DNA of 64,000 nucleotides, from the NCBI RefSeq assembly GCF_006738645.1, contig NZ_AP019700.1:2926001-2990000 (forward strand), read 5' to 3'. Below the pieces are notes generated by a model. The model was not told the DNA's origin. It did not search any database and saw nothing but the letters and a program-made list of their open reading frames with translations. Position numbers and translations under genes: made by a program. Below, piece by piece: positions 1 to 64,000 of this stretch; the first letter of the stretch is position 1; each line of letters opens with the position of its first letter. This DNA is from Stella humosa. Its GTDB lineage: Bacteria; Pseudomonadota; Alphaproteobacteria; ATCC43930; Allostellaceae.

Positions 1-60
1 TCTGCCCTTCCGCGCGCACGAGCCGCATCGCCGAGGCCGAACCGGCCGAGAGTGCGTAGC

Positions 61-1071
61 ATGGCGATCGAATTGAACCACCTGCGCCAATTCGTGGTGC
101 TGGCCGAGGAACTGCATTTCGGGCGGGCGGCCGCCCGCCTCGGCGTCGCCCAACCGCCGCTGAGCCAGGCGATCCGCCGGCTCGAGGAGAGGCTCGGATT
201 CTCCCTTTTCGACCGATCCGGCCGCCAGGTCGAGCTGTCTCCGGCTGGCCGCGTCTTCCTGGTCGAAACCCAGCGCTCCATTGCGCAGGCGGACGACGCG
301 GTCATGCTGGCGCGCCGCGCGGCGGCGGAGGAGGAGGTCGAACTGACGATCGGTTTCGTCGTCTCCGCCTTGTTCGGGCTGCTGCCGGCCACGCTGCGGG
401 CGTTTCGCGCCGAGTGGCCCGACCTCAGTATTCGGCTGGACCAGCGGCCGTCGATCGAGCAGGCGACCGGACTGGCCCAGGGCACAATCGACATAGGGTT
501 TCTGCACCCGCCTCTCGCCAACGCCGAGGGGGTCGCACTTGAACTGATCCGCCGCGACCGCCTTGTCGCCGCGGTCCCAGAAGATAGCCCGTTCGCCCGA
601 AGCGAGGATCTACACCTGTCCGACCTCGCCGGACAGCCCTTCATCTTGTTTCCCTGCGCCCAGGGACCACACCTTCATGCCCGCATCATTCAGGCCTGTC
701 GCGCGGCCGGATTCGTGCCGCGTGTCACGCAGGAGGCGCGGCAGATGCACGCCATCCTGATGCTCGTGGCATCCGGCATGGGTGTGTCGCTGCTGCCGTC
801 GCTGGCGATTGCGATGGCCGTGCCCGGCGTGCGTCTGGTGCCGATCACCGATCTTGCGAGCGATCTCACCTGGGACATGGCGATCGCCTGGCGCCCCAAG
901 GGTGCCAGGCGATCATTGCTGCGCTTCATCGAGGTCGCGCGGGCGCTGGCGCCGGCCTACGCCGCCGGCGACGGCAGTGGCGCCCGCGAGGAGGACCGGC
1001 CGCCTGCAGGAGAATTGCCACCGCCACGATCACGTTCCCCGGGCACCGCCAACGTGACGAAGAACCCGTAG
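61..1071 (+). CDS. LysR-family transcriptional regulator with a run-on C-terminus
   Basis: Residues 1-60 form the LysR winged helix-turn-helix (LRQFVVLAEELHFGRAAARL, then the PPLSQAIRRLE recognition helix), followed by a substrate-binding domain to about residue 300. The ATG at 61 is preferred to the in-frame GTG at 52 because it starts directly before the HTH. The protein is about 336 residues, longer than the usual 295-310. The extra C-terminal tail (about 957-1071) is read antisense through a degenerate fragment of an MFS gene, so the native end is probably lost. The regulator likely controlled the nearby MFS/hydratase genes. The ligand is unknown. Confidence 0.85.
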   Translation: MAIELNHLRQFVVLAEELHFGRAAARLGVAQPPLSQAIRRLEERLGFSLFDRSGRQVELSPAGRVFLVETQRSIAQADDAVMLARRAAAEEEVELTIGFVVSALFGLLPATLRAFRAEWPDLSIRLDQRPSIEQATGLAQGTIDIGFLHPPLANAEGVALELIRRDRLVAAVPEDSPFARSEDLHLSDLAGQPFILFPCAQGPHLHARIIQACRAAGFVPRVTQEARQMHAILMLVASGMGVSLLPSLAIAMAVPGVRLVPITDLASDLTWDMAIAWRPKGARRSLLRFIEVARALAPAYAAGDGSGAREEDRPPAGELPPPRSRSPGTANVTKNP

Positions 1072-1103
1072 AAGCCGCCGGTGCGGTCGTAGATCACCGC
1101 CAC
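957..1103 (-). pseudogene. 3' fragment of an MFS transporter gene, duplicate of the end of the gene at 3634-4833
   Basis: Read on the minus strand, this stretch encodes VAVIYDRTGGFYGFFVTLAV and ends SSSRAPLPSPAA followed by TAG. The intact MFS gene ends with nearly the same residues (VAVIYDRTGSFYWFFVTLAV, then SSSRTAVPSPAE). Bases 1050-1103 match 3738-3791 almost perfectly. Bases 960-1045 are more diverged and carry two compensating single-base indels. Similarity stops about 4 bp before the stop codon of the next gene. It has no start and no N-terminal membrane segments, so it is a relic. Confidence 0.85.
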
Positions 1104-1107
1104 CGGA

Positions 1108-2184
1108 CTACGCCCTGCGGACCCGGTCCCAGGCTGCCTGATACATGGCGGCGACATCTGGGCCCTGGTAGACGCGAACCCTGCAGCTCGCGAGAACGAT
1201 CTCCGACGGGAAGATCACCAGGTTGTCGCGATAGGATCTGGGCATCAGGCGCAGGGCCGCCCGGTTCGCGACGGGCAGGTTCAGGGATCGCGCAATCTTC
1301 GCCCCGTTCCGGGCGTCGAGAATGAAGTTGATGAACGCATGCGCGTTCTTCGGATGCGGCGCCCCTTTGGGAACGCACAGCGAATCCTGCGACAGGATGG
1401 AGCCCTCGCGCGGGATGATGTATCCGAGATCGGGATCCTGCGCGATCATGCCCTGCATGACGCCGCTGTAGACGAGGATCAGGTCGGCCTCGCCGGTCAT
1501 CAGCAACTTGTTCGCCGCGACCGGTCCGACGATGCGGATGTTGGGCTTCTGGCGGATCAGCAAGTGCTCGACCGCCTCGATATGGGCGGGATCCGTCGTG
1601 TTGACCGGCAGACCAAGGTAGCGCAAGGCGCAACCGAAGACGTGCGACGGCTCGTCGTACAGGGCGATCCGCCCGTTGTAGCGGTTCGACTGGAACAGCC
1701 AGCGCCAACTTCCCGGCGGCTCTGCCATCGCCGATCGCCGGTAGGCGATACCCAGGGTTCCCCAGACATAGGGGATCGAGTATCGGCGGCCGGGATCGAA
1801 CAGCGCGTCGCTGAACTGCCGTTGAATATTGAGCCTGTTCGGCAGCGCCGCCTCGTCCAGCGGCATCAGGAGATCGCTGGCCATCAACCGGCCGACGAAC
1901 TCGTTGGTCGGCACGATCACGTCATAGCCATGATCCGGCCGGCTGACGGCGTCGAACATTTCCTGGTTGTTCCGGAATGGCGTGAAAACAACGTCGACGC
2001 CGGTGCCGGACTTGAAGTCGGAGAAGGTCGTTGCGCCGATATAGTCGTCCCAGTTGAGGAACCGGACAACCGGCTCCTCCCGGGCCGCACCGTCGCGCGG
2101 CGCAAGCGCCATCCCGACGGCGAGCGCGCCGCTGCCGGCCAGGAGGCCACGGCGCGACAGTCGGCGGACCGCGAACTCATTCAT
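1108..2184 (-). CDS. polyamine-type (PotD/PotF-like) ABC substrate-binding protein, orphan
   Basis: This 358-residue protein has a twin-arginine export signal (RRLSRRGLLAGSG, residues 7-19) and then the start typical of spermidine/putrescine-binding proteins (VVRFLNWDDYIG, about residues 39-50). It should bind a cationic or small organic solute in the periplasm. No permease or ATPase genes lie beside it, so either it uses a transporter encoded elsewhere or the cluster has decayed. Its stop codon abuts the MFS relic. The next gene upstream, at 2227-3438, has the same orientation with a 42-bp gap. Base composition looks lower in G+C than the flanks. Ligand identity is open. Confidence 0.8.
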   Translation of the reverse strand: MNEFAVRRLSRRGLLAGSGALAVGMALAPRDGAAREEPVVRFLNWDDYIGATTFSDFKSGTGVDVVFTPFRNNQEMFDAVSRPDHGYDVIVPTNEFVGRLMASDLLMPLDEAALPNRLNIQRQFSDALFDPGRRYSIPYVWGTLGIAYRRSAMAEPPGSWRWLFQSNRYNGRIALYDEPSHVFGCALRYLGLPVNTTDPAHIEAVEHLLIRQKPNIRIVGPVAANKLLMTGEADLILVYSGVMQGMIAQDPDLGYIIPREGSILSQDSLCVPKGAPHPKNAHAFINFILDARNGAKIARSLNLPVANRAALRLMPRSYRDNLVIFPSEIVLASCRVRVYQGPDVAAMYQAAWDRVRRA

Positions 2185-2226
2185 GTCCCGGCCCCTGCGG
2201 ACCGGCCATCCGTCCGGTCATGTCGC

Positions 2227-3438
2227 CTAGCGCAGCGCATATCGGCCGCGGCGAACGAGTGGCATGTTGTTCGCGTCCGAAAGCCAGAAATAGAACATCG
2301 CAACCTCGGCGTAGTTCTCGAAATTCTCCGAGTTCTGTTTGGATTTCTGAAGCAGCGCCTGAGCCGCATCCGTGCCGCTCGTGTAATTCGCCAGGTGCGA
2401 CCAGTAAAAATACGCCTCCGAGGATCTCGGATTGATGGATATCGCGTATTGGAACGCCTTGACCGCATCGGCCTTGCGGCCGAGGCTCGACAATGCGACG
2501 CCACGTATGACATGCGCCGCTGCAAGCAGGAGTTGGTTCCCGGTTGGCGGCCAGTACCAGGGCTCGGCGACGCTCTCGACCTTCGCGATGGCTTGATCAT
2601 GGCGATTGTAGTGCAGGTCGACGAAGGCCATGTTCAGCCTCGCCACGTAGAAGGAACGGTCGGACGCCATAGACTGCATGAAGCGGATCTCCGCCAGTTC
2701 GACGTCCTCCTGCAGCAGGGCGATCAGTCCCAGCAGATTTTCCAGTCGCGCGCGTTCCGGACTGATCGGGGTATCCGGCAAACGGACGACCAACCCCTCG
2801 ATCATCTCCTTCACGGGATCGAGGGACTTGTCCTCGGAGATCGCGATGTCGAGCCGGTGCAGTACGGCCAGGTAGGGATTCAATCTAAGGACGATCTGAA
2901 AGGCCCCCTCCCGGATCAACTCGTCCAGGTCCATGGGGCTTTCCTGATCGTTGCCGATCTTGATGACGAAATATCCGGACTGCTTCGAAAAACCCGTCAG
3001 CAGAAGTTGATGCCGCGCCAGATTGTCAGGTTGCGCCTGCTGCATCCGGGCGGCGGATCCGGCGCCGACCACCTTGCCCTTTTTCGCATCGTCATCGATG
3101 AGGGGCGAGAGGATGACCTTGCTCTGCACAACGCCAAACATCGTCTGGATGGCGGTCAGCGACCCCTCGAGCTTCACCAGTTCAGCCAATGCAACGGAAA
3201 TGGGCTTGGTCTTGCTCGAAGTGAGAGTGACCCCCTCGATCAGGGACTTCGTCGCACTGATTTCCTTGAACCGGGTGAGAAAGACCTGGTCGACGACCTC
3301 CTTCGAGTAGCCTTTCTCCTCCAACGTGCTGACGGTCTTGGCATCGAGATAGACGGACTGCGAACTCAGGAGGCTATCGACCGTCACCAGGCCCAGGCCG
3401 GCAAGGAGCGCGTAGATCATGGCCACGGTGAGTTCCAT
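2227..3438 (-). CDS. membrane-anchored TPR-like protein of unknown function
   Basis: The 403-residue product begins with one hydrophobic helix (residues 3-24), probably a membrane anchor. A mixed central region follows, and residues about 230-390 are helical with TPR-like character (for example LGLIALLQEDVELAEIRFMQ, and KADAVKAFQYAISINPRSSE, which is a good TPR consensus). This suggests a protein-interaction role at the membrane. It precedes the orphan polyamine-type binding protein in the same direction. Codon use is less G+C-rich than in the flanking genes, fitting an acquired segment. I do not recognise a family for the whole protein. Confidence 0.7.
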   Translation of the reverse strand: MELTVAMIYALLAGLGLVTVDSLLSSQSVYLDAKTVSTLEEKGYSKEVVDQVFLTRFKEISATKSLIEGVTLTSSKTKPISVALAELVKLEGSLTAIQTMFGVVQSKVILSPLIDDDAKKGKVVGAGSAARMQQAQPDNLARHQLLLTGFSKQSGYFVIKIGNDQESPMDLDELIREGAFQIVLRLNPYLAVLHRLDIAISEDKSLDPVKEMIEGLVVRLPDTPISPERARLENLLGLIALLQEDVELAEIRFMQSMASDRSFYVARLNMAFVDLHYNRHDQAIAKVESVAEPWYWPPTGNQLLLAAAHVIRGVALSSLGRKADAVKAFQYAISINPRSSEAYFYWSHLANYTSGTDAAQALLQKSKQNSENFENYAEVAMFYFWLSDANNMPLVRRGRYALR

Positions 3439-3633
3439 CAGCGTTCCCCCGGACGCCCGTTCCCGTCGTTTGCCGACGCTGCCGCCACTCCAGACTATGT
3501 GGCCGCAGCCTGCTGTTCAAGCCGACGTGCTCTGGATTAGTCTGTACGCTGACGGAACCGCGCTTTGCGAAGTCAGAACCGGCGCTGCGAGGAACTACTG
3601 CCACTCGCGGGCGGCGAAGAGCCGCCTGACCCT

Positions 3634-4833
3634 CTACTCCGCCGGCGACGGCACTGCCGTGCGCGAGGAGGACCGGCTGCCCGGCAGCAGGGTTGCCGCC
3701 GCAACGATCACGCCACCCAGCACCGCCAGCGTGACGAAGAACCAGTAGAAGCTGCCGGTGCGGTCGTAGATCACCGCCACCAGCGGCACGGCAGCCGCGC
3801 TGACGCCCAATGCCAGCACGAACTTGGCCCCGAACGCCGTCGCCCGCCACTTGCCCGGCGTGTACTTCACCAGCAGCAGGTTCTCGGCCGGGGTTACGGC
3901 GATCTGGAGAAAGGTCGTCGCCGTGACCATCGTGAACAGGATCCAGTTGTCGGCCGTGGCGCACAGCGCCATCAGCGGCACCTGGGCCAGCCAGCCATAG
4001 ACATAGATCGGCTTGGACGGGTAGCGGTCGGCCAACCAGCCGCCGACGACATGGCCACCGGCCGACACGATGTAGACGATGGTGACCAGCATGCCGGCGC
4101 CGGCCGCGGTGCCGCCGGTGATGGCGTGCGTCCCGTCCGCGAAGACCTTGGGCAGGGCCAGCGACAGGCCCTGGAAGATGACGCCCGCCGCCGCCATCGT
4201 CACCGACAGCACGATGAAGACGCGGATCATGTCGGCCCGCGGCTGCGCCTTCTCGGGCAAGCGGTCCTCCTTCATCGCGACCACGGTGCCCTGCTTCATG
4301 CAGACCGCCAGGATCAGGCCGCAGACGATCGTCAGGATACCGGGCACGATGAAGGCCGCCCGCCACGACACGAGGTCGGTCAGGGCGCCGGCCACGAAGG
4401 GGGCCGCCGCCAGCCCGGCCGAGCCGAACAGGCCGTTGAGCCCCAGCACCCGGCCGCGATTGACGCTGGCGCGCACCAGCCAGGCGATGCCGACGGGGTG
4501 ATAGATCGAGCCGAAGAGGCCGATCAGCCCCAGCCCGGCCGCCATGCCGAGCGGCCCGCTGACCAGCCCGGTCAGGATGCAGGCGCCGCCCGTGCCGACG
4601 AAGTAGATGACCATCATCCGCTCGGCGCTCCAGCGGTCGCCGAGCCAGCCGGCCGGCAGCGCGCCCGCGCCGAACAGCACGAAGCCGGCCAGCGACAGCG
4701 ACAGCAACTCGCCATAGCTGAGGCCCCAGGCCGGCTCCAGCGCCAGCACGACGGTCGGGTAGAGCAGCATCACCAGATGCGAGATGCCATGGCCGACGCA
4801 GGAGAAGCCGACCACCATGCGACTGTTGCTCAT
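3634..4833 (-). CDS. MFS transporter, fosmidomycin-resistance (Fsr)-like
   Basis: The product has 399 residues with about 12 hydrophobic segments. The N-terminus GHGISHLVMLLYP and the IGLFGSIYHPVG motif near residue 105 are typical of the Fsr-like branch of the major facilitator superfamily. The ATG at 4833 overlaps the stop of the upstream hydratase gene as ATGA, so the two are translationally coupled. A longer open frame upstream is only the shadow of the hydratase gene. It may export or import the hydratase substrate or a related acid. A diverged copy of its last about 50 codons lies at 957-1103. Confidence 0.85.
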   Translation of the reverse strand: MSNSRMVVGFSCVGHGISHLVMLLYPTVVLALEPAWGLSYGELLSLSLAGFVLFGAGALPAGWLGDRWSAERMMVIYFVGTGGACILTGLVSGPLGMAAGLGLIGLFGSIYHPVGIAWLVRASVNRGRVLGLNGLFGSAGLAAAPFVAGALTDLVSWRAAFIVPGILTIVCGLILAVCMKQGTVVAMKEDRLPEKAQPRADMIRVFIVLSVTMAAAGVIFQGLSLALPKVFADGTHAITGGTAAGAGMLVTIVYIVSAGGHVVGGWLADRYPSKPIYVYGWLAQVPLMALCATADNWILFTMVTATTFLQIAVTPAENLLLVKYTPGKWRATAFGAKFVLALGVSAAAVPLVAVIYDRTGSFYWFFVTLAVLGGVIVAAATLLPGSRSSSRTAVPSPAE

Positions 4834-5624
4834 GTGAACGACACCTCGACCCGGCCGAGCCCGGCGAATTCCACCACCACATGATCGCCGGCCACCACCG
4901 GCTGCGGAGCGACGACGCTGCCGAGGAAGACGAACTCGCCCGCCCGCAGCATGGTGCCGGCGGCGTTCAGCGTGTCGGCGAGCCAGGCGAGCGCGGTCAG
5001 CGGGTGGCCCATCATGGCCGCCCCCACGCCTTCGCCGCGATGGATGCCGCCGATCGTCACCTGGCCGCGCAAAGCGGGCAGGTCGAGGGCGCGCCAGTCC
5101 GGCGCGGCCGGGCCGATGACGACGCCCGACTGGAAGAAGTCGTCGGCGATCAGGGTGGGTACGCCCAGCCGGGCGAAGTCGCCATAGCGGTCGTCGACCA
5201 GCTCGATCCCGGGATGGATGCTGGCCACCGCCGACGCGACCGAGGCCGCGTTGTAGCCGCCGGGGATCGGGGGCAGGTCTGCCGCCAGCCGGGCGGCGAT
5301 CTCGGTCTCGACCATCGGCTTGGTGTAGTCCCCCGCCGCGGTCCGGCCGCCATCCGGCAGCACTCCCGCCACGAGCACGCCGCCGCCGCAGGGATGGTCG
5401 ATCGCCAGCCACTCCTGCATCACGCGGGTGGTGGCGCCGATCTTCCAGCCGACGCGCGCGCCACGCGCCGGGGCCATCGCCGCATGCACCGCGAACTGCA
5501 CCTGGTAGCCTTCCGCGACATCGGCCGGGCGGACATCATCGGCCAGTGCTGCGATCACGCGTCGGGCGAGCCGGTCGCCGGCAATGGCGGCGGCAGCGGG
5601 CTTGGGGTCGAACGGGCGGGCCAT
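4830..5624 (-). CDS. 2-keto-4-pentenoate hydratase / fumarylacetoacetate hydrolase-family protein
   Basis: This 264-residue protein matches the MhpD/2-oxopent-4-dienoate hydratase family in length and in blocks such as VGWKIGATT, MVETEIAARL and the C-terminal GDHVVVEFAGLG. Such enzymes hydrate 2-hydroxypentadienoate-type products of aromatic meta-cleavage or decarboxylate 2-oxo acids. The ATG at 5624 is chosen over an in-frame ATG at 5651 because AGGAG lies about 8 bases before it. It is coupled to the MFS gene by ATGA overlap. No other meta-cleavage genes are near, so the actual substrate is uncertain. Confidence 0.8.
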   Translation of the reverse strand: MARPFDPKPAAAAIAGDRLARRVIAALADDVRPADVAEGYQVQFAVHAAMAPARGARVGWKIGATTRVMQEWLAIDHPCGGGVLVAGVLPDGGRTAAGDYTKPMVETEIAARLAADLPPIPGGYNAASVASAVASIHPGIELVDDRYGDFARLGVPTLIADDFFQSGVVIGPAAPDWRALDLPALRGQVTIGGIHRGEGVGAAMMGHPLTALAWLADTLNAAGTMLRAGEFVFLGSVVAPQPVVAGDHVVVEFAGLGRVEVSFT

Positions 5625-5677
5625 TCCGGCTCTCCTGGCAGCGGGCGGCATCGGGTCTGCGAGGTATAGCCGCGAAA

Positions 5678-6457
5678 TCAGGGCTCGAATACCAGTTGAA
5701 CGCGCTCGGCCGCCATGCGGTTGATGCTGACCTCGATCGGCCGTCCGTCCAGGTCGATGTTCAGGTTCTCGGCCACCAGGACCGGCCGGCTGCGCGGCAG
5801 GCGCAGCGCGCGCGCATCCTCCGCCGACGGCAGGCGCGCGGTCACCTTGGTCGATTTGCGGGTGTAGTCGGCGATGCCGCAGCGGGCGAGCGCCCGCGTG
5901 ATCGAGCCCTCGGCGCGATAGGCGGCGATCATGTCGGGGACGCGGGCGGCCGGGAAATAGTGCGAGGCAATCGTGATCGGGCGCCCGTCCGCCTCTCCCA
6001 GGGTTTCCAGGAGGATGACGGACTCGCCGCGCCGCAGCCCGAGCGGCCGGGCGATCGCGCTTTCGGCCGGAAAGTTCCCGGCCAGGATCAGGCGCGAATG
6101 CGGCTCGCGGTTCTGCAGCCGGATCGTCTCGCTGAAGCGGGTGCGCTTGCGCACGGTATAGGGCAGCGGGTCGTCATGGACGAAGGTGCCGCGCCCCTGC
6201 TCCACCCGCACGACGCCGCGTTCTTCCAGCGCCCCCAGGGCCTGGCGGACCGTGTGGCGGTTGACGCCAAAGCGCTCGGCCAGCGCATGCTCGGTCGGCA
6301 GTCGGTCGCCGGGGGCCAGCCCCTCGGACGCTATCTCCGCTTCCAGCGCCTGCTCGATCTGCCGCCACAGGGCGACGCCGCCGCGGCGCGTCAGCGCCAC
6401 GGGGCCGGCACCTTCGCCCGGCTCGGTCGGCTCCACTTCGATCGTCGCCATCGTCAT
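5678..6457 (-). CDS. phnF: PhnF-type GntR/HutC transcriptional regulator of phosphonate genes
   Basis: The 259-residue product has an N-terminal GntR winged helix (residues about 17-80, with LPTEHALAERFGVNRHTVRQ) and a C-terminal UTRA ligand domain. It is divergent from phnGHIJKLM, the classical position of phnF, and would repress that operon until a phosphonate-derived or phosphate-starvation signal appears. The ATG at 6457 has an AAGG-type ribosome site; an upstream ATG at 6583 would overlap phnG and is rejected. The site GTCTAGAC at 6527-6534 is a plausible operator. Confidence 0.9.
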   Translation of the reverse strand: MTMATIEVEPTEPGEGAGPVALTRRGGVALWRQIEQALEAEIASEGLAPGDRLPTEHALAERFGVNRHTVRQALGALEERGVVRVEQGRGTFVHDDPLPYTVRKRTRFSETIRLQNREPHSRLILAGNFPAESAIARPLGLRRGESVILLETLGEADGRPITIASHYFPAARVPDMIAAYRAEGSITRALARCGIADYTRKSTKVTARLPSAEDARALRLPRSRPVLVAENLNIDLDGRPIEVSINRMAAERVQLVFEP

Positions 6458-6526
6458 CAAACCTTCAGACCTTGCTGCTTTACTGGGCAGTCGAGCTGGG
6501 GCAGTATCGGCCTCAGTGATATGGAC

Positions 6527-6534
6527 GTCTAGAC
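6527..6534. promoter_or_regulatory. candidate PhnF operator in the phnF/phnG divergent region
   Basis: The intergenic 90 bp holds the perfect 8-bp palindrome GTCTAGAC, flanked as ATGGAC-GTCTAGAC-AAAT. HutC-subfamily GntR regulators, including PhnF, typically bind short palindromes with TNTAGACA-like cores, so this is a reasonable operator. It lies 13 bp upstream of the phnG start, where binding would block expression. I see no convincing Pho box (paired CTGTCAT-like repeats) in the same interval. Confidence 0.5.
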
Positions 6535-6546
6535 AAATCAACCGAG

Positions 6547-7011
6547 ATGTCGAGCCCCCTGCCCGCCTCCCCCGATCAGACACCGCGACAAAGCTGGATG
6601 GCCACGCTGGCCCGCATGCCGGCCGATCGGCTGGAGGCCGGCTGGCAGGCCCTGGCGGACCGCCCGGGCTATGAGATGCTGCGCCGGCCGGAGATCGGCA
6701 TGGTCATGGTCCGCGGCCGCTCCGGCGGCACCGGCCCGCAGTTCAACCTGGGCGAGATGACGGTAACGCGCTGCGTCGTGCAGCTGGACAGCGGCACGCT
6801 TGGGTATGGCTATGTCGCCGGGCGCGATCGCCGGCACGCCGAGCTGGCGGCGCTCTTCGACGCCATGCTGCAGGAGCCGGCCAGTAGCGACGCCATCCTG
6901 CGCGCGGTGATCGCGCCAGCCGCCGCCAGCCTGGCCGATGCCGCCCGCGACACGCGCGAGAAAGCGGCCGCCACCAAGGTCCGCTTCTTCACCATGGTGC
7001 GCGGCGAATGA
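6547..7011 (+). CDS. phnG: C-P lyase core complex subunit PhnG
   Basis: The 154-residue protein has the PhnG layout, with the conserved block GPQFNLGEMTVTRCVVQL (about residues 59-76) followed by GYGYVAGRDRRHAELAALFDA. PhnG with PhnH, PhnI and PhnJ forms the C-P lyase core; with PhnI it takes part in attaching the phosphonate to ribose of ATP. First gene of the operon, divergent from phnF. Its stop overlaps the phnH start as ATGA. Confidence 0.93.
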   Translation: MSSPLPASPDQTPRQSWMATLARMPADRLEAGWQALADRPGYEMLRRPEIGMVMVRGRSGGTGPQFNLGEMTVTRCVVQLDSGTLGYGYVAGRDRRHAELAALFDAMLQEPASSDAILRAVIAPAAASLADAARDTREKAAATKVRFFTMVRGE

Positions 7012-7604
7012 TGGACAGCACGGCCCCCACCCCCGGCTTCGCCGACCCGGTGCAGGATTCCCAGCGCGCCTTCCGCGGCCTGCTCGACGCCATCGCCCGG
7101 CCCGGCACGGTCGTACGCCTCGACGCGCCGCAGACCACACCGGCCCCGCTGTCGCGTGCCGCCGCGGCGGTCCTTCTGACGCTGGTCGACTTCGAGACGC
7201 CGCTTTGGCTGGATGCCGCCGCCGCAACACCGGCGGTGCTGGCCTGGACCCGCTTCCATTGCGGCGCGCCGATCGTGGCGGCCCCGGCCGCGGCCCGCTT
7301 CGCGCTGGTCACCGATGCCGCGCGGATGCCGGCCCTCGATGTATTCGATCCCGGCCAGGACGCCTATCCGGACCGGTCGGCGACGCTGCTGATCGAGGTG
7401 GCGGGGTTGCGCGCGGGCGACGGCCTGCGGCTGACCGGCCCCGGCATCGAGCATGACGCCCGGCTGGCGGTCGCCGGGCTGCCGGACGGCTTCGTCGATG
7501 CCTGGGGCGACAACCGGGCGCTCTTTCCCTGCGGCGTCGACATCTTCCTGACCGCGGGCGACCTGGTGGCCGCCTTGCCGCGCACGACCCGGCTGGAGGG
7601 CTGA
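7008..7604 (+). CDS. phnH: C-P lyase core complex subunit PhnH
   Basis: The 198-residue product shows the PhnH start (PGFADPVQDSQRAFRGLLDAI, given here in two parts: PGFADPVQDSQ and RAFRGLLDAIARPG) and the C-terminal ALFPCGVDIFL block. PhnH is a PLP-transferase-fold protein without a PLP lysine that belongs to the PhnGHIJ core. The start is coupled to phnG by ATGA; phnI follows after 4 bp. Confidence 0.93.
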   Translation: MMDSTAPTPGFADPVQDSQRAFRGLLDAIARPGTVVRLDAPQTTPAPLSRAAAAVLLTLVDFETPLWLDAAAATPAVLAWTRFHCGAPIVAAPAAARFALVTDAARMPALDVFDPGQDAYPDRSATLLIEVAGLRAGDGLRLTGPGIEHDARLAVAGLPDGFVDAWGDNRALFPCGVDIFLTAGDLVAALPRTTRLEG

Positions 7605-7608
7605 ACCG

Positions 7609-8721
7609 ATGTATGTCGCGGTCAAGGGCGGCGAGGCCGCCATCGCCAACGCCGAGAGCCTGTTGGCCGAGAAGCGGCGCGGCGACCGGGCGGTGCCGGA
7701 GCTGACCATCGGCCAGATCGAGCAGCAACTGGGCCTGGCCGTCGACCGGGTGATGACCGAAGGCTCGCTCTACGACCGCGAGCTGGCCGCGCTGGCGATC
7801 AAGCAGGCCTGCGGCGACGCCATCGAGGCGGTGTTCCTGCTGCGCGCCTTCCGCACCACCCTGCCCCGCTTCGGCCATTCCGAGCCGATCGACACCGCGC
7901 GCATGCTGGTGGAACGCCGCATCTCCGCCACCTTCAAGGACCTGCCGGGCGGGCAGATCCTGGGGCCCAGCTTCGACTACACCCACCGCCTGCTGGACTT
8001 CTCGCTGCTGGCGACCGGTGAGCCGCCGCCGGCCGCGCCGCGCGGGGATGTCGAAGGCGGGTCGATGCCCCATGTGCTGGCCATGCTGGACCGCGAGGGC
8101 CTGATCGAATCCGAGGTCGATCGCCACCCCGATGCGCCCGTGCCCGACATCACCCGCGACCCGCCGGTCTTCCCATCCGACCGCGCCGCGCGGCTGCAAG
8201 GCCTGGCGCGCGGCGACGAGGGCTTCCTGCTGGCGCTGGGCTATGCGGTGCAGCGCGGCTATGGCCGCAACCACCCCTTCGCGGGCGAGATCCGCTTCGG
8301 CGCGGTCGAGGTGGAGTTCGTGCCAGAGGAGCTGGGCTTCCCCGTGTCCATCGGCGACATCGCCGTGACCGAATGCGAGATGGTGAACCAGTTCAAGGGC
8401 ACGGCGACCGAGCCGCCGCAGTTCACCCGGGGCTATGGCCTGTCCTTCGGCCATTGCGAGCGCAAGACCATGGCGATGGCGCTGGTCGATCGGGCGCTGC
8501 GGGCAAGAGAACTGGGCGAGGAAGTGGATTCCCCGGCCCAGGACGAGGAGTTCGTCCTCTACCACGCCGACAATGTCGAGGCGTCGGGCTTCGTGCAGCA
8601 CCTGAAGCTGCCGCACTATGTCGACTTCCAGTCCGAGCTGGTAATGATCCGGGCGCTGCGCCGGCAAGCCGGCGCCGACGCGGCACCGGCGCGTAGCCCC
8701 GATCTGGTGGACGGGGATTGA
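7609..8721 (+). CDS. phnI: C-P lyase core subunit PhnI (nucleosidase component)
   Basis: The 370-residue protein begins MYVAVKGGEAAIANAE, the hallmark PhnI N-terminus, and keeps conserved blocks including DYTHRLLDFSLLA and GYGLSFGHCERK. With PhnG, PhnH and PhnL, PhnI displaces adenine from ATP by the phosphonate, giving alpha-D-ribose 1-methylphosphonate 5-triphosphate or the analogue. It is the third operon gene, 4 bp after phnH and directly before phnJ. Confidence 0.95.
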   Translation: MYVAVKGGEAAIANAESLLAEKRRGDRAVPELTIGQIEQQLGLAVDRVMTEGSLYDRELAALAIKQACGDAIEAVFLLRAFRTTLPRFGHSEPIDTARMLVERRISATFKDLPGGQILGPSFDYTHRLLDFSLLATGEPPPAAPRGDVEGGSMPHVLAMLDREGLIESEVDRHPDAPVPDITRDPPVFPSDRAARLQGLARGDEGFLLALGYAVQRGYGRNHPFAGEIRFGAVEVEFVPEELGFPVSIGDIAVTECEMVNQFKGTATEPPQFTRGYGLSFGHCERKTMAMALVDRALRARELGEEVDSPAQDEEFVLYHADNVEASGFVQHLKLPHYVDFQSELVMIRALRRQAGADAAPARSPDLVDGD

Positions 8722-8726
8722 CCGCC

Positions 8727-9614
8727 ATGGACGGCTACAATTTCGCCTATCTCGATGAGCAGACGAAGCGGATGATCCGGCGCGCCGTCCTGAAGGCGGT
8801 CGCCATCCCCGGCTACCAGGTGCCGTTCGCCAGCCGCGAGATGCCACTGCCCTATGGCTGGGGCACCGGCGGCATCCAGGTGACGGCCGCCATCATCGGC
8901 CTGACCGACGTGTTGAAGGTGATCGACCAGGGGGCCGACGACACCACCAACGCCGTCAGCATCCGCCGCTTCTTCGCGCGCACCACCGGCGTCGCCACCA
9001 CCGAGCGCACGGCCGAGGCGACCATCGTCCAGACCCGCCACCGCATTCCCGAGCTGGCCCTGCGCGGCGACCAGATCATCGTCTTCCAGGTGCCGATCCC
9101 CGAGCCCCTGCGCTGGCTGGAGCGGCGGGAGACCGAGACGCGCAAGATGCATGCGCTGGCCGAGTATGGCGCCATGCACGTGAAGCTCTACGAGGACGTG
9201 GCCCGCCACGGCCGCATCGCGACGGCCTACGACTATCCGGTGATGGTGAGCGGGCGCTACCTGATGCGCCCCTCGCCCATCCCGAAGTTCGACAACCCGA
9301 AGCTCGACCGTACCCCGGCGCTTCAGCTTTTCGGCGCCGGCCGCGAGAAGCGAATCTATGCCGTGCCGCCCTTCACCGAGGTGCGCAGCCTGGATTTCGA
9401 GGACCATCCCTTCGAGATCCAGAAGTGGGACCAGTGCTGCGCCCTGTGCGGGGCCGGCGACAGCTTCCTCGACGAGGTGATCGTCGACGATCGCGGCGGG
9501 CGCATCTTCGTCTGCTCCGACAGCGACCATTGCGGCGAGCGCCGGGCGGCCGGCCATGTCGGCCCGCAGCCGGACGCGCTGGGCCAGCCGGTCGCCAAGG
9601 TGCCCGCCCCATGA
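8727..9614 (+). CDS. phnJ: radical-SAM C-P lyase PhnJ
   Basis: This 295-residue protein is the catalytic C-P bond-cleaving subunit. Cysteines C238, C241, C263 and C269 reproduce the spacing of the E. coli PhnJ cysteines (241, 244, 266, 272) with an offset of three: the first three bind the 4Fe-4S cluster and the last is the thiyl-radical residue. The N-terminal block MDGYNFAYLDEQTKRMIRRA is typical. ATG 8727 is preferred to a TTG at 8718 that would overlap phnI. The stop overlaps phnK as ATGA. All key residues are intact, so the enzyme should be active. Confidence 0.95.
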   Translation: MDGYNFAYLDEQTKRMIRRAVLKAVAIPGYQVPFASREMPLPYGWGTGGIQVTAAIIGLTDVLKVIDQGADDTTNAVSIRRFFARTTGVATTERTAEATIVQTRHRIPELALRGDQIIVFQVPIPEPLRWLERRETETRKMHALAEYGAMHVKLYEDVARHGRIATAYDYPVMVSGRYLMRPSPIPKFDNPKLDRTPALQLFGAGREKRIYAVPPFTEVRSLDFEDHPFEIQKWDQCCALCGAGDSFLDEVIVDDRGGRIFVCSDSDHCGERRAAGHVGPQPDALGQPVAKVPAP

Positions 9615-10387
9615 CCGAGACCCCGCTGCTCCAGGTGCGCGGCCTGACCCGGCGCTACGGCACCCGCATCGGCTGCCGCGACGTCTCCTTCGACCTGTGG
9701 CCGGGGGAGGTGCTGGGCATCGTCGGCGAATCCGGCTCGGGCAAGACGACGCTGCTGAAATGCCTCTCGGCGCAGCTTGAGCCCGATGCCGGCAGCATCG
9801 TCTACGCCACGCGCGAGGATGGCCCGCGCGACATCTTCGCCCTGTCGGAGCCGCGCCGGCGCCTGCTCGCGCGCACCGACTGGGGCATCGTCCACCAGCA
9901 CCCGGTCGAGGGGCTGCGCATGAACGTCAGCGCCGGCGCCAATGTCGGCGAGCGGCTGATGGCGGTGGGTGCCCGCCACTATGGGCGCATCCGCTCCTCG
10001 GCGCTGGACTGGCTGGGCCGGGTCGAGATCGCGCGCGACCGCATCGACGACATGCCGCGCACCTTCTCGGGCGGCATGCTGCAGCGCCTCCAGATCGCCC
10101 GCAACCTCGTCTCGCAGCCGCGCCTGGTCTTCATGGACGAGCCGACCGGCAGCCTGGACGTGTCCGTCCAGGCCCGGCTGCTCGACCTCCTGCGCGGGCT
10201 GGTCGCCGACCTTGGCCTGTCGGTCATCGTCGTCACCCATGACCTCGCCGTCGCGCGCCTGCTGGCCCACCGGCTGATGGTGATGCGGGCTGGTAGCGTC
10301 GTCGAGGAGGGCCTGACCGACCAGGTGCTGGACGACCCGCAGCACGCCTATACCCAGCTTCTCGTCGCCTCGATCCTGCATCCCTGA
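9611..10387 (+). CDS. phnK: C-P lyase-associated ABC-type ATPase PhnK
   Basis: The 258-residue protein has Walker A GESGSGKTT, signature FSGGMLQR, Walker B LVFMDEPT and the PhnK-typical MTETPLLQVRGLTRRYG start. PhnK is an ABC-type protein that docks on the PhnGHIJ core rather than on a membrane permease. The ATG at 9611 overlaps the phnJ stop; a longer open frame upstream is a phnJ shadow. phnL follows after 13 bp. Confidence 0.93.
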   Translation: MTETPLLQVRGLTRRYGTRIGCRDVSFDLWPGEVLGIVGESGSGKTTLLKCLSAQLEPDAGSIVYATREDGPRDIFALSEPRRRLLARTDWGIVHQHPVEGLRMNVSAGANVGERLMAVGARHYGRIRSSALDWLGRVEIARDRIDDMPRTFSGGMLQRLQIARNLVSQPRLVFMDEPTGSLDVSVQARLLDLLRGLVADLGLSVIVVTHDLAVARLLAHRLMVMRAGSVVEEGLTDQVLDDPQHAYTQLLVASILHP

Positions 10388-10400
10388 CCGCCAGCCCCGA

Positions 10401-11111
10401 ATGACCGCCAATCCTGAATTCGCGCTCTCGATCGCTGGCCTTTCCAAGCGGTTCACCCTGCATGTCCAGGGCGGCGTCGTGCTGGCGGTGCTGAACGGCA
10501 TCGACCTCCAGGTCGCGGCCGGCGAGTGCGTGGCGCTGAACGGCCCGTCGGGTGCCGGCAAGAGTTCGCTGCTGCGCCTCGTCTACGGCAACTACCGCGC
10601 CCAGGGTGGCAGCATCCGGGTCCGCCATCGCGGCGAGCCGGTCGACATCGCCACGGCCACGCCCCAGAAGATCCTGGAGTTGCGCCGGCACACGCTGGGC
10701 TATGTCAGCCAGTTCCTGCGGGTGATCCCGCGGGTGCCGGCGATCGACGTGGTGGCCGAGCCGGCGCGCGCCGTCGGCATGCGCGCCGCCGAGGCCGAAC
10801 AGCGCGCCCAGCGCCTGCTGTCGCGCCTGCGCATCCCCGAGCGGCTGTGGTCGCTGCCGCCGGCCACCTTCTCGGGCGGCGAGCAGCAGCGCATCAACCT
10901 GGCGCGCGGCTTCGTGGTCGACTTCCCGGTGCTGCTGCTCGACGAGCCCACGGCGGCGCTGGACGCCGACAACCGCCGCACCGTGGTGACGCTGATCGGC
11001 GAGGCCAAGGCGCGTGGCGCCGCCCTGCTCGGCATCTTCCACGATGCCGAAGTGCGCGACGCGGTGGCCGACCGCACAGTTGCAATGCGCGCCCCTATAA
11101 TGGCGGCATGA
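10401..11111 (+). CDS. phnL: C-P lyase-associated ABC-type ATPase PhnL
   Basis: The 236-residue protein carries Walker A GPSGAGKSS, signature FSGGEQQR and Walker B VLLLDEPT, with the PhnL-like VLNGIDLQVAAGECVALNG region. PhnL joins PhnK on the C-P lyase core and is needed for phosphonate use. The stop overlaps the phnM start as ATGA. Confidence 0.93.
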   Translation: MTANPEFALSIAGLSKRFTLHVQGGVVLAVLNGIDLQVAAGECVALNGPSGAGKSSLLRLVYGNYRAQGGSIRVRHRGEPVDIATATPQKILELRRHTLGYVSQFLRVIPRVPAIDVVAEPARAVGMRAAEAEQRAQRLLSRLRIPERLWSLPPATFSGGEQQRINLARGFVVDFPVLLLDEPTAALDADNRRTVVTLIGEAKARGAALLGIFHDAEVRDAVADRTVAMRAPIMAA

Positions 11112-12268
11112 CCTATCTTTCCCCCATGAGCGAATCGATCCTGACCGATGCCCGGATCGTCACCCGCGACGGCGTCGTCGACGGCACGCTGGTGCTGCGA
11201 GAGGGCCGCATCGCGGACATCCAGCCGGGCGCCAGCCGGGCCGCGGGCGCGCAGTCCGTCGATGGCGACTACCTGCTGCCCGGGCTGGTCGAGCTGCATA
11301 CCGACAATCTGGAAAAGCACCTGACGCCGCGCCCCGGCGTGCTGTGGCCGCCAGAGGCCGCCATCGTCGCCCATGACGCGCTGGTCGCAGGCTGCGGCAT
11401 CACCACGGTGCTGGATTCGGTGGCAGTCGGCGACGTCATTGCCGGGACCCAGCGCCGCCGCAGCCTGGAGGTGACGCCGGTCGGGCTGGCCAACGCGCTG
11501 CGCCACGGCATGCTGAAGGCAGACCATTTCCTGCACATGCGCATCGAGGTGAGCGAACCCGACGTGCGCGAGATGTTCGAGCCGTTCCTGGACGATCCGC
11601 TGGTGCGGCTGGTGTCGCTGATGGACCACACGCCGGGCCAGCGCCAGTATGCCGACGAGGCCGCCTATCGCCGCAGCTACCAGCGGCGCCACAACATCGA
11701 CGATGCGGCCTACGAGCAGTTCTCTGCGCGGCGCAAGGCGTTGGCCGAGCAGTACAGCCAGCCGCACCGGTCCTGGATGATCGCGCTCAGCCGCTCTCGT
11801 GGCTGGCCGCTCGCCAGCCATGACGATGCGACGCTGGAACATGTCGCGGAATCCGTCGCGGCGCACATGACGATCGCGGAATTCCCGACCACCGTGGCCG
11901 CGGCCGACGCCGCCCATGGCCACGGCCTGAAGGTGCTGATGGGCGCGCCCAACCTGGTTCGCGGCGGCTCCCATTCCGGCAACGTGTCGGCGGGCGAACT
12001 GGCGGCGCGCGGCGTCGTCGACATCCTGTCGTCGGACTACTATCCCCAGAGCCTGCTGCACGGGGCCTTCCTGCTGTCGCGCCCGCCGATCGGCATGGCG
12101 CTGGCCGATGCGGTGGCCACCGTGTCGGACGTGCCGGCGGCGGCCGTCGGGCTGCATGACCGCGGCCGGATCGAGGCCGGGCTGCGGGCGGACGTGATCC
12201 GGGTGTGCGAGCTGGACGGCCTGCCGATCGTCCGCTCGGTCTGGCGCGAAGGACGGAGAGTGGCATGA
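11108..12268 (+). CDS. phnM: alpha-D-ribose 1-methylphosphonate 5-triphosphate diphosphatase PhnM
   Basis: This 386-residue amidohydrolase-superfamily protein has the LLPGLVELHTDNLEKH metal-binding segment and the late SSDYYPQSLLHG block of PhnM. It removes pyrophosphate from the ribose-phosphonate triphosphate before PhnJ acts. The ATG at 11108 overlaps phnL as ATGA; an ATG at 11126 is an alternative. The last core phn gene; its stop overlaps the flavoprotein gene as ATGA, so the operon clearly continues. Confidence 0.93.
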   Translation: MTYLSPMSESILTDARIVTRDGVVDGTLVLREGRIADIQPGASRAAGAQSVDGDYLLPGLVELHTDNLEKHLTPRPGVLWPPEAAIVAHDALVAGCGITTVLDSVAVGDVIAGTQRRRSLEVTPVGLANALRHGMLKADHFLHMRIEVSEPDVREMFEPFLDDPLVRLVSLMDHTPGQRQYADEAAYRRSYQRRHNIDDAAYEQFSARRKALAEQYSQPHRSWMIALSRSRGWPLASHDDATLEHVAESVAAHMTIAEFPTTVAAADAAHGHGLKVLMGAPNLVRGGSHSGNVSAGELAARGVVDILSSDYYPQSLLHGAFLLSRPPIGMALADAVATVSDVPAAAVGLHDRGRIEAGLRADVIRVCELDGLPIVRSVWREGRRVA

Positions 12269-12885
12269 GCGAGCAGCACCGGATCGAGGACGTAGCCACC
12301 CTGGAGCGGCTCTACGGCACGCCGACCGAGACTTCCATCGCCAAGGAGGTGGACCACGTCCACCCGGTCTATCGCCCCTTCATCGAGAAGGCGCCGTTCT
12401 TCGTGCTGGCGACCAGCGGGCCGGACGGGCTGGACGCCTCCCCGCGCGGCGACGAGCCCGGCTTCGTCGTGGTCGAGGACGACAAGACCCTGCTGATCCC
12501 GGACCGCCGGGGCAACAACCGCATCGACAGCCTGCGCAACATCCTGCTCGACCCGCGCGTGGCCTTGCTGTTCCTGGTGCCGGGCGTCGGCGAGACGCTG
12601 CGCGTCAACGGCCGCGCCACGCTGTCGGTCGACCCCGCGTTGCTGGCGCGCTTTGCGGTCGGCGGCAAGGAGCCGCGTTCGGTCATGGTGGTGGCGGTCG
12701 AGACCGTCTTCTTCCAATGCTCGCGCGCGCTGGTGCGCTCCCATCTGTGGGACGCCAGCCGCCAGCTTCCCCGCTCGGCCCTGCCGAGCGGCGGCACCAT
12801 CCTGGGTACGCTCAGCGCCGGCAAGGTCGGCGGTGCGGAGTATGACGCGGCCCTGCCGGCGCGCGTCGCAGCCACGCTCTATTGA
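12265..12885 (+). CDS. PPOX-type FMN flavoprotein in the phosphonate operon
   Basis: The 206-residue protein has the split-barrel flavin-binding pattern of pyridoxamine-phosphate-oxidase-like proteins (KAPFFVLATSGPDGLDASPRG and LLIPDRRGNNRIDSLRNIL, about residues 41-95). It resembles the MSMEG_1061-type subfamily. Its start overlaps phnM as ATGA, so it is co-translated with the C-P lyase genes. A redox role linked to phosphonate breakdown is possible but unproven; the family is functionally broad. Confidence 0.8.
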   Translation: MSEQHRIEDVATLERLYGTPTETSIAKEVDHVHPVYRPFIEKAPFFVLATSGPDGLDASPRGDEPGFVVVEDDKTLLIPDRRGNNRIDSLRNILLDPRVALLFLVPGVGETLRVNGRATLSVDPALLARFAVGGKEPRSVMVVAVETVFFQCSRALVRSHLWDASRQLPRSALPSGGTILGTLSAGKVGGAEYDAALPARVAATLY

Positions 12886-12896
12886 GGACGACGACG

Positions 12897-13445
12897 ATGG
12901 ACAGCTTCGACGATCTGTTCGTGGTGCTGGAGAAGGCCGGGGCCGACCAGTACGGCCAGGAGGCCGTCAGCCAGCTCGAGCATGCATTGCAGTGCGCGCA
13001 ACTGGCCGAACAGGAGGGTGCGCCCGCCTCCTCCGTGGTGGCGGCCCTGCTGCACGATGTCGGCCACCTGATCCACGACCTGGGCGACGACGCGGCCCTG
13101 CGCGGCATCGACGACCGCCACGAATTCTCCGGCGCCGCCATCCTCGGCCGCTGGTTCGGCCCGGACGTGACCGAGCCCGTGCGCCTGCATGTCGATGCCA
13201 AGCGCTGGCTCTGCCACGCCGAGACGACCTACCACGACACGCTGTCGCCGGCCTCCGTGCGCAGCCTGCAGCTCCAGGGCGGCGTGTTCGACAAGGCCGG
13301 TGCCGACCGCTTCATCGCCCAGCCCTACGCCCGGGCCGCCGTCGCCGTCCGCCGCTGGGACGACATCGGCAAGGTCGAGGGGCTGGAGACGCCGCCGCTC
13401 GCCCACTATCGCGCGATGGCCGAGCAGGTGCGCCGGCGGGATTGA
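12897..13445 (+). CDS. PhnZ-like HD-domain mixed-valent diiron oxygenase
   Basis: The 182-residue product is an HD-domain protein of the kind found in phosphonate operons. Counting from ATG 12897, Y19, E22, H29, H53, D54, H75, H98 and D155 line up with the known PhnZ residues Y24, E27, H34, H58, D59, H80, H104 and D161; substrate residues K102, S120 and R152 also match in position. PhnZ cleaves the C-P bond of 2-amino-1-hydroxyethylphosphonate with O2. The partner hydroxylase PhnY is not in the window. Last gene of the phn operon, converging on cysW. Confidence 0.88.
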   Translation: MDSFDDLFVVLEKAGADQYGQEAVSQLEHALQCAQLAEQEGAPASSVVAALLHDVGHLIHDLGDDAALRGIDDRHEFSGAAILGRWFGPDVTEPVRLHVDAKRWLCHAETTYHDTLSPASVRSLQLQGGVFDKAGADRFIAQPYARAAVAVRRWDDIGKVEGLETPPLAHYRAMAEQVRRRD

Positions 13446-13449
13446 TGCG

Positions 13450-14307
13450 TCAGCGCGCCGCCGCTGCCCGCCGTTCGACGATCGCCTTCACCACCAGCGT
13501 GACGAGCGACAGCATCGCCAGGATGGTGGCCGCCGCGAAGGCGCCGACCGCGTTGTAGTCGTTGTAGAGCAGTTCGATCTGAAGCGGCAGCGTGTTGGTC
13601 TCGCCGCGCACGTTGCCCGACACGACCGACACCGAGCCGAACTCGCCGACCGCGCGCGCGGTGCAGAGGATGGTGCCGTAGAGCAGCGCCCACTTGATGT
13701 TGGGCAGGGTGACCCGGCGGAACATCTGCCAGGCGCTGGCGCCCAGGATGTGGGCCGATTCCTCCTCGTCCGTGCCCTGTGCCTGCATCAGCGGCAGAAT
13801 CTCGCGCACGACCAGGGGGCTGGTGACGAACATCGTCACCAGGATGATGCCGGGGATCGAGAAGATGATGCGGATGTCCCATTCCGCCAGCCAGGGGCCG
13901 AGATACCCCTGGGCGCCATAGAGCAGCACATAGATGACGCCGGCCACGATCGGCGAGACCGAGAAGGGCAGCTCGATCAGGGTGGTCAGCAGGCGCTTGC
14001 CGCGGAAGCGGAACTTGGCGAGCGCCCAGGCCGCCGCCAGCCCGAACAGCATGTTCAGCGGCACGGTGACTAGGACGACCAGGACCGTCAGCCCGATCGC
14101 CGACAGCGTGTCGGGCTCGGCCACCGCCGTCAGGTAGGCGCCCCAGCCGCGGCGCAGGGCCTGGGCGAAGATCAGGACCAGCGGCATCGCCACAAGCAGC
14201 AGCGTCAGCCCGGCGCCGAGCGCCACCAGGAACCATGCGCCGGCGCCGGACGGCCGCCGGGCTGCGCCCGTCTCGCGGCCGGGGCCGCCCCTAGCCGCGG
14301 CCGGCAT
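13450..14307 (-). CDS. cysW: sulfate/thiosulfate ABC transporter permease CysW
   Basis: The 285-residue membrane protein has six predicted helices, the EAA-like loop (DEEESAHILGASAWQMFRR) and the CysW C-terminus LYNDYNAVGAFAAAT. It pairs with CysT in the inner membrane for sulfate import. It overlaps the 3' end of cysT by 17 bp and is the last gene of a minus-strand operon ordered cysA-sbp-cysT-cysW. Its stop lies only 4 bp from the end of the phosphonate operon. Confidence 0.92.
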   Translation of the reverse strand: MPAAARGGPGRETGAARRPSGAGAWFLVALGAGLTLLLVAMPLVLIFAQALRRGWGAYLTAVAEPDTLSAIGLTVLVVLVTVPLNMLFGLAAAWALAKFRFRGKRLLTTLIELPFSVSPIVAGVIYVLLYGAQGYLGPWLAEWDIRIIFSIPGIILVTMFVTSPLVVREILPLMQAQGTDEEESAHILGASAWQMFRRVTLPNIKWALLYGTILCTARAVGEFGSVSVVSGNVRGETNTLPLQIELLYNDYNAVGAFAAATILAMLSLVTLVVKAIVERRAAAAR

Positions 14308-15118
14308 GGCGTCCCTGCCAGGCTTGCAGCATGTTGGTGGCCAGCAGGATCGCGAACGAGGCCAGCAGCACCACCGAGGCGATCGAGGCTGCGGCCGGAT
14401 AGTCGAACTCCTCCAGCCGGATGAAGACGAGGAGCGCGGTGATCTCGGTCACGTTCGGCATGTTCCCGGCGATGAAGATGACGGCGCCGAACTCGCCCAG
14501 GCTGCGGGCGAAGGCGAGCGCGCAGCCGGCCACGAGTGCGGGCAGGATCGCCGGCAGGATGACCCGGTGGAAGCGCTGGAAGGCGGTCGCGCCCAGCACG
14601 GTCGCGGCCTCCTCCACCTCCGCATCCAGGTCTTCCAGCACCGGCTGCACCGTGCGCACGACGAAGGGCACGCTGGTGAAGGCCATGGCGACGGCGATCC
14701 CGGGCCAGGCGTAGGCGACCTTGATGCCGGCCGGCTCCAGGAACTGGCCGAGCCAGCCGTTGCGCGCGAAGAGCGTCGTCAGCGCGATGCCGGCCACCGC
14801 CGTCGGCAGGGCGAAGGGCAGGTCCATCATGGCATCCAGGATGCGCCGGCCGGGAAAGCGGTAGCGCACCAGGATCCAGGCCATCAGCAGTCCGAAGCCG
14901 GCATTGAAGGCGGTCGCGGCCAGTGCCGCCGTCACCGTCACCCGGTAGGACGAGACCGCGCGCGGGCCGGTGACGATGGCGACGAACTCCGTCCACCCCG
15001 TCGCTGTCGCCTTGGCGACCAGCGCACCCAGGGGCAGCAGGACGATCAGGCTGAGATAGAAAAGCGTGCAGCCCATCGCGAGCGCGAAGCCGGGCAGCAC
15101 ATGGGGGGAACGGCGCAT
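14291..15118 (-). CDS. cysT: sulfate/thiosulfate ABC transporter permease CysT
   Basis: The 275-residue inner-membrane protein starts VLPGFALAMGCTLFYLSLIV, typical of CysT (CysU), with the DLPFALPTAVAGIALTTLF motif and an EEAATVLGATAFQRF cytoplasmic loop. It forms the heterodimeric channel with CysW. It is separated from sbp by about 70 bp that hold a strong hairpin. Confidence 0.92.
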   Translation of the reverse strand: MRRSPHVLPGFALAMGCTLFYLSLIVLLPLGALVAKATATGWTEFVAIVTGPRAVSSYRVTVTAALAATAFNAGFGLLMAWILVRYRFPGRRILDAMMDLPFALPTAVAGIALTTLFARNGWLGQFLEPAGIKVAYAWPGIAVAMAFTSVPFVVRTVQPVLEDLDAEVEEAATVLGATAFQRFHRVILPAILPALVAGCALAFARSLGEFGAVIFIAGNMPNVTEITALLVFIRLEEFDYPAAASIASVVLLASFAILLATNMLQAWQGRHAGRG

Positions 15119-15143
15119 CGGGGGCTGGATTCCAGACGGCGAC

Positions 15144-15164
15144 GGCCGGGGACGATCCCCGGCC
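15144..15164 (-). other. intercistronic hairpin between sbp and cysT
   Basis: A perfect 8-bp inverted repeat, GGCCGGGG and CCCCGGCC around a 5-base loop, lies 24 bp after the sbp stop and 26 bp before the cysT start. There is no T-run, so it is more likely an mRNA-stabilising or attenuating element that leaves more binding-protein than permease mRNA than a full terminator. Confidence 0.65.
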
Positions 15165-15187
15165 GCGCCTTCGACGGATGAAGGATA

Positions 15188-16213
15188 CTAGCGGCGGACG
15201 AAGATGCGGTCGAGCGTACCGCCATCGGCGAAATGGGCGGCATTGGCCTTCTCCCAGCCGCCGAACACGTCCTCGACCGTCACCAGGCGAACCTTAGGGA
15301 AGCTGGCCGCATGGCGGGCGACCACCGCCGGCTCGTGCACGCGGTTGAAGTTCCGGGCCAGGATATCCTGCGCCTCGGCGGAATAGAGATACTCGAGATA
15401 AGCGGTGGCGACGGCGCGCGAGCCGCGGCGGTCGACCACCTTGTCGACGACGGCGACGGGGAACTCGGCCAGGATGCTGACCGAGGGCACCACGATGTCG
15501 AACTTGTCGGCGCCATACTCGCGGCGGATGCCGTTCACCTCGGCCTCGAAGGTGATCAGTACGTCGCCGATCTCGCGCTCGACGAAAGTGGTGGTGGCGC
15601 CGCGCCCGCCGGTGTCGAACACCGGCACGTTGGCGAGCAGGGCCTTCACGAAATCGGCCGCCTTGGCGGCGTCGCCCTTTTCCTTCTCCAGCCCGTAGGC
15701 GAAGGCCGCCAGGTAGGTGTAGCGCGCGTTGCCCGAGGTCTTGGGGTTGGGGAAGACGCTCTTGACGTCCGGCCGCACCAGATCGGCCCAGTCCTTCACG
15801 CCCTTGGGATTGCCCTTGCGCACCAGGAAGGCCGGCAGCGAATAGAACGGCGAGGCGGCGTTGGGCAGGCGCTTCTTCCAGTCGGCCGCGACATAGCCGC
15901 CGCGATCGACCAGCACCTGCACGTCCAGCACCTGATTGAAGGTGACGACGTCGGCCTGCAACCCTTCGAGGATCGAGCGGGCCTGGCGCGAGGAGCCCGC
16001 ATGCGACTGCTTGATGGCGATCGCCTGGCCCGACTTGCCCTTCCAGTACTCGGCAAAGGCCGGGTTGATCTGCTGGAACAGCTCGCGCGAGATGTCATAG
16101 GAGACGTTGAGGATCTCGGTCACCGCGCGGTCCTGGGCGGCGGCGGGCAACGAAGCCAGCGTCAGGCCGGCGATGGCGGCGCCCAACAGGGTGCGGCGGG
16201 AATGGATGGTCAT
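15188..16213 (-). CDS. sbp: periplasmic sulfate-binding protein
   Basis: The 341-residue protein has an export signal with adjacent arginines (SRRTLLGAA) ending near AAAQ, then the family block LNVSYDISRELFQQINPAF and the conserved KQSHAGSSRQARSILEGL, which supplies sulfate-binding serines. FPNPKTSGNARYTYLAA and TTTFVEREIGDVLITFEAE are also characteristic. It delivers sulfate to CysTW-CysA. It sits between cysA (28 bp upstream) and cysT. Confidence 0.93.
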   Translation of the reverse strand: MTIHSRRTLLGAAIAGLTLASLPAAAQDRAVTEILNVSYDISRELFQQINPAFAEYWKGKSGQAIAIKQSHAGSSRQARSILEGLQADVVTFNQVLDVQVLVDRGGYVAADWKKRLPNAASPFYSLPAFLVRKGNPKGVKDWADLVRPDVKSVFPNPKTSGNARYTYLAAFAYGLEKEKGDAAKAADFVKALLANVPVFDTGGRGATTTFVEREIGDVLITFEAEVNGIRREYGADKFDIVVPSVSILAEFPVAVVDKVVDRRGSRAVATAYLEYLYSAEAQDILARNFNRVHEPAVVARHAASFPKVRLVTVEDVFGGWEKANAAHFADGGTLDRIFVRR

Positions 16214-16240
16214 GGCTTCCTCGGGCGGATGAAATGGGAA

Positions 16241-17326
16241 TCAGGCGGCCGGCGCCGGCACGGGATCGCGCCCTGCCCCGCCGCCTTGGCCGCCGAAGAC
16301 GCGGGCCTGGCGGGCGGTCAGGCGGACCCGCTGGCCGACGGCCAGGCGGCCCGCGCTGGCGACCTCGCGCGGCAGCTCGATCTCGATGATGCCGGCGGGC
16401 GATTGCAGCTCGACCTCCAGCCGGGCGACGGGGCCGACCAGCCAGATGAAGCGGATGTGCCCGGGGGCGTCGGCGTCGGGAACGACGTCGATCTCCTGCG
16501 GGCGGACGAAGACGGTGGCCTCGGTCTCGCCGGGCACGGCGATGCGGGGCAGCTCGATGCCTTCAGCGATGATGCGCCCCGCCTCGACCCTGCCCGGCAG
16601 GGCGTTGACGCTGCCGAGGAACCTCTGGACGAAGGGGGTAGCCGGCTGGTCATAGAGCTCGTGCGGGCGGCCCACCTGCTCGATGCGGCCCTGGCTCATC
16701 ACCACCACCCGGTCGGCCAGCTCCAGCGCCTCTTCCTGGTCGTGGGTGACGAAGATGGTGGTCATGCCAAGCTCGTCGTGGAGCCGGCGCAGCCAGCGCC
16801 GCAGTTCCTTGCGCACCTTCGCATCGAGCGCGCCGAAGGGCTCATCCAGCAGCAGCACCCGCGGCTCCACCGCCAGCGCACGGGCCAGCGCCACGCGCTG
16901 GCGCTGGCCGCCCGAGAGCTGGTCCGGGTAGCGGTCGACCAGCGCCTCGAGCTGTACCAGCCGCAGCAGTTCGCGCACCCGGGCCGCGATGTCCGCCTTG
17001 CCGGGCCGGGTGGCACGCGGGCGCACCTGGAGGCCGAAGGCGACGTTGTCGGACACCGTCATATGGCGGAACAGCGCGTAGTGCTGGAAGACGAAGCCGA
17101 CGCCGCGCTCGCTGGCGCGGACACCCAGCGCGTTGCTGCCATGCATGCGCAGCTCGCCCCCGTCGGGCCATTCCAGCCCGGCGATGATCCGCAGCAGTGT
17201 CGTCTTGCCCGACCCGGACGGCCCCAGCAGGGCCAGCAGCTCGCCGTCGGCCACCCGCAGGTGGATGTCGTCGAGGGCGGCGAAGCGGCCGAAGTTCTTG
17301 GCGATGCCGACGATATCAATGCTCAC
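16241..17326 (-). CDS. cysA: sulfate/thiosulfate ABC transporter ATP-binding protein CysA
   Basis: The 361-residue ATPase has Walker [10 protein letters not shown], signature LSGGQRQR, Walker B VLLLDEPF and H-loop IFVTHDQEE, followed by a TOBE-type C-terminal domain with [14 protein letters not shown] start at 17326 is favoured: GGAG precedes it by 7 bases and it begins [11 protein letters not shown] as in CysA homologues. The longer open frame upstream shows no family similarity. First gene of the sulfate operon, divergent from the dehalogenase gene. A CCGGGCC/GGCCCGG dyad lies in its leader at 17341-17367. Confidence 0.92.
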
Positions 17327-17528
17327 GCGTGCACTCCATGCCGGGCCGCGGCGCATGGCCGGCCCGGGCGCCACTCGATGATCTCGCGGGCTGCGTCCGG
17401 CACTATCGGCAAGGCACCGGAGATGCGCAAACGAGACTTCCCGCGGGTCCGGGTCAAGTATTTCTCGGGTCGGCGGCTGCGGTTGAGGCAGAATGCGGCC
17501 ACCCATCCTCCTTGCCGGAGAAGCCCCC

Positions 17529-18443
17529 ATGCTGTTCGAAGGCTTTCGAACGGGCGACGCCGCCACCGGCGTCGGCCCGATCCGCTACGTCGTCGGCGGC
17601 AAGGGCCCGCCGCTCCTGCTGCTGCATGGCCACCCGCAGACCCACGCCATGTGGCACCGCGTGGCGCCGATGCTGGCGCGTGACTTCACCGTGGTCGCGA
17701 GCGACCTGCGCGGCTATGGCGACAGTGCCAAGCCCGAGAGCGACCCCAGCCACGCCCCCTACTCCAAGCGCGCCATGGCCGTCGACCAGGTGGAGCTGAT
17801 GGCGGGCCTGGGCTTCGACCGCTTCGCGCTGGTCGGCCATGACCGCGGCGGCCGGGTTGGCCATCGCCTGTGCCTGGACCATCCGGGCCGCGTCACCGCG
17901 TTCGCCGCACTCGACATCATCCCGACCCGGTCGATGTTCCGGCAGATCCGGCTGGCCTGGGCCAAGCCCTACTATCACTGGTTCTATCTGGCCCAACCCT
18001 TCGACTTGCCGGAGCGGATGATCGGCGCCGATCCCGACCATTATCTCGCCTGGCACATGGAGAAGCGGCAGCCGACCAAGGCCGCGATCTTCGACCCCGA
18101 GGCCATGGCCGAGTATCGCCGCTGCTACCACCTGCCCGGCACCATCCACGCCATCTGCGAGGATTACCGGGCGGCCGCCAGCATCGACCTGGAGCATGAC
18201 GAGGCCGACCTCGACCGCCGCATCGAATGCCCGATGCTGGCGCTGTGGGGGGCGACCGGCGTGGTGGCCCAGCATTTTGACCCGATCGCGGAATGGCGCG
18301 AGCGCGCCAGCGACGTATCGGGCCGGGCCATCGCTGCCGGCCACTACCTGGCCGAGGAGGCGCCGGACGAGACTTGCGAGGCGTTGCGCGCCTTCCTCAG
18401 TCAGCCGGCCACGGTTGGAGTGGCGGGCGGCCACGGACCTTGA
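17529..18443 (+). CDS. haloacetate (fluoroacetate) dehalogenase, alpha/beta hydrolase
   Basis: The 304-residue protein keeps every residue I can align with fluoroacetate dehalogenases. Nucleophile D105 and carboxylate-binding R106 and R109 sit in [11 protein letters not shown], acid D129 in ALDIIPT, halide-pocket H150 and W151 in YYHWFYL, Y213, and catalytic H272. Relative to the Burkholderia FA1 enzyme these are all shifted by exactly one residue. It should hydrolyse haloacetates to glycolate in the cytoplasm. ATG 17529 has GGAG about 9 bases upstream; an ATG at 17493 is rejected for lack of one. Confidence 0.88.
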
Positions 18444-18481
18444 TAGGCAAAGGCGCGCCTCATCCAGCAGCGGAAGCCCGC

Positions 18482-19006
18482 ATGACCGCCCCCCTCCACA
18501 TCGCCGATGGCGAGTTCGTCCATGCCGTCACCATGGACGACCTTGCGCGCTATCACGGCCGCGACTTCTTCAACGGGCTGGCCCAGGCCTTCGTGGTCGT
18601 GCGCGAGGCGACGCTGCGGCTGGGCGGCGGGCAGCCGCTCGACCGGCGGCGCATCCGCCTCGTCCTCGGCCTCGACCCGCCGGGCGTGGTGGACGGGTTC
18701 GAATACCTGACCCGCGCCTTCTCCGACCGCCGGGTCGTCATCGACCGGCGCATCGGCATCGGCCCGGAATCCTTCGACGGGCACTATTATTTCGAGCTGC
18801 AGTATGGCGGGCGGCGCCTCGTCTTCGTGCTGCGCGACGACATCGTGCCCGAGGGCTATTCCCAGATGGCCAGGCGCGGCTTCGCCCGCCTGCTGGATGG
18901 CGAGGAAATGCGCCGCTGGAGTGCCGGCAAGCGCGACATCGCCGACCGCATCCTGGCCCGGCCGGCCGAGGAGTCGTTCCACATCGAGGGGCCGTCGCCG
19001 GCATGA
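18482..19006 (+). CDS. hypothetical protein upstream of azlCD
   Basis: The 174-residue product is soluble and has no signal peptide. It contains an acidic/aromatic centre (SFDGHYYFELQYGGRRLVFV) and an RR-rich first half. I do not recognise a family. It starts 38 bp after the dehalogenase and its stop overlaps azlC as ATGA, so it is translated with the AzlCD exporter genes. Composition and the tight coupling support a real gene. Confidence 0.6.
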   Translation: MTAPLHIADGEFVHAVTMDDLARYHGRDFFNGLAQAFVVVREATLRLGGGQPLDRRRIRLVLGLDPPGVVDGFEYLTRAFSDRRVVIDRRIGIGPESFDGHYYFELQYGGRRLVFVLRDDIVPEGYSQMARRGFARLLDGEEMRRWSAGKRDIADRILARPAEESFHIEGPSPA

Positions 19007-19725
19007 GCGAGCATCTGCGGCCGGTCGTTTTCACCCGCGCGGGCGCGTTGAAGGGTGCCCGAGACGCCTTGCCGATGGCCCTCAGCAGCATCGCCTTCGG
19101 CCTGGTGTTCGGCGTGGCCGCCCGCCAGGCCGGCCTCAGCCTGGCCGAGGCATCGCTGATGAGCGCGCTGGTCTTTGCCGGCTCGTCGCAGTTCGTGGCG
19201 ATCGGCATCTGGGGCAGCCCGGTGCCGGTGTTCGCGGTCGTGCTGGCGACGCTGATCGTCAACGCCCGGCACCTGCTGATGGGGGCGTCGCTGCGCCCCT
19301 GGTACAGCCGCCTCACCCGGCGCCAGGCCTATGGCTCGCTCTTCTTCATGACCGACACCAACTGGCCGCTGCAGCTCCAGGCGTTCCTGCGCGGCGAGCG
19401 CGAGGGCGCTGTGCTGGTGGGCAGCGGGCTCTTCATGCTGTCGACCTGGGTCGCATCCACCGCCTTCGGCCATGCCGCCGGCGCGGCGATCGGCGACCCG
19501 CGCACCTGGGGGCTGGATTTCACCGTGGTCGCCTTCTTCGCGGCCGTACTGGTGAAGCTGTGGCGCGGGCGGGGCGACGCCATGCCGTGGCTGATCGCCG
19601 CCGTGACGGCCGTGGCCGTGCATCTGGCGGTGCCGGGGTTCTGGCACGTCATCGCCGGCGCGCTGGCCGGCTCCATCGCGGGTGCCATCCGCGACACAAG
19701 CGGGAAGGCCGGCCATGGCGCCTGA
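19003..19725 (+). CDS. azlC: AzlC-type branched-chain amino acid exporter, large subunit
   Basis: The 240-residue membrane protein shows the AzlC signature: LPMALSSIAFGLVFGVAAR, SALVFAGSSQFVAIG and NARHLLMGASLRPW. With the small subunit AzlD it forms an inner-membrane exporter for branched-chain amino acids or their analogues. The start overlaps the preceding hypothetical gene by ATGA and its end overlaps azlD by 11 bp. Confidence 0.9.
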   Translation: MSEHLRPVVFTRAGALKGARDALPMALSSIAFGLVFGVAARQAGLSLAEASLMSALVFAGSSQFVAIGIWGSPVPVFAVVLATLIVNARHLLMGASLRPWYSRLTRRQAYGSLFFMTDTNWPLQLQAFLRGEREGAVLVGSGLFMLSTWVASTAFGHAAGAAIGDPRTWGLDFTVVAFFAAVLVKLWRGRGDAMPWLIAAVTAVAVHLAVPGFWHVIAGALAGSIAGAIRDTSGKAGHGA

Positions 19726-20032
19726 GGCCTGGTCGCTGGACCCGCTGGCGGTCACCGCCATTCTCGGCATGGCGGCCGCCACCTACGCCATGCGGGCGGG
19801 CGGCTTCTGGATCATGCGCTGGCTGCCGATGTCGCGCGGGATGGAGGCCTGGCTGCGCCACATCCCGGGTGCGGTCATCGTATCGCTGCTGGCGCCGATG
19901 GTGGCGCGCGGCGGCTGGCCGGAGGTGATCGGCACCGTCGTGGCGGCCGCCGTGATGCGGGTCGCCGGCCATGACCTGGTCGCGATCATGGCCGGCATCG
20001 CGTCGGTCGCCCTGCTGCGGCAGGTTCTCTGA
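19715..20032 (+). CDS. azlD: AzlD-type small subunit of amino acid exporter
   Basis: The 105-residue protein has three to four hydrophobic helices and the AzlD block YAMRAGGFWIMRWLP with IPGAVIVSLLAPM. It overlaps azlC by 11 bp. The ATG at 19715 is chosen because an earlier in-frame ATG at 19682 lies deep inside azlC and adds non-family sequence. Confidence 0.88.
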   Translation: MAPEAWSLDPLAVTAILGMAAATYAMRAGGFWIMRWLPMSRGMEAWLRHIPGAVIVSLLAPMVARGGWPEVIGTVVAAAVMRVAGHDLVAIMAGIASVALLRQVL

Positions 20033-20036
20033 CGGG

Positions 20037-20441
20037 CTACTTCTGGGCGCCTGGCATGCGGATCATGTGGCCGTCCCCGTCCCGACCGAGATAGACGGCG
20101 CGGCGGCCGTTCAGATAGACGACGTACTGCGTGCAGCCCGCCGCCATCAGCTTGGCGGGAAACGCCGCGTGTTGCGCGTCCGGCCCACGCATCGACATCA
20201 ACGCCGCCTCGATCCCCCGGGCGGAGAAGGCCTGGGCGACCGGCTCCGTCGACATCCTCGGGAACGGTATGTCGTGGTGGTCGTCGTCGCGGCCGAAGAG
20301 CGTCATCACGCTGGTCAGAAAATCGACCCGGTAGCTGCGGACGCCGGCCTCGGCCAGCGCCCTGGCAGCTGCGAGAGCGGTTGTCTTCCCGGCCCGAATC
20401 TCTGCGAATACCGCCTCGGCGGCGGGGATATCCATGCTCAT
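20037..20441 (-). CDS. small DUF1398-like protein
   Basis: The 134-residue protein has a C-terminal half reminiscent of DUF1398 (YbcV-like) proteins, with FPAKLMAAGCTQYVVYLNGR followed by AVYLGRDGDGHMIRMP. The N-terminal half begins with a short helical region and GVRSYRVDFLTSVMTLFGRD, a possible second copy of the same fold. No function is known. Its ATG overlaps the stop of the next upstream gene (20438-21031), so the pair forms an operon. Family assignment is from memory of the pattern and is tentative. Confidence 0.55.
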   Translation of the reverse strand: MSMDIPAAEAVFAEIRAGKTTALAAARALAEAGVRSYRVDFLTSVMTLFGRDDDHHDIPFPRMSTEPVAQAFSARGIEAALMSMRGPDAQHAAFPAKLMAAGCTQYVVYLNGRRAVYLGRDGDGHMIRMPGAQK

Positions 20442-21031
20442 GGGCGGATCCAGGTCTCGGAGAAGGCAAGGAAAGCGGTCGTGATCGGCCGGCCGACCAT
20501 GTCGCGCGGGATCGGCTTGCCCGGCAGCGGGCGGCCGTCGACGGTGGCACTGGCGCGGCCGGCACCGGCGAACAGGCTCAGCATGATGTGCTTGCCCGTG
20601 GCCGAGTGCGCGACCGGCAGTTCAAGTGCGAAGGGCGTGCCGATATCCATCCAGGACATCGCCACCTCCATGCCGTCGCCGACCACCGTCTCGGTATAGG
20701 TCGAAGACGTGTCGCCCGTGGTCGTCACCCGGTCGAGCCCGGCATAGCGCAGGCCGTTCATGGCCGGCGTTCCCTTGAAGGCGCCGAAGTTGGACGCATA
20801 GTCGGCGATCAACCAGCGGGCGAGCGGCTCGTTGTCGGTCAGGCAGACATTGTCGGCATGGCCCGATTCCTGCGGCCGGCGGACCATGAGCAGCGCATTG
20901 CCACGGCCGTGCGGCGAGACCACGACGCGGAAGAAGCTGAGCAGCGTGACGAAGGGCCCGTTCGGATCCTCCTTCAGGTACATGCCCGGGTTTTCACCCG
21001 ACCAGTCCACGGTTCCGGGATATGCCGGCAT
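20438..21031 (-). CDS. conserved hypothetical protein
   Basis: The 197-residue protein has no signal peptide or membrane helix. It looks like a beta-rich soluble protein with a central VCLTDNEPLARWLIADYASNF segment and C-terminal FLAFSETW. I cannot name a family. It is coupled by ATGA to the DUF1398-like gene downstream and is divergent from the redoxin gene at 21177. Confidence 0.6.
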   Translation of the reverse strand: MPAYPGTVDWSGENPGMYLKEDPNGPFVTLLSFFRVVVSPHGRGNALLMVRRPQESGHADNVCLTDNEPLARWLIADYASNFGAFKGTPAMNGLRYAGLDRVTTTGDTSSTYTETVVGDGMEVAMSWMDIGTPFALELPVAHSATGKHIMLSLFAGAGRASATVDGRPLPGKPIPRDMVGRPITTAFLAFSETWIRP

Positions 21032-21110
21032 ACAGTCCTCCCTTCAGAGTAGTTTGGCGGCGAGGATATCGGTGGCGGCGGGCTTGCGCCAGTTTCCCAT
21101 GGCCGGAACG

Positions 21111-21138
21111 TTGATCGCGGCCGGCTGGCCTCTATATC
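21111..21138 (+). promoter_or_regulatory. candidate sigma-70-type promoter for the redoxin gene
   Basis: TTGATC at 21111-21116 and TATATC at 21133-21138 are separated by 16 bp and lie about 40 bp upstream of the redoxin ATG. Both hexamers are reasonable matches to the consensus in an otherwise G+C-rich interval. Confidence 0.4.
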
Positions 21139-21176
21139 GAGACAAGACGCAATCACGCCAGACATGGAGCCAGAGC

Positions 21177-21824
21177 ATGGACCGTAGGGCTTTTCTCACC
21201 GGTGCCGCCGTCGCCACGGCAGCCGGCGCCGTGCCCGGGCTGCTGCAGATCCGCCCGGCATTCGCCGCCGCCCCCGCCATCGGCAGCGCCGCGCCCGAAT
21301 TCCAGCTCGCCAGTGCAACCGGCGAGACCGTCAGCCTAGCCCAGTTCAAGGGCAAGGTCGTCGTCCTCGAATGGACGAACCACGACTGTCCGTTCGTGCG
21401 CAAGCACTACAACGGCGACAACATGCAGGCCCTCCAGCGTGAGGCCCGCGACCAGGGCGTGGTCTGGCTTACCATCGTGTCCTCGCCGGCCGGCGAGCAG
21501 GGGCATGTAACGCCGGCCGAGGCCGTCTCGCTGTCGCAGAGCCGCAAGGCCGTGCCGGCCCATGTGCTGCTTGACCCCAAGGGCACGGCCGGCCGGGCCT
21601 ATGCCGCCCAGGTCACGCCGCATATGTACGTGATCGACCCGCAGGGTCAGCTTCGCTACATGGGCGCCATCGACGACAAGCCGAGCGCCAACCCCGAGAG
21701 CCTGAAGACCGCGGCCAACTATGTCCGCCCGGCCATGGCGGCCGTGCTGGCCGGCAAGACCGTCGATACGCCGGTCACCCGCGCCTATGGCTGCACCATC
21801 AAGCTGGCGCCGCAGACCACCTGA
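21177..21824 (+). CDS. Tat-exported AhpC/TSA-like thioredoxin-fold protein
   Basis: The 215-residue protein starts with a twin-arginine signal (DRRAFLTGAAVATAAG), followed by a redoxin domain (GSAAPEFQLASATGETVSLAQF). The active site reads NHDCPFVRKHY: a single cysteine where thioredoxins have CxxC, as in peroxiredoxin-like periplasmic proteins. A GGAG site lies 9 bases before ATG 21177. It probably acts in the periplasm on peroxides or protein thiols; the substrate is unknown. It converges on the RND pump gene with a strong hairpin between. Confidence 0.8.
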   Translation: MDRRAFLTGAAVATAAGAVPGLLQIRPAFAAAPAIGSAAPEFQLASATGETVSLAQFKGKVVVLEWTNHDCPFVRKHYNGDNMQALQREARDQGVVWLTIVSSPAGEQGHVTPAEAVSLSQSRKAVPAHVLLDPKGTAGRAYAAQVTPHMYVIDPQGQLRYMGAIDDKPSANPESLKTAANYVRPAMAAVLAGKTVDTPVTRAYGCTIKLAPQTT

Positions 21825-21834
21825 CGATTCGCCA

Positions 21835-21860
21835 CCCGGCCGCCCGTTGCGGCGGCCGGG
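21835..21860. terminator. hairpin between convergent redoxin and RND genes
   Basis: CCCGGCCGCC and GGCGGCCGGG form a perfect 10-bp stem with a 6-base loop, 11 bp after the redoxin stop and 10 bp from the end of the RND gene. There is no clear T-run on either side, so bidirectional termination is plausible but may need another factor. Confidence 0.55.
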
Positions 21861-21869
21861 CGGTCGGGT

Positions 21870-24800
21870 TCAGTCGTCGCCCATGGCGGCCGCGCGCTCG
21901 GCCGCCACCGCGTCGGCATTGGAATTGAACAGCCGCGCACCCAGCCGCCGCACGTCTTCCAGGTAGAGGAAGATGACCGGCGTGATGAACAGCGTCAGCA
22001 ACTGCGAGAAGAGCAGGCCGCCGACCACCGCCACGCCCAGCGGCTGGCGCAATTCGGCGCTGGCGCCATGGGCGACCGCGATCGGCAGGGCGCCGGCGAT
22101 GGCTGCCATCGTCGTCATCATGATCGGGCGGAAGCGCTTCAGGCAGGCTTCCTCGATGGCCGTGCGCGCGTCCATCCCCTGCTCGCGCTGCGCCTGGAGC
22201 GCGAAGTCGATCATCATGATCGCATTCTTCTTCACGATGCCGATGAGCAGCACGATGCCGATGATGGCGATCACGCTGACCTCCAGCCCCATGTAGCGCA
22301 GGCCGAGCAACGCCCCGATCGCCGCGGCCGGCAGGCCGGACAGGATGGTGATCGGGTGGATGAAGCTCTCATAGAGGATGGCCAGGATCATGTAGATGAC
22401 CAGGACCGCCGCCCCCAGCAGGATGCCCTGCCCGGCCAATGCAGCCTGGAAGACCTGGGCCGCACCGGAGAAGCCCGTAGTCACGCTGGCCGGCAGCACC
22501 AGCTCGCGCTCGAGCGCTAGCACGGCGCTGACCGCGTCGCCCAGCGACGTGCCGGGCGCCGTGTTGAACGAAATGGTGACCGAGGGAAGCTGGGCCTGGT
22601 GGTTCACCGTGACGGGGCCCGCCTGCCGCTTGATCTCTGCGAAGGCATCCAGGGCCACGAGCTGGCCGGACGCACTGCGCACGCGCAGCTTGGACAGCGC
22701 CTCGACGCTCTGCTGGAAGCGCGGCTCGACCTCCAGGATCACCTGGTAGGAGTTGGACGAGGTGAAGATGGTCGACACCTGGCGGGTGCCGAAAGCGCTG
22801 TAGAGGGTGTTGCGGATCTGCTCCGACGACACGCCCAGGCTGGCGGCGCGGTCGCGGTTGATGTTGATCAGCGCCTCCGGCCCGCGGATCTGCAGGTCCG
22901 TGGTGACGTCGCGCAGGGCCGGCAGGCCGCGCATGCGGTTTTCGAGGATGCTGGCCCAGCGATAGAGCTCCTCGGTCGAGGGGCTCTGCACCGTGTACTG
23001 GTAGAGGCTCTTGGCCGAACGGCCGCCGATATTCAGGTTCTGCGTCTTCTGGATGTAGACATTGACGCCCGCGATCTCGGCCAGCTTCGGGCGGACCCGG
23101 CGGATGATCTCGTCGGCGCCGGCCCGCTCCGCCCGCGGCTTCAGGCCGATGAAGAGCCGGCCCTGGTTGACGGCCGGATTCCACACGGTGGCACCCGCCG
23201 AGGCGTTGACCTGCGACACGCCGGGATCGGCCTCGAAGATCTTCGACACGCGCTGCTGGATTTCGGCCATCGCGGCGAACGACGTGTCCTGCCCGGCCTC
23301 GGTCGTCACGGCAAGCTGGCCCGTGTCCTCCAGCGGGAAGAAGCCCATCGGCGAGGTCATGAACAGGTGAATCGTGAGGGCCACCGTGCCCAGCGTCACC
23401 ACCAGCATGATCGGGCGGAAGCGCAGGACGACGCGCAACACCCGCGCATAGCCGTGTACCAACGCCTCGAACGCACCCTCCGCGATGCGGTGGAAGGCAC
23501 CCTGCTGGTCCTTGGGCGGCTCGGGCTTCAGCAGCCGGCTGCACAGCATCGGCGTCAGGGTGAGCGAGATGAAGGCCGAGATCAGGATGGCGATGCTGAC
23601 GACGACCGCGAACTCGAAGAACACCCGGCCGACCACGCCGCCCATGAAGAAGATCGGGATGAACACCGCGACCAGCGACAGCGTGATCGAGATGATGGTG
23701 AAGCCCACCTCGCGGCTGCCCTTGAAGGCCGCGGCCCACGGGCTCATGCCCTCCTCGATGTGGCGGACGATGTTCTCGAGCACGACGATGGCGTCGTCGA
23801 CCACCAGGCCCGTCGCCAGCGTGAGCGCCAGCAGCGAGATGTTGTCGATGCTGAAGCCGAAGAAATACATGCCGCCGAAGGTGGCGATCAGCGAGATCGG
23901 CACCGTCACCGAAGGGATGAAGGTGGCCGCTGCCCGACGCAGGAAGAGGAAGATGACGAGGATCACCAGCGCGATGGTGAGGCCCAGCGTGAACTCGACG
24001 TCGTGGATCGCCTCGCGGATCGGCTGCGAGCGGTCGATGAAGACCTCGAGGTTGACGGCCGGCGGCAGGATGGCGCGGAACTGCGGCAGCAGCGCCTTCA
24101 CCCCATCGACCACGTCGATGGTATTGGCGCCGGGCTGTTTCTGGATCGCCAGCACGATCGAGCGCGTGCCGTTGATCCAGCTTGCAGTGCGATCGTTCTC
24201 GACGCTGTCGACCGGATTGGCGATGTCGCCCAGGCGGACCGGCGCGCCGTCCTTGTAGGCGACGATCAGAGGCCGGAATTCCGATGCGCGCTGCATCTGC
24301 CCGGTCGCCTGAAGCGTGACCGCCTGGGTGGGGCCGCTAAGGCTGCCGATCGGCGTATTGGCATTGGCGCTGGCGAGGGCGCGCTGCACCTCGTCGATGC
24401 CGATGCCGCGGGCCGCGAGCTGGTCCGGATCGACCTGGACCCGCACGGCGAACCGTTGCGGCCCGTATATCTGCACCTGGGCGACGCCGGTCAGGGTGGA
24501 TACGCGCGGCGAGATGATGGTGTCGACATAGTCGGTCACCGCCGACAGCGGCAGCACCGGCGAACTCAGCGTCAGCAGCAGCACCGGCTGGTCGGCCGGG
24601 TTGACCTTGCGGAACGATGGCGGTGTCGTCATCTCCGGCGGCAGACGGCGCTGGGCGCGCGAAATGGCCGACTGGATGTCGAGTGCCGCCGAATCGATGT
24701 TGCGGTCGAGGTCGAACTGGATGGTGATCTGCGTCTGACCCAGGCCGCTCGACGAGGTGATCGAGCTGATGCCGGCGATGGTCGAGAACTCCCGCTCGAG

Positions 24801-24998
24801 CTGGGTGGCCACCACGGCCGCCATGGTGTCCGGGTTGGCGCCGGGCAACTGGGCGGTGACGCTGATGGTCGGGAAGTCCACCTGCGGCAGGGCCGAGATC
24901 GGCAACGTGCGATAGCCGAACAGTCCGCCCAGCACGAGCGCCAGGGTGATGATGGTCGTCATCACCGGTCGCCGGATGCAGATCGCCGAGATGTTCAT
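21870..24998 (-). CDS. RND multidrug efflux permease, MdtB/MdtC (HAE1)-like
   Basis: The 1042-residue inner-membrane protein starts MNISAICIRRPVMTTIITLAL and keeps the RND layout: TM1, a large periplasmic loop, TM2-6 with LATGLVVDDAIVVLENI in TM4 (proton-relay aspartates), a second loop and the C-terminal helices. It would expel hydrophobic or anionic drugs through an outer-membrane channel; no TolC-like gene is adjacent. It lies 29 bp downstream of its adaptor gene. A longer open frame to 25328 runs into the adaptor gene and is rejected. Confidence 0.93.
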   Translation of the reverse strand: MNISAICIRRPVMTTIITLALVLGGLFGYRTLPISALPQVDFPTISVTAQLPGANPDTMAAVVATQLEREFSTIAGISSITSSSGLGQTQITIQFDLDRNIDSAALDIQSAISRAQRRLPPEMTTPPSFRKVNPADQPVLLLTLSSPVLPLSAVTDYVDTIISPRVSTLTGVAQVQIYGPQRFAVRVQVDPDQLAARGIGIDEVQRALASANANTPIGSLSGPTQAVTLQATGQMQRASEFRPLIVAYKDGAPVRLGDIANPVDSVENDRTASWINGTRSIVLAIQKQPGANTIDVVDGVKALLPQFRAILPPAVNLEVFIDRSQPIREAIHDVEFTLGLTIALVILVIFLFLRRAAATFIPSVTVPISLIATFGGMYFFGFSIDNISLLALTLATGLVVDDAIVVLENIVRHIEEGMSPWAAAFKGSREVGFTIISITLSLVAVFIPIFFMGGVVGRVFFEFAVVVSIAILISAFISLTLTPMLCSRLLKPEPPKDQQGAFHRIAEGAFEALVHGYARVLRVVLRFRPIMLVVTLGTVALTIHLFMTSPMGFFPLEDTGQLAVTTEAGQDTSFAAMAEIQQRVSKIFEADPGVSQVNASAGATVWNPAVNQGRLFIGLKPRAERAGADEIIRRVRPKLAEIAGVNVYIQKTQNLNIGGRSAKSLYQYTVQSPSTEELYRWASILENRMRGLPALRDVTTDLQIRGPEALININRDRAASLGVSSEQIRNTLYSAFGTRQVSTIFTSSNSYQVILEVEPRFQQSVEALSKLRVRSASGQLVALDAFAEIKRQAGPVTVNHQAQLPSVTISFNTAPGTSLGDAVSAVLALERELVLPASVTTGFSGAAQVFQAALAGQGILLGAAVLVIYMILAILYESFIHPITILSGLPAAAIGALLGLRYMGLEVSVIAIIGIVLLIGIVKKNAIMMIDFALQAQREQGMDARTAIEEACLKRFRPIMMTTMAAIAGALPIAVAHGASAELRQPLGVAVVGGLLFSQLLTLFITPVIFLYLEDVRRLGARLFNSNADAVAAERAAAMGDD

Positions 24999-25027
24999 GG
25001 GGCCTGGCCCTTGTCCGGAATCGGCTG

Positions 25028-26197
25028 TCAGGAGGTGGGGGTACGCGTGGCCGGGGCGGCGCGCTGGTCGCGCACCCGGGTGCCCTCGGTCAGCCGGAGC
25101 TGTCCTTCGACGACGACGCGTTCGCCGGCCTGGAGGCCCTCGCGGATGACGGCGCGCTCGCCGACCACGCGGGAGACCTTCACCGTCCGCACGGAAGCCG
25201 TCATGTCGGGCTTCACGACATAGAGATAGTCGCCGTTCTGCCCCACCTGGAGGGCGGCCGCCGGCACGGTAATCGCGTTCTTCTCGGTCCGCAGGGTCGC
25301 CACGACGTTCACGAACTGGCCCGGCCACAGCCGGCTGTCGGCGTTGGGCATCGTCGCCTTCAGCGCGATCGTGCCGGTCGCGGCGTCGATATTGTTGTCG
25401 ACGAAGGTGACGATGCCGGACATGGCCGGGCCCGTATCCTCCGGAATGGTCGCCTCGACGCGGATCTCAGCCTGGTCGTCGGCCCGGCGGATCTCCGCCA
25501 GGTCCTTCTGGGTGGCGGTGAACGAGACGTAGATCGGCCGGATCTGGGTGATGGTGACAAGCGTGCCGGTGTCGGCCGCGCGCACCACGTTGCCCTTCTT
25601 CAGGGCAACTGCCCCGGTGCGGCCGTCGATCGGCGCCCGGATGGTCATGTAGCTGAGCGTCAGGCGCGCATTCTCCACGGCGGCCTCCGTCGCGCGCACG
25701 ACCGCTTCCTGCACGGCCGCCGTCGTCTCGAGCTGGTCGTAGCGCTGGCGCGACACGAAGTCCCGCTGGGTAAGCTCGGATGCGCGGCGCACCTCGGCGC
25801 GGGCCTGCTGGGCCTGGGCACGGTCGCGGGCGAGGTTCGCTTCCACCGCACGCAGGGTCGCCTCAGCGCTGCGCCGGTCCAGGACGAACAGCACCTCGCC
25901 TGCCTTCACGTCCTGGCCTTCGCGGAAGGCCACCTCGGCGATCTCGCCGTCGACGCGCGGCTTCACCCCGACGGTGGCGATGGCCTGGACGCGGCCGATG
26001 GTCGCGACCTGCACCGGCATGTCGCGTGCCTCGACCGGCGCCATCACCACGGGCTCGGTCCGCGCCTGCGCCGGTTGCGCGGGAGCGGACGGCTTGGCCG
26101 GCGGCTGAAGCCCGGCCATCTGCGATATCTCGGCCCGCCACTGATATCCGGCGACCGCCGCCGCGACCAGGAAGGCCAACAGGAAGAAGCGTTTCAC
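25028..26197 (-). CDS. RND efflux periplasmic adaptor (membrane-fusion protein)
   Basis: The 389-residue protein has an N-terminal membrane anchor (residues 3-18), a proline-rich linker, the lipoyl/hairpin region (VGVKPRVDGEIAEVAFREGQ; coiled coil about 120-175 with LARDRAQAQQARAEVRRASE) and beta-barrel domains ending near PAAALQVGQNGDYLYVV. It links the permease to the outer membrane, MdtA/AcrA style. First gene of the two-gene pump operon. Confidence 0.92.
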   Translation of the reverse strand: MKRFFLLAFLVAAAVAGYQWRAEISQMAGLQPPAKPSAPAQPAQARTEPVVMAPVEARDMPVQVATIGRVQAIATVGVKPRVDGEIAEVAFREGQDVKAGEVLFVLDRRSAEATLRAVEANLARDRAQAQQARAEVRRASELTQRDFVSRQRYDQLETTAAVQEAVVRATEAAVENARLTLSYMTIRAPIDGRTGAVALKKGNVVRAADTGTLVTITQIRPIYVSFTATQKDLAEIRRADDQAEIRVEATIPEDTGPAMSGIVTFVDNNIDAATGTIALKATMPNADSRLWPGQFVNVVATLRTEKNAITVPAAALQVGQNGDYLYVVKPDMTASVRTVKVSRVVGERAVIREGLQAGERVVVEGQLRLTEGTRVRDQRAAPATRTPTS

Positions 26198-26348
26198 TAG
26201 GGCATCCCCATGGGTCAGGGCGGGGGTCTATGCCGCTCGGCGTTCCGGCAACGCAATTTAGAGACCAGTTTGGCGCGATCCGGCCATAACGGTGACATAT
26301 CGCAGATAAACTACCACGAAATCGGTGGTGATGTAGAGGGGACCCGGA

Positions 26349-26384
26349 GGCCATCCCGATGCATCGCTCGCGATCGGAATGGCC
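26349..26384. terminator. hairpin downstream of the SDR gene
   Basis: GGCCATCCCGAT and ATCGGAATGGCC pair over 11 of 12 positions around a 12-base loop, 13 bp past the SDR stop on the minus strand. It could end SDR transcription before the RND adaptor gene. No T-run follows. The rest of 26198-26396 shows only a weak ACCAC/GTGGT dyad and no gene. Confidence 0.5.
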
Positions 26385-26396
26385 CGGAGCATCCGA

Positions 26397-27140
26397 TCAG
26401 TGGGTGACGCGACCGCCCGCAACCGGCAGGGAAATGCCGCTGACCCATTTCGACTCGTCGCTGCCGAGATAGAGGCAGGCGTAGGCAACGTCGTCGGGGT
26501 CGCCCAGGCAGCCCAGCGGGTGATCCGACAGCATGCGGTCCATCTCGGCGTTCGACATGCTGTCGATGAGGTTCGCCGTCAGCGGCGTGCGGATGAGGCC
26601 GGGCGCCACCAGGTTCACCCGGATGCCCTTGGGCCCCAGCGTCAGCGCCAACTGCCGGGTCATGCCGATCATGCCGGCCTTGGCTGTGGCATAGGCCAGC
26701 CGGTTCGGCGACCCCTTCATGCCGGCGACCGAGCCGATGAGGACGATCGCCCCGCCCTGCCCCATGGCCTTCAGCGACTCCTGGACGACGACGAAGGCGC
26801 TGGTCGTGTTCAGCTCGTAGGTCGTGCGGAAGCCTTCCAGCGTCACGCCCTCGATGTTCTTTCGCTCGGGATTGGCGCCGGCAGAGTGCACGACGATGTC
26901 GATGCGGCCGAACCGGGCCACGATCTTGTCGACGGCGGCCTTCACCTGGGCCGGGTCGGTGGCGTCGCCGGGTACGTCCAGGACCCCATCGCCGATGTCG
27001 GCAGCAGCGGCTGCCAGCACGTCGGCCCGGCGCCCGAGAATGGCGACCTTGGCGCCCTCGCGGTGATAGAGCTTGGCGGTCGCCAGGCCGAGGCCCGTGC
27101 TGCCGCCGGTGATGAATACGACCTTGTCCTTGACCCGCAT
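26397..27140 (-). CDS. short-chain dehydrogenase/reductase
   Basis: The 247-residue protein is a classical SDR: cofactor motif TGGSTGLG (residues 11-18), N111, catalytic S137 (GSVAG), Y150 and K154 (YATAK). An arginine pair after the second strand (LGRR) suggests NADP(H) is possible. It oxidises or reduces an unknown alcohol/ketone. It is divergent from the aldo/keto reductase at 27206 with a 65-bp shared control region. Confidence 0.88.
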   Translation of the reverse strand: MRVKDKVVFITGGSTGLGLATAKLYHREGAKVAILGRRADVLAAAAADIGDGVLDVPGDATDPAQVKAAVDKIVARFGRIDIVVHSAGANPERKNIEGVTLEGFRTTYELNTTSAFVVVQESLKAMGQGGAIVLIGSVAGMKGSPNRLAYATAKAGMIGMTRQLALTLGPKGIRVNLVAPGLIRTPLTANLIDSMSNAEMDRMLSDHPLGCLGDPDDVAYACLYLGSDESKWVSGISLPVAGGRVTH

Positions 27141-27205
27141 CGGCTTCCCCTCCGGAAATGAGAGGCGGAGTATGCGGCTGCGAATCGTTTCAGGCGAGGG
27201 TGCCC

Positions 27206-28234
27206 ATGGAATTTCGACGGCTCGGCGACAGCGGCCTGCAGGTCTCGCGGATCTGCCTCGGCACGATGATGTTCTCGCAGCCGACGGATGCCGCCGAGGC
27301 CGATCGCATTGTCGGGATGGCGCGCGACGCCGGCATCAATTTCGTCGATACGGCCGACTTCTATGGCCATGGCGGGTCGGAGCGGATGCTGGGCGCGGCG
27401 ATCGCGCGCGACCGCGACCGCTGGGTGGTGGCGACCAAGGTGGGGCTGCCGATGGGTGCAGGGCCGCACCGGTCCGGCCTTGGCCGGAAATGGATGCTGC
27501 GCGCGATCGACGACAGCCTGTCGCGCCTGGGCACCGACCATGTCGACATCTGGTATCTCCACACCGACGATCGGACGACGCCGCTGGAAGAAACGCTGTC
27601 GGCGGCGGGCGATGCGATCCGCGCCGGCAAGGTCCGCTATCTCGGCCTGTCCAACTTCGACGGCTGGCGCATGGTGGAGGCGGTGCGACTGTGCCAGCGC
27701 ATGGGGCTGCCGCAGCCCATCGTCAGCCAGCCGCTCTACAACCTGGCGACCCGCGGCAACGAGGCCGAGCACCTGCCGGCCTGCCGCGCGCTGGGCCTGG
27801 GCGTCGTGCCCTACAGCCCATTGGCGCGCGGCGTCCTGACGGGCAAGTACCGGGCGGGCGCGACGCCGCCGGCCGAAAGCCGGGCCGGGCGTGGCAACAA
27901 GCGGCTGCTGGAGACGGAGTTCCGGCCGGAATCCTTCGCGCTCGCCGAGGCGGTGCGCGCCCATGCCGCCGCCCGCGGCCTGACCGCCGAGGCCTTCGCG
28001 GTCGCCTGGGTGCTGGCCAACCGGCTGGTGACGTCGGTGCTGGCCGGGCCGCGCACGGTCGAACAGTGGCAGGGGTATCTGGCTGCGGCCGCGGTCATGC
28101 TCGATGCGGACGACGAGGCGTTCGTGGACGGGCTGGTCGCGCCCGGCCATGCATCCACCCCCGGCTACACCGACCCGTCCTTCCCCGTGCGCGGCCGCAT
28201 CGTCGCTGCCAGCCCGTCGCGGGCGGCCAGCTAG
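27206..28234 (+). CDS. aldo/keto reductase
   Basis: The 342-residue TIM-barrel oxidoreductase begins MEFRRLGDSGLQVSRICLGT and has the AKR catalytic set: D in FVDTADFYGHGGSE, the family tyrosine in DFYG, K in VVATKVG and H in IWYLHTDD. It uses NADPH to reduce carbonyls. GAGGGT precedes the ATG; an upstream in-frame ATG at 27158 adds unrelated residues. Its stop overlaps the end of the convergent aminotransferase by 4 bp. Confidence 0.9.
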   Translation: MEFRRLGDSGLQVSRICLGTMMFSQPTDAAEADRIVGMARDAGINFVDTADFYGHGGSERMLGAAIARDRDRWVVATKVGLPMGAGPHRSGLGRKWMLRAIDDSLSRLGTDHVDIWYLHTDDRTTPLEETLSAAGDAIRAGKVRYLGLSNFDGWRMVEAVRLCQRMGLPQPIVSQPLYNLATRGNEAEHLPACRALGLGVVPYSPLARGVLTGKYRAGATPPAESRAGRGNKRLLETEFRPESFALAEAVRAHAAARGLTAEAFAVAWVLANRLVTSVLAGPRTVEQWQGYLAAAAVMLDADDEAFVDGLVAPGHASTPGYTDPSFPVRGRIVAASPSRAAS

Positions 28235-29394
28235 GCCGCGAGCGAGGTGCGGCGCATGCAGCGCGCGTAGGCGGCGACGAAGCGGTCGACATCCTCCTCG
28301 TCGTTGTAGACGTGCGGGCTGATGCGCAGCCGGCCGACGCGGGGAGCGGCGAACGCCTTCTCCGCGGCCAGGGCCTCGATGAACCCGGCCGGCATGCCCC
28401 GGGGGAAAGAGACGCTGAGAATATGCGGCGCGCGCAGGGCCCGTGCCGGCAGGGCGGCGCCGGCGCCGGCCAGCCCCTCCTCCAGCCGTGCGGTGAGCAT
28501 CGCACAGCGCTCGCCGACAGCCCGGTGCCCCCACGACGCCATCAGCTCAAGCCCGACCGCCGCCATCTCGAGGCCGACGAAATGGTCGCGCTCGCCCATG
28601 TCGAAGCGCCGCGCGGTGGGCGCATAGGACAGGTCGGCCATGTAGGGTCCGCGTTCGGCATGGACGGCCTTGCGGCCGAAGCCGGTCTGCTCCAGCGGCA
28701 CGCCGTCCTGGTGGCGCGGCGCGATGTAGGCGAAGGCACGACCGTAGGGACCGAGCACCCACTTGTAGGTGGGGAATATCAGGAAGTCGGGATCCAGACG
28801 CTTCACGTCGAGATTTATCATGCCGACGCCATGGGTCGCATCGATGAGCAGTGCGGCCCCCTTCGCCCGCGCCGCCGGGGCGATGCGCTCCATGTCCAGC
28901 AACGCCCCGTCGGACCAGTGGATGTTCGAGATCGAGACGACCGCCAGCGGCGCCGCGGGCCGCGCGATCGCCTCCTCCATGGCGGCGGTCCAATCGCCGT
29001 CTGCGGGGCGCTGCACCGTCTCGACGGTGAAACCCTGGGCCGGCGCCCGGGCCAGCCATTCCAGCACGGGCGAGGTGTGGTCGTCCTCGAACACCAGCAC
29101 GCGCGACCCGCGGGGCGGCGCCAGGATCTTGCCCGCGATGGCAACGCCGTAGGAGACGGACGGGATCACCGCGATGTCATCGGCCGCGGCCCCGATCAGG
29201 GCGGCGGCGGCGGCGCGAGCGCGCTCGATCACGCGGCCGGGCAGCGCCGGATCGATCTCCCAGGGATGGGTCTTGCGCGCGGCGCCGGCTTGCCCGGCCG
29301 CCTGCACGGCCAATGGCAGCGGCGACCAGGCGGCGGCGTTGAAGTAGGCCACTTCGCGCGGGATATCGAAGAGCTGGCGCTGCGATGCGAGCAT
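28231..29394 (-). CDS. PLP-dependent class V aminotransferase-family enzyme
   Basis: The 387-residue protein has the fold-type I class V pattern: AYFNAAAWSPLP at the N-terminus, the LLIDATHGVGM aspartate motif and the PLP lysine in FPTYKWVLGPYG. These enzymes are aminotransferases, cysteine desulfurases or lyases. The absence of an active-site cysteine loop argues against a desulfurase. It is convergent with the aldo/keto reductase. Confidence 0.82.
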   Translation of the reverse strand: MLASQRQLFDIPREVAYFNAAAWSPLPLAVQAAGQAGAARKTHPWEIDPALPGRVIERARAAAAALIGAAADDIAVIPSVSYGVAIAGKILAPPRGSRVLVFEDDHTSPVLEWLARAPAQGFTVETVQRPADGDWTAAMEEAIARPAAPLAVVSISNIHWSDGALLDMERIAPAARAKGAALLIDATHGVGMINLDVKRLDPDFLIFPTYKWVLGPYGRAFAYIAPRHQDGVPLEQTGFGRKAVHAERGPYMADLSYAPTARRFDMGERDHFVGLEMAAVGLELMASWGHRAVGERCAMLTARLEEGLAGAGAALPARALRAPHILSVSFPRGMPAGFIEALAAEKAFAAPRVGRLRISPHVYNDEEDVDRFVAAYARCMRRTSLAA

Positions 29395-29468
29395 GCCGGG
29401 CGTCCTTTGATGTTCCCGACCGAGCTTACAGCAGCCCCGCGTCCGCGCAAACGCAAGGCCGCGCCGGA

Positions 29469-30590
29469 TCAGTCCCCCGGCCGGCGCCAGGGCGGCCGGC
29501 GCTCGATCTCAGCGTCGATCTCGCCGCCGACCAGGATCAGCGTGGCCGACAGCCAGATCCAGATCATGAAACCGATTGCCGCGCCCAGCGACCCATAGGT
29601 CTGGTTGTAGTCGGCGAAGTTCGCGACATACCAGGAGAAGAGCATCGAGAAGACGATCCAGGCCAGTGCTGCCACCAGGCTGCCGAGCAGGATGCCCGGC
29701 CAGTACGCTCGACCCGAGGGGCCGGTCGACTTCGGGCCAGGCGCGGTTGGCCGGCAAGGACCCCAGCGATAGAGGATCACCAGCCCGGCCACGAGCGCGA
29801 TCGCCAGCGCCGGCCAGCGCATCCCGTTCAACAGCCGCTCGGCATCGCCGCCCAGGCCGATCCAGCCGATGACGGCTGGCACCACGACCACGCCGGCCAC
29901 CGCCAGCAGCAGGAACGATATCGCGCCGAAGGTGAAGGTCAGGGTCTGCAAGGTGAGGCCGACGAAGGAGCGCGTCTCGCGCATGCCGTGGACGATGTTG
30001 AGGGCGTCGAACAACGCCTTCATGCCGGCGTTGGCGCTCCACAGCGACACCACGAGGCTGGCGGCGAGCGTGAGGCCCAGCGTCTCCGGCGGCCGCGCCG
30101 TAATGCGCGAAACCTGCCCGCCGATGACCTCCACCGCACCCGCGGGCAGGAAGAAGTAGAGCTGGCCCAGATGCTGGGAAATCTTCACCGGATCGGCCAC
30201 TAGGCCGTAGAGCGACACCAGGGCCGCGACGGTCGGGAAGATCGCCAGCAGGGCATAGAAGGTGACCCCGGCCGCCACCGACAGCACCCGGTCGTCCCAG
30301 ATCTCGCGATAGACCCGCGCACCGAGGTCGGTCCAGCCGCCGCGCGGCGGGTCGGCCGCCACCGGCTCGACCGCCGGCGGCTCGGAGCGCAGCACGGGAA
30401 CCATGGGATCCGGCAGCGGCACAATCGCCGATGCCGCCGCCTTCAATTGCGATAGCCGCAACGCAGCCTGGCGGCGCAGGCGCTGCCGGCGGCCCTGCTG
30501 GATGCCGGTCGCCGCCAGGGACCCCAGCAGCAGCAGCACGGCGAAATGGGTCTTCAGGGGGGTGCGGGCGGGTGGCCGTTGTGTCTTCAC
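29469..30590 (-). CDS. YihY/BrkB-family inner-membrane protein
   Basis: The 373-residue protein has a short cytoplasmic N-terminal extension of about 90 residues, with one hydrophobic segment near residues 15-30. The BrkB domain follows, with about six helices: DRVLSVAAGVTFYALLAIFP, SANAGMKALFDALN, and the late YNQTYGSLGAAIGFMIWIW motif that defines the family. The role of BrkB proteins is unsettled (transport or envelope maintenance). Confidence 0.88.
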   Translation of the reverse strand: MKTQRPPARTPLKTHFAVLLLLGSLAATGIQQGRRQRLRRQAALRLSQLKAAASAIVPLPDPMVPVLRSEPPAVEPVAADPPRGGWTDLGARVYREIWDDRVLSVAAGVTFYALLAIFPTVAALVSLYGLVADPVKISQHLGQLYFFLPAGAVEVIGGQVSRITARPPETLGLTLAASLVVSLWSANAGMKALFDALNIVHGMRETRSFVGLTLQTLTFTFGAISFLLLAVAGVVVVPAVIGWIGLGGDAERLLNGMRWPALAIALVAGLVILYRWGPCRPTAPGPKSTGPSGRAYWPGILLGSLVAALAWIVFSMLFSWYVANFADYNQTYGSLGAAIGFMIWIWLSATLILVGGEIDAEIERRPPWRRPGD

Positions 30591-30635
30591 CCGCCCGCAA
30601 CGGCGCTGCGCGCCTGCGGGTTCCGTATCCGCGCG

Positions 30636-31373
30636 CTACATCCGGCGGTGCAGCCGCTGGTCGAGTGCCAGCATCGCGGAATTGACGGCGATGGCGACGC
30701 CCGCGATCAGCAGCGTGACGGCGAAGATCGACTTCACGTCATAGACGTTGACCGCCCGCATGATGAGGAACCCCAGCCCGCGCTGGGAGGCGAACAACTC
30801 GCCGATCAGCGAACCCAGCAGGGTCAGCGAAAAGCCGATGCGGAAGCCCGTCACGATCTCCGGCAACGTGGCCGGGATCAGGATCTTCAGCGCCATCTGG
30901 CTGGGCGACAGGCGCATGGACCGCGCGGCGCGCAGATAGACCGGGTTCAGCGAGCGCACGGCGTTCAGCGTGAAGATGGCGACCGGGATGATGCCATGGA
31001 TGGCGCCAAACGCCACCTTGGCCGACAGGCCCAGGCCGAACATCAGCAGGATGACGGGATAGAGCGTCACCTTGGGGATGGAGTAGATCGCGATCAGGAT
31101 CGGCTCGAACACCAGCCCGGCCGGGCGCCAGCCGCCCAGCACCAGGCCGATCAGCAGCCCGCCGCCCAGCGCGATCGCCAGCGCCTGCGAGAAGGCGGCC
31201 ATCGTCTCCCGGGCATGGCCCCAGAAGTCGGGCGTGCGCATCATCTCGGCCAGGCGGTTGACGGTCTCCGCGGGCGAGGTGACCGCGATCGAGCCGGTGA
31301 TCCAGTGCAGCACCTGCCACACCGCGAAGACGAAAAGCAGCACGCTGCCGATATGGATGAGGCGGTCGCGCAT
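30636..31373 (-). CDS. NitT/TauT-type ABC transporter permease (second subunit)
   Basis: The 245-residue permease has six helices and the EAA loop MRLSPSQMALKILIPATLPEI, typical of SsuC/TauC/ThiX-like permeases. It is the promoter-distal gene of the order SBP-permease-permease; no ATPase gene is adjacent, so the ATP-binding subunit must be encoded elsewhere. Confidence 0.87.
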   Translation of the reverse strand: MRDRLIHIGSVLLFVFAVWQVLHWITGSIAVTSPAETVNRLAEMMRTPDFWGHARETMAAFSQALAIALGGGLLIGLVLGGWRPAGLVFEPILIAIYSIPKVTLYPVILLMFGLGLSAKVAFGAIHGIIPVAIFTLNAVRSLNPVYLRAARSMRLSPSQMALKILIPATLPEIVTGFRIGFSLTLLGSLIGELFASQRGLGFLIMRAVNVYDVKSIFAVTLLIAGVAIAVNSAMLALDQRLHRRM

Positions 31374-31377
31374 TTCC

Positions 31378-32136
31378 CTACCCCCTCGACCGGCGGCGCA
31401 GCAGCCGCTGCTCGTAGCTCCACAGGCTCATGTTCACCGTAGTGACCAGGCCCAGGATGAAGAGCAGCAGGCCGTACATCGTGCGGTTGTCGAAATTGTC
31501 GTAGGCATAGGCGATCTGGTGGCCGATGCCGATGCCGGACAGGATGAACTCGCCGGCGATGACGCCGATGAAGGAATAGGCGACCGACAGCTTGATGCCG
31601 GTGAAGAGGTAAGGCGCCGTCGACGGCAGCACGATGTACCAGGCCGTCTGCACCGGCCCAAGTCGGTTGGTCCGCGCCACCTTGATCAGCACCCGGGGGA
31701 TGCGGTCCAGGCCATTCATGGTGTTGATGATCATGGCCACGACGGCGAAGAGGAAGCCCAGGATCACCAGCGGCACCCGCGTCATGCCGAACAACACGAT
31801 GAAGATCGGATAGAAGACGAAGTGAGGCACGGCGTAGTAGGCCGCGAACAGGGGGTCCATCAGCCGCCTGAGCGGCGGCAGCCGGTGGAGGATGACGCCC
31901 GCCACGAAGCCGACGGAAACGGCCGAGCACAGGGCAGCCGCCACGGTCAGCAGCGTCGCCTGGATGTCGTGGTTCATCCGCCCGGTCGACAGGATGTCGA
32001 CCAGCGAGGTCACCATCTCCGATGGCGGGATCAGGGTCTGGCGCTTGACGTAGCCCAGGCGCGCGATCGCCTCCAGCCAGCCAAAGAATGCCACCACGAT
32101 CCCGAGGCGAATCCAGCCATAGCGGGTCATCGTCAC
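31378..32136 (-). CDS. NitT/TauT-type ABC transporter permease (first subunit)
   Basis: The 252-residue membrane protein has six hydrophobic segments and the conserved VAYSFIGVIAGEFILSGIGIG block of this family. It is 4 bp upstream of the second permease gene and 58 bp downstream of the binding-protein gene, with a hairpin in that gap. Confidence 0.87.
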   Translation of the reverse strand: MTMTRYGWIRLGIVVAFFGWLEAIARLGYVKRQTLIPPSEMVTSLVDILSTGRMNHDIQATLLTVAAALCSAVSVGFVAGVILHRLPPLRRLMDPLFAAYYAVPHFVFYPIFIVLFGMTRVPLVILGFLFAVVAMIINTMNGLDRIPRVLIKVARTNRLGPVQTAWYIVLPSTAPYLFTGIKLSVAYSFIGVIAGEFILSGIGIGHQIAYAYDNFDNRTMYGLLLFILGLVTTVNMSLWSYEQRLLRRRSRG

Positions 32137-32162
32137 CGTCCAGAATTCTGCCGGGGATGGAA

Positions 32163-32189
32163 GGAGGGCCGCCGCGCTGGCGGCCCTCC
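32163..32189 (-). other. intercistronic hairpin after the NitT-type binding-protein gene
   Basis: GGAGGGCCGCC and GGCGGCCCTCC form a perfect 11-bp stem with a 5-base loop, 6 bp after the stop of the binding-protein gene and before the permease genes. No T-run follows. Like the sbp-cysT hairpin, it probably stabilises the upstream message or partly terminates. Confidence 0.65.
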
Positions 32190-32194
32190 GGCAA

Positions 32195-33175
32195 TCAGCT
32201 ACGCAGGTCGGCCGGCAGCAGCGAGCGGTCGATCAGCTTGTTCCAGTCGGGATCGCCCTTGATCGCATCGACCAGCTTCAGGCCCTTCACCATCTCGTTC
32301 ATCGAGGCGACATCGAGCGAGCCCGCGCCCCAGAACTTGGTGGCGGCCATGTTCTTGACGGCGTTGATGGCGATCTTCTCGTCCAGGTCATAGGCCTTGG
32401 ACAGGATCTTCCCGGCCTCTTCCTGGTTGGCATAGAGCCAGTCGACCGCCTTGGCCCGGCCGATGATGAGCGCGGCCAGCTTCTTGGGCTCCTTCTTCAG
32501 GAACTCGGGCGTGGTCACGCCGACCGTCTGCGTCACCGGCGGCAGGATTTCGGACGCCGCGAAGGCGACGCGGTACTTGCCGGCGTAGATCGAGACCTGC
32601 GGCTCGCTCGCCAGCGTGGCGTCGACGCCGCCGCTCTCCAGGGCCGTGAACCCCGCGCCGATCGCCCCGGTGGAGATGAGCTGCACCTTGTCCCGGGGGA
32701 TGTTCAGCTTGTCCATGATCATGAACATGGTCGTCTGGCTGACCGAGCGCGGGCTGGTGTAGCCGATGCGCTTGCCCTCCAGGTCCTTGATCGACTGCAG
32801 CGGCGAATCGAGCTTGGCCATCCAGACGTTGGAATGGGCGACCGTGCCGGCATGGATGATGCGCAGGTCGAAGCCTTCGGCCGCCGCGGCGACCACCGCC
32901 GGCAGGGCAACCTCGCCATAGGGGAAGTCGCTGGCGAAGACGTTGCGCACCGTGGTACCGCCGCCCTTGGACGTCAGGACGCCGGAGACCTCGATCCCCG
33001 CATCCTTGAAGAAACCCTTCTGCATGGCGACCGCATAGGGCAGCCCGTAGAGCTGCGAGCCCCAATGGGTGACCGAAATCTGCACGGCCTGGGCGTGGGC
33101 CCGGGGGGCGACGGCGACGCCCGAAACGGCGGTGACTGCCAGTGCTCCGACAGCCATCGAAATGATCTTGCGCAT
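32195..33175 (-). CDS. NitT/TauT-type ABC substrate-binding protein
   Basis: The 326-residue protein has a Sec signal peptide cleaved after about residue 28 (PRAHA-Q) and a NMT1/SsuA-like domain (THWGSQLYGLPYAVAMQKGF, then GVLTSKGGGTTVRNVF). It should bind a small organic acid, sulfonate or related solute. ATG 33175 follows GGAGG; the frame further upstream is a shadow of the divergent lyase gene. Being divergent from the lyase/LeuCDB-like genes suggests it imports their substrate. Confidence 0.88.
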   Translation of the reverse strand: MRKIISMAVGALAVTAVSGVAVAPRAHAQAVQISVTHWGSQLYGLPYAVAMQKGFFKDAGIEVSGVLTSKGGGTTVRNVFASDFPYGEVALPAVVAAAAEGFDLRIIHAGTVAHSNVWMAKLDSPLQSIKDLEGKRIGYTSPRSVSQTTMFMIMDKLNIPRDKVQLISTGAIGAGFTALESGGVDATLASEPQVSIYAGKYRVAFAASEILPPVTQTVGVTTPEFLKKEPKKLAALIIGRAKAVDWLYANQEEAGKILSKAYDLDEKIAINAVKNMAATKFWGAGSLDVASMNEMVKGLKLVDAIKGDPDWNKLIDRSLLPADLRS

Positions 33176-33198
33176 GGACTCTCCTCCCTGGACCGGCG

Positions 33199-33226
33199 TT
33201 AGAATGACGGCCTCATCAGGTAAAAT
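33199..33226 (+). promoter_or_regulatory. candidate promoter for the lyase-leuCDB-like operon
   Basis: TTAGAA at 33199-33204 and TAAAAT at 33221-33226, 16 bp apart, form the only A+T-rich promoter-like element in the 75-bp divergent region. A GGAGGG ribosome site follows, 10 bases before ATG 33251. Confidence 0.5.
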
Positions 33227-33250
33227 ATACTCAATGGAGGGAATGAGCCA

Positions 33251-34141
33251 ATGGCTGGACCGAATGGTCGGCGCTCCCTGGCTGCGCGCCTGAAGGACAA
33301 GCGGATCATCGTGGCACCCGGCGTATACGACGCCGTGAGCGCCAGGATTGCCGATCGCATGGGCTTCGAGGCCCTCTACATGACCGGATACGGCACCGTC
33401 GCCTCCCACCTCGGCCTGGCCGATGCGGGCCTCGCCACCTACAGCGAAATGGTGGGTCGCGTCGCGATCATCGCCGAAAACACGACGACCCCGCTGATCG
33501 CCGATGCCGACACCGGCTATGGCGGGCTGCTGAACGTGCGCCGCACCGTGCAGGGCTACGAGGCGGCCGGTGCCGCCGGTATCCAGATCGAAGACCAGGA
33601 GATGCCCAAGAAGTGCGGCCACACGCCGGGCCGTCGCGTCGTCGCGATCGAGGAGATGGTGCAGAAGATCCAGGTCGCCGCCGACGCCCGGCGCCACGAC
33701 GACACCGTCATCATCGCGCGCACGGATGCGCGCACGACGCTCGGCATCGACGAGGCCCTGCGCCGGGGCGAGGCCTATGCCAAGGCCGGCGCCGACGTAC
33801 TCTTCATCGAGTCGCCGGAGACGACCGAGGAGTTGGCGATGATCGGCCGCAGCTTCGACGTGCCGGTGCTGTGCAACGTGGTCAACACGGGTCGCACGCC
33901 GGAGCTGCCGTCCAAGCAGCTAGAGGAACTGGGCTTCGGGATCGCGATCTATCCCGGCATGGCGCTGAAGGCCGCCTCGCAGGCGGTGACGGCGGCCTAT
34001 TCCTACCTGCACGACACCGGCGCCACGCTTGGCATCAACGTGCCGCTGATGGACAGCAAGGATCTCCACGAGCTGATGGGCTTCCCCGACGTATGGGAGT
34101 TCGAGAAGCGGTGGCACACCGGCACGGGTGCCGCGGAATAA
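33251..34141 (+). CDS. isocitrate lyase/PEP mutase-superfamily C-C lyase
   Basis: The 296-residue TIM-barrel protein has [12 protein letters not shown], the Mg-binding ADADTGYGG (residues about 84-92) and the lyase motif KKCGH at residues 120-124 with catalytic C122. These match methylisocitrate lyase and 2,3-dimethylmalate lyase rather than PEP mutase. It would split a 2- or 3-methylmalate-like acid into pyruvate/glyoxylate plus a short acid. It is the first gene of an operon with LeuC-, LeuD- and LeuB-like genes (17-bp gap). Substrate unknown. Confidence 0.85.
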
Positions 34142-34158
34142 TCAGTAAGGAAACGCCG

Positions 34159-35580
34159 ATGACGCCCCCCCTGCCCGCCACCCGCCAGCCTCGGACCATC
34201 ATCGACAAGATCTGGGACGCCCATGTCATCACCGAGCAGAATGGCGAGACGCTGCTCTATGTCGATCGCCACCTGCTGCATGACGGCTCGTTCCATGCCT
34301 TCGACGCGCTGAAGGCCGAGGGCCGCAAGGTAGCGCGCCCGGCCCAGGCGATCGCCATGCCCGACCACTACGTGCCGACCACCGGCCGCCGCTTCGGCAT
34401 TCCCGTCGCCGACTACCGCAACCTGGTGGACGGGCTGGTCGCCAACACGGCCGAGGCCGGCATCACCCATTTCGGCATGGACGACCCACGCCAGGGCATC
34501 GTCCACATCGTCGGCCCCGAGCAGGGCTTCACCCAGCCCGGCATCGTGCTGGTCTGCGGCGACAGCCACACCTCGACCCACGGCGCCATGGGCGCGTTCG
34601 CCTTCGGCATCGGCGCGTCCGAGGTGAAACACGTGTTGGCAACGCAGTCGATCTGGCAGCGCCGGCCCAAGACCATGCGCATCGATGTGACGGGCACCCT
34701 GCCCCAGGGCCTGGGCGGCAAGGACATCATCCTGGCCATCATCGGCCAGATCACGGCCGCGGGCGCCTCAGGCCATGCGGTGGAGTATGCCGGCCCCGCC
34801 ATCCGCGCGCTCTCGATGGAAGGCCGCCTGACTGTCTGCAACATGTCGATCGAAGCCGGCGCCCGCGCCGGCCTGATCGCGCCGGACGACACGACCTTCG
34901 AGTATCTGGCCGGCCGGCCGTACGCCCCCAAGGGCAAGTACTGGGACGCGGCACTGGCGCACTGGCGTAGCCTGCCGACCGACGACGGCGCGCAGTATGC
35001 CCGGACCGTCACCGTCGACGTCTCCAACATCGCGCCGATGCTGACCTGGGGCACCAGCCCCGAGGACGCGCTGCCGATCGACGGCCGGGTGCCCGACCCC
35101 GCCACGCTGGACGATCCCGTCCGGCGTGAGAGCAAGACCAAGGCGCTGGAGTATATGGGCCTGAAGCCGGGCACGCCGCTGTCCGAGATCGAGGTCGATC
35201 GCGTCTTCATCGGCTCGTGCACCAACGGCCGGATCGAGGACCTGCGCGCGGCTGCCGCCGTCGCCCGCGGCCGCAAGGCCAAGGTGCCGGCGCTCGTGGT
35301 CGCCGGCTCCGGCCTGATCAAGGCCCAGGCCGAGGCCGAGGGGCTGGACCGGGTGTTCATCGAGGCCGGCTTCGAGTGGCGGGAGCCCGGCTGCTCGATG
35401 TGCGTGGGCATGAACGGCGACACCATGTCTGCCGGCATGCGCTCGGCCTCCACCTCGAACCGCAACTTCGAGGGCCGCCAGGGCAAGGGTGCCCGCACCC
35501 ACCTGATGAGCCCGTCGATGGCGGCGGCCGCCGCCGTCACCGGCCACTTCACCGATTTCCGCCGCCTGGACCAGGCGTGA
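34159..35580 (+). CDS. aconitase-family hydro-lyase large subunit, LeuC-like
   Basis: The 473-residue protein aligns with isopropylmalate isomerase large subunits: DKIWDAHVI at the start, [10 protein letters not shown], and 4Fe-4S ligands C354 (GSCTNGR), C412 and C415 (PGCSMC). Substrate-side differences include DHYVPT where LeuC usually has DHNVPT, and an altered [14 protein letters not shown] segment, so it may act on another 2- or 3-hydroxy diacid. It is followed by the small subunit after 16 bp. A true leucine-pathway role cannot be excluded. Confidence 0.85.
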
Positions 35581-35596
35581 GCCGGGGAGACGATCC

Positions 35597-36211
35597 ATGG
35601 AAAAGTTCCAGACCATCACCGCCGTCGCCGCCCCGCTGGAGGTCGCCAACTGCGACACCGACCGCATCATCCCCGCTCGCTTCCTGAAGGCCCGGCGCAG
35701 CGAGGGCTACGGCAAGAACCTCTTCCGCGACGTGCGCTATGACCGGGACGGCAATCCTCTGCCGGATTTCCCGCTGAACAAGCCGGCCTACAAGGACGCG
35801 AAGATCCTGGTGGCGGACGTGAACTTCGCGTGCGGCTCGTCGCGGGAGGCCGCCGTCTATGCCCTGCACGACGCCGGCTTCCGTGCCGTCATCGCGCCCA
35901 GCTATGGCGACATCTTCTTCAACAACTGCTTCAAGAACGGCGTGCTGCCGATCGTCCTGCCGGCCGACCAGGTGGCGGCGATCCGCACGGCCCTGGCCGA
36001 GCAGCCGGGCAGCACCCTGACCGTCGACCTGGAGAACCAGACGGTCACCCGCGGCAACGACGTGTGGAGCTTCGAGGTCGACCCGCAGCGCAAGGAATGC
36101 CTGCTGGAGGGCCTGGACGACATCAACCTGACGCTGCAGCACCGCGACGCGATGGGCAGCTTCGAACAGCAGTACCAGGCCGACCGGCCCTGGATGGGAT
36201 CGCCCGCATGA
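35597..36211 (+). CDS. aconitase-family hydro-lyase small subunit, LeuD-like
   Basis: The 204-residue protein has the swivel-domain motifs NCDTDRIIPARFLK near residue 18 and FACGSSREAAVYAL near residue 77, as in LeuD. It completes the isomerase with the upstream large subunit. It overlaps the dehydrogenase gene by ATGA. Confidence 0.87.
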   Translation: MEKFQTITAVAAPLEVANCDTDRIIPARFLKARRSEGYGKNLFRDVRYDRDGNPLPDFPLNKPAYKDAKILVADVNFACGSSREAAVYALHDAGFRAVIAPSYGDIFFNNCFKNGVLPIVLPADQVAAIRTALAEQPGSTLTVDLENQTVTRGNDVWSFEVDPQRKECLLEGLDDINLTLQHRDAMGSFEQQYQADRPWMGSPA

Positions 36212-37311
36212 CGCGCAACGTTCTGATCATCCCCGGCGACGGCATCGGCATCGAGGTGATGGCCGAGGCCCGCCGGATCGTCGAGTGGCTCAACGCCCAT
36301 CGCGGCACCGCCATCACGCTGACCGAAGGCGAGATGGGGACCGAGGTCTGGCGGCGCACGGGCGTGCCCATGTCGGACGAGACGATCGAGGCGGCCAAGT
36401 CGGCGGACGCGGTGCTGTTCGGCGCGGTCGGCGGCGACGAGATCATCCCGCGGCCGATCCGGCGCGCACGCGGCCTGCTGGCGCTCCGCCGGGCCATGGG
36501 GCTCTATGCCAACCTGCGGCCGGTGAAGGCCTACGAGGCGCTGCTTGACGCCACCAGCCTGAAGGAGCGGGTGGCGCGCGGCGTCGACCTCGTCGTCCTG
36601 CGCGAACTGTCGAGCGGGGTCTATTTCGGCGAGCCGCGCTTTACCGAGACGCTGCCCAGCGGCAAGCGTCGCGCCGTCGACACCCAGGTCTATACCGAGG
36701 AGGAGATCGAGCGCATCGCGCGCGACGCCTTCCTGCTCGCCCGCACGCGGCGCGGCCAGGTGGCATCGGTCGAGAAGAGCAACGTCATGGAAACGGGTCG
36801 CCTGTGGCGCGACGTGGTGACGGCGCTGCACGCGGCCGAGTTCCAGGACGTGGCCCTGCGCCACGTGCTATCGGACAACTTCGCCATGCAGATCATCCGC
36901 GACCCGCGGCAGTTCGACGTGGTGGTGACCGACAACCTGTTCGGCGACCTGCTGTCGGACGCCTCGGCCATGATCGCGGGCTCGCTCGGCATGCTGCCGT
37001 CCGCCAGCCTCGGCACCGCCGACGCCAGCGGCCGCCGCCCGGCCCTCTACGAGCCGGTTCACGGCTCGGCCCCGGACATCGCCGGCAAGGGCATCGCCAA
37101 CCCGATCGCGGCCATCCTCAGCGTCGCCATGATGCTGCGGCACTCGTTCGGCCTCACGGCGGATGCCGAACTGGTCGAGAAGGCGGTGGAAGCCGCCCTG
37201 GACGGCGGCGCTCGGACGGCCGACCTCTACGTGCAGGGCGGCATCCAGCCGGTGACGACGGCCGGGATGACGAAGGCGATCATGGAAAAGTTGGAGGCGC
37301 TGGCGGTATGA
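36208..37311 (+). CDS. beta-hydroxyacid oxidative decarboxylase, LeuB-like
   Basis: The 367-residue protein begins LIIPGDGIGIEVM and has NLFGDLLSDASAMIAGSLGM with EPVHGSAPDIAGKGIANP, the marks of isopropylmalate/isocitrate/tartrate dehydrogenases. RELSSGVYFGEPR replaces the usual RELTGGIYFG. It would oxidise and decarboxylate the hydroxy acid made by the LeuCD-like isomerase using NAD. ATG 36208 overlaps the small-subunit stop; the longer frame upstream is a shadow. Confidence 0.86.
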   Translation: MTRNVLIIPGDGIGIEVMAEARRIVEWLNAHRGTAITLTEGEMGTEVWRRTGVPMSDETIEAAKSADAVLFGAVGGDEIIPRPIRRARGLLALRRAMGLYANLRPVKAYEALLDATSLKERVARGVDLVVLRELSSGVYFGEPRFTETLPSGKRRAVDTQVYTEEEIERIARDAFLLARTRRGQVASVEKSNVMETGRLWRDVVTALHAAEFQDVALRHVLSDNFAMQIIRDPRQFDVVVTDNLFGDLLSDASAMIAGSLGMLPSASLGTADASGRRPALYEPVHGSAPDIAGKGIANPIAAILSVAMMLRHSFGLTADAELVEKAVEAALDGGARTADLYVQGGIQPVTTAGMTKAIMEKLEALAV

Positions 37312-37354
37312 CAATGCCGGACAGGGAGGGACGGCAGCGCCGAACTTCCCGTCC

Positions 37355-37396
37355 ACGGCGGCTTTCGGGCACGGCGGCCTTTCGGGCTATGCCGCC
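37355..37396. repeat. short tandem repeat and hairpin between leuB-like and antitoxin genes
   Basis: ACGGCGGCTTTCGGGC (37355-37370) is followed directly by a near copy with one extra C (37371-37387). GGCGGC at 37373-37378 can pair with GCCGCC at 37391-37396. It lies between convergent genes and may serve as a weak bidirectional terminator. Confidence 0.4.
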
Positions 37397-37399
37397 TGC

Positions 37400-37657
37400 C
37401 TATTCCTTGGCGGTCAATTCATCGCCTGGATCCGGTGGATTTCCGACACCGGGCCGGCCGAGGATCGCCAGTGCCTTGGGAACATCGGCACGCGCCCCTC
37501 GCTCGGAGAAGAAGCTCTCCGTCCGGAGCGCAGAGAGTTTCTCTGCCACGGCCACGTTGATGAATTGATTGAGCGCAACACCCTCGCTCTCGGCTACTTT
37601 TCGCGCCTCATCGAGCAGAGAGGGTTGAAGACGCAAGGCGAAGTTGCTCTTTCTCAT
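37400..37657 (-). CDS. antitoxin of the ribbon-helix-helix/HicB-like type
   Basis: The 85-residue protein has an N-terminal ribbon-helix-helix pattern (NFALRLQPSLLDEARKVAES, then GVALNQFINVAVAEKL) and a flexible proline-rich C-terminus that could wrap the toxin. It should bind DNA as a dimer and neutralise the PIN toxin. Its ATG overlaps the stop of the toxin gene, so the toxin is encoded first. Confidence 0.82.
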   Translation of the reverse strand: MRKSNFALRLQPSLLDEARKVAESEGVALNQFINVAVAEKLSALRTESFFSERGARADVPKALAILGRPGVGNPPDPGDELTAKE

Positions 37658-38082
37658 TTCGTGGCCTCCAGGCGCTGTGCCGCTTCTGCCGGTCGCAGGA
37701 TCTCCAATCCGAACCGTTGGCCGGCACGCATAAAATCTCGAACATTATAGGTGACTATTGCTGCGGCCCGGCCATTCACCGCGGTCTCCAGCACCATGTC
37801 GTCGTCCGGGTCCGCAAGAGTGGGCCGCCATAGGAACGCGAGCACAACCGGATCCGCGATTGCTCCCACCGCATCGAGCAAGACTTGCGCGTCCTCGACG
37901 GTGATGCGTGCTTTCGCCAAGTGTTCTGGCCGCGTCAGGACGGCCTCGTATTCGAACATCAATAGCACCGATACCAGGATCGTCAGGCGCCTCTCGAGTG
38001 CTGCGACGAGCAATCGACGCGACGCGCCCAGATCGCTCCGGACGGCTGCCACCAGTGTCGACGTATCAAGCACCACTCGCAC
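37654..38082 (-). CDS. PIN-domain toxin (COG1569-like ribonuclease)
   Basis: The 142-residue protein is a PIN-domain nuclease with acidic metal ligands D6 (VVLDTSTL), E44 (MFEYEAVL), D93-D95 (DPDDDMVLE) and D116 (YNVRDF). Such toxins cleave RNA when the antitoxin is lost. The frame opens with GTG at 38082 and has no Shine-Dalgarno sequence. A -10-like TAATCT sits 6 bp upstream, so the message may be leaderless. Lower G+C than the flanks suggests a mobile module. Confidence 0.85.
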   Translation of the reverse strand: MRVVLDTSTLVAAVRSDLGASRRLLVAALERRLTILVSVLLMFEYEAVLTRPEHLAKARITVEDAQVLLDAVGAIADPVVLAFLWRPTLADPDDDMVLETAVNGRAAAIVTYNVRDFMRAGQRFGLEILRPAEAAQRLEATK

Positions 38083-38116
38083 GATACTAGATTAGATATC
38101 GCCCGCGATATGACAA
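38083..38116 (-). promoter_or_regulatory. toxin-antitoxin promoter with embedded palindromic operator
   Basis: On the minus strand TTGTCA (plus 38111-38116) and TAATCT are 16 bp apart. The spacer is almost entirely the perfect inverted repeat ATATCGC-N2-GCGATAT (38096-38111). This is the arrangement expected for autorepression by a dimeric RHH antitoxin. The -10 ends 6 bp before the toxin GTG. Confidence 0.65.
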
Positions 38117-38137
38117 TGGGGTAACCGCACCGGGCGA

Positions 38138-39223
38138 TCACCGTCCCGCCACATCCACCACCAGCACCCGGAACGTCGACCGCTGCCCGGCGCGCAGGAT
38201 GGTGAGGTCGACCGAGCCATTGACCCCGGCGCGCTCGACGGCGGCGGCGAGGTCGCTGAGCGTCTTGGCCGGGCGGCCGTCGACCGCGATGATGATGTCG
38301 CCGACCGCGCCGCTGCGCGGGTCGGCACCCCGCAGGCCGGCATTGGCGGCCGGGCTGCCGGGCAGCACGCGTTCGATGGCGATACCGCTCTGGCCGGGTA
38401 TCGCGTCCTCTGGCAGCGCCACGATGCCGATGCCGGGGCGCGGCACGCGACCATCTCGGATGAGGGCCGGGACGACGCGGTTGACGGTGTCGACCGGCAC
38501 CGCGAAGCCGATGCCGGCCGAGCCGCCGCCCTCGGAGATGATGGCCGTGTTGACGCCGATCAGGCGGCCGGCCGAATCCAGCAGCGGCCCGCCGGAATTG
38601 CCGGGATTGATCGCGGCATCGGTCTGGATGACGCCCGCGATCTCGCGGTGGGACGCGGTCGGCAGGCGCCGGTCGAGGGCCGAGACGACGCCGGTCGTCA
38701 GGGTCCGGGCCAGCCCGAACGGGTTGCCGATGGCATAGGCGAACTGCCCCACCTTCAGGTCGGCCGAGGTGCCGATCGGGATGGGGCGCAACTCGATGCG
38801 GGTATCGGCCAGGCGGATGACGGCCAGGTCGTGGTCGGGGGCGGCACCGATCACCCGCCCTTCGACCGTGGTCTCGTCGAACAGCCGGACGCGCACGCGC
38901 CGTGCCTGGTCGACCACATGGAAGTTCGTCACGACATGGCCCGAGGCGTCCCACAGGAAGCCGGTGCCGGTGCCGCTCTGGCGCGCACGGCCCTGCGGCG
39001 TGGAGACGACTGCGCCCTCGGTGAATATGTAGACGACCGACGGCGAGGCATTCTGGAACAGCTCGATGGTGTGCCGCTCGGCCGGGGCCAGCTCGCCGCG
39101 GGCGGCGACCACGCGCGGCTCGCTGCCGACCAGCCACAGGTCGCGCACGAACTGGTCGCCGATATAGATCGACGCCAGGATCAGCACCCAGATCACCGCA
39201 TAGCGCACGAAGCTACCCTGCAT
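38138..39223 (-). CDS. membrane-anchored trypsin-like serine protease with PDZ domain (DegS-like)
   Basis: The 361-residue protein has one N-terminal membrane helix (residues 8-22), a protease domain with catalytic H102 (TNFHVV), D132 (DHDLAV) and S210 (GNSGGP), and a C-terminal PDZ domain (about 270-355, with AVGDIIIAVDGRPA). The single anchor and single PDZ resemble DegS-type sensors of misfolded envelope proteins more than soluble DegP. No sigma-E/RseA genes are adjacent. Confidence 0.88.
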   Translation of the reverse strand: MQGSFVRYAVIWVLILASIYIGDQFVRDLWLVGSEPRVVAARGELAPAERHTIELFQNASPSVVYIFTEGAVVSTPQGRARQSGTGTGFLWDASGHVVTNFHVVDQARRVRVRLFDETTVEGRVIGAAPDHDLAVIRLADTRIELRPIPIGTSADLKVGQFAYAIGNPFGLARTLTTGVVSALDRRLPTASHREIAGVIQTDAAINPGNSGGPLLDSAGRLIGVNTAIISEGGGSAGIGFAVPVDTVNRVVPALIRDGRVPRPGIGIVALPEDAIPGQSGIAIERVLPGSPAANAGLRGADPRSGAVGDIIIAVDGRPAKTLSDLAAAVERAGVNGSVDLTILRAGQRSTFRVLVVDVAGR

Positions 39224-39371
39224 CCCGGCCCCCGGCTCCCCTGCTGCGACCGCTTCCCTTTAGCATGGCGCGCGCCCGGGTCGAGCAGGCTTGATCCGGC
39301 GCCCCGGCCGTCCCATGCTCGCCCTTCCAGCCCGGCCGGATTCCCACCCGGCATACCGCCCGGAGAGGCGC

Positions 39372-40976
39372 ATGTCCCCGCAGCAGTTCGACTACATCGT
39401 CGTGGGTGCCGGCTCGTCCGGCTGCGTCCTGGCGAACCGGCTTTCCGCCGACGGCCGGCACCGCGTGCTGCTGCTCGAGGCTGGCCCCAAGGACACCAAC
39501 CCCTGGATCCATATCCCGGTAGGCTATGTGAAGAACCTCCGGAACCCGGGGGTCAACTGGTGCTACGAGACCGAGCCCGATCCCGGCATCAACGGCCGCA
39601 AGTCCTACTGGCCGCGTGGGCGGGTGCTGGGCGGCTCAAGCTCGATCAACGGCCTGATCTACATCCGCGGCCAGCGCGAGGACTATGACCACTGGCGCCA
39701 GCTCGGCAATCGCGGCTGGAGCTTCGAGGACGTGCTGCCCTACTTCAAGAAGGCCGAACGGCAGGAGCGCGGCGCATCCGACCTGCACGGCGCCGACGGC
39801 CCCCTCAGCGTCGAGGACCTGCGCCAGAAGCACGAGCTGTGCGAGGCCTTCATCGAGTCGTGCCAGGCGATCGGCATTCCCCGCAACGACGACTTCAACG
39901 GCGCCGAGCAGGAGGGTGCCGGCTACTACCAACTTACCAACCGCAACGGCCGGCGCTGCTCGGCCGCCGTCGCCTATCTGCGGCCGGCCAAGGGGCGCGC
40001 CAACCTCAAGATCGAGACCGGCGCGCTCGCCAGCCGCGTGCTGCTGGACGGACGCAAGGCGGTCGGGATCGAGTATCGCCAGGGCGGCACGGTGCGCCAG
40101 GCGATGGCCAGCCGCGAGGTGATCCTGTCCGGCGGCGCGATCAACTCCCCGCAACTGCTGCTGCTGTCGGGCATCGGTCCGGGCGCGCACCTGCAGGAGC
40201 GCGGCATCGCCGTCGCCCACGACCTGCCGGGCGTCGGCCAGAACCTGCAGGACCATTTCCAGGCCCGCATCGCCTATCGCTGCACCCGGCCCATCACCGT
40301 CAACGACGACATCCGGAGCTGGTGGCGGACGCTGAAGATGGGCCTGGAATATGCCACGCGGCGGACGGGCGCCATGACGATCGGCGCCGGCCAGGTCGGC
40401 CTGTTCGCCAAGACCCGGCCGGAACTGGCCACGCCGGACGTGCAGTACCACTTCATCCTCTTCAGCTCGGACGGTGCCGGCTTGGCGCCCCACCCCTTCC
40501 CCGGCTTCACCAATTCGGTCTGCCAGCTTCGCCCGGAAAGCCGGGGTACGATCACGCTGCGCGACGCCGATCCCGCCACCCATCCGGCGATCCGCCCGAA
40601 CTACCTGTCGGCCGAGACCGACCGGCGGACCATGGTCGACGGGCTGAAGCTGGCGCGCCGGCTGGGCGAGCAGGCGCCGCTGGCCGCCTACGTCGCGGGC
40701 GAGCACATCCCCGGCCCCGGCGTCGTCTCGGACGACGAGATCCTGGAATTCGCCCGCCAGACCGGCTCCACCATCTACCACCCGACCAGCACCTGCATGA
40801 TGGGCCAGGGGCCGGGCGCGGTCGTCGACGCGGAACTGCGCGTGCATGGCATCGGCCGGCTGCGCGTCGTCGACTGCTCGATCATGCCGACGGTCGTGTC
40901 CGGCAACACCAACGCCCCCGCCATCATGATCGGCGAGAAGGCGAGCGACCTCATCCTCAATGCCAAGGCGGCATGA
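39372..40976 (+). CDS. GMC-family FAD oxidoreductase, choline/alcohol dehydrogenase-like
   Basis: The 534-residue protein has the FAD motif VVGAGSSGCVLANRL (residues about 10-24), the GMC signature GRVLGGSSSINGLIYIRG, the second signature GAINSPQLLLLSGIGP and the catalytic histidine block HPTSTCMMG with the late SGNTNAPAIMIGEKA. It oxidises an alcohol to an aldehyde. GGAG precedes ATG 39372 by 6 bases. A ThDP enzyme gene follows after 26 bp, suggesting a shared pathway. Confidence 0.9.
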   Translation: MSPQQFDYIVVGAGSSGCVLANRLSADGRHRVLLLEAGPKDTNPWIHIPVGYVKNLRNPGVNWCYETEPDPGINGRKSYWPRGRVLGGSSSINGLIYIRGQREDYDHWRQLGNRGWSFEDVLPYFKKAERQERGASDLHGADGPLSVEDLRQKHELCEAFIESCQAIGIPRNDDFNGAEQEGAGYYQLTNRNGRRCSAAVAYLRPAKGRANLKIETGALASRVLLDGRKAVGIEYRQGGTVRQAMASREVILSGGAINSPQLLLLSGIGPGAHLQERGIAVAHDLPGVGQNLQDHFQARIAYRCTRPITVNDDIRSWWRTLKMGLEYATRRTGAMTIGAGQVGLFAKTRPELATPDVQYHFILFSSDGAGLAPHPFPGFTNSVCQLRPESRGTITLRDADPATHPAIRPNYLSAETDRRTMVDGLKLARRLGEQAPLAAYVAGEHIPGPGVVSDDEILEFARQTGSTIYHPTSTCMMGQGPGAVVDAELRVHGIGRLRVVDCSIMPTVVSGNTNAPAIMIGEKASDLILNAKAA

Positions 40977-41002
40977 ATAGCCGCGACTAGGGAGCCCAGC
41001 AC

Positions 41003-42637
41003 ATGAAGGTAGGCCTGGCCATCGCCGAGATCCTGAAGCGCGAAGGCGTCGAGATCGTCTTCGGCTATCCGGTGAACCACATCCTGGAATATGTCGCCCA
41101 TGTCGACATCCGGCCGATCATCGTGCGCCAGGAGCGCATCGGCCTGCACATGGCGGACGCCTATTCCCGCCTGTCGCGCGGCAAGAAGATCGGCGTCTTC
41201 GCCATGCAGCACGGGCCGGGCGCCGAGAACGCCTATGGCGGCGTCGCCCAGTGCTACGGCGAATCGATCCCCGTCCTGGTCATGCCCATGGGTTATCCGC
41301 GCCGCATCGCCCATGTGCCGCCGAACTTCAACTCGGTCACGGCGATGCAGCACATCACCAAGAGCGCCGAGCCGGTGACGAGCGGGGCCGAGCTTGGCAA
41401 CGTCATGCGCCGGGCCTTCACCCAGCTGCGCAACGGCCGCTTCGGGCCGTGCCTGGTGGAGGTGCCGACCGACGTCTTCAACGAGGACGTGGCCGAGCCC
41501 ATCGCCTACGAGCCGGTGATGACGACCCGCTTCGGGCCGGACCCGATGGCGGTGCGCAAGGTGGCCGACGTGCTGGTCGACGCCAAGGACCTCGTCATCC
41601 ATGCCGGCCAGGGCGTGCACTGGGCCGGTGCCTGGCCGCAGCTTAAGCGCCTGGCCGAGCTGCTGGCCGCCCCGGTGATGACGACGCTGCAGGGCAAGAG
41701 CGCCTTCCCCGAGAACCACGAGCTGTCGCTCGGCTCCGGCGGGCGCGCCTATTCCAAGACCATCGACGTCTTCCTGAAGAAGGCCGACGTGATCTTCGGC
41801 ATCGGCTGCTCCTTCACCGAGACCAACTTCGGCACCGCCATCCCCAAGGGCAAGACGATCGTCCATTCGACGCTCGACCCGCTCGACATCAACAAGGACG
41901 TGATCGCCGCCCACGCGCTGGTGGGCGATGCCGCGCTGACGCTGGATGCGCTGATCGCCGAGCTGGAACTGCGCATCAAGACCCCGCGCGACGCCTCGGC
42001 CGTGGCCAAGGAGATCGCCGCGGTCAAGGCCGAGTGGCTGGCCAAGTGGATGCCCAAGCTGACATCGAACGAGGCGCCGCTGTCGCCCTATCGCGTGCTG
42101 TGGGACCTGGCCCACACCGTCGACCGGGCCAACACCATCATCACCCACGACGCCGGCAGCCCGCGTGACCAGCTCTCCCCCTTCTGGGAGACGACCGAGC
42201 CCCTGTCCTACATCGGCTGGGGCAAGACCACCCAGCTCGGCTACGGGCTGGGGCTGGCCATGGGCGCCAAGCTCGCCTGCCCCGACAAGCTCTGCATCAA
42301 TGTCTGGGGCGATGCCGCCATCGGCTTCACCGGCATGGACTTCGAGACCGCGGTGCGCGAGCGCATCCCGATCCTGTCGATCCTGCTGAACAACTTCTGC
42401 ATGGCGATCGAGCTGCACATCATGGAAGTGTCGACCGAGAAGTATCGCTCGACCGACATTTCCGGCGACTATGCGGCGATGGCGCGCGCCTTCGGCGGCT
42501 ATGGCGAGCGGGTGACGAAGCCCGAGGACATCATCCCGGCCATCAAGCGCGGCATCGAGCAGACCCAGAAGGGCATCCCGGCGCTCATCGAGTTCATCAC
42601 CTCGAAGGAGACCGAGATCTCCACCTTCAAGAGCTGA
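41003..42637 (+). CDS. thiamine-diphosphate-dependent enzyme, acetolactate synthase/decarboxylase-like
   Basis: The 544-residue protein has the three-domain ThDP layout: the catalytic glutamate E44 (RQERIGLHMADAYSR), the central domain, and the ThDP motif GDAAIGFTGM ending about 25 residues later in ILLNN. GDA replaces the common GDG. Family members decarboxylate or ligate 2-oxo acids. Being in an operon with a GMC alcohol dehydrogenase suggests it uses or makes an aldehyde. The substrate cannot be read from sequence. Confidence 0.85.
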   Translation: MKVGLAIAEILKREGVEIVFGYPVNHILEYVAHVDIRPIIVRQERIGLHMADAYSRLSRGKKIGVFAMQHGPGAENAYGGVAQCYGESIPVLVMPMGYPRRIAHVPPNFNSVTAMQHITKSAEPVTSGAELGNVMRRAFTQLRNGRFGPCLVEVPTDVFNEDVAEPIAYEPVMTTRFGPDPMAVRKVADVLVDAKDLVIHAGQGVHWAGAWPQLKRLAELLAAPVMTTLQGKSAFPENHELSLGSGGRAYSKTIDVFLKKADVIFGIGCSFTETNFGTAIPKGKTIVHSTLDPLDINKDVIAAHALVGDAALTLDALIAELELRIKTPRDASAVAKEIAAVKAEWLAKWMPKLTSNEAPLSPYRVLWDLAHTVDRANTIITHDAGSPRDQLSPFWETTEPLSYIGWGKTTQLGYGLGLAMGAKLACPDKLCINVWGDAAIGFTGMDFETAVRERIPILSILLNNFCMAIELHIMEVSTEKYRSTDISGDYAAMARAFGGYGERVTKPEDIIPAIKRGIEQTQKGIPALIEFITSKETEISTFKS

Positions 42638-42640
42638 GCG

Positions 42641-43228
42641 CTACCGCGCGGGTATCGGCGCCAGGTGGAATTCCGCCATGGCGTCGATCGCCCAGCGCGC
42701 CAGATAGACCGAGTAGGACGGGCGCACGAGCAGCCAGTAGGTCGGCCGCTCGTCGCGCTGCAGGATGATCGCCGGCACCCGCGCGAAGGTCGACTGGGCG
42801 ACATGGCCCGGCCCGAACTGGCGCGGGTGCAGGTCGAGGTGGCAGCCCTTCTCCATCACCGTGCGCGCCGCCGGCCCGGCGATCTCCAGCCCCAACCGGC
42901 CGGCCGAGGTATCGACGGCGGCATAGTGGTATCCCGCCAGCGCCATCTGGAAGCGGGCGATGGTGGTCGCCACTTCCGGCCGCGGCACCAGCACCAGCCA
43001 TTCGTCCGGCCCCAGCCAAAGCGCCGCCCGCGCACCGTCGGATTCGAAGCGGTTTGCGGCCGATGGCAGCGCCACCCCCAGTGCGGCCGATGCCAGCGGC
43101 AGGCAGGCCGCTTCGCCGCGCAAGGTGATCTGGCCGACCGGCGTCAGCGCCGACAGCGCCGCCTGGTCGCCCGATGCCGACGCCATGTCGGCCGCCAGCG
43201 CGTCCAGCACCGTCCTGGGCTCAACCAT
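42641..43228 (-). CDS. soxG: sarcosine oxidase gamma subunit
   Basis: The 195-residue protein matches SoxG in length and shows LGPDEWLVLVP and a GcvT-like central segment (HYAAVDTSAGRLGLEIAGPA). It completes the heterotetrameric SoxBDAG enzyme. An in-frame GTG at 43231 is an alternative start. It overlaps the 3' end of soxA by 8 bp and converges on the ThDP gene with a 3-bp gap. Confidence 0.9.
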   Translation of the reverse strand: MVEPRTVLDALAADMASASGDQAALSALTPVGQITLRGEAACLPLASAALGVALPSAANRFESDGARAALWLGPDEWLVLVPRPEVATTIARFQMALAGYHYAAVDTSAGRLGLEIAGPAARTVMEKGCHLDLHPRQFGPGHVAQSTFARVPAIILQRDERPTYWLLVRPSYSVYLARWAIDAMAEFHLAPIPAR

Positions 43229-46226
43229 CACGACGCTCCCCGGCCGGGTCGAACAGCACCGGGTCGGCGATCCGGGCAGCCACCATCAGGTCGCCGGAGG
43301 CCGGCTTCACCAGCGGCGCATAGACCAGTTCGCCGATCCGCGCGCGGCCGTCGCGGACCAGTGCCAGCGCGAAGGTGCGGCCCATGGCGGCGCTCTGGTA
43401 GCTTGAAGTGACGTGCCCCAGCATCGGCATCGGCGTCCGCAGCACCGGCTCGCCGACGATCTGGGCACCCTCGGTCAGCAGCGTCTGAGGATCCTCGGGC
43501 AGCAGCGCCACCAGTTGCTTGCGGCCCGGGCGCGCGGTGTCCGAGCGCGCCAGCGACCGCTTGCCCAGGAAATCCTTTTTCTTCGCGACCATGCGCTCCA
43601 GCCCCAGGTCGATCGGCGTCACGGTGCCGTCCGTCTCGTGCCCGACGATGAAATAGCCCTTCTCGGCGCGCAGCACATGCATCGCCTCGGTGCCGTAGGG
43701 GGCGATGCCGAGCGGCTCGCCGGCCGCCGCGACCGCCTCCCAAAGGGCCAGCCCCAGCGTACCCTCGACGCTGATCTCAAAGGCGAGTTCGCCCGAGAAG
43801 CTGACGCGTGCGATGCGGGCCGGCATGCCGGCCACCACGCCGTCGCGGAAGGTCATGAAGGGAAATGCGGCCGCCGACAGGTCGACATCCGGCATCAGCC
43901 GGCCCAGCAGCGCGCGGGCCGACGGGCCGGCGACGGCGACCGTCACCCACTGCTCGGTGACGGAGGTGGAGAAGACCCTCAGCTCCGGCCACTCCGTCTG
44001 GTGCCATTCCTCCATCCAGTCGAGCACGCGGGCGGCCCCGCCCGTCGTCGTCGTCAGGAAGAAGCGGTCGGGCGCCAGGCGCATGACGACGCCGTCGTCG
44101 AAGACCATCCCGTCCTCGCGGCACATGACGCCGTAGCGGCAGGCGCCGACCGCCAGGCTGGCCATCGGGTTGATGTAGAAGCGATCGAGGAAGGCTGCCG
44201 CATCCGGCCCGCGCACCTCGATCTTGCCGAGCGTCGAGGCGTCCATCATGCCAACGGCCTGGCGGACCGTGGCGCATTCGCGCAGCACGGCGCGCTCCAT
44301 GTCCTCGCCGTTGCGGGGGAAATAGCGCGGGCGCTTCCACTGGCCGACATTCTCGAACACGGCATGGGCGGCCAGGTGGCTCGGATGGATCGGCGTGATC
44401 CGCTCGGGGTCGAAGAGCGCGCCGACATGGCGGCCGGCCAGCGCGCCATAGGCGACGGGCACGTAGGGCGCACGATAGGTGGTCGTCCCCGTCTCGCCCA
44501 TCGGCCGGGCCAGCGCGCGGGACAGGACGGCGATGGTGTTGACGTTGCCGCTCTTGCCCTGGTCGGTGCCCATGCCGGCGGTGGTGTAGCGCTTCACATG
44601 CTCGATCGAGCGGAAGCCCTCGCGCGCCGCCAGCTCGATGTCGGGCACGGTCACGTCGTTCTGCAAGTCGACGAAGACCTTGCCGCGCACCCGCTCGCCC
44701 TCGGCCACGCCCCAGAAGGAAAGGATCGGCGCGCCGGCCGGTGCGGCGGCTGCGACCGGCATGGCCACGCGGCCGCGCCGTCCGGCTGCAGCGACGGCGG
44801 CCTCGCCCGCTTCGTGCCCGCCCCGCAGGCAGCCGGCCAGGTCGAAATCGCCGGCGGCGGCTCCCGCCACCGTCAGGCCGGCCGGCGTCGAGGACGGCCG
44901 GAAGCAGGCCAGCGCCTCGTCATAGGCAAGCTGGCCGCGCAGTTGCCCCAGCAGGTGGACGGCCGGGTTCCAGCCGCCCGAGATCGCCACCAGGTCGCAA
45001 TCGATGCGCCGCAGCGAGCCCGACAGCGTGCCGCCGTCATTGGCCCGGATGTCGATGGCAGTGACCGCGCGGCCGCCATGCACGGCGACCGGCAGGCGCC
45101 CGTTCAGCACCTCGATCCCTCGCGCGGCGAGTGCGGCCGCGGCCGGCGAGCCGTCGGGTCGCAAGTCGACGATGGCGGCGATGGCACCCCCGGCATCGGC
45201 CAGCACGGCGGCTGCGGCGTAGGCGGAATCATTGTTGGTCACGAACACTGCCTGGCGGCCGCAGGCGACACCGAAGCGGCGGGCATATGTGGCGACCGCG
45301 CCCGCCAGCATGACCCCCGGCCGGTCGTTGCCGCCGAACAGCAGCGGGCGCTCGTGCGCACCCGCGGCGACAATGGTGCGGGCGGCGCGGACGTGCCACA
45401 TGCGCTGGCGGACATGGCCGGCGGCCGATCCGGGCGGCAGATGGTCGGTGCGGCGCTCGACCGCCACCGCATATCCGTGATCGTAGAGCCCCAGCACCGT
45501 CGTCCGCGCCAGCAGCGTCACCTCCGGCATTGCCCGCAGTTCGTCGGCCGCCCGGGCCGCCCATGCGGCAGCGGGCAGGCCGTCGATCGTGCCGCCCGCC
45601 ACCAGCAAGTCGCCGCCCGGCTCGCGCCCGTCATCGGCCAGGATGACGCGCAGGCCCGCCGACGCCGCCGCCCGCGCGGCTGCCAGCCCGGCCGGGCCGG
45701 CCCCCACGACGAGCAAGTCGGAATGGACGTGGGTGTGGTCGTAGAAGTCCGGATCGGCCTCGGTCGGGGCCCGGCCCATGCCGGCCATGCGGCGGATCGC
45801 CGGCTCGTAGACCCGGCGCCACCAGCCCCGGGGGCCGAGGAAGGTCTTGTAATAGAATCCGGCCACCAGCAGCGGTGCCAGAAACTGGTTCACTGCCCCC
45901 AGGTCGAATCCCAGGCCCGGCCAGGCGTTGACCGGTGCAGCCTCCAGCCCCTGGTACAGTTCAACCTGCGTCGCGCGGATGTTGGGCTCCGACCAGGCGC
46001 CGCGCCCGAGCTGGACCAGGGCACTCGGCTCCTCGACGCCGGCCGAATAGATGCCGCGCGGGCGATGGTACTTGAAGCTGCGCGCCACCACCGAGACGCC
46101 GGACGCGATCAGCGCCGAGGCCAGCGTGTCCCCCGGGTGGCCCGAATGGGAGCGTCCGGCGAAGGTGAAGTCGAGCCGGCGGTCGCGGTCGATGGCGCCG
46201 CCTTGCGGCAGGCGGAAGCCGCTCAT
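43221..46226 (-). CDS. soxA: sarcosine oxidase alpha subunit
   Basis: The 1001-residue protein has an N-terminal 2Fe-2S-like domain without the cysteines (DFTFAGRSHSGHPGDTLASA), an NAD-binding Rossmann core (LLVVGAGPAGLAAARAA, about residue 170) and a C-terminal GcvT-like tetrahydrofolate-binding domain (SFSGELAFEISVEG). It channels the methylene group from sarcosine to tetrahydrofolate. ATG 46226 overlaps the soxD stop. Confidence 0.93.
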   Translation of the reverse strand: MSGFRLPQGGAIDRDRRLDFTFAGRSHSGHPGDTLASALIASGVSVVARSFKYHRPRGIYSAGVEEPSALVQLGRGAWSEPNIRATQVELYQGLEAAPVNAWPGLGFDLGAVNQFLAPLLVAGFYYKTFLGPRGWWRRVYEPAIRRMAGMGRAPTEADPDFYDHTHVHSDLLVVGAGPAGLAAARAAASAGLRVILADDGREPGGDLLVAGGTIDGLPAAAWAARAADELRAMPEVTLLARTTVLGLYDHGYAVAVERRTDHLPPGSAAGHVRQRMWHVRAARTIVAAGAHERPLLFGGNDRPGVMLAGAVATYARRFGVACGRQAVFVTNNDSAYAAAAVLADAGGAIAAIVDLRPDGSPAAAALAARGIEVLNGRLPVAVHGGRAVTAIDIRANDGGTLSGSLRRIDCDLVAISGGWNPAVHLLGQLRGQLAYDEALACFRPSSTPAGLTVAGAAAGDFDLAGCLRGGHEAGEAAVAAAGRRGRVAMPVAAAAPAGAPILSFWGVAEGERVRGKVFVDLQNDVTVPDIELAAREGFRSIEHVKRYTTAGMGTDQGKSGNVNTIAVLSRALARPMGETGTTTYRAPYVPVAYGALAGRHVGALFDPERITPIHPSHLAAHAVFENVGQWKRPRYFPRNGEDMERAVLRECATVRQAVGMMDASTLGKIEVRGPDAAAFLDRFYINPMASLAVGACRYGVMCREDGMVFDDGVVMRLAPDRFFLTTTTGGAARVLDWMEEWHQTEWPELRVFSTSVTEQWVTVAVAGPSARALLGRLMPDVDLSAAAFPFMTFRDGVVAGMPARIARVSFSGELAFEISVEGTLGLALWEAVAAAGEPLGIAPYGTEAMHVLRAEKGYFIVGHETDGTVTPIDLGLERMVAKKKDFLGKRSLARSDTARPGRKQLVALLPEDPQTLLTEGAQIVGEPVLRTPMPMLGHVTSSYQSAAMGRTFALALVRDGRARIGELVYAPLVKPASGDLMVAARIADPVLFDPAGERRDG

Positions 46227-46513
46227 GGGCGCTGGTCCGGCAGGGCCGGGCGCTCGGCGCCGGGTGGATAGGCCTGGGCGATCTCGTGCGTCACCGTGTG
46301 GCGGACGAGGTTGAACCAGCGCCGGCAGCCATGGGAATGCACCCATCGCTCGCGCATCCAGCCCTTTGGGTTGTCGCGCAGGAAGACGTAGGCGCCCCAC
46401 GCCTCCTCCGACATGGCGGGCGGGTCGAGTGGGCGGGCGATGTGGGCCTCGCCGCCATTGGCGAACTCCGTCTCCTCGCGCGGGCCGCACCAGGGGCAGG
46501 GAATCAGCAGCAT
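46223..46513 (-). CDS. soxD: sarcosine oxidase delta subunit
   Basis: The 96-residue protein begins MLLIPCPWCGPREETEF and has WVHSHGCRRWFNLVRHT, giving the Cys/His zinc-binding set of SoxD. It overlaps soxA by ATGA and is 10 bp after soxB. An open frame reaching 46753 is a soxB shadow. Confidence 0.93.
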   Translation of the reverse strand: MLLIPCPWCGPREETEFANGGEAHIARPLDPPAMSEEAWGAYVFLRDNPKGWMRERWVHSHGCRRWFNLVRHTVTHEIAQAYPPGAERPALPDQRP

Positions 46514-46523
46514 GTCCGGGCTC

Positions 46524-47774
46524 TCAATGGGCGACCGCGGCGGCGCCATGCTCATCGATGAGGGCGCCGGAGGCAAAGCGGTCGAGGCGGAACGGGGCGT
46601 TGAGCGGATGCGGCTCGCCGGTGGCGATGGTGTGGGCGAAGACCCAGCCGGAGCCGGGAGTCGCCTTGAAGCCGCCCGTACCCCAGCCGCAATTGATGAA
46701 CAGGCCGTCGACCGGCGTGCGGCCGATGATCGGCGAGGCGTCCGGGCAGACATCGACGATGCCGCCCCAGGTGCGCATCATGCGCAGCCGGCTGAAGATC
46801 GGGAACAGCTCCAGCAGCGCACCCATCTGGTGCTCGATGACGTGGAACGAGCCGCGCTGGGCGTAGGAATTGAAGGCGTCGATCCCCGCCCCCATCACCA
46901 GTTCCCCCTTGTCGGACTGGCTGACATAGACATGGACGGCGTTCGACATGACGACGCAGTCCAGGATCGGCTTGATCGGCTCGGACACCAGCGCCTGGAG
47001 CGGGTGCGACTGCACCGGCAGGCGGAACCCCGCCATCGCGGCCAGGACGGAGGAATGGCCGGCCGTCACCAGGCCCACCCGGCCCGCGCGGATCGGGCCG
47101 CGCGTCGTCTGGACGCCGGTCACGCGCCCGCCCTCGACGTCGATGCCCGTCACCTCGCAGTTCTGGATAATGTCGACGCCGCGGGCATCCGCGCCGCGCG
47201 CATAGCCCCAGGCGACGGCATCATGCCGGGCGACGCCACCGCGGCGCTGCAAGGTGGCGCCCAGCACTGGATGGCGGCGGCGGGCGTCGATGTCGATGAT
47301 CGGACAGAACTCGCGCACCTCCTCCGGCGACAGCCATTCGGCGTCGATGCCGTTCAGCCGGTTCGCCTGCACCCGGCGCACGCCCTCGCGCACGTCATGC
47401 AGCGTGTGGGCGAGGTTCAGCACTCCGCGCTGGCTCAGCATGACGTTGAGGTTGAGGTCGGCCGACAGCCCCTCCCACAGCTTCAGGGAGTGCTCGTAGA
47501 GGTGCGCGCTCTCGTCCCACAGGTAGTTGGAGCGGATGATCGTCGTGTTGCGGCCGGTATTGCCGCCGCCGAGCCAGCCCTTTTCCAGCACCGCGACATT
47601 GGTGATGCCGTGGTTCTTGGCCAAATAATAGGCCGTCGCCAGCCCATGACCGCCACCGCCGACGATGATCGCGTCATAGGAATCGCGCGGGGCGGCGTCG
47701 CGCCAATAGGCCGGCCAACTGCGGTGCCGGTCGAGCGCGTTGAGCGCCAACTGAAAGAACGAAAAACGCTGCAT
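46524..47774 (-). CDS. soxB: sarcosine oxidase beta subunit
   Basis: The 416-residue flavoprotein has the FAD motif [38 protein letters not shown] and the GVARHDAV segment with the histidine that carries covalent FMN in heterotetrameric sarcosine oxidases. It oxidises sarcosine (N-methylglycine). First gene of soxBDAG. The start lies 4 bases after a strong hairpin, and the only GAGG touches the ATG, so initiation may be controlled. Confidence 0.93.
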
Positions 47775-47778
47775 CCAT

Positions 47779-47809
47779 CCTCGGGCCGCGGGGCGCGGGC
47801 GGCCCGAGG
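47779..47809 (-). promoter_or_regulatory. hairpin directly before the soxB start
   Basis: CCTCGGGCCGC and GCGGCCCGAGG form a perfect 11-bp stem with a 9-base loop. On the minus strand its 3' arm ends in CCGAGG, 4 bases before the soxB ATG, so any Shine-Dalgarno pairing would be locked in the stem. It is also 52 bp downstream of the HPF gene and could help end that transcript; a T-run exists only inside soxB codons 3-5. Confidence 0.6.
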
Positions 47810-47861
47810 GTAGGCGAGCGGAAGCCGGCTGTCTAACGCCCCTTGCGCATCGGCCGATGTG

Positions 47862-48446
47862 CTATGCGCGGACCCGTTCCACCGGCGGCGGATTGTGGTT
47901 TATCGGCCGCACCGTGGACGCCTGGGCGCCCTTGATGCCCTCGCCCTCGGCCACCTCGCAGCGCACCTTGTGCCCGACCTCCAGGCCGCCGAAGCCGTCG
48001 TCGACGACGGCGTTGCGATGGAAATAGACCTCCTGCCCGTCGGGCATGCGGACGAAGCCGTAGCCCTCGTGGGCGAATATTCGATCGACGATCCCGTGCG
48101 TCGGCACCTCATGCGACTTGACGATCCCGGCCATTCGCTCGGCCTTGTCGGCGAGCTGGCGGCGGGCGGCCTCGAACGCATCGTTGATGGCGTGGTAGAC
48201 ACCTTCGTGCGACTGCGCGTCGTGATGCTCGCGCGCGACCGCGATCTCTCCGCCGGGATAGGTGATGTCGACGCGGACCTTGAAAAGCTTCACGACATTC
48301 TGCCGGCGAACCGCCTCGATGGCGACGCGGCAACTGGTGATGCGGTCCTTGAAGCGCGACAGCCGATCGAGTCGGTCTCGCACGCGCGCCTCGACGCTCT
48401 CGGAGGAGTCGATGTTGCGGAAGGTGATCTGCAGCGGGATCTGCAT
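47862..48446 (-). CDS. ribosome hibernation factor (HPF/RaiA) fused to a cold-shock domain
   Basis: The 194-residue protein has two parts. Residues 1-115 resemble the HPF/RaiA ribosome-binding fold (PLQITFRNIDSSESVEARVR, FKVRVDITYPGGEIAV, YHAINDAFEAARRQL). Residues about 128-190 form a cold-shock domain with GYGFVRMPDGQEVYFHRNAV, an RNP-type motif. It may bind ribosomes and RNA under stress. ATG 48446 has a GAGGAAA site; an ATG at 48458 is the alternative. Confidence 0.87.
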   Translation of the reverse strand: MQIPLQITFRNIDSSESVEARVRDRLDRLSRFKDRITSCRVAIEAVRRQNVVKLFKVRVDITYPGGEIAVAREHHDAQSHEGVYHAINDAFEAARRQLADKAERMAGIVKSHEVPTHGIVDRIFAHEGYGFVRMPDGQEVYFHRNAVVDDGFGGLEVGHKVRCEVAEGEGIKGAQASTVRPINHNPPPVERVRA

Positions 48447-48599
48447 GGTTTTCCTCATCTTTAAGGCTGGATGTGATCTGCCTTGCGGGTGGCGCCCGCG
48501 CCTTGCCCTGATGACCTCCTGATTTCCATGTCGTTCGGATTGCCCCACTATCAAGACCGCAACCGTCACATTCCGCAGATCCGCGATTCCCGAGGCGCC

Positions 48600-49607
48600 A
48601 TGGCGACCGACCCTGTCGAACTCTACCGCAGCGCCATCGTCATCGACGCCACCTGCCCGCTGCTGGACCGCAAGGGATTCCTCGATTCCTACCGCCGCGG
48701 CGGCGTGACGGCGCTGTGCCCGACGGTGGGGGCGACGGGGGGTGCGGCCGAGACGTTCCGGGCGCTGACCGGCTGGCTCGCCCATGTCCGCGAGCAGGAC
48801 GACCTGCTGCTGGTGCGGCGCGCGGCGGACATCGACGAGGCCAAGCGCAGCGGCCGCATCGGCATCATCGTGCATTTCCAGGGGGCGGACCCGGTCGAGG
48901 ACGACCTGGCCCTGCTCGACGGCTACCACGCCATGGGGCTGCGCATGCTGCAGCTCGCCTACAACGTGAAGAACCGCGTGGGCGACGGCTGCGAGGAGCG
49001 CACCGACGCCGGCCTCAGCCGCTTCGGCATCGCGCTGATCGAGCGGTTGGAGGCGCTGCGGATCGTGCTCGACTGCTCGCACACCGGCTATCGCACGACG
49101 ATGGAGGCGATGGAGCGGGCGACACGGCCGGTCGTCTTCTCGCACTCGAACCCGCGCACGGTGAAGGAATCGCCGCGCAACATCGGCGACGACCAGATCC
49201 GCGCGGTCGCCGCCACCGGCGGGCTGATCGGCATGAACGGGTTCCCCGCCTTCGTCGCCGCGCGCCAGCGGCCGACGGTCGACGACCTCATCGACCATAT
49301 CGACTACACGGTGCAGCTCGTCGGCGACGAGCATGTCGGGCTCGGCATCGACTACTACCAGGGCCAGCACCCGTTCGTGGACGAGGCAGAAGCGCGCCGG
49401 CTCTATGACGGCTGGGTGGCGGCCGGCCACTGGAACCCCGCCAACTACCCGCCGCCGCCCTACCATTATCCCCAGGGGATCGAGACGCCGGACAAGTTGC
49501 CCCACCTGGCCGAGCGCCTGTCGGCGCGGGGCTATGGCGACGATTCGATCCTGAAGATCCTTGGCCGCAACTGGCAGCGGGTGTTCCGCGAGGTATGGGG
49601 CGCATGA
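48600..49607 (+). CDS. membrane dipeptidase-like amidohydrolase (peptidase M19)
   Basis: The 335-residue protein has the M19 pattern: IVIDATCPL at the N-terminus (the usual HxD site reads IDAT), E/H ligands in VHFQGADPVEDDL, LDCSHTGYRT and VVFSHSNPR, and VGLGIDYY near the end. M19 enzymes cleave dipeptides or N-acyl D-amino acids. The usual HND first metal motif is altered, so substrate or metal use may differ. GAGG precedes the ATG. It overlaps the GST gene as ATGA. Confidence 0.8.
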   Translation: MATDPVELYRSAIVIDATCPLLDRKGFLDSYRRGGVTALCPTVGATGGAAETFRALTGWLAHVREQDDLLLVRRAADIDEAKRSGRIGIIVHFQGADPVEDDLALLDGYHAMGLRMLQLAYNVKNRVGDGCEERTDAGLSRFGIALIERLEALRIVLDCSHTGYRTTMEAMERATRPVVFSHSNPRTVKESPRNIGDDQIRAVAATGGLIGMNGFPAFVAARQRPTVDDLIDHIDYTVQLVGDEHVGLGIDYYQGQHPFVDEAEARRLYDGWVAAGHWNPANYPPPPYHYPQGIETPDKLPHLAERLSARGYGDDSILKILGRNWQRVFREVWGA

Positions 49608-50260
49608 CCGCCATGGCACGGACGCTCTGGGGCCGGCGCAACTCCTTCAACCTCCAGAAGGTCGCCTGGCTGCTGGACGAGCTGTCTCTGCCCCACGACC
49701 ATATCGAGGCAGGCGGCGCCTTCGGCGGTCTCGACGCCCCCTCCTTCCGGGCGATGAACCCGCACGGCAAGGTGCCGGTCCTGCGCGACGGCGATGTCGT
49801 GCTCTGGGAGTCCCACACGATCCTGCGCTACCTCGCCGCCAGCCATGGCGGGCCGGACCTCTGGCCCGCCGCCCCCGGCACCCGCGCGCTGGCCGACCGC
49901 TGGATGGACTGGTCGCAGGCAACCCTGCAACCGGCCTTCATGGATCTCTTCTGGGGCTGGTACCGAACGCCCGAGCCCCTGCGCGACGCCGCCCGCATTG
50001 CCGACGCCCAGCGCCGCTGCGAGGATCACTACGGCCTGCTCGACCGGGAATTGACCGGGCGCCCATGGCTCGCCGGCGACCGCTTCACGCTGGCCGACAT
50101 TCCGGCCGGCACCAGCCTCTATCGCTGGTACGAAATGGACCGCCCGCGCCCGGAGCTTCCCCACCTGGCCGCGTGGTACGCCCGCCTCGCCGCCCGCCCG
50201 GCCTACCGCCGCCATGTTATGCGGCCATTCGGCGAACTGTGGGGGCGGGCAGACTACTGA
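49604..50260 (+). CDS. glutathione S-transferase
   Basis: The 218-residue protein has the thioredoxin-fold N-terminal domain (RNSFNLQKVAWLLDELSLP, MNPHGKVPVL, LWESHTILRYLA) and an all-helical C-terminal domain. It may conjugate glutathione to an electrophile. The start at 49604 overlaps the dipeptidase stop; ATG 49613 is an alternative. Confidence 0.88.
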   Translation: MTAMARTLWGRRNSFNLQKVAWLLDELSLPHDHIEAGGAFGGLDAPSFRAMNPHGKVPVLRDGDVVLWESHTILRYLAASHGGPDLWPAAPGTRALADRWMDWSQATLQPAFMDLFWGWYRTPEPLRDAARIADAQRRCEDHYGLLDRELTGRPWLAGDRFTLADIPAGTSLYRWYEMDRPRPELPHLAAWYARLAARPAYRRHVMRPFGELWGRADY

Positions 50261-50271
50261 ACCAGCACGCC

Positions 50272-50302
50272 TTGACACCCGGCCTAGCCGGCGGCATATA
50301 AG
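50272..50302 (+). promoter_or_regulatory. candidate sigma-70 promoter upstream of the 54-residue gene
   Basis: A perfect -35 TTGACA (50272-50277) and a TATAAG -10 (50297-50302) are separated by 19 bp; CATATA at 50295-50300 would give 17 bp. This is one of the few consensus-like promoters in the window. It would give a leader of about 180 bases. Confidence 0.5.
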
Positions 50303-50389
50303 CTGCCATCGACCCCGATCTGTTCGGCCAGCTCTCCATGCTCGTGATCGAGCGCCGAGCCCTGTTCCCCGTACCTGTCGAAGTTTGAT

Positions 50390-50479
50390 CGCCGCGGAAC
50401 CCGCGGCGGCACAGCCGCGTTCATACGGACGTAGCAATCATCAACTAAACAAGAGTCGCCCGGCATCTGCCGGGGCGAC
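50390..50479 (+). ncRNA. structured 5' leader with two hairpins
   Basis: Two hairpins lie between the promoter and the small gene. CGCCGCGG/CCGCGGCG (50390-50408, 3-base loop) is perfect. GTCGCCCGGC/GCCGGGGCGAC (50455-50479, 4-base loop, one bulged G) ends 12 bases before the start codon. They could form a regulatory leader; I do not recognise a known riboswitch. Confidence 0.4.
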
Positions 50480-50491
50480 CACCGGAAGACC

Positions 50492-50656
50492 ATGCAGAAT
50501 ATCATCGTTCGTGAGACCAGCGCGGCCCAGCCGCATCCCCACCACCGCATCCGCAGCAAGGCACCGGCGCGCAAGCCCGGCCAGGCGAGCCTTCCGCAGT
50601 CCCAGGGGCTGACCCGCGAGGAACTGCGGAAGATCGTGACCGACCTGATCGGCTAG
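50492..50656 (+). CDS. 54-residue protein of unknown function
   Basis: ATG at 50492, preceded by GGAAG, opens a 54-codon frame ending TAG at 50656. The protein is basic and low-complexity in the first two thirds (QPHPHHRIRSKAPARKPG) and ends in a helix, GLTREELRKIVTDLIG. Its own promoter, leader and snug fit (1 bp from the convergent aminotransferase) support a real gene. The ending resembles small regulator-like proteins, but I do not know the family. Confidence 0.6.
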   Translation: MQNIIVRETSAAQPHPHHRIRSKAPARKPGQASLPQSQGLTREELRKIVTDLIG

Positions 50657-50657
50657 A

Positions 50658-51578
50658 CTACTCCGCCGCCTCGGCCTGCCCGTAGTCGACGGGCGTGAGG
50701 TCGGCCGCATCCGCATGGCGCTGCCAGTAGAGGTCGCGCATGCGGGCGGTGACCGGGCCGGGCACGCCATTGAAGAGGATGCGATCGTCCAGCCGGACGA
50801 TCGGCATCAGCCCGCCGGCGGTGCTGGTGACGAAGATCTCGTCGGCCTCGCGGAAGCGGGCCTCCGGCAGCGGCCCCACTTCAAGCGGAATACCGCGCTC
50901 GCGGCAAAGGTCGATGACCGTGCCGCGGGTGATCCCCTCCAGGACGCCGCGATCGGGCGTCACCACCCGATCGCCGAACACCGCGAAGACGTTGAAGCCC
51001 GGGCCTTCGGTCACGTTGCCGTCGGTGCCGAGCAGGATCGCGGTGTCCGCCCCGCGCTCGTAGGCCTCGAGCTGCCCCCGCTCCAGATCCAGCCAGTGAT
51101 AGTTCTTCACCGTCGGGTCGACCGATTCCGGCGGGATGCGCCGGAACGGCGGGATGATAGCCGACAGACCGGTCGCCTGCGCCTTCTCGCCGCCGATCCA
51201 GACGAACGGGACGGCGTAGGCGATCAGCTTGTTGTGGCAGAGCCGCAGGTCGCGCGAGCCGGCGGGCGGGCGGCCGCGCGTGCAGACCATGGCGACGTAG
51301 GCCCGGCGCAGCCCGGTGCGCCGCACGCATTCGGCCAGCAGGTCGGCCAGCCCCTCGCGTGACATGCCGATATCCATGTTGAGGATCCCGGTCGAGCGCA
51401 GGAAACGGTCGAGATGGTGGCCGAGGCGGAAGAATGCCCCGTCCCACACATGCACCACGTCATAGGTGACGTCGGATCGCGTGAAGCCGAGATCGAGGAT
51501 GGAGATCGACGCCTCGTCGAGCGCCTTCCACTCGCCATCGACCCAGGCGACACCGCCGGGCGTGAGGGTCAGGGTCAT
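50658..51578 (-). CDS. class IV (D-amino acid / branched-chain-like) aminotransferase
   Basis: The 306-residue fold-type IV protein has the PLP lysine in TVKNYHWLDLERG, followed by GNVTEGPGFNVF and GITRGTVIDLCRE, as in D-amino acid and branched-chain aminotransferases. Its ATG overlaps the stop of the MetX-like gene as ATGA, making it the third gene of a coupled operon (desaturase, hydrolase, aminotransferase). Confidence 0.87.
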   Translation of the reverse strand: MTLTLTPGGVAWVDGEWKALDEASISILDLGFTRSDVTYDVVHVWDGAFFRLGHHLDRFLRSTGILNMDIGMSREGLADLLAECVRRTGLRRAYVAMVCTRGRPPAGSRDLRLCHNKLIAYAVPFVWIGGEKAQATGLSAIIPPFRRIPPESVDPTVKNYHWLDLERGQLEAYERGADTAILLGTDGNVTEGPGFNVFAVFGDRVVTPDRGVLEGITRGTVIDLCRERGIPLEVGPLPEARFREADEIFVTSTAGGLMPIVRLDDRILFNGVPGPVTARMRDLYWQRHADAADLTPVDYGQAEAAE

Positions 51579-52588
51579 GTTGCCAGCAACTCCGCTACTG
51601 CCTTGGCGATGAAACGTTCGTCCTCGGGGTTCTGCGCCGGGTTGCCGGCGCGGTGGCCCCAGGCGGACGGAATGGGCTTCAGGCGGGCGAAGGGGATGTG
51701 CGGCACCTCGCGCGCATTGTCCGCCACCTGGAAGTAGAGATCGGCATCGCCGGGCATGAGCAACGTCTTGGCCCGGATGGAACCGAGCGCCCGGCGCAGG
51801 TCGCCGCGATAGCGATCGTTGGCCGAAATATCGCCATGCTCCCAGGTCCAGAGTTGCGCCAGCAGGTCGTTGGCGTTGCGCCGCAGGAAGTTCCCCTCCC
51901 ACCCCGACACCACGAAGTCCTCCACCGAGGCGAAGCCGATGCCGCGCCACAGTTCCTCGCGATAGAAGGTCTGCGACAGCGCCCAGCCGGCATAGACCCG
52001 GCCCATGGCGCGCAGTCCGCGGACGGGCGTCTCGTGGAACCAGCCGTCGCGAAAGGCGGCATCGGCGGTCAGCGTCGCGCGCACCCCCTGGATGAAAACC
52101 TGGTTGTGGGGCGCGGTGCGGGCCGAGCCGCACAGGATGCAGAGGCGCTCGACCATCTCCGGATAGAGCGCGCCCCAGTGATAGGCCTGCTGCCCGCCCA
52201 TGGACCAGCCATAGACCATCGCCAGCCGGTCGATCCCCAGCCCCTCTGTAAGCAGACGATGTTGCGCCCGGATGTTGTCGAGATAGGTGACGTCGGGCCA
52301 GCGGCCGCGATCATAGGCGCCGCCGACATTGCTGGGCGATGTCGACAGGCCGTTGGCGAACTGGTTGGGGATGACGATGAACCAGCGCGACGGGTCCAGC
52401 ACCCGGCCCGGGCCGATCAGCCACTCGATGTCGTGATGCTGGGCCGAGTACGAGGTCGGGTAGAGGATGACGTTGTCTCGGTCGGGCGACAGCGTGCCAT
52501 AGGTCGTGTAGCTGAGCTGGGCACCGCGCAGCGTCATCCCGCCCTGGAGGACGAAGTCGCCCAGCGCAAAGGTCTTGGCTTCGGTCAT
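51575..52588 (-). CDS. alpha/beta hydrolase, homoserine acetyltransferase (MetX)-like
   Basis: The 337-residue protein shows LSYTTYGTLSPDRDNVILYP, the oxyanion region and the nucleophile motif GWSMGG, with an acid in LLMPGDADLYF and a late histidine in SAWGHRAGNP, as in MetX-like acyltransferases/hydrolases. It lacks the L-G-G-S and other strict MetX landmarks I would expect, so it is probably a paralogue with another acyl substrate. ATGA overlaps link it to both neighbours. Confidence 0.8.
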   Translation of the reverse strand: MTEAKTFALGDFVLQGGMTLRGAQLSYTTYGTLSPDRDNVILYPTSYSAQHHDIEWLIGPGRVLDPSRWFIVIPNQFANGLSTSPSNVGGAYDRGRWPDVTYLDNIRAQHRLLTEGLGIDRLAMVYGWSMGGQQAYHWGALYPEMVERLCILCGSARTAPHNQVFIQGVRATLTADAAFRDGWFHETPVRGLRAMGRVYAGWALSQTFYREELWRGIGFASVEDFVVSGWEGNFLRRNANDLLAQLWTWEHGDISANDRYRGDLRRALGSIRAKTLLMPGDADLYFQVADNAREVPHIPFARLKPIPSAWGHRAGNPAQNPEDERFIAKAVAELLAT

Positions 52589-53496
52589 CGTGCGCCCGCC
52601 AGGCTGCCCAGGATGGCGCGGTGCGTGCGGACATAGCCGCGTTCCACATGGGCCAGGTGCGGCGCCATCCTTCGGTGGGCCGCCGGCAGGGCATGGAACG
52701 GGATGGACGGGTAGGCATGGTGTTCGGCGTGGTAGGGCATGTTCCAGTGCACCAGTCTGACGGGCCAGGACACGAGCGTGGTCCGCGTGTTGGTCAGGGC
52801 GTTGCCATCGTCCGAGCAGAGCATGTGCTCCGTCAGCAGGATGGCACGCAGGATCGGCTGGCCGAGCAGCACCGGCCCGATCCAGTAGAGAACCGGCCCC
52901 CAGGGGTCCAGCGCCGCCCAGCCGGCGATCGCCGCCACGACCAGGACGTACATGGCGACGACCGAGCGCCGGGTCGTGGCCCGCGCCCGCTCCGGCACGA
53001 AGGAAAAGTCGCGGAAGTCGCCCCGCGCGACCCGCCACAGGATGGCCGCCCGCGCCCGCCAGTAGTTCCAGGCCGATACCCGCAGCAGGTATTGCCAGCG
53101 CGTCGTCGGCAGGGGCGTCATCAGTTCGGGGTCGAGCGCCGGATCCTGGCAATGGCGGTGATGGGCATAGTGGAAGTGCTTGTAGAAGTGGAAATCGACG
53201 AGGCTCGGCACGGCCGCCACCCAGCCGACCCAGTCGTTCAGCCGCCGCGAGCGGAAGGCCGTGTAGTGGACGCATTCATGCACCGGCGCGAAGAGGGCCA
53301 CCAGCACCCAGCCCAGCAGCACCATCGCCGGCAACACCAGCCAGTGGCCCCGCGCGGCCGTGACGAGGGCAGCCGCCAGCCCGATCAGCGCGAGGTGGAT
53401 CGCAAACTGGAGGATGCCGTGCCGGTTGGAGCGGCGGGACAATGCCTTCAGTTCCTGCGGTGCCAGGACGCGCCCGGCCGACATCGCGGTATCCAT
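52585..53496 (-). CDS. membrane fatty-acid desaturase-family protein
   Basis: The 303-residue protein has several transmembrane helices and three histidine boxes, HECVH, HYAHH and HAEHH, that bind the diiron centre of membrane desaturases/hydroxylases. It is first in an operon with the MetX-like hydrolase and a class IV aminotransferase. That company suggests it acts on something other than ordinary membrane lipid, which is inference. Known relatives include carotenoid- and alkane-type hydroxylases. Confidence 0.85.
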   Translation of the reverse strand: MDTAMSAGRVLAPQELKALSRRSNRHGILQFAIHLALIGLAAALVTAARGHWLVLPAMVLLGWVLVALFAPVHECVHYTAFRSRRLNDWVGWVAAVPSLVDFHFYKHFHYAHHRHCQDPALDPELMTPLPTTRWQYLLRVSAWNYWRARAAILWRVARGDFRDFSFVPERARATTRRSVVAMYVLVVAAIAGWAALDPWGPVLYWIGPVLLGQPILRAILLTEHMLCSDDGNALTNTRTTLVSWPVRLVHWNMPYHAEHHAYPSIPFHALPAAHRRMAPHLAHVERGYVRTHRAILGSLAGAR

Positions 53497-53550
53497 CGAT
53501 TCCGTCTCCCGAACCCGGAGGGCAGATTAGGCGACGGTCCCTTGCAATAG

Positions 53551-54915
53551 CTAGGCCCCCCGCCCTGCCCACAGGCAGGCGAGCCCCACTCCGCCGGCAC
53601 AGGCGGCCGCGACGAGGAACCCCGGCGCGAATCCGGCCGCCCCCTGCCCCGTCTCGACCGTTGCCCCGAGCAGCGCGATGCCGATGGCAAAGCCGCCCTG
53701 GCGCATGACCGTGGCAATGGCCGACGCCATCCCGCCCTGGGCGCTGGGCACGGTGGCGATCATGGCGCCGGAGATCTGGGCGTTCACCAGCCCCGCACCG
53801 CAGCCGCAAAGCAGCATGCCCGCCAGCACCGTCCAGGGCTGCGCGCCGAGCGCCAGCAGCAGGTTGCCGCCGGCCACGCCCAGCAACCCCAGCCCGAAGA
53901 ACCTGGGCCAGCCGAGGCGCGGCGCCAGCCGGGCGCCGAGCGGCGGCAGCGCCAGCATCGGCAGGGTGGCTGCCAGCATCGCCAGTCCCGCCTGCCCCGT
54001 CGTCAGCCCCTGGGCCGCTTGCAGGAAGAGCGGCAGATAGACCAGCAGCGCCCAGTAGCCCACGGACATGGCGAGCAGCACGGCACAGATGCCGAGCGTC
54101 TCGGGCCGCGCGAACACCGCCGGGTCCAGCAGCGGGCGCGGCCGGCCGCGCTGTTGCAGCACGAAGCCCGCCAGCAGGATCGCAGCGCCGGCCGGCCATG
54201 CCCACCAGGGCAAGGTCCCGCCCCCGCCCTGCAACATCCCGGCGATGGCCGCGCCCAGCGCCAGCGTCAGCAGCAACACGCCCAGCGGATCGAGCGGGCG
54301 GCCATCCAATTCGGTCGCCTCCGGCAAAAGGCGCGGCACGACCCGGCCCAGCCAGACGCAGAACGGCAGGTTGACGAGGAAGATCCAACGCCAGCCCGCG
54401 ACCTCGGCCACAAGGCCGCCCGCCGTCGGCCCCAGCGCCATTGCCGCCCCGGACACGATGCCCACCAGGGCGAAGGCACGCGCGCGTAGCCGCGGCTCGC
54501 GGTAGCGGTCCGAGATGAGGGCCAGCGCCCCGGTGATGACCATCGCCGCCCCCACGCCTTGGATCGCGCGAGCGGCCCACAGTGCCGGCCCCGTCCAGGC
54601 CAGCCCGCAGCCCAACGATGCCGCGGCGAACAGGAGATTGCCCCACAGCAGCACCCGCCGCCGGCCATGCCGGTCGGCGACCGCACCCGCGGCCAGCAGC
54701 AGCCCGGCGAAGGCCAGGCTGTAGGCATCCATGACCCAGGCAAAGCCGGCCATGCCGAAGCCGAACTCCGCCCCGATCGCCGGCAAGGCCACCGCCAGTG
54801 CCGTCACGTCGAAGGAGATCAGGGCGGCCGCCAACGCCAGCACCAGCGCCGGGGTGAAGGTTTCGCGCCAGCTTTCGGCGGTGGCTGCGGCTTCGCAGCC
54901 GATCGATGTGGACAT
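53551..54915 (-). CDS. MFS drug/proton antiporter, EmrB/QacA-like
   Basis: The 454-residue protein has 12-14 predicted helices and the MFS motif A region GAVADRHGRRRVLLWG, with ISFDVTALAVALPAIGAEF in helix 1 as in DHA2 exporters. ATG 54915 follows AAGGGGG. It is divergent from a LysR regulator, the usual arrangement for regulated drug exporters. Confidence 0.88.
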   Translation of the reverse strand: MSTSIGCEAAATAESWRETFTPALVLALAAALISFDVTALAVALPAIGAEFGFGMAGFAWVMDAYSLAFAGLLLAAGAVADRHGRRRVLLWGNLLFAAASLGCGLAWTGPALWAARAIQGVGAAMVITGALALISDRYREPRLRARAFALVGIVSGAAMALGPTAGGLVAEVAGWRWIFLVNLPFCVWLGRVVPRLLPEATELDGRPLDPLGVLLLTLALGAAIAGMLQGGGGTLPWWAWPAGAAILLAGFVLQQRGRPRPLLDPAVFARPETLGICAVLLAMSVGYWALLVYLPLFLQAAQGLTTGQAGLAMLAATLPMLALPPLGARLAPRLGWPRFFGLGLLGVAGGNLLLALGAQPWTVLAGMLLCGCGAGLVNAQISGAMIATVPSAQGGMASAIATVMRQGGFAIGIALLGATVETGQGAAGFAPGFLVAAACAGGVGLACLWAGRGA

Positions 54916-54987
54916 GGCGCTGGCCCCCTTGGTGGGCGCGCACCATCGGTCACGCCGGCCGATCGGCCGAACGCCAAGCATTCACCC

Positions 54988-54997
54988 ATTCATGAAT
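54988..54997. promoter_or_regulatory. candidate LysR operator palindrome
   Basis: ATTCATGAAT is a perfect 10-bp palindrome in the MFS/LysR divergent region, followed 12 bp later by a second TTCATG. LysR proteins bind interrupted palindromes near divergent promoters. The site overlaps the upstream of the two possible LysR start codons. Confidence 0.4.
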
Positions 54998-55015
54998 CTC
55001 GTTCATGGTGATCGG

Positions 55016-55942
55016 ATGCAGACCCGACCGCCGTTCGATGCGCTGATCGCCTTCGATGCCGCCTTGCGCCTCGGCAGCATGACGCTGGCTGCGGGCGAGC
55101 TCGGCGTCACCCAGAGTGCGGTCAGCCACCGCATTCGCCGGCTGGAGGCGTTCATGGGCACGGCCTTGCTGCTGCGCCGCAACGCGGGATTGGCGCCGAC
55201 ACCGGCCGGTGCGGCGCTGGCCGAGGGGCTGACGGCGCTGCTGGACGACCTGGCCGGCCTGCGGTCGCGCTGCCGCGCCGCCGACGCGCCCGACAACCTG
55301 CGGGTCGGCGTCGGCGCGGCGCTGGCGGGCAACTGGCTGGTGCGCCGCCTGCCAGGGTTCGCCGCCGCCTGCCCCGGCATCGCGATAGAACTGGCCGTCG
55401 TCGAGAACGAGGCGCAGGCGCATGCGCCCGACATCGACCTGCGCATCCTGTGGGTACCGGCCGCAGAGGCCCGCTCGACCTCCACCCAGCGGCCGCTGTT
55501 CCAGGAATGCGTCTTCCCGGTCTGTCACCCGGCGTTGCTGCCAGCCGCCTTCGTACCGGGCGACCCCGCGCTGCTGTCGACCCTGCCGTTGCTGCACAAA
55601 GGGCCGGCCGGGCGCGGCACCGGCGCGGAGTGGTCGTGGGCCGCCTGGCTCGACCGGCTGGGCCTGCCGCCCCGGCCGGGCGACACCTTGCGCTTCGCCA
55701 CCATCGGCACGGCGATCGCGGCCGCGCTCGAAGGGGCGGGGGCGGTGCTGGCCCGCTCGATGCTGGTCCATGACGCGCTGGCCGACGGCCGGCTGGTGCG
55801 CCTGCTGCCGGATGGATGGGACATGCCGTCCAGCAAGGTCCATGTCCTGCGCTGGCCGGCCGCCCTGTCCGGCGACGACCGGGTTCGCCGCTTCGCCGCC
55901 TGGCTGGTGGAGCGAACGGCCGAGACGGCCGCAGCCCCTTGA
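55016..55942 (+). CDS. LysR-family regulator, GcvA-like
   Basis: The 308-residue protein opens with the GcvA/AmpR-type HTH (FDALIAFDAALRLGSMTLAA, LGVTQSAVSHRIRRLE) and a C-terminal effector domain. ATG 55016 gives the usual length before the HTH; ATG 54992, in frame, adds eight residues. It probably controls the divergent MFS gene and itself. Confidence 0.87.
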   Translation: MQTRPPFDALIAFDAALRLGSMTLAAGELGVTQSAVSHRIRRLEAFMGTALLLRRNAGLAPTPAGAALAEGLTALLDDLAGLRSRCRAADAPDNLRVGVGAALAGNWLVRRLPGFAAACPGIAIELAVVENEAQAHAPDIDLRILWVPAAEARSTSTQRPLFQECVFPVCHPALLPAAFVPGDPALLSTLPLLHKGPAGRGTGAEWSWAAWLDRLGLPPRPGDTLRFATIGTAIAAALEGAGAVLARSMLVHDALADGRLVRLLPDGWDMPSSKVHVLRWPAALSGDDRVRRFAAWLVERTAETAAAP

Positions 55943-55948
55943 TGCAGA

Positions 55949-56608
55949 TCAGGGCCGGTTGGGCGGATCCCGCACGGACTGGGGGCCGGCCGGCGCGGCC
56001 GGTGCCGGCTCCGGCCCGCCATTCAGCCAACGGCCGATGCGCCGGAAGATGCGCCCCATCACCCGGAACAGCTTGGGCAGCAGCCAGATCACCAGGGCGA
56101 TGAAGGCGACCATCAGGACGATGAACACCCAGGGATGCTGAACCGCCGCCCACAGGCCGGCGAAGACCGCGATGTCCTCGCCGATCGAGGCGCCCCAGTT
56201 GCTGAACGGCTCGGGCGAGGTGTTGATCACCAGCCGGGTGCTGGCCTTGGTCGCGTGCGCGGCCGTCGCCAGGGTGCCGCCGACCAGCCCGGCCGCCAGC
56301 CCGATAGACGGGTCGATGCTCCAGGCCGAGCCCGCCGCCAGCAAGGCACCCGCCGGGATGCGCACGAAGGTGTGCAAGGCGTCCCAGCCGCTGTCGACGC
56401 CCGGCACCTTGTCGGCCACGAACTCCACCGCATACATCAGCCCCGCCGCCAGGATGACGATGGGCGATGCCAGGAGTTGCAGGTCGGGCGGCAAGGCCAT
56501 CGCGCCAGTCGCCCCCATCAGCCCCAGCGCCAGCATGGCCGCATAGAGGTTGATGCCGCTGGCCCAGCCGACGCCGAGCGTCAGGGCGATTGCGGAAACC
56601 GGATCCAT
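55949..56608 (-). CDS. DUF4126-family membrane protein
   Basis: The 219-residue protein has five or so hydrophobic helices and glycine-rich loops (GVGWASGINLYAAMLALGL; ATAAHATKASTRLVINTSPEP), which match DUF4126. ATG 56608 follows GGAGGG; a frame to 56722 is rejected because it lacks a site. Function unknown. It converges on the LysR gene (6-bp gap). Confidence 0.8.
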   Translation of the reverse strand: MDPVSAIALTLGVGWASGINLYAAMLALGLMGATGAMALPPDLQLLASPIVILAAGLMYAVEFVADKVPGVDSGWDALHTFVRIPAGALLAAGSAWSIDPSIGLAAGLVGGTLATAAHATKASTRLVINTSPEPFSNWGASIGEDIAVFAGLWAAVQHPWVFIVLMVAFIALVIWLLPKLFRVMGRIFRRIGRWLNGGPEPAPAAPAGPQSVRDPPNRP

Positions 56609-56763
56609 GCTGGCTGTCCCTCCATCAGGCCCACGCGGATGATCCGCGCGCATCGGATAATATGCCGAAAACAACGGCCGGCGTTGCTGCCCATTCCGCC
56701 AGGGGGCTAGGATCGCCGCCACGGCGCGCGCACCGGCGCGCTCCCAAGCGATTCGAGGCAGCC

Positions 56764-58221
56764 ATGCAGGACCTTCCCTTCCGCTCCGCCAAGGAACTGG
56801 CCAGCCTCATCCGGCGCAAGAAGGTGAGTGCGCTGGAACTGCTGGACCTCTACCTGGCCCGCGTCGAACGGCACAACCCGGCGCTCAACGCCGTCGTCGC
56901 CATGGATGTCGGCCAGGCGCGGAAGCGCGCGCGGGCGGCCGACCGGGCACTGGCCAAGGGCAAACCCTGGGGGCCACTGCACGGCGTGCCCATGACGATC
57001 AAGGAATCCTTCGACGTCGCCGGCCTGCCGACCACCTGGGGCCTACCGGCCTACGCCGACAACATCGCCAAGCACAGCTCGGTTCCGGTCGAGCGGATGG
57101 AGGCGGCCGGCGTCGTGCTGTTCGGCAAGACCAACGTGCCGGCCTGGCTGGCCGACTGGCAGAGCTACAATGCGGTCTACGGCACCTGCAACAACCCGTG
57201 GGACGTGACCAGGACGCCGGGCGGCTCGTCCGGCGGATCGGCCGCGGTGCTGGCGGCCGGCCTGACCGGAATCGAGGCCGGCAGCGACATCGGTGCCTCG
57301 ATCCGCAACCCCGCGCATTATTGCGGCGTCTACGGCCACAAGCCGACCTACGAGATCTGCGCGTCCCGCGGCCAGGCGCTGCCGGGCGTGCTGTCGGGCT
57401 CCGACATCGCCGTCATCGGCCCGATGGCGCGCAGCGCCGACGACCTCGACATCGCGCTGACGGCACTGGCCGGCCCGGACGCGATCGAGGCCGGCGGGTG
57501 GCAGCTTCGCCTGCCGCCCAGCCGCAAGAAGACGCTGCGCGAGTTCAAGGTCGCCGTCGTCCTGAACGACCCCAATGGCGAGGTCGACCGCGAGATCCAG
57601 GACCGGCTGCAGGAGCTGGCCGATTTCCTGTCCAAGAAGATGAAGGTGAAGGTCGCCGACGCCCATCCCGACATCGACACGACCGACGCCCATCGCACCT
57701 ATATCCACCTGCTGCGCATGGCCACCTGCGGCCGCCAGACCGACGAGGACTTCGCTCGTAACCGCGAGATCGCCGAGGGCCTGGCCAAGTCCGACGACAG
57801 CTATTATGCGCGGATGATGCGGGCCAACACCGGCTCGCACCGCGACTGGCTGGCCCACAACGAGAAGCGCCGGCACCTGCAATGGGCCTGGCACGAATTC
57901 TTCCAGAGCTACGACATCCTGCTCTGCCCCGCCGCCTCCTCGACGGCCTTCGCCCACAACCACGAGGGCAACCGCTGGGACCAGAAGATCGTCGTCAACG
58001 GCAAGCCCGTGTCGGTCATCGACCAGATGTTCTGGGCAGGCTATCCGGGCGTCGTCTACCTGCCGGCCACCGTCGCCCCGGCCGGCCTGGGCGCCTCGAC
58101 CGGCCTGCCGCTCGGCGTGCAGATCGTGGGGCCGTTCGGCGGCGACCGCAGCACCATCCGCTTCGCCCAACTGCTGGCCAAGGAGTGGCACGGCTATACG
58201 CCGCCGCCGGGGTTCAGTTGA
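56764..58221 (+). CDS. amidase-signature-family amidohydrolase
   Basis: The 485-residue protein has the Ser-cisSer-Lys triad: K80 (TIKES), S155 in PGGSSGGS and nucleophile S179 in GSDIGASIR. The spacings of 75 and 24 residues equal those of fatty acid amide hydrolase. It hydrolyses an amide to acid and ammonia. It is divergent from DUF4126. The last 8 bp overlap the convergent EamA gene. Confidence 0.9.
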   Translation: MQDLPFRSAKELASLIRRKKVSALELLDLYLARVERHNPALNAVVAMDVGQARKRARAADRALAKGKPWGPLHGVPMTIKESFDVAGLPTTWGLPAYADNIAKHSSVPVERMEAAGVVLFGKTNVPAWLADWQSYNAVYGTCNNPWDVTRTPGGSSGGSAAVLAAGLTGIEAGSDIGASIRNPAHYCGVYGHKPTYEICASRGQALPGVLSGSDIAVIGPMARSADDLDIALTALAGPDAIEAGGWQLRLPPSRKKTLREFKVAVVLNDPNGEVDREIQDRLQELADFLSKKMKVKVADAHPDIDTTDAHRTYIHLLRMATCGRQTDEDFARNREIAEGLAKSDDSYYARMMRANTGSHRDWLAHNEKRRHLQWAWHEFFQSYDILLCPAASSTAFAHNHEGNRWDQKIVVNGKPVSVIDQMFWAGYPGVVYLPATVAPAGLGASTGLPLGVQIVGPFGGDRSTIRFAQLLAKEWHGYTPPPGFS

Positions 58222-59083
58222 GGCCAGAGCGCCGGCGGCGCCGGCCGAACAGGATGTCGGCCAGCACCGCGGCCACGACCACCGCGCCGCCGGCATAGCT
58301 GGCGGCCGCCGGCCGTTCGGCGAAGGCGAGCCACACCGCGACCGGCCCCAACGGAATCTCGAGCGACCCGATCAGGGCCGACCGGGTGGCCGAGACCAGC
58401 CGGGTCCCGAGCGTCAGCAGCAGCAAGCCCAGCCCGAACTGGGCGCCGAATGCCGCCAGCATCGCCAGTTCGCCTATGGTCGGCGACAACGGCTGGGCAA
58501 AAGGCGCCACCAGCACGGCGCTGGCAAAGCCTGACAGGGAGGCCGCCGGCAGCATCGAGCGCCCCGGGTTGGCGCGGATGATGACCATCATGGTGCCGAT
58601 CAGCACCGTCATCGCCAGGGCGAGGAGGTTGCCGACGAACTGGCCGCCGGCCGGGGCGCCGCCGAAGATCACGACCACGCCGGACATCGCGACCGCGGCC
58701 GCCGCCAGCGTCGTGGTACTTTCCCGGCGACCGAGCAAGAGCCAGCCGATCGCCGCGGTCACGAAGGGCGCGGCCGCGTGGATCAGGGTCACATCAGCCA
58801 CCGTCGAGCGCTGCAGCGCATTGATGAAGCAGACCGTGCCCAGCGCCGAGCAGGCGGCGGCGGCCAAGCCGGCCCGGCCCATCCCGCCAAACGCCGACAG
58901 CGTCCGCGCACGGTGGGTCCAGGCGATCCAGGCCAGGATGAAAAGGCCGCCGAATGTCCCGCGCCAGAAAACCACCGTCCAGGCATCGAGCACGATCAGC
59001 CGCGTGAATGGACCGGCGGCGCTGAAGACCACGGCCGCCGCCGTCACCAGAATGATACCCCTGCCGCCCTGCCCCATGACCAT
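58214..59083 (-). CDS. EamA/DMT-family metabolite exporter
   Basis: The 289-residue protein has ten hydrophobic helices in two EamA repeats (FSAAGPFTRLIVLDAWTVVF; SATRSALIGSLEIPLGPVAVW). It exports an unknown metabolite. It is divergent from the WYL regulator, with a perfect palindrome between them that probably controls both. Confidence 0.87.
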   Translation of the reverse strand: MVMGQGGRGIILVTAAAVVFSAAGPFTRLIVLDAWTVVFWRGTFGGLFILAWIAWTHRARTLSAFGGMGRAGLAAAACSALGTVCFINALQRSTVADVTLIHAAAPFVTAAIGWLLLGRRESTTTLAAAAVAMSGVVVIFGGAPAGGQFVGNLLALAMTVLIGTMMVIIRANPGRSMLPAASLSGFASAVLVAPFAQPLSPTIGELAMLAAFGAQFGLGLLLLTLGTRLVSATRSALIGSLEIPLGPVAVWLAFAERPAAASYAGGAVVVAAVLADILFGRRRRRSGLN

Positions 59084-59123
59084 CCGTCCGATGCTGCTCG
59101 CGGGGGAAGCTAGCGGGGTGCTA

Positions 59124-59141
59124 CTGACAGCGTGCTGTCAG
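59124..59141. promoter_or_regulatory. perfect palindromic operator between EamA and WYL regulator genes
   Basis: CTGACAGC-GT-GCTGTCAG is a perfect inverted repeat of two 8-bp arms with a 2-bp centre. It lies 40 bp from the exporter start and 18 bp from the regulator start. Such symmetry by chance in 76 bp is unlikely, so it is the best candidate binding site for the adjacent regulator. Confidence 0.7.
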
Positions 59142-59159
59142 GAGAATCAGGGGGTGGCG

Positions 59160-59840
59160 ATGCGGCGCGGCGACCGGCTGTTCGAGATCATCCAGTTGTT
59201 GCGGGCAACCGACCGGCCGATGACGGCAGCCGCCCTGGGCCAACAGCTGGAAGTCACCGTCCGCACCGTCTATCGCGACATTTCGGCACTCCAGGCCCGT
59301 CGGGTGCCGATCGAGGGCGCGGCCGGCATCGGCTACATCCTGCGCCCGGGCTTCGACCTGCCGCCGCTGATGTTCACGCTGGAGGAAATCGATGCGATCG
59401 CCGTCGGTGCCCGCATGGTGCGCCGGTTGCGCGACGACCGGCTGCGGGCCGCGGCCGACAGCGTGCTTGGCAAGGTCGCCGTCGCACTGCCCGAGGCGTT
59501 GCGCGACCGGCTGGTGGCGGCCCCGCTATATGTCTCCGACGGCAGCGCCGCGACCGCAGCCGGCATCGACCTGACCGCTGCCCGGCGTGCCATCGGCGAG
59601 CGGCGCAAGATGCGGATTGCCTATGCCGATGGCCAGAACCAGCGGAGCGAACGGACCGTCTGGCCGATCGCCATGGCCTATTATGTCGACGTGACGCTCC
59701 TGGCTGCCTGGTGCGAAATGCGGCGCGACTATCGGCATTTCCGCGTCGACCGCATCCGCGCGGCAACCGTGCTCGAGGAGCGCTATCCCGACGATGGCGG
59801 ACGGATGATGGCCGCCTGGCTGGCGCTGCCGAAGGAGTAG
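59160..59840 (+). CDS. YafY-type HTH-WYL transcriptional regulator
   Basis: The 226-residue protein has an N-terminal HTH_11 winged helix (RLFEIIQLLRATDRPMTAAA, VTVRTVYRDISALQ) and a C-terminal WYL domain (RRKMRIAYADGQNQRSERTV). ATG 59160 follows AGGGGG. It most likely autoregulates and controls the divergent EamA exporter through the palindrome at 59124-59141. Ligand unknown. Confidence 0.88.
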   Translation: MRRGDRLFEIIQLLRATDRPMTAAALGQQLEVTVRTVYRDISALQARRVPIEGAAGIGYILRPGFDLPPLMFTLEEIDAIAVGARMVRRLRDDRLRAAADSVLGKVAVALPEALRDRLVAAPLYVSDGSAATAAGIDLTAARRAIGERRKMRIAYADGQNQRSERTVWPIAMAYYVDVTLLAAWCEMRRDYRHFRVDRIRAATVLEERYPDDGGRMMAAWLALPKE

Positions 59841-59912
59841 CCGGATGCGATGCGCAATCGCCCGACCGCCTGCTATCCTGGCCCCGACCATTCCCGCCGG
59901 AGCCTTGCGACC

Positions 59913-60359
59913 ATGACCGAACCCCCCGACCGCGACAGCCTCGTCGCCTTCTTCGACCGCTGGACCGATCTGGTGCGCGCGGTCGATTTCGATACTGCGC
60001 GGGCGATGTTCGATCCGGACCTGGTGGCGTTCGGCACCTTCGCCGACTTCATCACCGAGCGCGACGCGGTGATCGCCGGCCAGTGGCGGCAGGTATGGCC
60101 GACGATCGCCGACTATCGGTTCCGCACCGAGGCGATGCATTGCGACGTGTCCCCCGACCGGCTGATGGCGACCGTGGCCGTGCCGTGGAGTTCGACCGGC
60201 TTCCGCGAGGATGGCCGCCCGTTCGAGCGCAACGGCCGGGCCACCGTCACCCTGCGCCGCGACGGGCTGGCAGGGCCGTGGCGCGGCGTCCACACCCACC
60301 TGTCGCTCAATCGGGGCACGCCCGACCGCAGTTTCGGGCGCCCGACGGCACTCGCCTGA
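59913..60359 (+). CDS. SnoaL/NTF2-like small protein
   Basis: The 148-residue protein has the cone-shaped NTF2-like pattern (LVAFFDRWTDLVRAVDFDTA, ARAMFDPDLVAFGTF, WSSTGFREDGRPFERNGRAT). Members are isomerases, hydrolases or ligand-binders of diverse function. GGAG precedes the ATG. It follows the WYL regulator in the same direction by 72 bp. Its stop is 1 bp from the convergent glycosyltransferase gene. Confidence 0.78.
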   Translation: MTEPPDRDSLVAFFDRWTDLVRAVDFDTARAMFDPDLVAFGTFADFITERDAVIAGQWRQVWPTIADYRFRTEAMHCDVSPDRLMATVAVPWSSTGFREDGRPFERNGRATVTLRRDGLAGPWRGVHTHLSLNRGTPDRSFGRPTALA

Positions 60360-60360
60360 C

Positions 60361-61362
60361 CTACAGGGCGGCCGCGATCCGGCGCAGTGTCTCCAGCCCC
60401 GCCGGGGACAGCCGGATGTCGCGATGGATCGAATCCGCGTGGCTCTCGGCGATCTCCTCGGCGGCGATGGCGACGTAGCGCTGCCCGGCCTGCCGCGCCA
60501 ACGCCGCGAAGACGTCGAGGTGTGCTGGCACGCGCAGCTCGACGACAGTCGCCGTCGGCGGTGCGAACAGCAGGTTGGTGAAGGCGGCGCCATGGGTACC
60601 GAAGATCGCCGTCGCCTGGCCGAACAGGCGGACCTGCTCGGCAAAGGACAACTGCCCCGGGTCCAGGCACTCGAAGCCGTAGCCGGTCAGCATCCGCTCG
60701 ACCTCGGCCTCGCCGATGAACCGTCGACGCTGGACGTCGCCGCGCCGCAGGAAGAGCCGCCGGCCGCCCCCCTCCACGGTCGCGGCCGGCCCGATCAGCG
60801 TGCGCCAGAAGCCGACCGCGGCCGCGCGATCGACCCGTAGCGGCAGCACCCCCCGGCGGATGGCGATCACCCCCTTGGCAACCGGCGTCACCGCCAGCGT
60901 GCCGAGCCGCAGGGCGCGCGCCACATGCTCCAGCGCCGCGCGATGGCCGGGCGCGAACGGCTCGGCCACGACGACCCCGCCCGCCGCCAGCTCCGGCCGG
61001 CCGGCCAGCGCGGCCAGTCGCGGCAGGAAGTCGACCAGCCAATGGAAATAATTGTGCGACCCGCCGAGGATGAATTGCGGCGGCCCGTCGGGCATGGCCG
61101 CCAGCGCCGGCAGGCGGCGGGCGATGAGCCGGGCCATCTCCGGCCCGCGCAGGTGGGCGTACTTGACCGGGTTGTAGATCCCGAAGGCGTCCGCGAAAGT
61201 CCGGCCATCGCTGGTGACGGGAAAGAACTGCGGCACCACCAGGAAGAACCGCTCCAGCTCAATGCAGGCAAGGGGGGCTCCGGACGCCGATATCCGGCGC
61301 GGACCATCCGGTGTCGGCGCGGCGAGGGCTGTCCGAAGCGGCATGTCGACGATTGGCGGCAT
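60361..61362 (-). CDS. glycosyltransferase family 61-like protein
   Basis: The 333-residue protein resembles the DUF563/GT61 family: FILGGSHNYFHWLVDFLPRL (about residues 115-134) and FGTHGAAFTNLLFAPP with ATVVELRVP near the C-terminus. It may add a sugar to an envelope or exported glycan. The start is uncertain: ATG 61362 or 61344. It is isolated from other glycan genes. Confidence 0.8.
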   Translation of the reverse strand: MPPIVDMPLRTALAAPTPDGPRRISASGAPLACIELERFFLVVPQFFPVTSDGRTFADAFGIYNPVKYAHLRGPEMARLIARRLPALAAMPDGPPQFILGGSHNYFHWLVDFLPRLAALAGRPELAAGGVVVAEPFAPGHRAALEHVARALRLGTLAVTPVAKGVIAIRRGVLPLRVDRAAAVGFWRTLIGPAATVEGGGRRLFLRRGDVQRRRFIGEAEVERMLTGYGFECLDPGQLSFAEQVRLFGQATAIFGTHGAAFTNLLFAPPTATVVELRVPAHLDVFAALARQAGQRYVAIAAEEIAESHADSIHRDIRLSPAGLETLRRIAAAL

Positions 61363-61446
61363 CGCCGATAGAGCGGTTGCCGCCTGGACGATGTCAACGC
61401 CAACCGCGGCCCGCGCGCCGGGGAGATGGGTCCGCCAATGAAGAAA

Positions 61447-61470
61447 GGGCGGCCCCTTGCGGAGCCGCCC
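61447..61470 (-). terminator. rho-independent terminator of the iron-binding protein gene
   Basis: GGGCGGC and GCCGCCC flank a further CCC/GGA pairing and a TTGC (minus strand GCAA) tetraloop, giving about a 10-bp stem. On the minus strand it is followed by TTTCTT. It lies 30 bp past the stop of the iron-binding protein gene. Confidence 0.85.
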
Positions 61471-61499
61471 CCTCTGTCTCGATATCCTTCGATCTGGCC

Positions 61500-62522
61500 T
61501 CAGCGCCAGCCGGCGCGGTCCATCAGCTTCAGCGCTTCGGCGCTGTTCTTGGCGAAGGTCTTGGCGTTCAGGGCATCGGACTTGAAGTCGCCCCAGCCGA
61601 CCAGGATCGGGTGGACCTCGGCGCCCTGCACCGTCGGATACTCGAAATTGCCCAGCGCGAAGATCTTCTGCGCCGCGGGCGAGGCCAGATACTCCAGGAA
61701 CTTCACCGACGCCTCGCGGTTGGGCGAGTTCTTGCAAACGCCCGCTCCGCTGATGTTGACGTGGGTACCGCGGTCCTTCTGGTTGGGGAAGAACACGCCC
61801 ACCTTCTCGGCGATCGCCTTGTCCTCGGGCTTGGAGGAATTGACGATGCGGGCGAGGTAGTAGGTGTTGGAGATGGCGATGTCGCCCTCGCCCGCCGCCG
61901 CACCCTTGATCTGGTCGGTATCGCCACCGCGCGGCGGGCGGGCGAAGTTGGCGGCGAATGCCTTGGCCCAAGCTTCGGTCTTTTCCGGGCCGTTGGCAGC
62001 CAGGATCGAGCCCGTGAGCGACAGGTTGTAGATGTTGGTCGAGCTGCGCATCAGGATGCGGCCCTTCCACTTGGGATCGGCCAGGTCCTCGTAGGTCGAG
62101 AGATCGGCCGGCTTCACCTTGTCCTTGTTGTAGACGATGACGCGGGCGCGCTTGGAGAAGCCGTACCACTGGCCGGCGGGGTCGCGCAGTGCTGCCGGGA
62201 TCTTCTCCTCCAGCACCGCGGACTTCACCGGCTGGAAGATGCCCTGGTCCTCGGCGGCCTGGAGGCGGCCGGCATCGACGGTGACGAACACGTCGCACGG
62301 GCTGTTGACACCCTCGGCCTTGATCCGCTCGATCAGCTTTTCGGCCGTGTCCTCCACCAGCTTGACCTTGTGGCCGGTCAGCTTGGTGAAGCCCTCATAG
62401 AGGGCGTTGTCGGTGTCGTAGTGGCGGGCGGTGTACAGGTGCAGGTCGGCTGCCGCCGCCTGCGTCGCCGCGCCCATGACCAGCGACGCCATCAGGGCCG
62501 CAAGGCTGTTCGGTCGCATCAT
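61500..62522 (-). CDS. Fe(III) ABC transporter periplasmic binding protein
   Basis: The 340-residue protein has a Sec signal (cleavage near AAAADLHLY) and the FutA/FbpA-like start LHLYTARHYDTDNALYEGF. The paired tyrosines in SNTYYLARI are the usual iron ligands. It binds Fe(III) for an importer whose permease and ATPase are not adjacent. A Fur-like box 68 bp upstream and a clean terminator mark it as a monocistronic iron-regulated gene. ATG 62522 or 62519 may be used; GGAGGG is very close to both. Confidence 0.9.
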   Translation of the reverse strand: MMRPNSLAALMASLVMGAATQAAAADLHLYTARHYDTDNALYEGFTKLTGHKVKLVEDTAEKLIERIKAEGVNSPCDVFVTVDAGRLQAAEDQGIFQPVKSAVLEEKIPAALRDPAGQWYGFSKRARVIVYNKDKVKPADLSTYEDLADPKWKGRILMRSSTNIYNLSLTGSILAANGPEKTEAWAKAFAANFARPPRGGDTDQIKGAAAGEGDIAISNTYYLARIVNSSKPEDKAIAEKVGVFFPNQKDRGTHVNISGAGVCKNSPNREASVKFLEYLASPAAQKIFALGNFEYPTVQGAEVHPILVGWGDFKSDALNAKTFAKNSAEALKLMDRAGWR

Positions 62523-62565
62523 CCCTCCATATAGCGAAGCGGCGCCGGGGCGCCGGACAGGGAAG

Positions 62566-62604
62566 GAATTAGTCCGAGACGCCTGCGAGTGCAAGTAACT
62601 CTCA
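62566..62604 (-). promoter_or_regulatory. Fur-like box overlapping the promoter of the iron-binding protein gene
   Basis: TGCAAGTAACTCTCA (62590-62604) matches the Fur-type pattern TGCGAATAATTCTCA at 12 of 15 bases. It overlaps a minus-strand -35 TTGCAC (62589-62594), with TAATTC (62566-62571) as the -10, 17 bp apart. Binding of Fur there would block transcription when iron is plentiful. Confidence 0.65.
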
Positions 62605-62623
62605 GAATTAGCCAGACGTGCGC

Positions 62624-64000
62624 TCAGAGCAGCCATTCGATCGGCAGGACCGCCAGAAAGGCCACGCTCGCCCGCTTCCAGACAGTGGTGCCTGGCTCGC
62701 GGTCGTGCCGCACCAGCTTCCCGTCCCGCCATTCGGTCCAGTACAGCGTGCCGTCCGCGGCCAGATGGACCTGATAGGCGCTGGTCTGCACGCTCTCGGC
62801 AAAGATCGCGCCTATGCGCTGTGCCAGGGCTTCGCTTTCGATCAGGAACCCCAGTTCGGTATTCAGCTTCTCGGACCGGGGGTCGAAGTTGAACGAACCG
62901 ACGAAGGCCCGCGCGCCGTCGACCGAGATGGTCTTGGCGTGCAGGCTCGATCCCGAGAGCCCCATACGGCCGGCACTGCCGATCGCGCCGGAACCGCCAG
63001 CCACCGGAACGCCGGCCGCGCCCGGTGCCCTGCCTGTGCGCAGGATACGCATCCAGCCGGCCCGGATGCCGCGCCGCGTGCGGCGGCGCGGTCGCGGCGG
63101 GGCGGCCGACCGGCGCGTCTCGTAGATCGTGACGCCCATTTCGAGCAGCGGCTTGCGATGCCGGGCATACCCGGCATGGACCGCGGCCACGTCCGTCGCC
63201 TCGAGCGAGTTCGTCAGCACGCTGATGCGGACGCCGCGTGCTGCCATGGCGGCGAAGGACGCCACGCCGCTGGCCGTCGGCACGAAATAGGGCGAGACGA
63301 TCTTCATGTCCGATGCCGGCCGGCCGATCGCCTGCCCCAGCTTGTAGGCGACCTGCGTTCGCCGTCCCGCCAAACCCAGCCCCTTGGCGGGATCGTCGCT
63401 GATCATGCGGGCCGGGGCCCATTCCATCCGGAGCCGGCCTTCCAGCAACTCATGCACGAACGGCGAGTGGGCGATGCCGTCGACATAGGCCTCGACCTCC
63501 GGGAAGCGTGCGCCCAGCGCCTCGCGCGACAGGCTGCGCGACAGGGCCACCGGGTCGCCCTGCGGCAGCAGCCGGTCGACGGGATAGGCCGATGCGCTCG
63601 ACCAGTAGCCGCCGAAGTCCGCCGCGACCTCGTCGGCGATGGGGCCGATCGCCAGCACGTCGAGGTCGGCGAAGAGCGTCCCCGCCGCCGCCCCAAAATA
63701 CTCGTCGCCGATGTTGCGGCCGCCGATGATCGTCGCCTGGCCGTCGGCGGTGAACGACTTGTTGTGCATGCGCCGGTTCAGCCGGAAGAAATCCGTCAGG
63801 TAGCCCAGCACCCGCAGCCGGCGCAGGACGACGGGGTTGAACAGCCGCACCTCGATGTTCGGGTGGGCGTCCAGCGCAGCCAGGATGCCGTCCAGCACGA
63901 CCGTGTTGATGTCGTCCAGCAGCAGCCGCACCCGGACGCCGCGGTCGGCCGCGGCCAGGAGCGCGCCGAACAGCAGGCTGCCCGACATGTCGTTCCGCCA
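62624..64000 (-). CDS. phospholipase D / cardiolipin synthase-family protein, 5' end outside the window
   Basis: The partial protein (458 residues visible) has two HKD motifs: HNKSFTADGQATIIGGRNIG and, near the C-terminus, HAKTISVDGARAFVGSFNF. It cleaves or transfers phosphatidyl groups at the membrane. The reading frame continues past base 64000 (…WRND before MSGSLLFG), so the apparent ATG at 63988 is internal. Between the two halves, about 62950-63115, is an Arg/Gly/Ala-rich insertion of roughly 50 residues that typical members lack. Confidence 0.85.
   Translation of the reverse strand, partial: WRNDMSGSLLFGALLAAADRGVRVRLLLDDINTVVLDGILAALDAHPNIEVRLFNPVVLRRLRVLGYLTDFFRLNRRMHNKSFTADGQATIIGGRNIGDEYFGAAAGTLFADLDVLAIGPIADEVAADFGGYWSSASAYPVDRLLPQGDPVALSRSLSREALGARFPEVEAYVDGIAHSPFVHELLEGRLRMEWAPARMISDDPAKGLGLAGRRTQVAYKLGQAIGRPASDMKIVSPYFVPTASGVASFAAMAARGVRISVLTNSLEATDVAAVHAGYARHRKPLLEMGVTIYETRRSAAPPRPRRRTRRGIRAGWMRILRTGRAPGAAGVPVAGGSGAIGSAGRMGLSGSSLHAKTISVDGARAFVGSFNFDPRSEKLNTELGFLIESEALAQRIGAIFAESVQTSAYQVHLAADGTLYWTEWRDGKLVRHDREPGTTVWKRASVAFLAVLPIEWLL

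Follow-up and report, generated by a model that had tools for sequence, protein, structure and literature searches.

A putative uptake and breakdown module for alkyl-substituted malates, built from a PrpB-family lyase and LeuCDB-like enzymes, in Stella humosa

The 64,000-nucleotide stretch of DNA that we analyzed (the window), from the star-shaped soil bacterium Stella humosa ATCC 43930, contains a four-gene enzyme operon that diverges from the genes of an ABC importer. On the plus strand, the operon opens with a C–C lyase of the ICL/PrpB family that carries a KKCGH catalytic motif (33251..34141; PF13714, 5.9e-49), followed by a LeuC-like hydro-lyase large subunit (34159..35580), a LeuD-like hydro-lyase small subunit (35597..36211; PF00694, 4.7e-28) and a LeuB-like β-decarboxylating dehydrogenase (36208..37311), whose gene start overlaps the LeuD-like gene by 4 bases. 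On the minus strand lie a periplasmic substrate-binding protein of the NMT1 family (32195..33175; PF09084, 2.9e-26) and two NitT/TauT-type permeases (BPD_transp_1), permease 1 at 31378..32136 (PF00528, 1.5e-24) and permease 2 at 30636..31373 (PF00528, 5.6e-22), both just beyond the interval 32195-37311 that was described in the initial annotation. The arrangement claimed there is found as described, and so is the absence of an isopropylmalate synthase, as none of the six HMGL-family (synthase-type) matches in the genome falls inside the window. The divergent intergenic region (33176..33250) shows promoter-like matches on both strands; two sigma-70-like matches, which are consensus matches only, lie within 33100-33300 as compared with a mean of 0.0 in shuffled sequences, and similar matches are seen in the corresponding divergent region of S. 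vacuolata.

Analysis of the lyase sequence and model structure places it in the ICL/PEP mutase superfamily, by its K-[KR]-C-G-H loop and its TIM-barrel fold match. KKCGH occupies residues 120-124, of which K120, C122, G123 and H124 are invariant in 12 aligned lyases, and the AlphaFold model (pLDDT 86.9) matches PrpB, 2,3-dimethylmalate lyase, petal death protein and OAH with a TM of ~0.85-0.9. The identities of PrpB proper, PEP mutase and carboxyPEP mutase were rejected, since the protein scores below the cut-offs of TIGR02317 (the PrpB equivalog; 259.5 vs 354.4 bits), TIGR02320 (133.6 vs 319.55 bits) and TIGR02319 (214.4 vs 420.05 bits).

The first question raised by the next three genes is whether they simply serve leucine synthesis, with which they have in common the gene order LeuC-LeuD-LeuB and the compared catalytic motifs. 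The initial annotation had made its reading depend on canonical leu genes being present elsewhere, and these were found: a second leuCDB set lies at G000:5203971-5207223, adjoining the ribosomal protein L19 gene, so the objection that there is no other leuCDB fails, and leuA (TIGR00970, 820.5 bits vs a cut-off of 697.4) and cimA (TIGR00977, 672.4 bits vs 450) are also located outside the window. The LeuC-like protein does not group with canonical LeuC but with its paralogues, in a clade of 81 rows (SH-aLRT 100, in a tree made by a quick method with no bootstrap and lacking locus L056, whose LeuC was missed by the gene caller). The DHYVPT difference that was noted from the sequence is real in the alignment of canonical and paralogue rows. 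The residue that follows the catalytic DH is N in 32 and I in one of the 33 canonical rows, whereas in the 81 paralogue rows it is Y in 70, G in five, F in two, A in two and a gap in two, and never N. The cysteines at the equivalents of E. coli positions 347, 407 and 410, three residues that we take to bind the 4Fe-4S cluster, are kept in all 114 LeuC rows. The protein scores above the TIGR00170 cut-off (690 vs 560.25 bits), a model that cannot separate the two LeuC clades because other paralogues pass it too, and below that of the archaeal-type LeuC (TIGR02086, 292.2 vs 410.15 bits).

In the LeuD-like protein the GSSREHAPW motif is not kept, with REAAVY in place of REHAPW. HAPW is present in every one of the 18 canonical LeuD that were retrieved (with a pattern requiring NFG or NWG ahead of HAPW; 22 loci were scanned and 4 gave none) and in 0 of 80 paralogues. 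Contrary to this motif evidence, the protein is above the TIGR00171 cut-off (218.2 vs 116.25); it is below that of TIGR02087 (LeuD/DmdB; 73.4 vs 108.95). As a side observation, LeuD departs further from the canonical form than do LeuC and LeuB through their DHYVPT and RELSSG changes. The canonical set elsewhere, the clade split and the motif counts led us to reject leucine synthesis as the function of LeuC and LeuD. The operon thus differs from leuCDB in its separate LeuC clade, its altered LeuC and LeuD motifs, the attached lyase and importer, and the lack of a leuA in the window.

For the LeuB-like gene, a leucine-type role is less fully excluded. Its protein is above the TIGR00169 cut-off (410.6 vs 353.2 bits), and the Stella LeuB-like clade, on a long stem, nests among alphaproteobacterial LeuB (fork 81/93, which is not a starred branch), grouping with the LeuB of locus L053 (99/98) in a tree of 42 of 43 rows, L152 being left out as it comes from the same genome as L030. 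Of the placement outside true LeuCDB on which the initial annotation relied, the LeuC part therefore stands and the LeuB part holds only partly. The gene appears to derive from an ordinary alphaproteobacterial LeuB, so LeuC, LeuD and LeuB of Stella could serve to make a precursor of an amino acid. The RELSSG difference does hold, in 6/6 Stella-type LeuB rows from four genomes, two of them represented twice. The protein retains GLLALR, YANLRP and the other motifs that were compared; two residues ahead of GLL it has A, and the sister Stella proteins have E. NCBIfam, we note, still names these parts LeuC, LeuD and LeuB, all above cut-off, which counts against reading the operon as a separate module.

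The neighborhoods of related LeuC genes bear on whether the lyase belongs with these subunits. We compared the best-scoring 80 of at least 580 confirmed candidate loci, a selection whose proportions are therefore not population frequencies, with genes called by a home-made caller, so that the neighbor tables may miss or split genes. In 40 of the 80 loci a same-strand lyase gene lies no more than two genes away from LeuC, immediately upstream in 38 of these and downstream in two; L056 was not scored as linked, as no LeuC was called there, although its LeuD-like and lyase genes adjoin. By tblastn, a lyase match is present in 56/80 relative loci vs 0/21 canonical loci. The 24 relative loci with no lyase match in the locus DNA examined, many of which have full flanks, include two with a canonical LeuC (L073 and L076) and at least two truncated at contig ends (L052 and L105). 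Several lyase lineages pair with LeuC paralogues, and the LeuC/LeuD paralogue group is repeatedly lyase-linked across several bacterial orders. This pattern supports the view that lyase, LeuC and LeuD belong together in a unit separate from leucine synthesis. Genes annotated as leuC and leuD (here also leuB) in such clusters are then probably not leucine genes, and automatic reconstructions may therefore miscount leucine pathways.

This linkage, seen in several orders and at none of the 21 canonical loci, together with the lack of a synthase in the window, is also the argument against regarding the operon as a second biosynthetic leuCDB, making branched-chain or secondary-metabolite precursors, with the lyase and importer as chance neighbors. 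Such a reading would fit the TIGR00170, TIGR00171 and TIGR00169 scores, the nesting of LeuB among alphaproteobacterial LeuB and the retention of LeuCDB without lyase and importer in one Stella strain (see below), and we hold it to be quite unlikely.

The importer appears to follow the lyase. Relatives of the importer occur in 21 of the 80 loci (the same 21 for both permeases), and all 21 are lyase-linked. The AlphaFold model of the binding protein (pLDDT 84.5) gives no ligand identity, because the 50 solved folds listed for it (thiamin/pyrimidine-, TauA-, SsuA- and NrtA-type) are only 10-23% identical and carry names that suggest dissimilar ligands. Among the genes of the locus, no ATPase gene lies in the importer operon or adjoins it, for which reason a dead importer was considered. 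However, a close ATPase match lies ~2.9 Mb away, at G000:33674-34447, and in 20 of the 21 importer-bearing loci an extra gene sits between the binding protein and permease 1, whose product is in all 20 cases 73-82% identical to this distant ATPase. A dead importer is now less likely, and the distant ATPase is a candidate partner of the window importer. Yet a complete other importer (ATPase, permease and NMT1 binding protein) is located ~2.4 kb downstream of it, separated by RmuC and one further gene, so the distant ATPase could serve something else; the genome also holds 32 ATPase matches that could substitute for it.

The Stella strain ATCC 35155 provides a further comparison. It has no lyase orthologue, no binding-protein match and no counterpart of the distant ATPase, the permease search having covered the site only, and it retains LeuC, LeuD and LeuB at 86, 80 and 85% identity. 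This co-loss is a single instance within one genus. One deletion could account for the lyase, binding protein and permeases, and the ATPase alone was lost from a distant site. Taken with the shared loci, these data support the importer going with the lyase, and the distant ATPase with the importer. S. humosa and S. vacuolata, with importer and lyase, and ATCC 35155, without them, offer a natural comparison.

A mechanism that fits these data, and which we consider somewhat more probable than the opposite, is that the locus would be a dedicated module that takes up and degrades a small malate or maleate carrying an alkyl substituent, and that it would copy the design of the isocitrate node. The catabolic module proposed in the initial annotation is upheld in part: the lyase–LeuCD linkage, the importer sharing, the distant ATPase and the co-loss in ATCC 35155 strengthen it, and the placement of LeuB speaks in part against it. 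We infer which reactions take place, in which direction and on which acid, as follows. The NitT-type importer, powered by the ATPase encoded ~2.9 Mb away, would take up the acid; the LeuC/LeuD-like hydro-lyase, of the aconitase family, would interconvert 2-alkylmalate, alkylmaleate and (2R,3S)-3-alkylmalate; and the lyase may cleave 3-alkylmalate to glyoxylate and an alkanoate, as isocitrate lyase does with its substrate. LeuB-type enzymes require a secondary hydroxyl, and ICL/PrpB-type lyases and isopropylmalate isomerase have the 2R,3S configuration in common. In Stella a second exit may exist, in which the LeuB-like enzyme oxidatively decarboxylates the acid to a 2-oxo acid, like isocitrate dehydrogenase. 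The likeliest alkyl groups are methyl (citramalate/citraconate) and isopropyl (isopropylmalate), either of which is by itself a doubtful guess. More tentative than the module as a whole is the proposal that the lyase acts on 3-alkylmalates, for instance converting 3-isopropylmalate to glyoxylate and isovalerate, and that the module is, in several orders, the equivalent of the glyoxylate shunt for alkylmalates; to our knowledge no such activity has been described. If true, soil and water bacteria may use the module to consume acids that other organisms release from their leucine and isoleucine pathways. In the literature searched on the module and its chemistry, mainly titles and the openings of abstracts, no description of it was found.

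Known systems offer partial likenesses. The glyoxylate shunt and isocitrate node (aconitase, isocitrate lyase and isocitrate dehydrogenase) have the same three enzyme superfamilies and, presumably, the same logic of isomerization followed by cleavage or oxidative decarboxylation; unlike them, the module has LeuCD-, PrpB/DML- and LeuB-like members, so the substrate should be an alkylmalate rather than a tricarboxylate, and an importer is attached. In the 2-methylcitrate cycle (AcnD or PrpD/AcnB, and PrpB) an aconitase-family dehydratase likewise precedes a PrpB-family lyase, but here the lyase is under the PrpB cut-off, LeuCD replaces AcnD/AcnB and 0/7 cluster genes are citrate-synthase-type.

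A pairing of the same hydratase and lyase families is found in nicotinate fermentation, with the LeuCD-family 2,3-dimethylmaleate hydratase (DmdAB) and the ICL-superfamily 2,3-dimethylmalate lyase. On this precedent, LeuCD could hydrate a disubstituted maleate and the lyase could split a 2,3-dialkylmalate into a 2-oxo acid and an alkanoate, with LeuB acting on another substrate. In sequence and model, the lyase is roughly as close to 2,3-dimethylmalate lyase and petal death protein as it is to PrpB, and a LeuB gene is present in only 2 of the 40 lyase-linked loci. Nevertheless we judge a dimethylmalate-type pathway unlikely: a 2,3-dialkylmalate has no C2 hydrogen for oxidation; the persistence of LeuCDB without the lyase in ATCC 35155 suggests that the LeuCD product feeds LeuB; and the LeuC-like protein is, by its TIGR02086 score, of the bacterial type, in contrast to DmdA, which presumably belongs to the archaeal-type LeuC subfamily. 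The NitT importer and, in Stella, the LeuB are further differences from the DmdAB system.

A small set of acids could be enough to identify the substrate of the catabolic route that the recurring lyase–LeuCD unit indicates. The neighboring genes vary widely between loci and therefore do not converge on one common substrate. Seven relative loci contain hydantoinase A, hydantoinase B and isochorismatase-family hydrolase genes together with the lyase (names checked by Pfam on L086 only, as other neighbor Pfam names were checked on one member each). These would suit a funnel of imide- or maleamate-type compounds, and thereby another option in which LeuCD would add water to an imported maleate-type acid to give one of the D-malate type, LeuB would act in the manner of a D-malate dehydrogenase, and the lyase would release acetate together with pyruvate or glyoxylate from (R)-citramalate or malate. 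LeuCD-type maleate hydratases do exist, HbzIJ being one. We find this hydratase route improbable, as the LeuB-like protein shares only 34% identity with E. coli DmlA vs 56% with canonical LeuB, on which ground D-malate dehydrogenase was rejected as its identity, and it retains a LeuB-like GLL segment rather than a DmlA-like one. Among the other relative loci, three contain a TauD-type dioxygenase cluster, one has an adjoining aconitase X, and amidohydrolases adjoin in others.

In the S. humosa window, which covers positions 2926001-2990000 of a single 5,832,650-base contig, a gap of 75 bases splits two divergent gene runs. Leftward of it, on the minus strand, lie a binding protein (32195-33175) and two permeases (31378-32136 and 30636-31373), and rightward, on the plus strand, a lyase (33251-34141) and LeuC-like (34159-35580), LeuD-like (35597-36211) and LeuB-like (36208-37311) genes. 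The chromosomes of Stella measure 5,832,650 bases in S. humosa ATCC 43930 (AP019700), 5,834,761 in S. vacuolata ATCC 43931 and 5,339,096 in Stella sp. ATCC 35155 (PMC6687932, Table 1); a fourth Stella genome (G059) is a fragmented assembly with a contig that bears LeuCDB. We regard it as a real and recurring catabolic module that is probably mis-named.

The window operon is not the leucine operon. Six aconitase-family matches are found in the S. humosa genome and four of them are LeuC-type genes, one beside the ribosomal protein L19 gene, two in other paralogue sets and the window's own. Genes for isopropylmalate synthase (leuA-type) and for citramalate synthase are likewise found elsewhere, and the canonical leucine genes lie outside the operon, as the reading in the initial annotation required. 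Near the canonical leu genes, two adjacent genes with near-identical starts (L022:569-2585, contig about 5198568-5200584) are either the product of recent duplication in tandem or an artefact of assembly. The window proteins share 64% (LeuC), 50% (LeuD) and 56% (LeuB) identity with the canonical Stella proteins. In a LeuC tree of 114 rows, built by a quick method, the window protein belongs to a clade of 81 rows with a support of 100, and the 33 canonical rows (31 labelled ones, L073 and L076) stand outside it. The proposed separation from the true leucine enzymes therefore holds for LeuC. It holds only in part for LeuB, since the LeuB-like proteins of Stella and of locus L053 are nested among alphaproteobacterial LeuB (81/93), a position suggesting that they probably arose by duplication of a true LeuB. 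These proteins are joined at 99/98 while their LeuC partners fall in different subgroups, a pattern suggesting that this form of LeuB is specialised for the module. The paralogues also score above the cut-off of the NCBIfam LeuC model, so annotation will name them leuC, and such genes are probably mis-named.

The differences at usually fixed positions that had been noticed in LeuC and LeuB were both recovered. The residue after the LeuC DH pair is N in 32 of 33 canonical rows (I in one) and Y in 70 of the 81 rows of the paralogue clade, where N never occurs. In LeuD, a scan of 22 loci recovered 18 canonical proteins, all with HAPW after GSSRE; none of the 80 paralogues has it, their motif being variable. 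Three LeuC cysteines, presumably the Fe-S cluster ligands as in E. coli, are retained in 114 of 114 rows, and given this conservation the enzyme probably still works as a dehydratase. In the LeuB-like protein the compared motifs are retained, with RELTGG replaced by RELSSG in the six Stella-type rows. Two residues before GLL, only the window species has A; E is seen in canonical LeuB rows and in the sister Stella proteins.

The existence of a recurring lyase-LeuC-LeuD unit is well supported. Relatives were collected by a protein scan of a genome contig collection, and the counts that follow refer to the best 80 of at least 580 confirmed candidates. In 40 of them LeuC has a same-strand lyase no more than two genes away, directly upstream in 38 and downstream in two. 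By tblastn, a lyase relative is found in 56 of the 80 loci (none in 24) vs 0 of 21 canonical LeuC loci, these controls spanning 12-18 kb each against about 5-17 kb for the test loci and being, apart from sampling, drawn from the same class only. The lyases form several lineages in a tree made by a quick method and rooted on a single PrpB, and locus L075 has a Stella-type lyase together with a LeuC of another subgroup, which argues for repeated pairing of lyase and LeuC paralogue rather than passive inheritance.

The window lyase is a member of the PEP mutase/ICL family (PF13714) and retains the KKCGH loop, and it scores below the cut-off of all eight equivalog models matched, PrpB included. 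Its AlphaFold model (pLDDT 86.9) gives about equal fold matches to 2-methylisocitrate lyase, 2,3-dimethylmalate lyase, oxaloacetate acetylhydrolase and petal death protein. Because the matches spread over several such enzymes, fold and sequence point to an enzyme that splits some malate derivative and do not name the substrate. Were the LeuCD product a substrate of LeuB, it would need a secondary hydroxyl and would thus be a 3-alkylmalate, which the lyase would split into glyoxylate and an alkanoate. The scheme mirrors the isocitrate node, an alkyl group standing where isocitrate has carboxymethyl, and an alkylmalate version of this node is the best fit, one that we favour by a little. This scheme is moderately supported and the identity of any candidate substrate not at all. 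Cleavage is likely the main exit, since only two of the 40 loci with a linked lyase have a LeuB.

Among the 80 loci, 21 combine relatives of the binding protein with relatives of both permeases, and all 21 are lyase-linked. Of the catabolic module of lyase, LeuCDB and importer first proposed, the lyase-LeuC-LeuD unit is well supported as real and recurrent; the step from gene content to its reactions is one that we infer. Twenty of these loci have a gene between the binding protein and permease 1. S. vacuolata does not, and neither does the window. Against the S. humosa genome one of these intervening genes gives a 74% match (next best 48%) to a NitT/TauT-type ATPase at G000:C1:33674-34447 (L206:6675-7451), about 2.9 Mb from the window, which is 73-82% identical to all 20 products; the genome holds 32 other ATPase matches that might substitute for it. 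The distant ATPase appears to serve the window importer. No binding protein or permease directly adjoins it. Downstream come RmuC, one more gene and then, starting about 2.4 kb away, another complete importer, of NMT1 type and with an ATPase of its own, so that calling the distant ATPase an orphan is an interpretation. It is conserved in G059 (93%) and S. vacuolata (95%).

Stella sp. ATCC 35155 retains LeuC, LeuD and LeuB at the syntenic place (86, 80 and 85%). Its genome gave no lyase orthologue (the best match, 61%, is a different paralogue), no binding-protein match at the threshold used, no permeases at the syntenic site and no counterpart of the distant ATPase (best match 44%). Lyase and importer could have been lost in one deletion, and the ATPase loss is separate. 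This joint absence, a single case from a single genus, links the lyase with the importer and the ATPase, and shows that LeuCDB can stand without them.

Seven of the best 80 loci (L074, L077, L086, L087, L089, L096 and L100) have a lyase and, near LeuC/LeuD paralogues, clustered genes for hydantoinase A, hydantoinase B and an isochorismatase-family hydrolase, which may channel cyclic imides or amides into acids of the same kind. Three loci have a TauD-type dioxygenase, and in one an aconitase X gene precedes the lyase; Pfam names of neighbour genes were tested on L086, L062 and L106. Given these varied neighbours, the family probably serves several acids. In the titles and abstract openings surveyed, no description of the module was found. 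CoA-dependent breakdown of itaconate and citramalate is described for Pseudomonas (PMC9875883, PMC12290011), and leuC and isopropylmalate are absent from the main text of both papers; PMC8471276 names a Rhodospirillum 2,3-dimethylmalate lyase beside methylcitrate enzymes.

S. humosa itself has a second lyase and LeuC/LeuD paralogue neighbourhood (L024, G000:C1:786000-804000), with genes that by sequence resemble a dipeptide-type ABC importer and a GntR/aminotransferase (MocR-type) regulator. A third LeuCDB set (L023, G000:C1:3678000-3694000), related to Alcaligenaceae sets, lies near a nitrile hydratase alpha-chain gene. Just downstream of the window LeuB-like gene, a two-gene unit on the minus strand (37400-38082) encodes a PIN-domain protein and an 85-residue protein without a Pfam match, which may be a toxin and its antitoxin; the gene for the 85-residue protein has a relative that adjoins the module in S. 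vacuolata.
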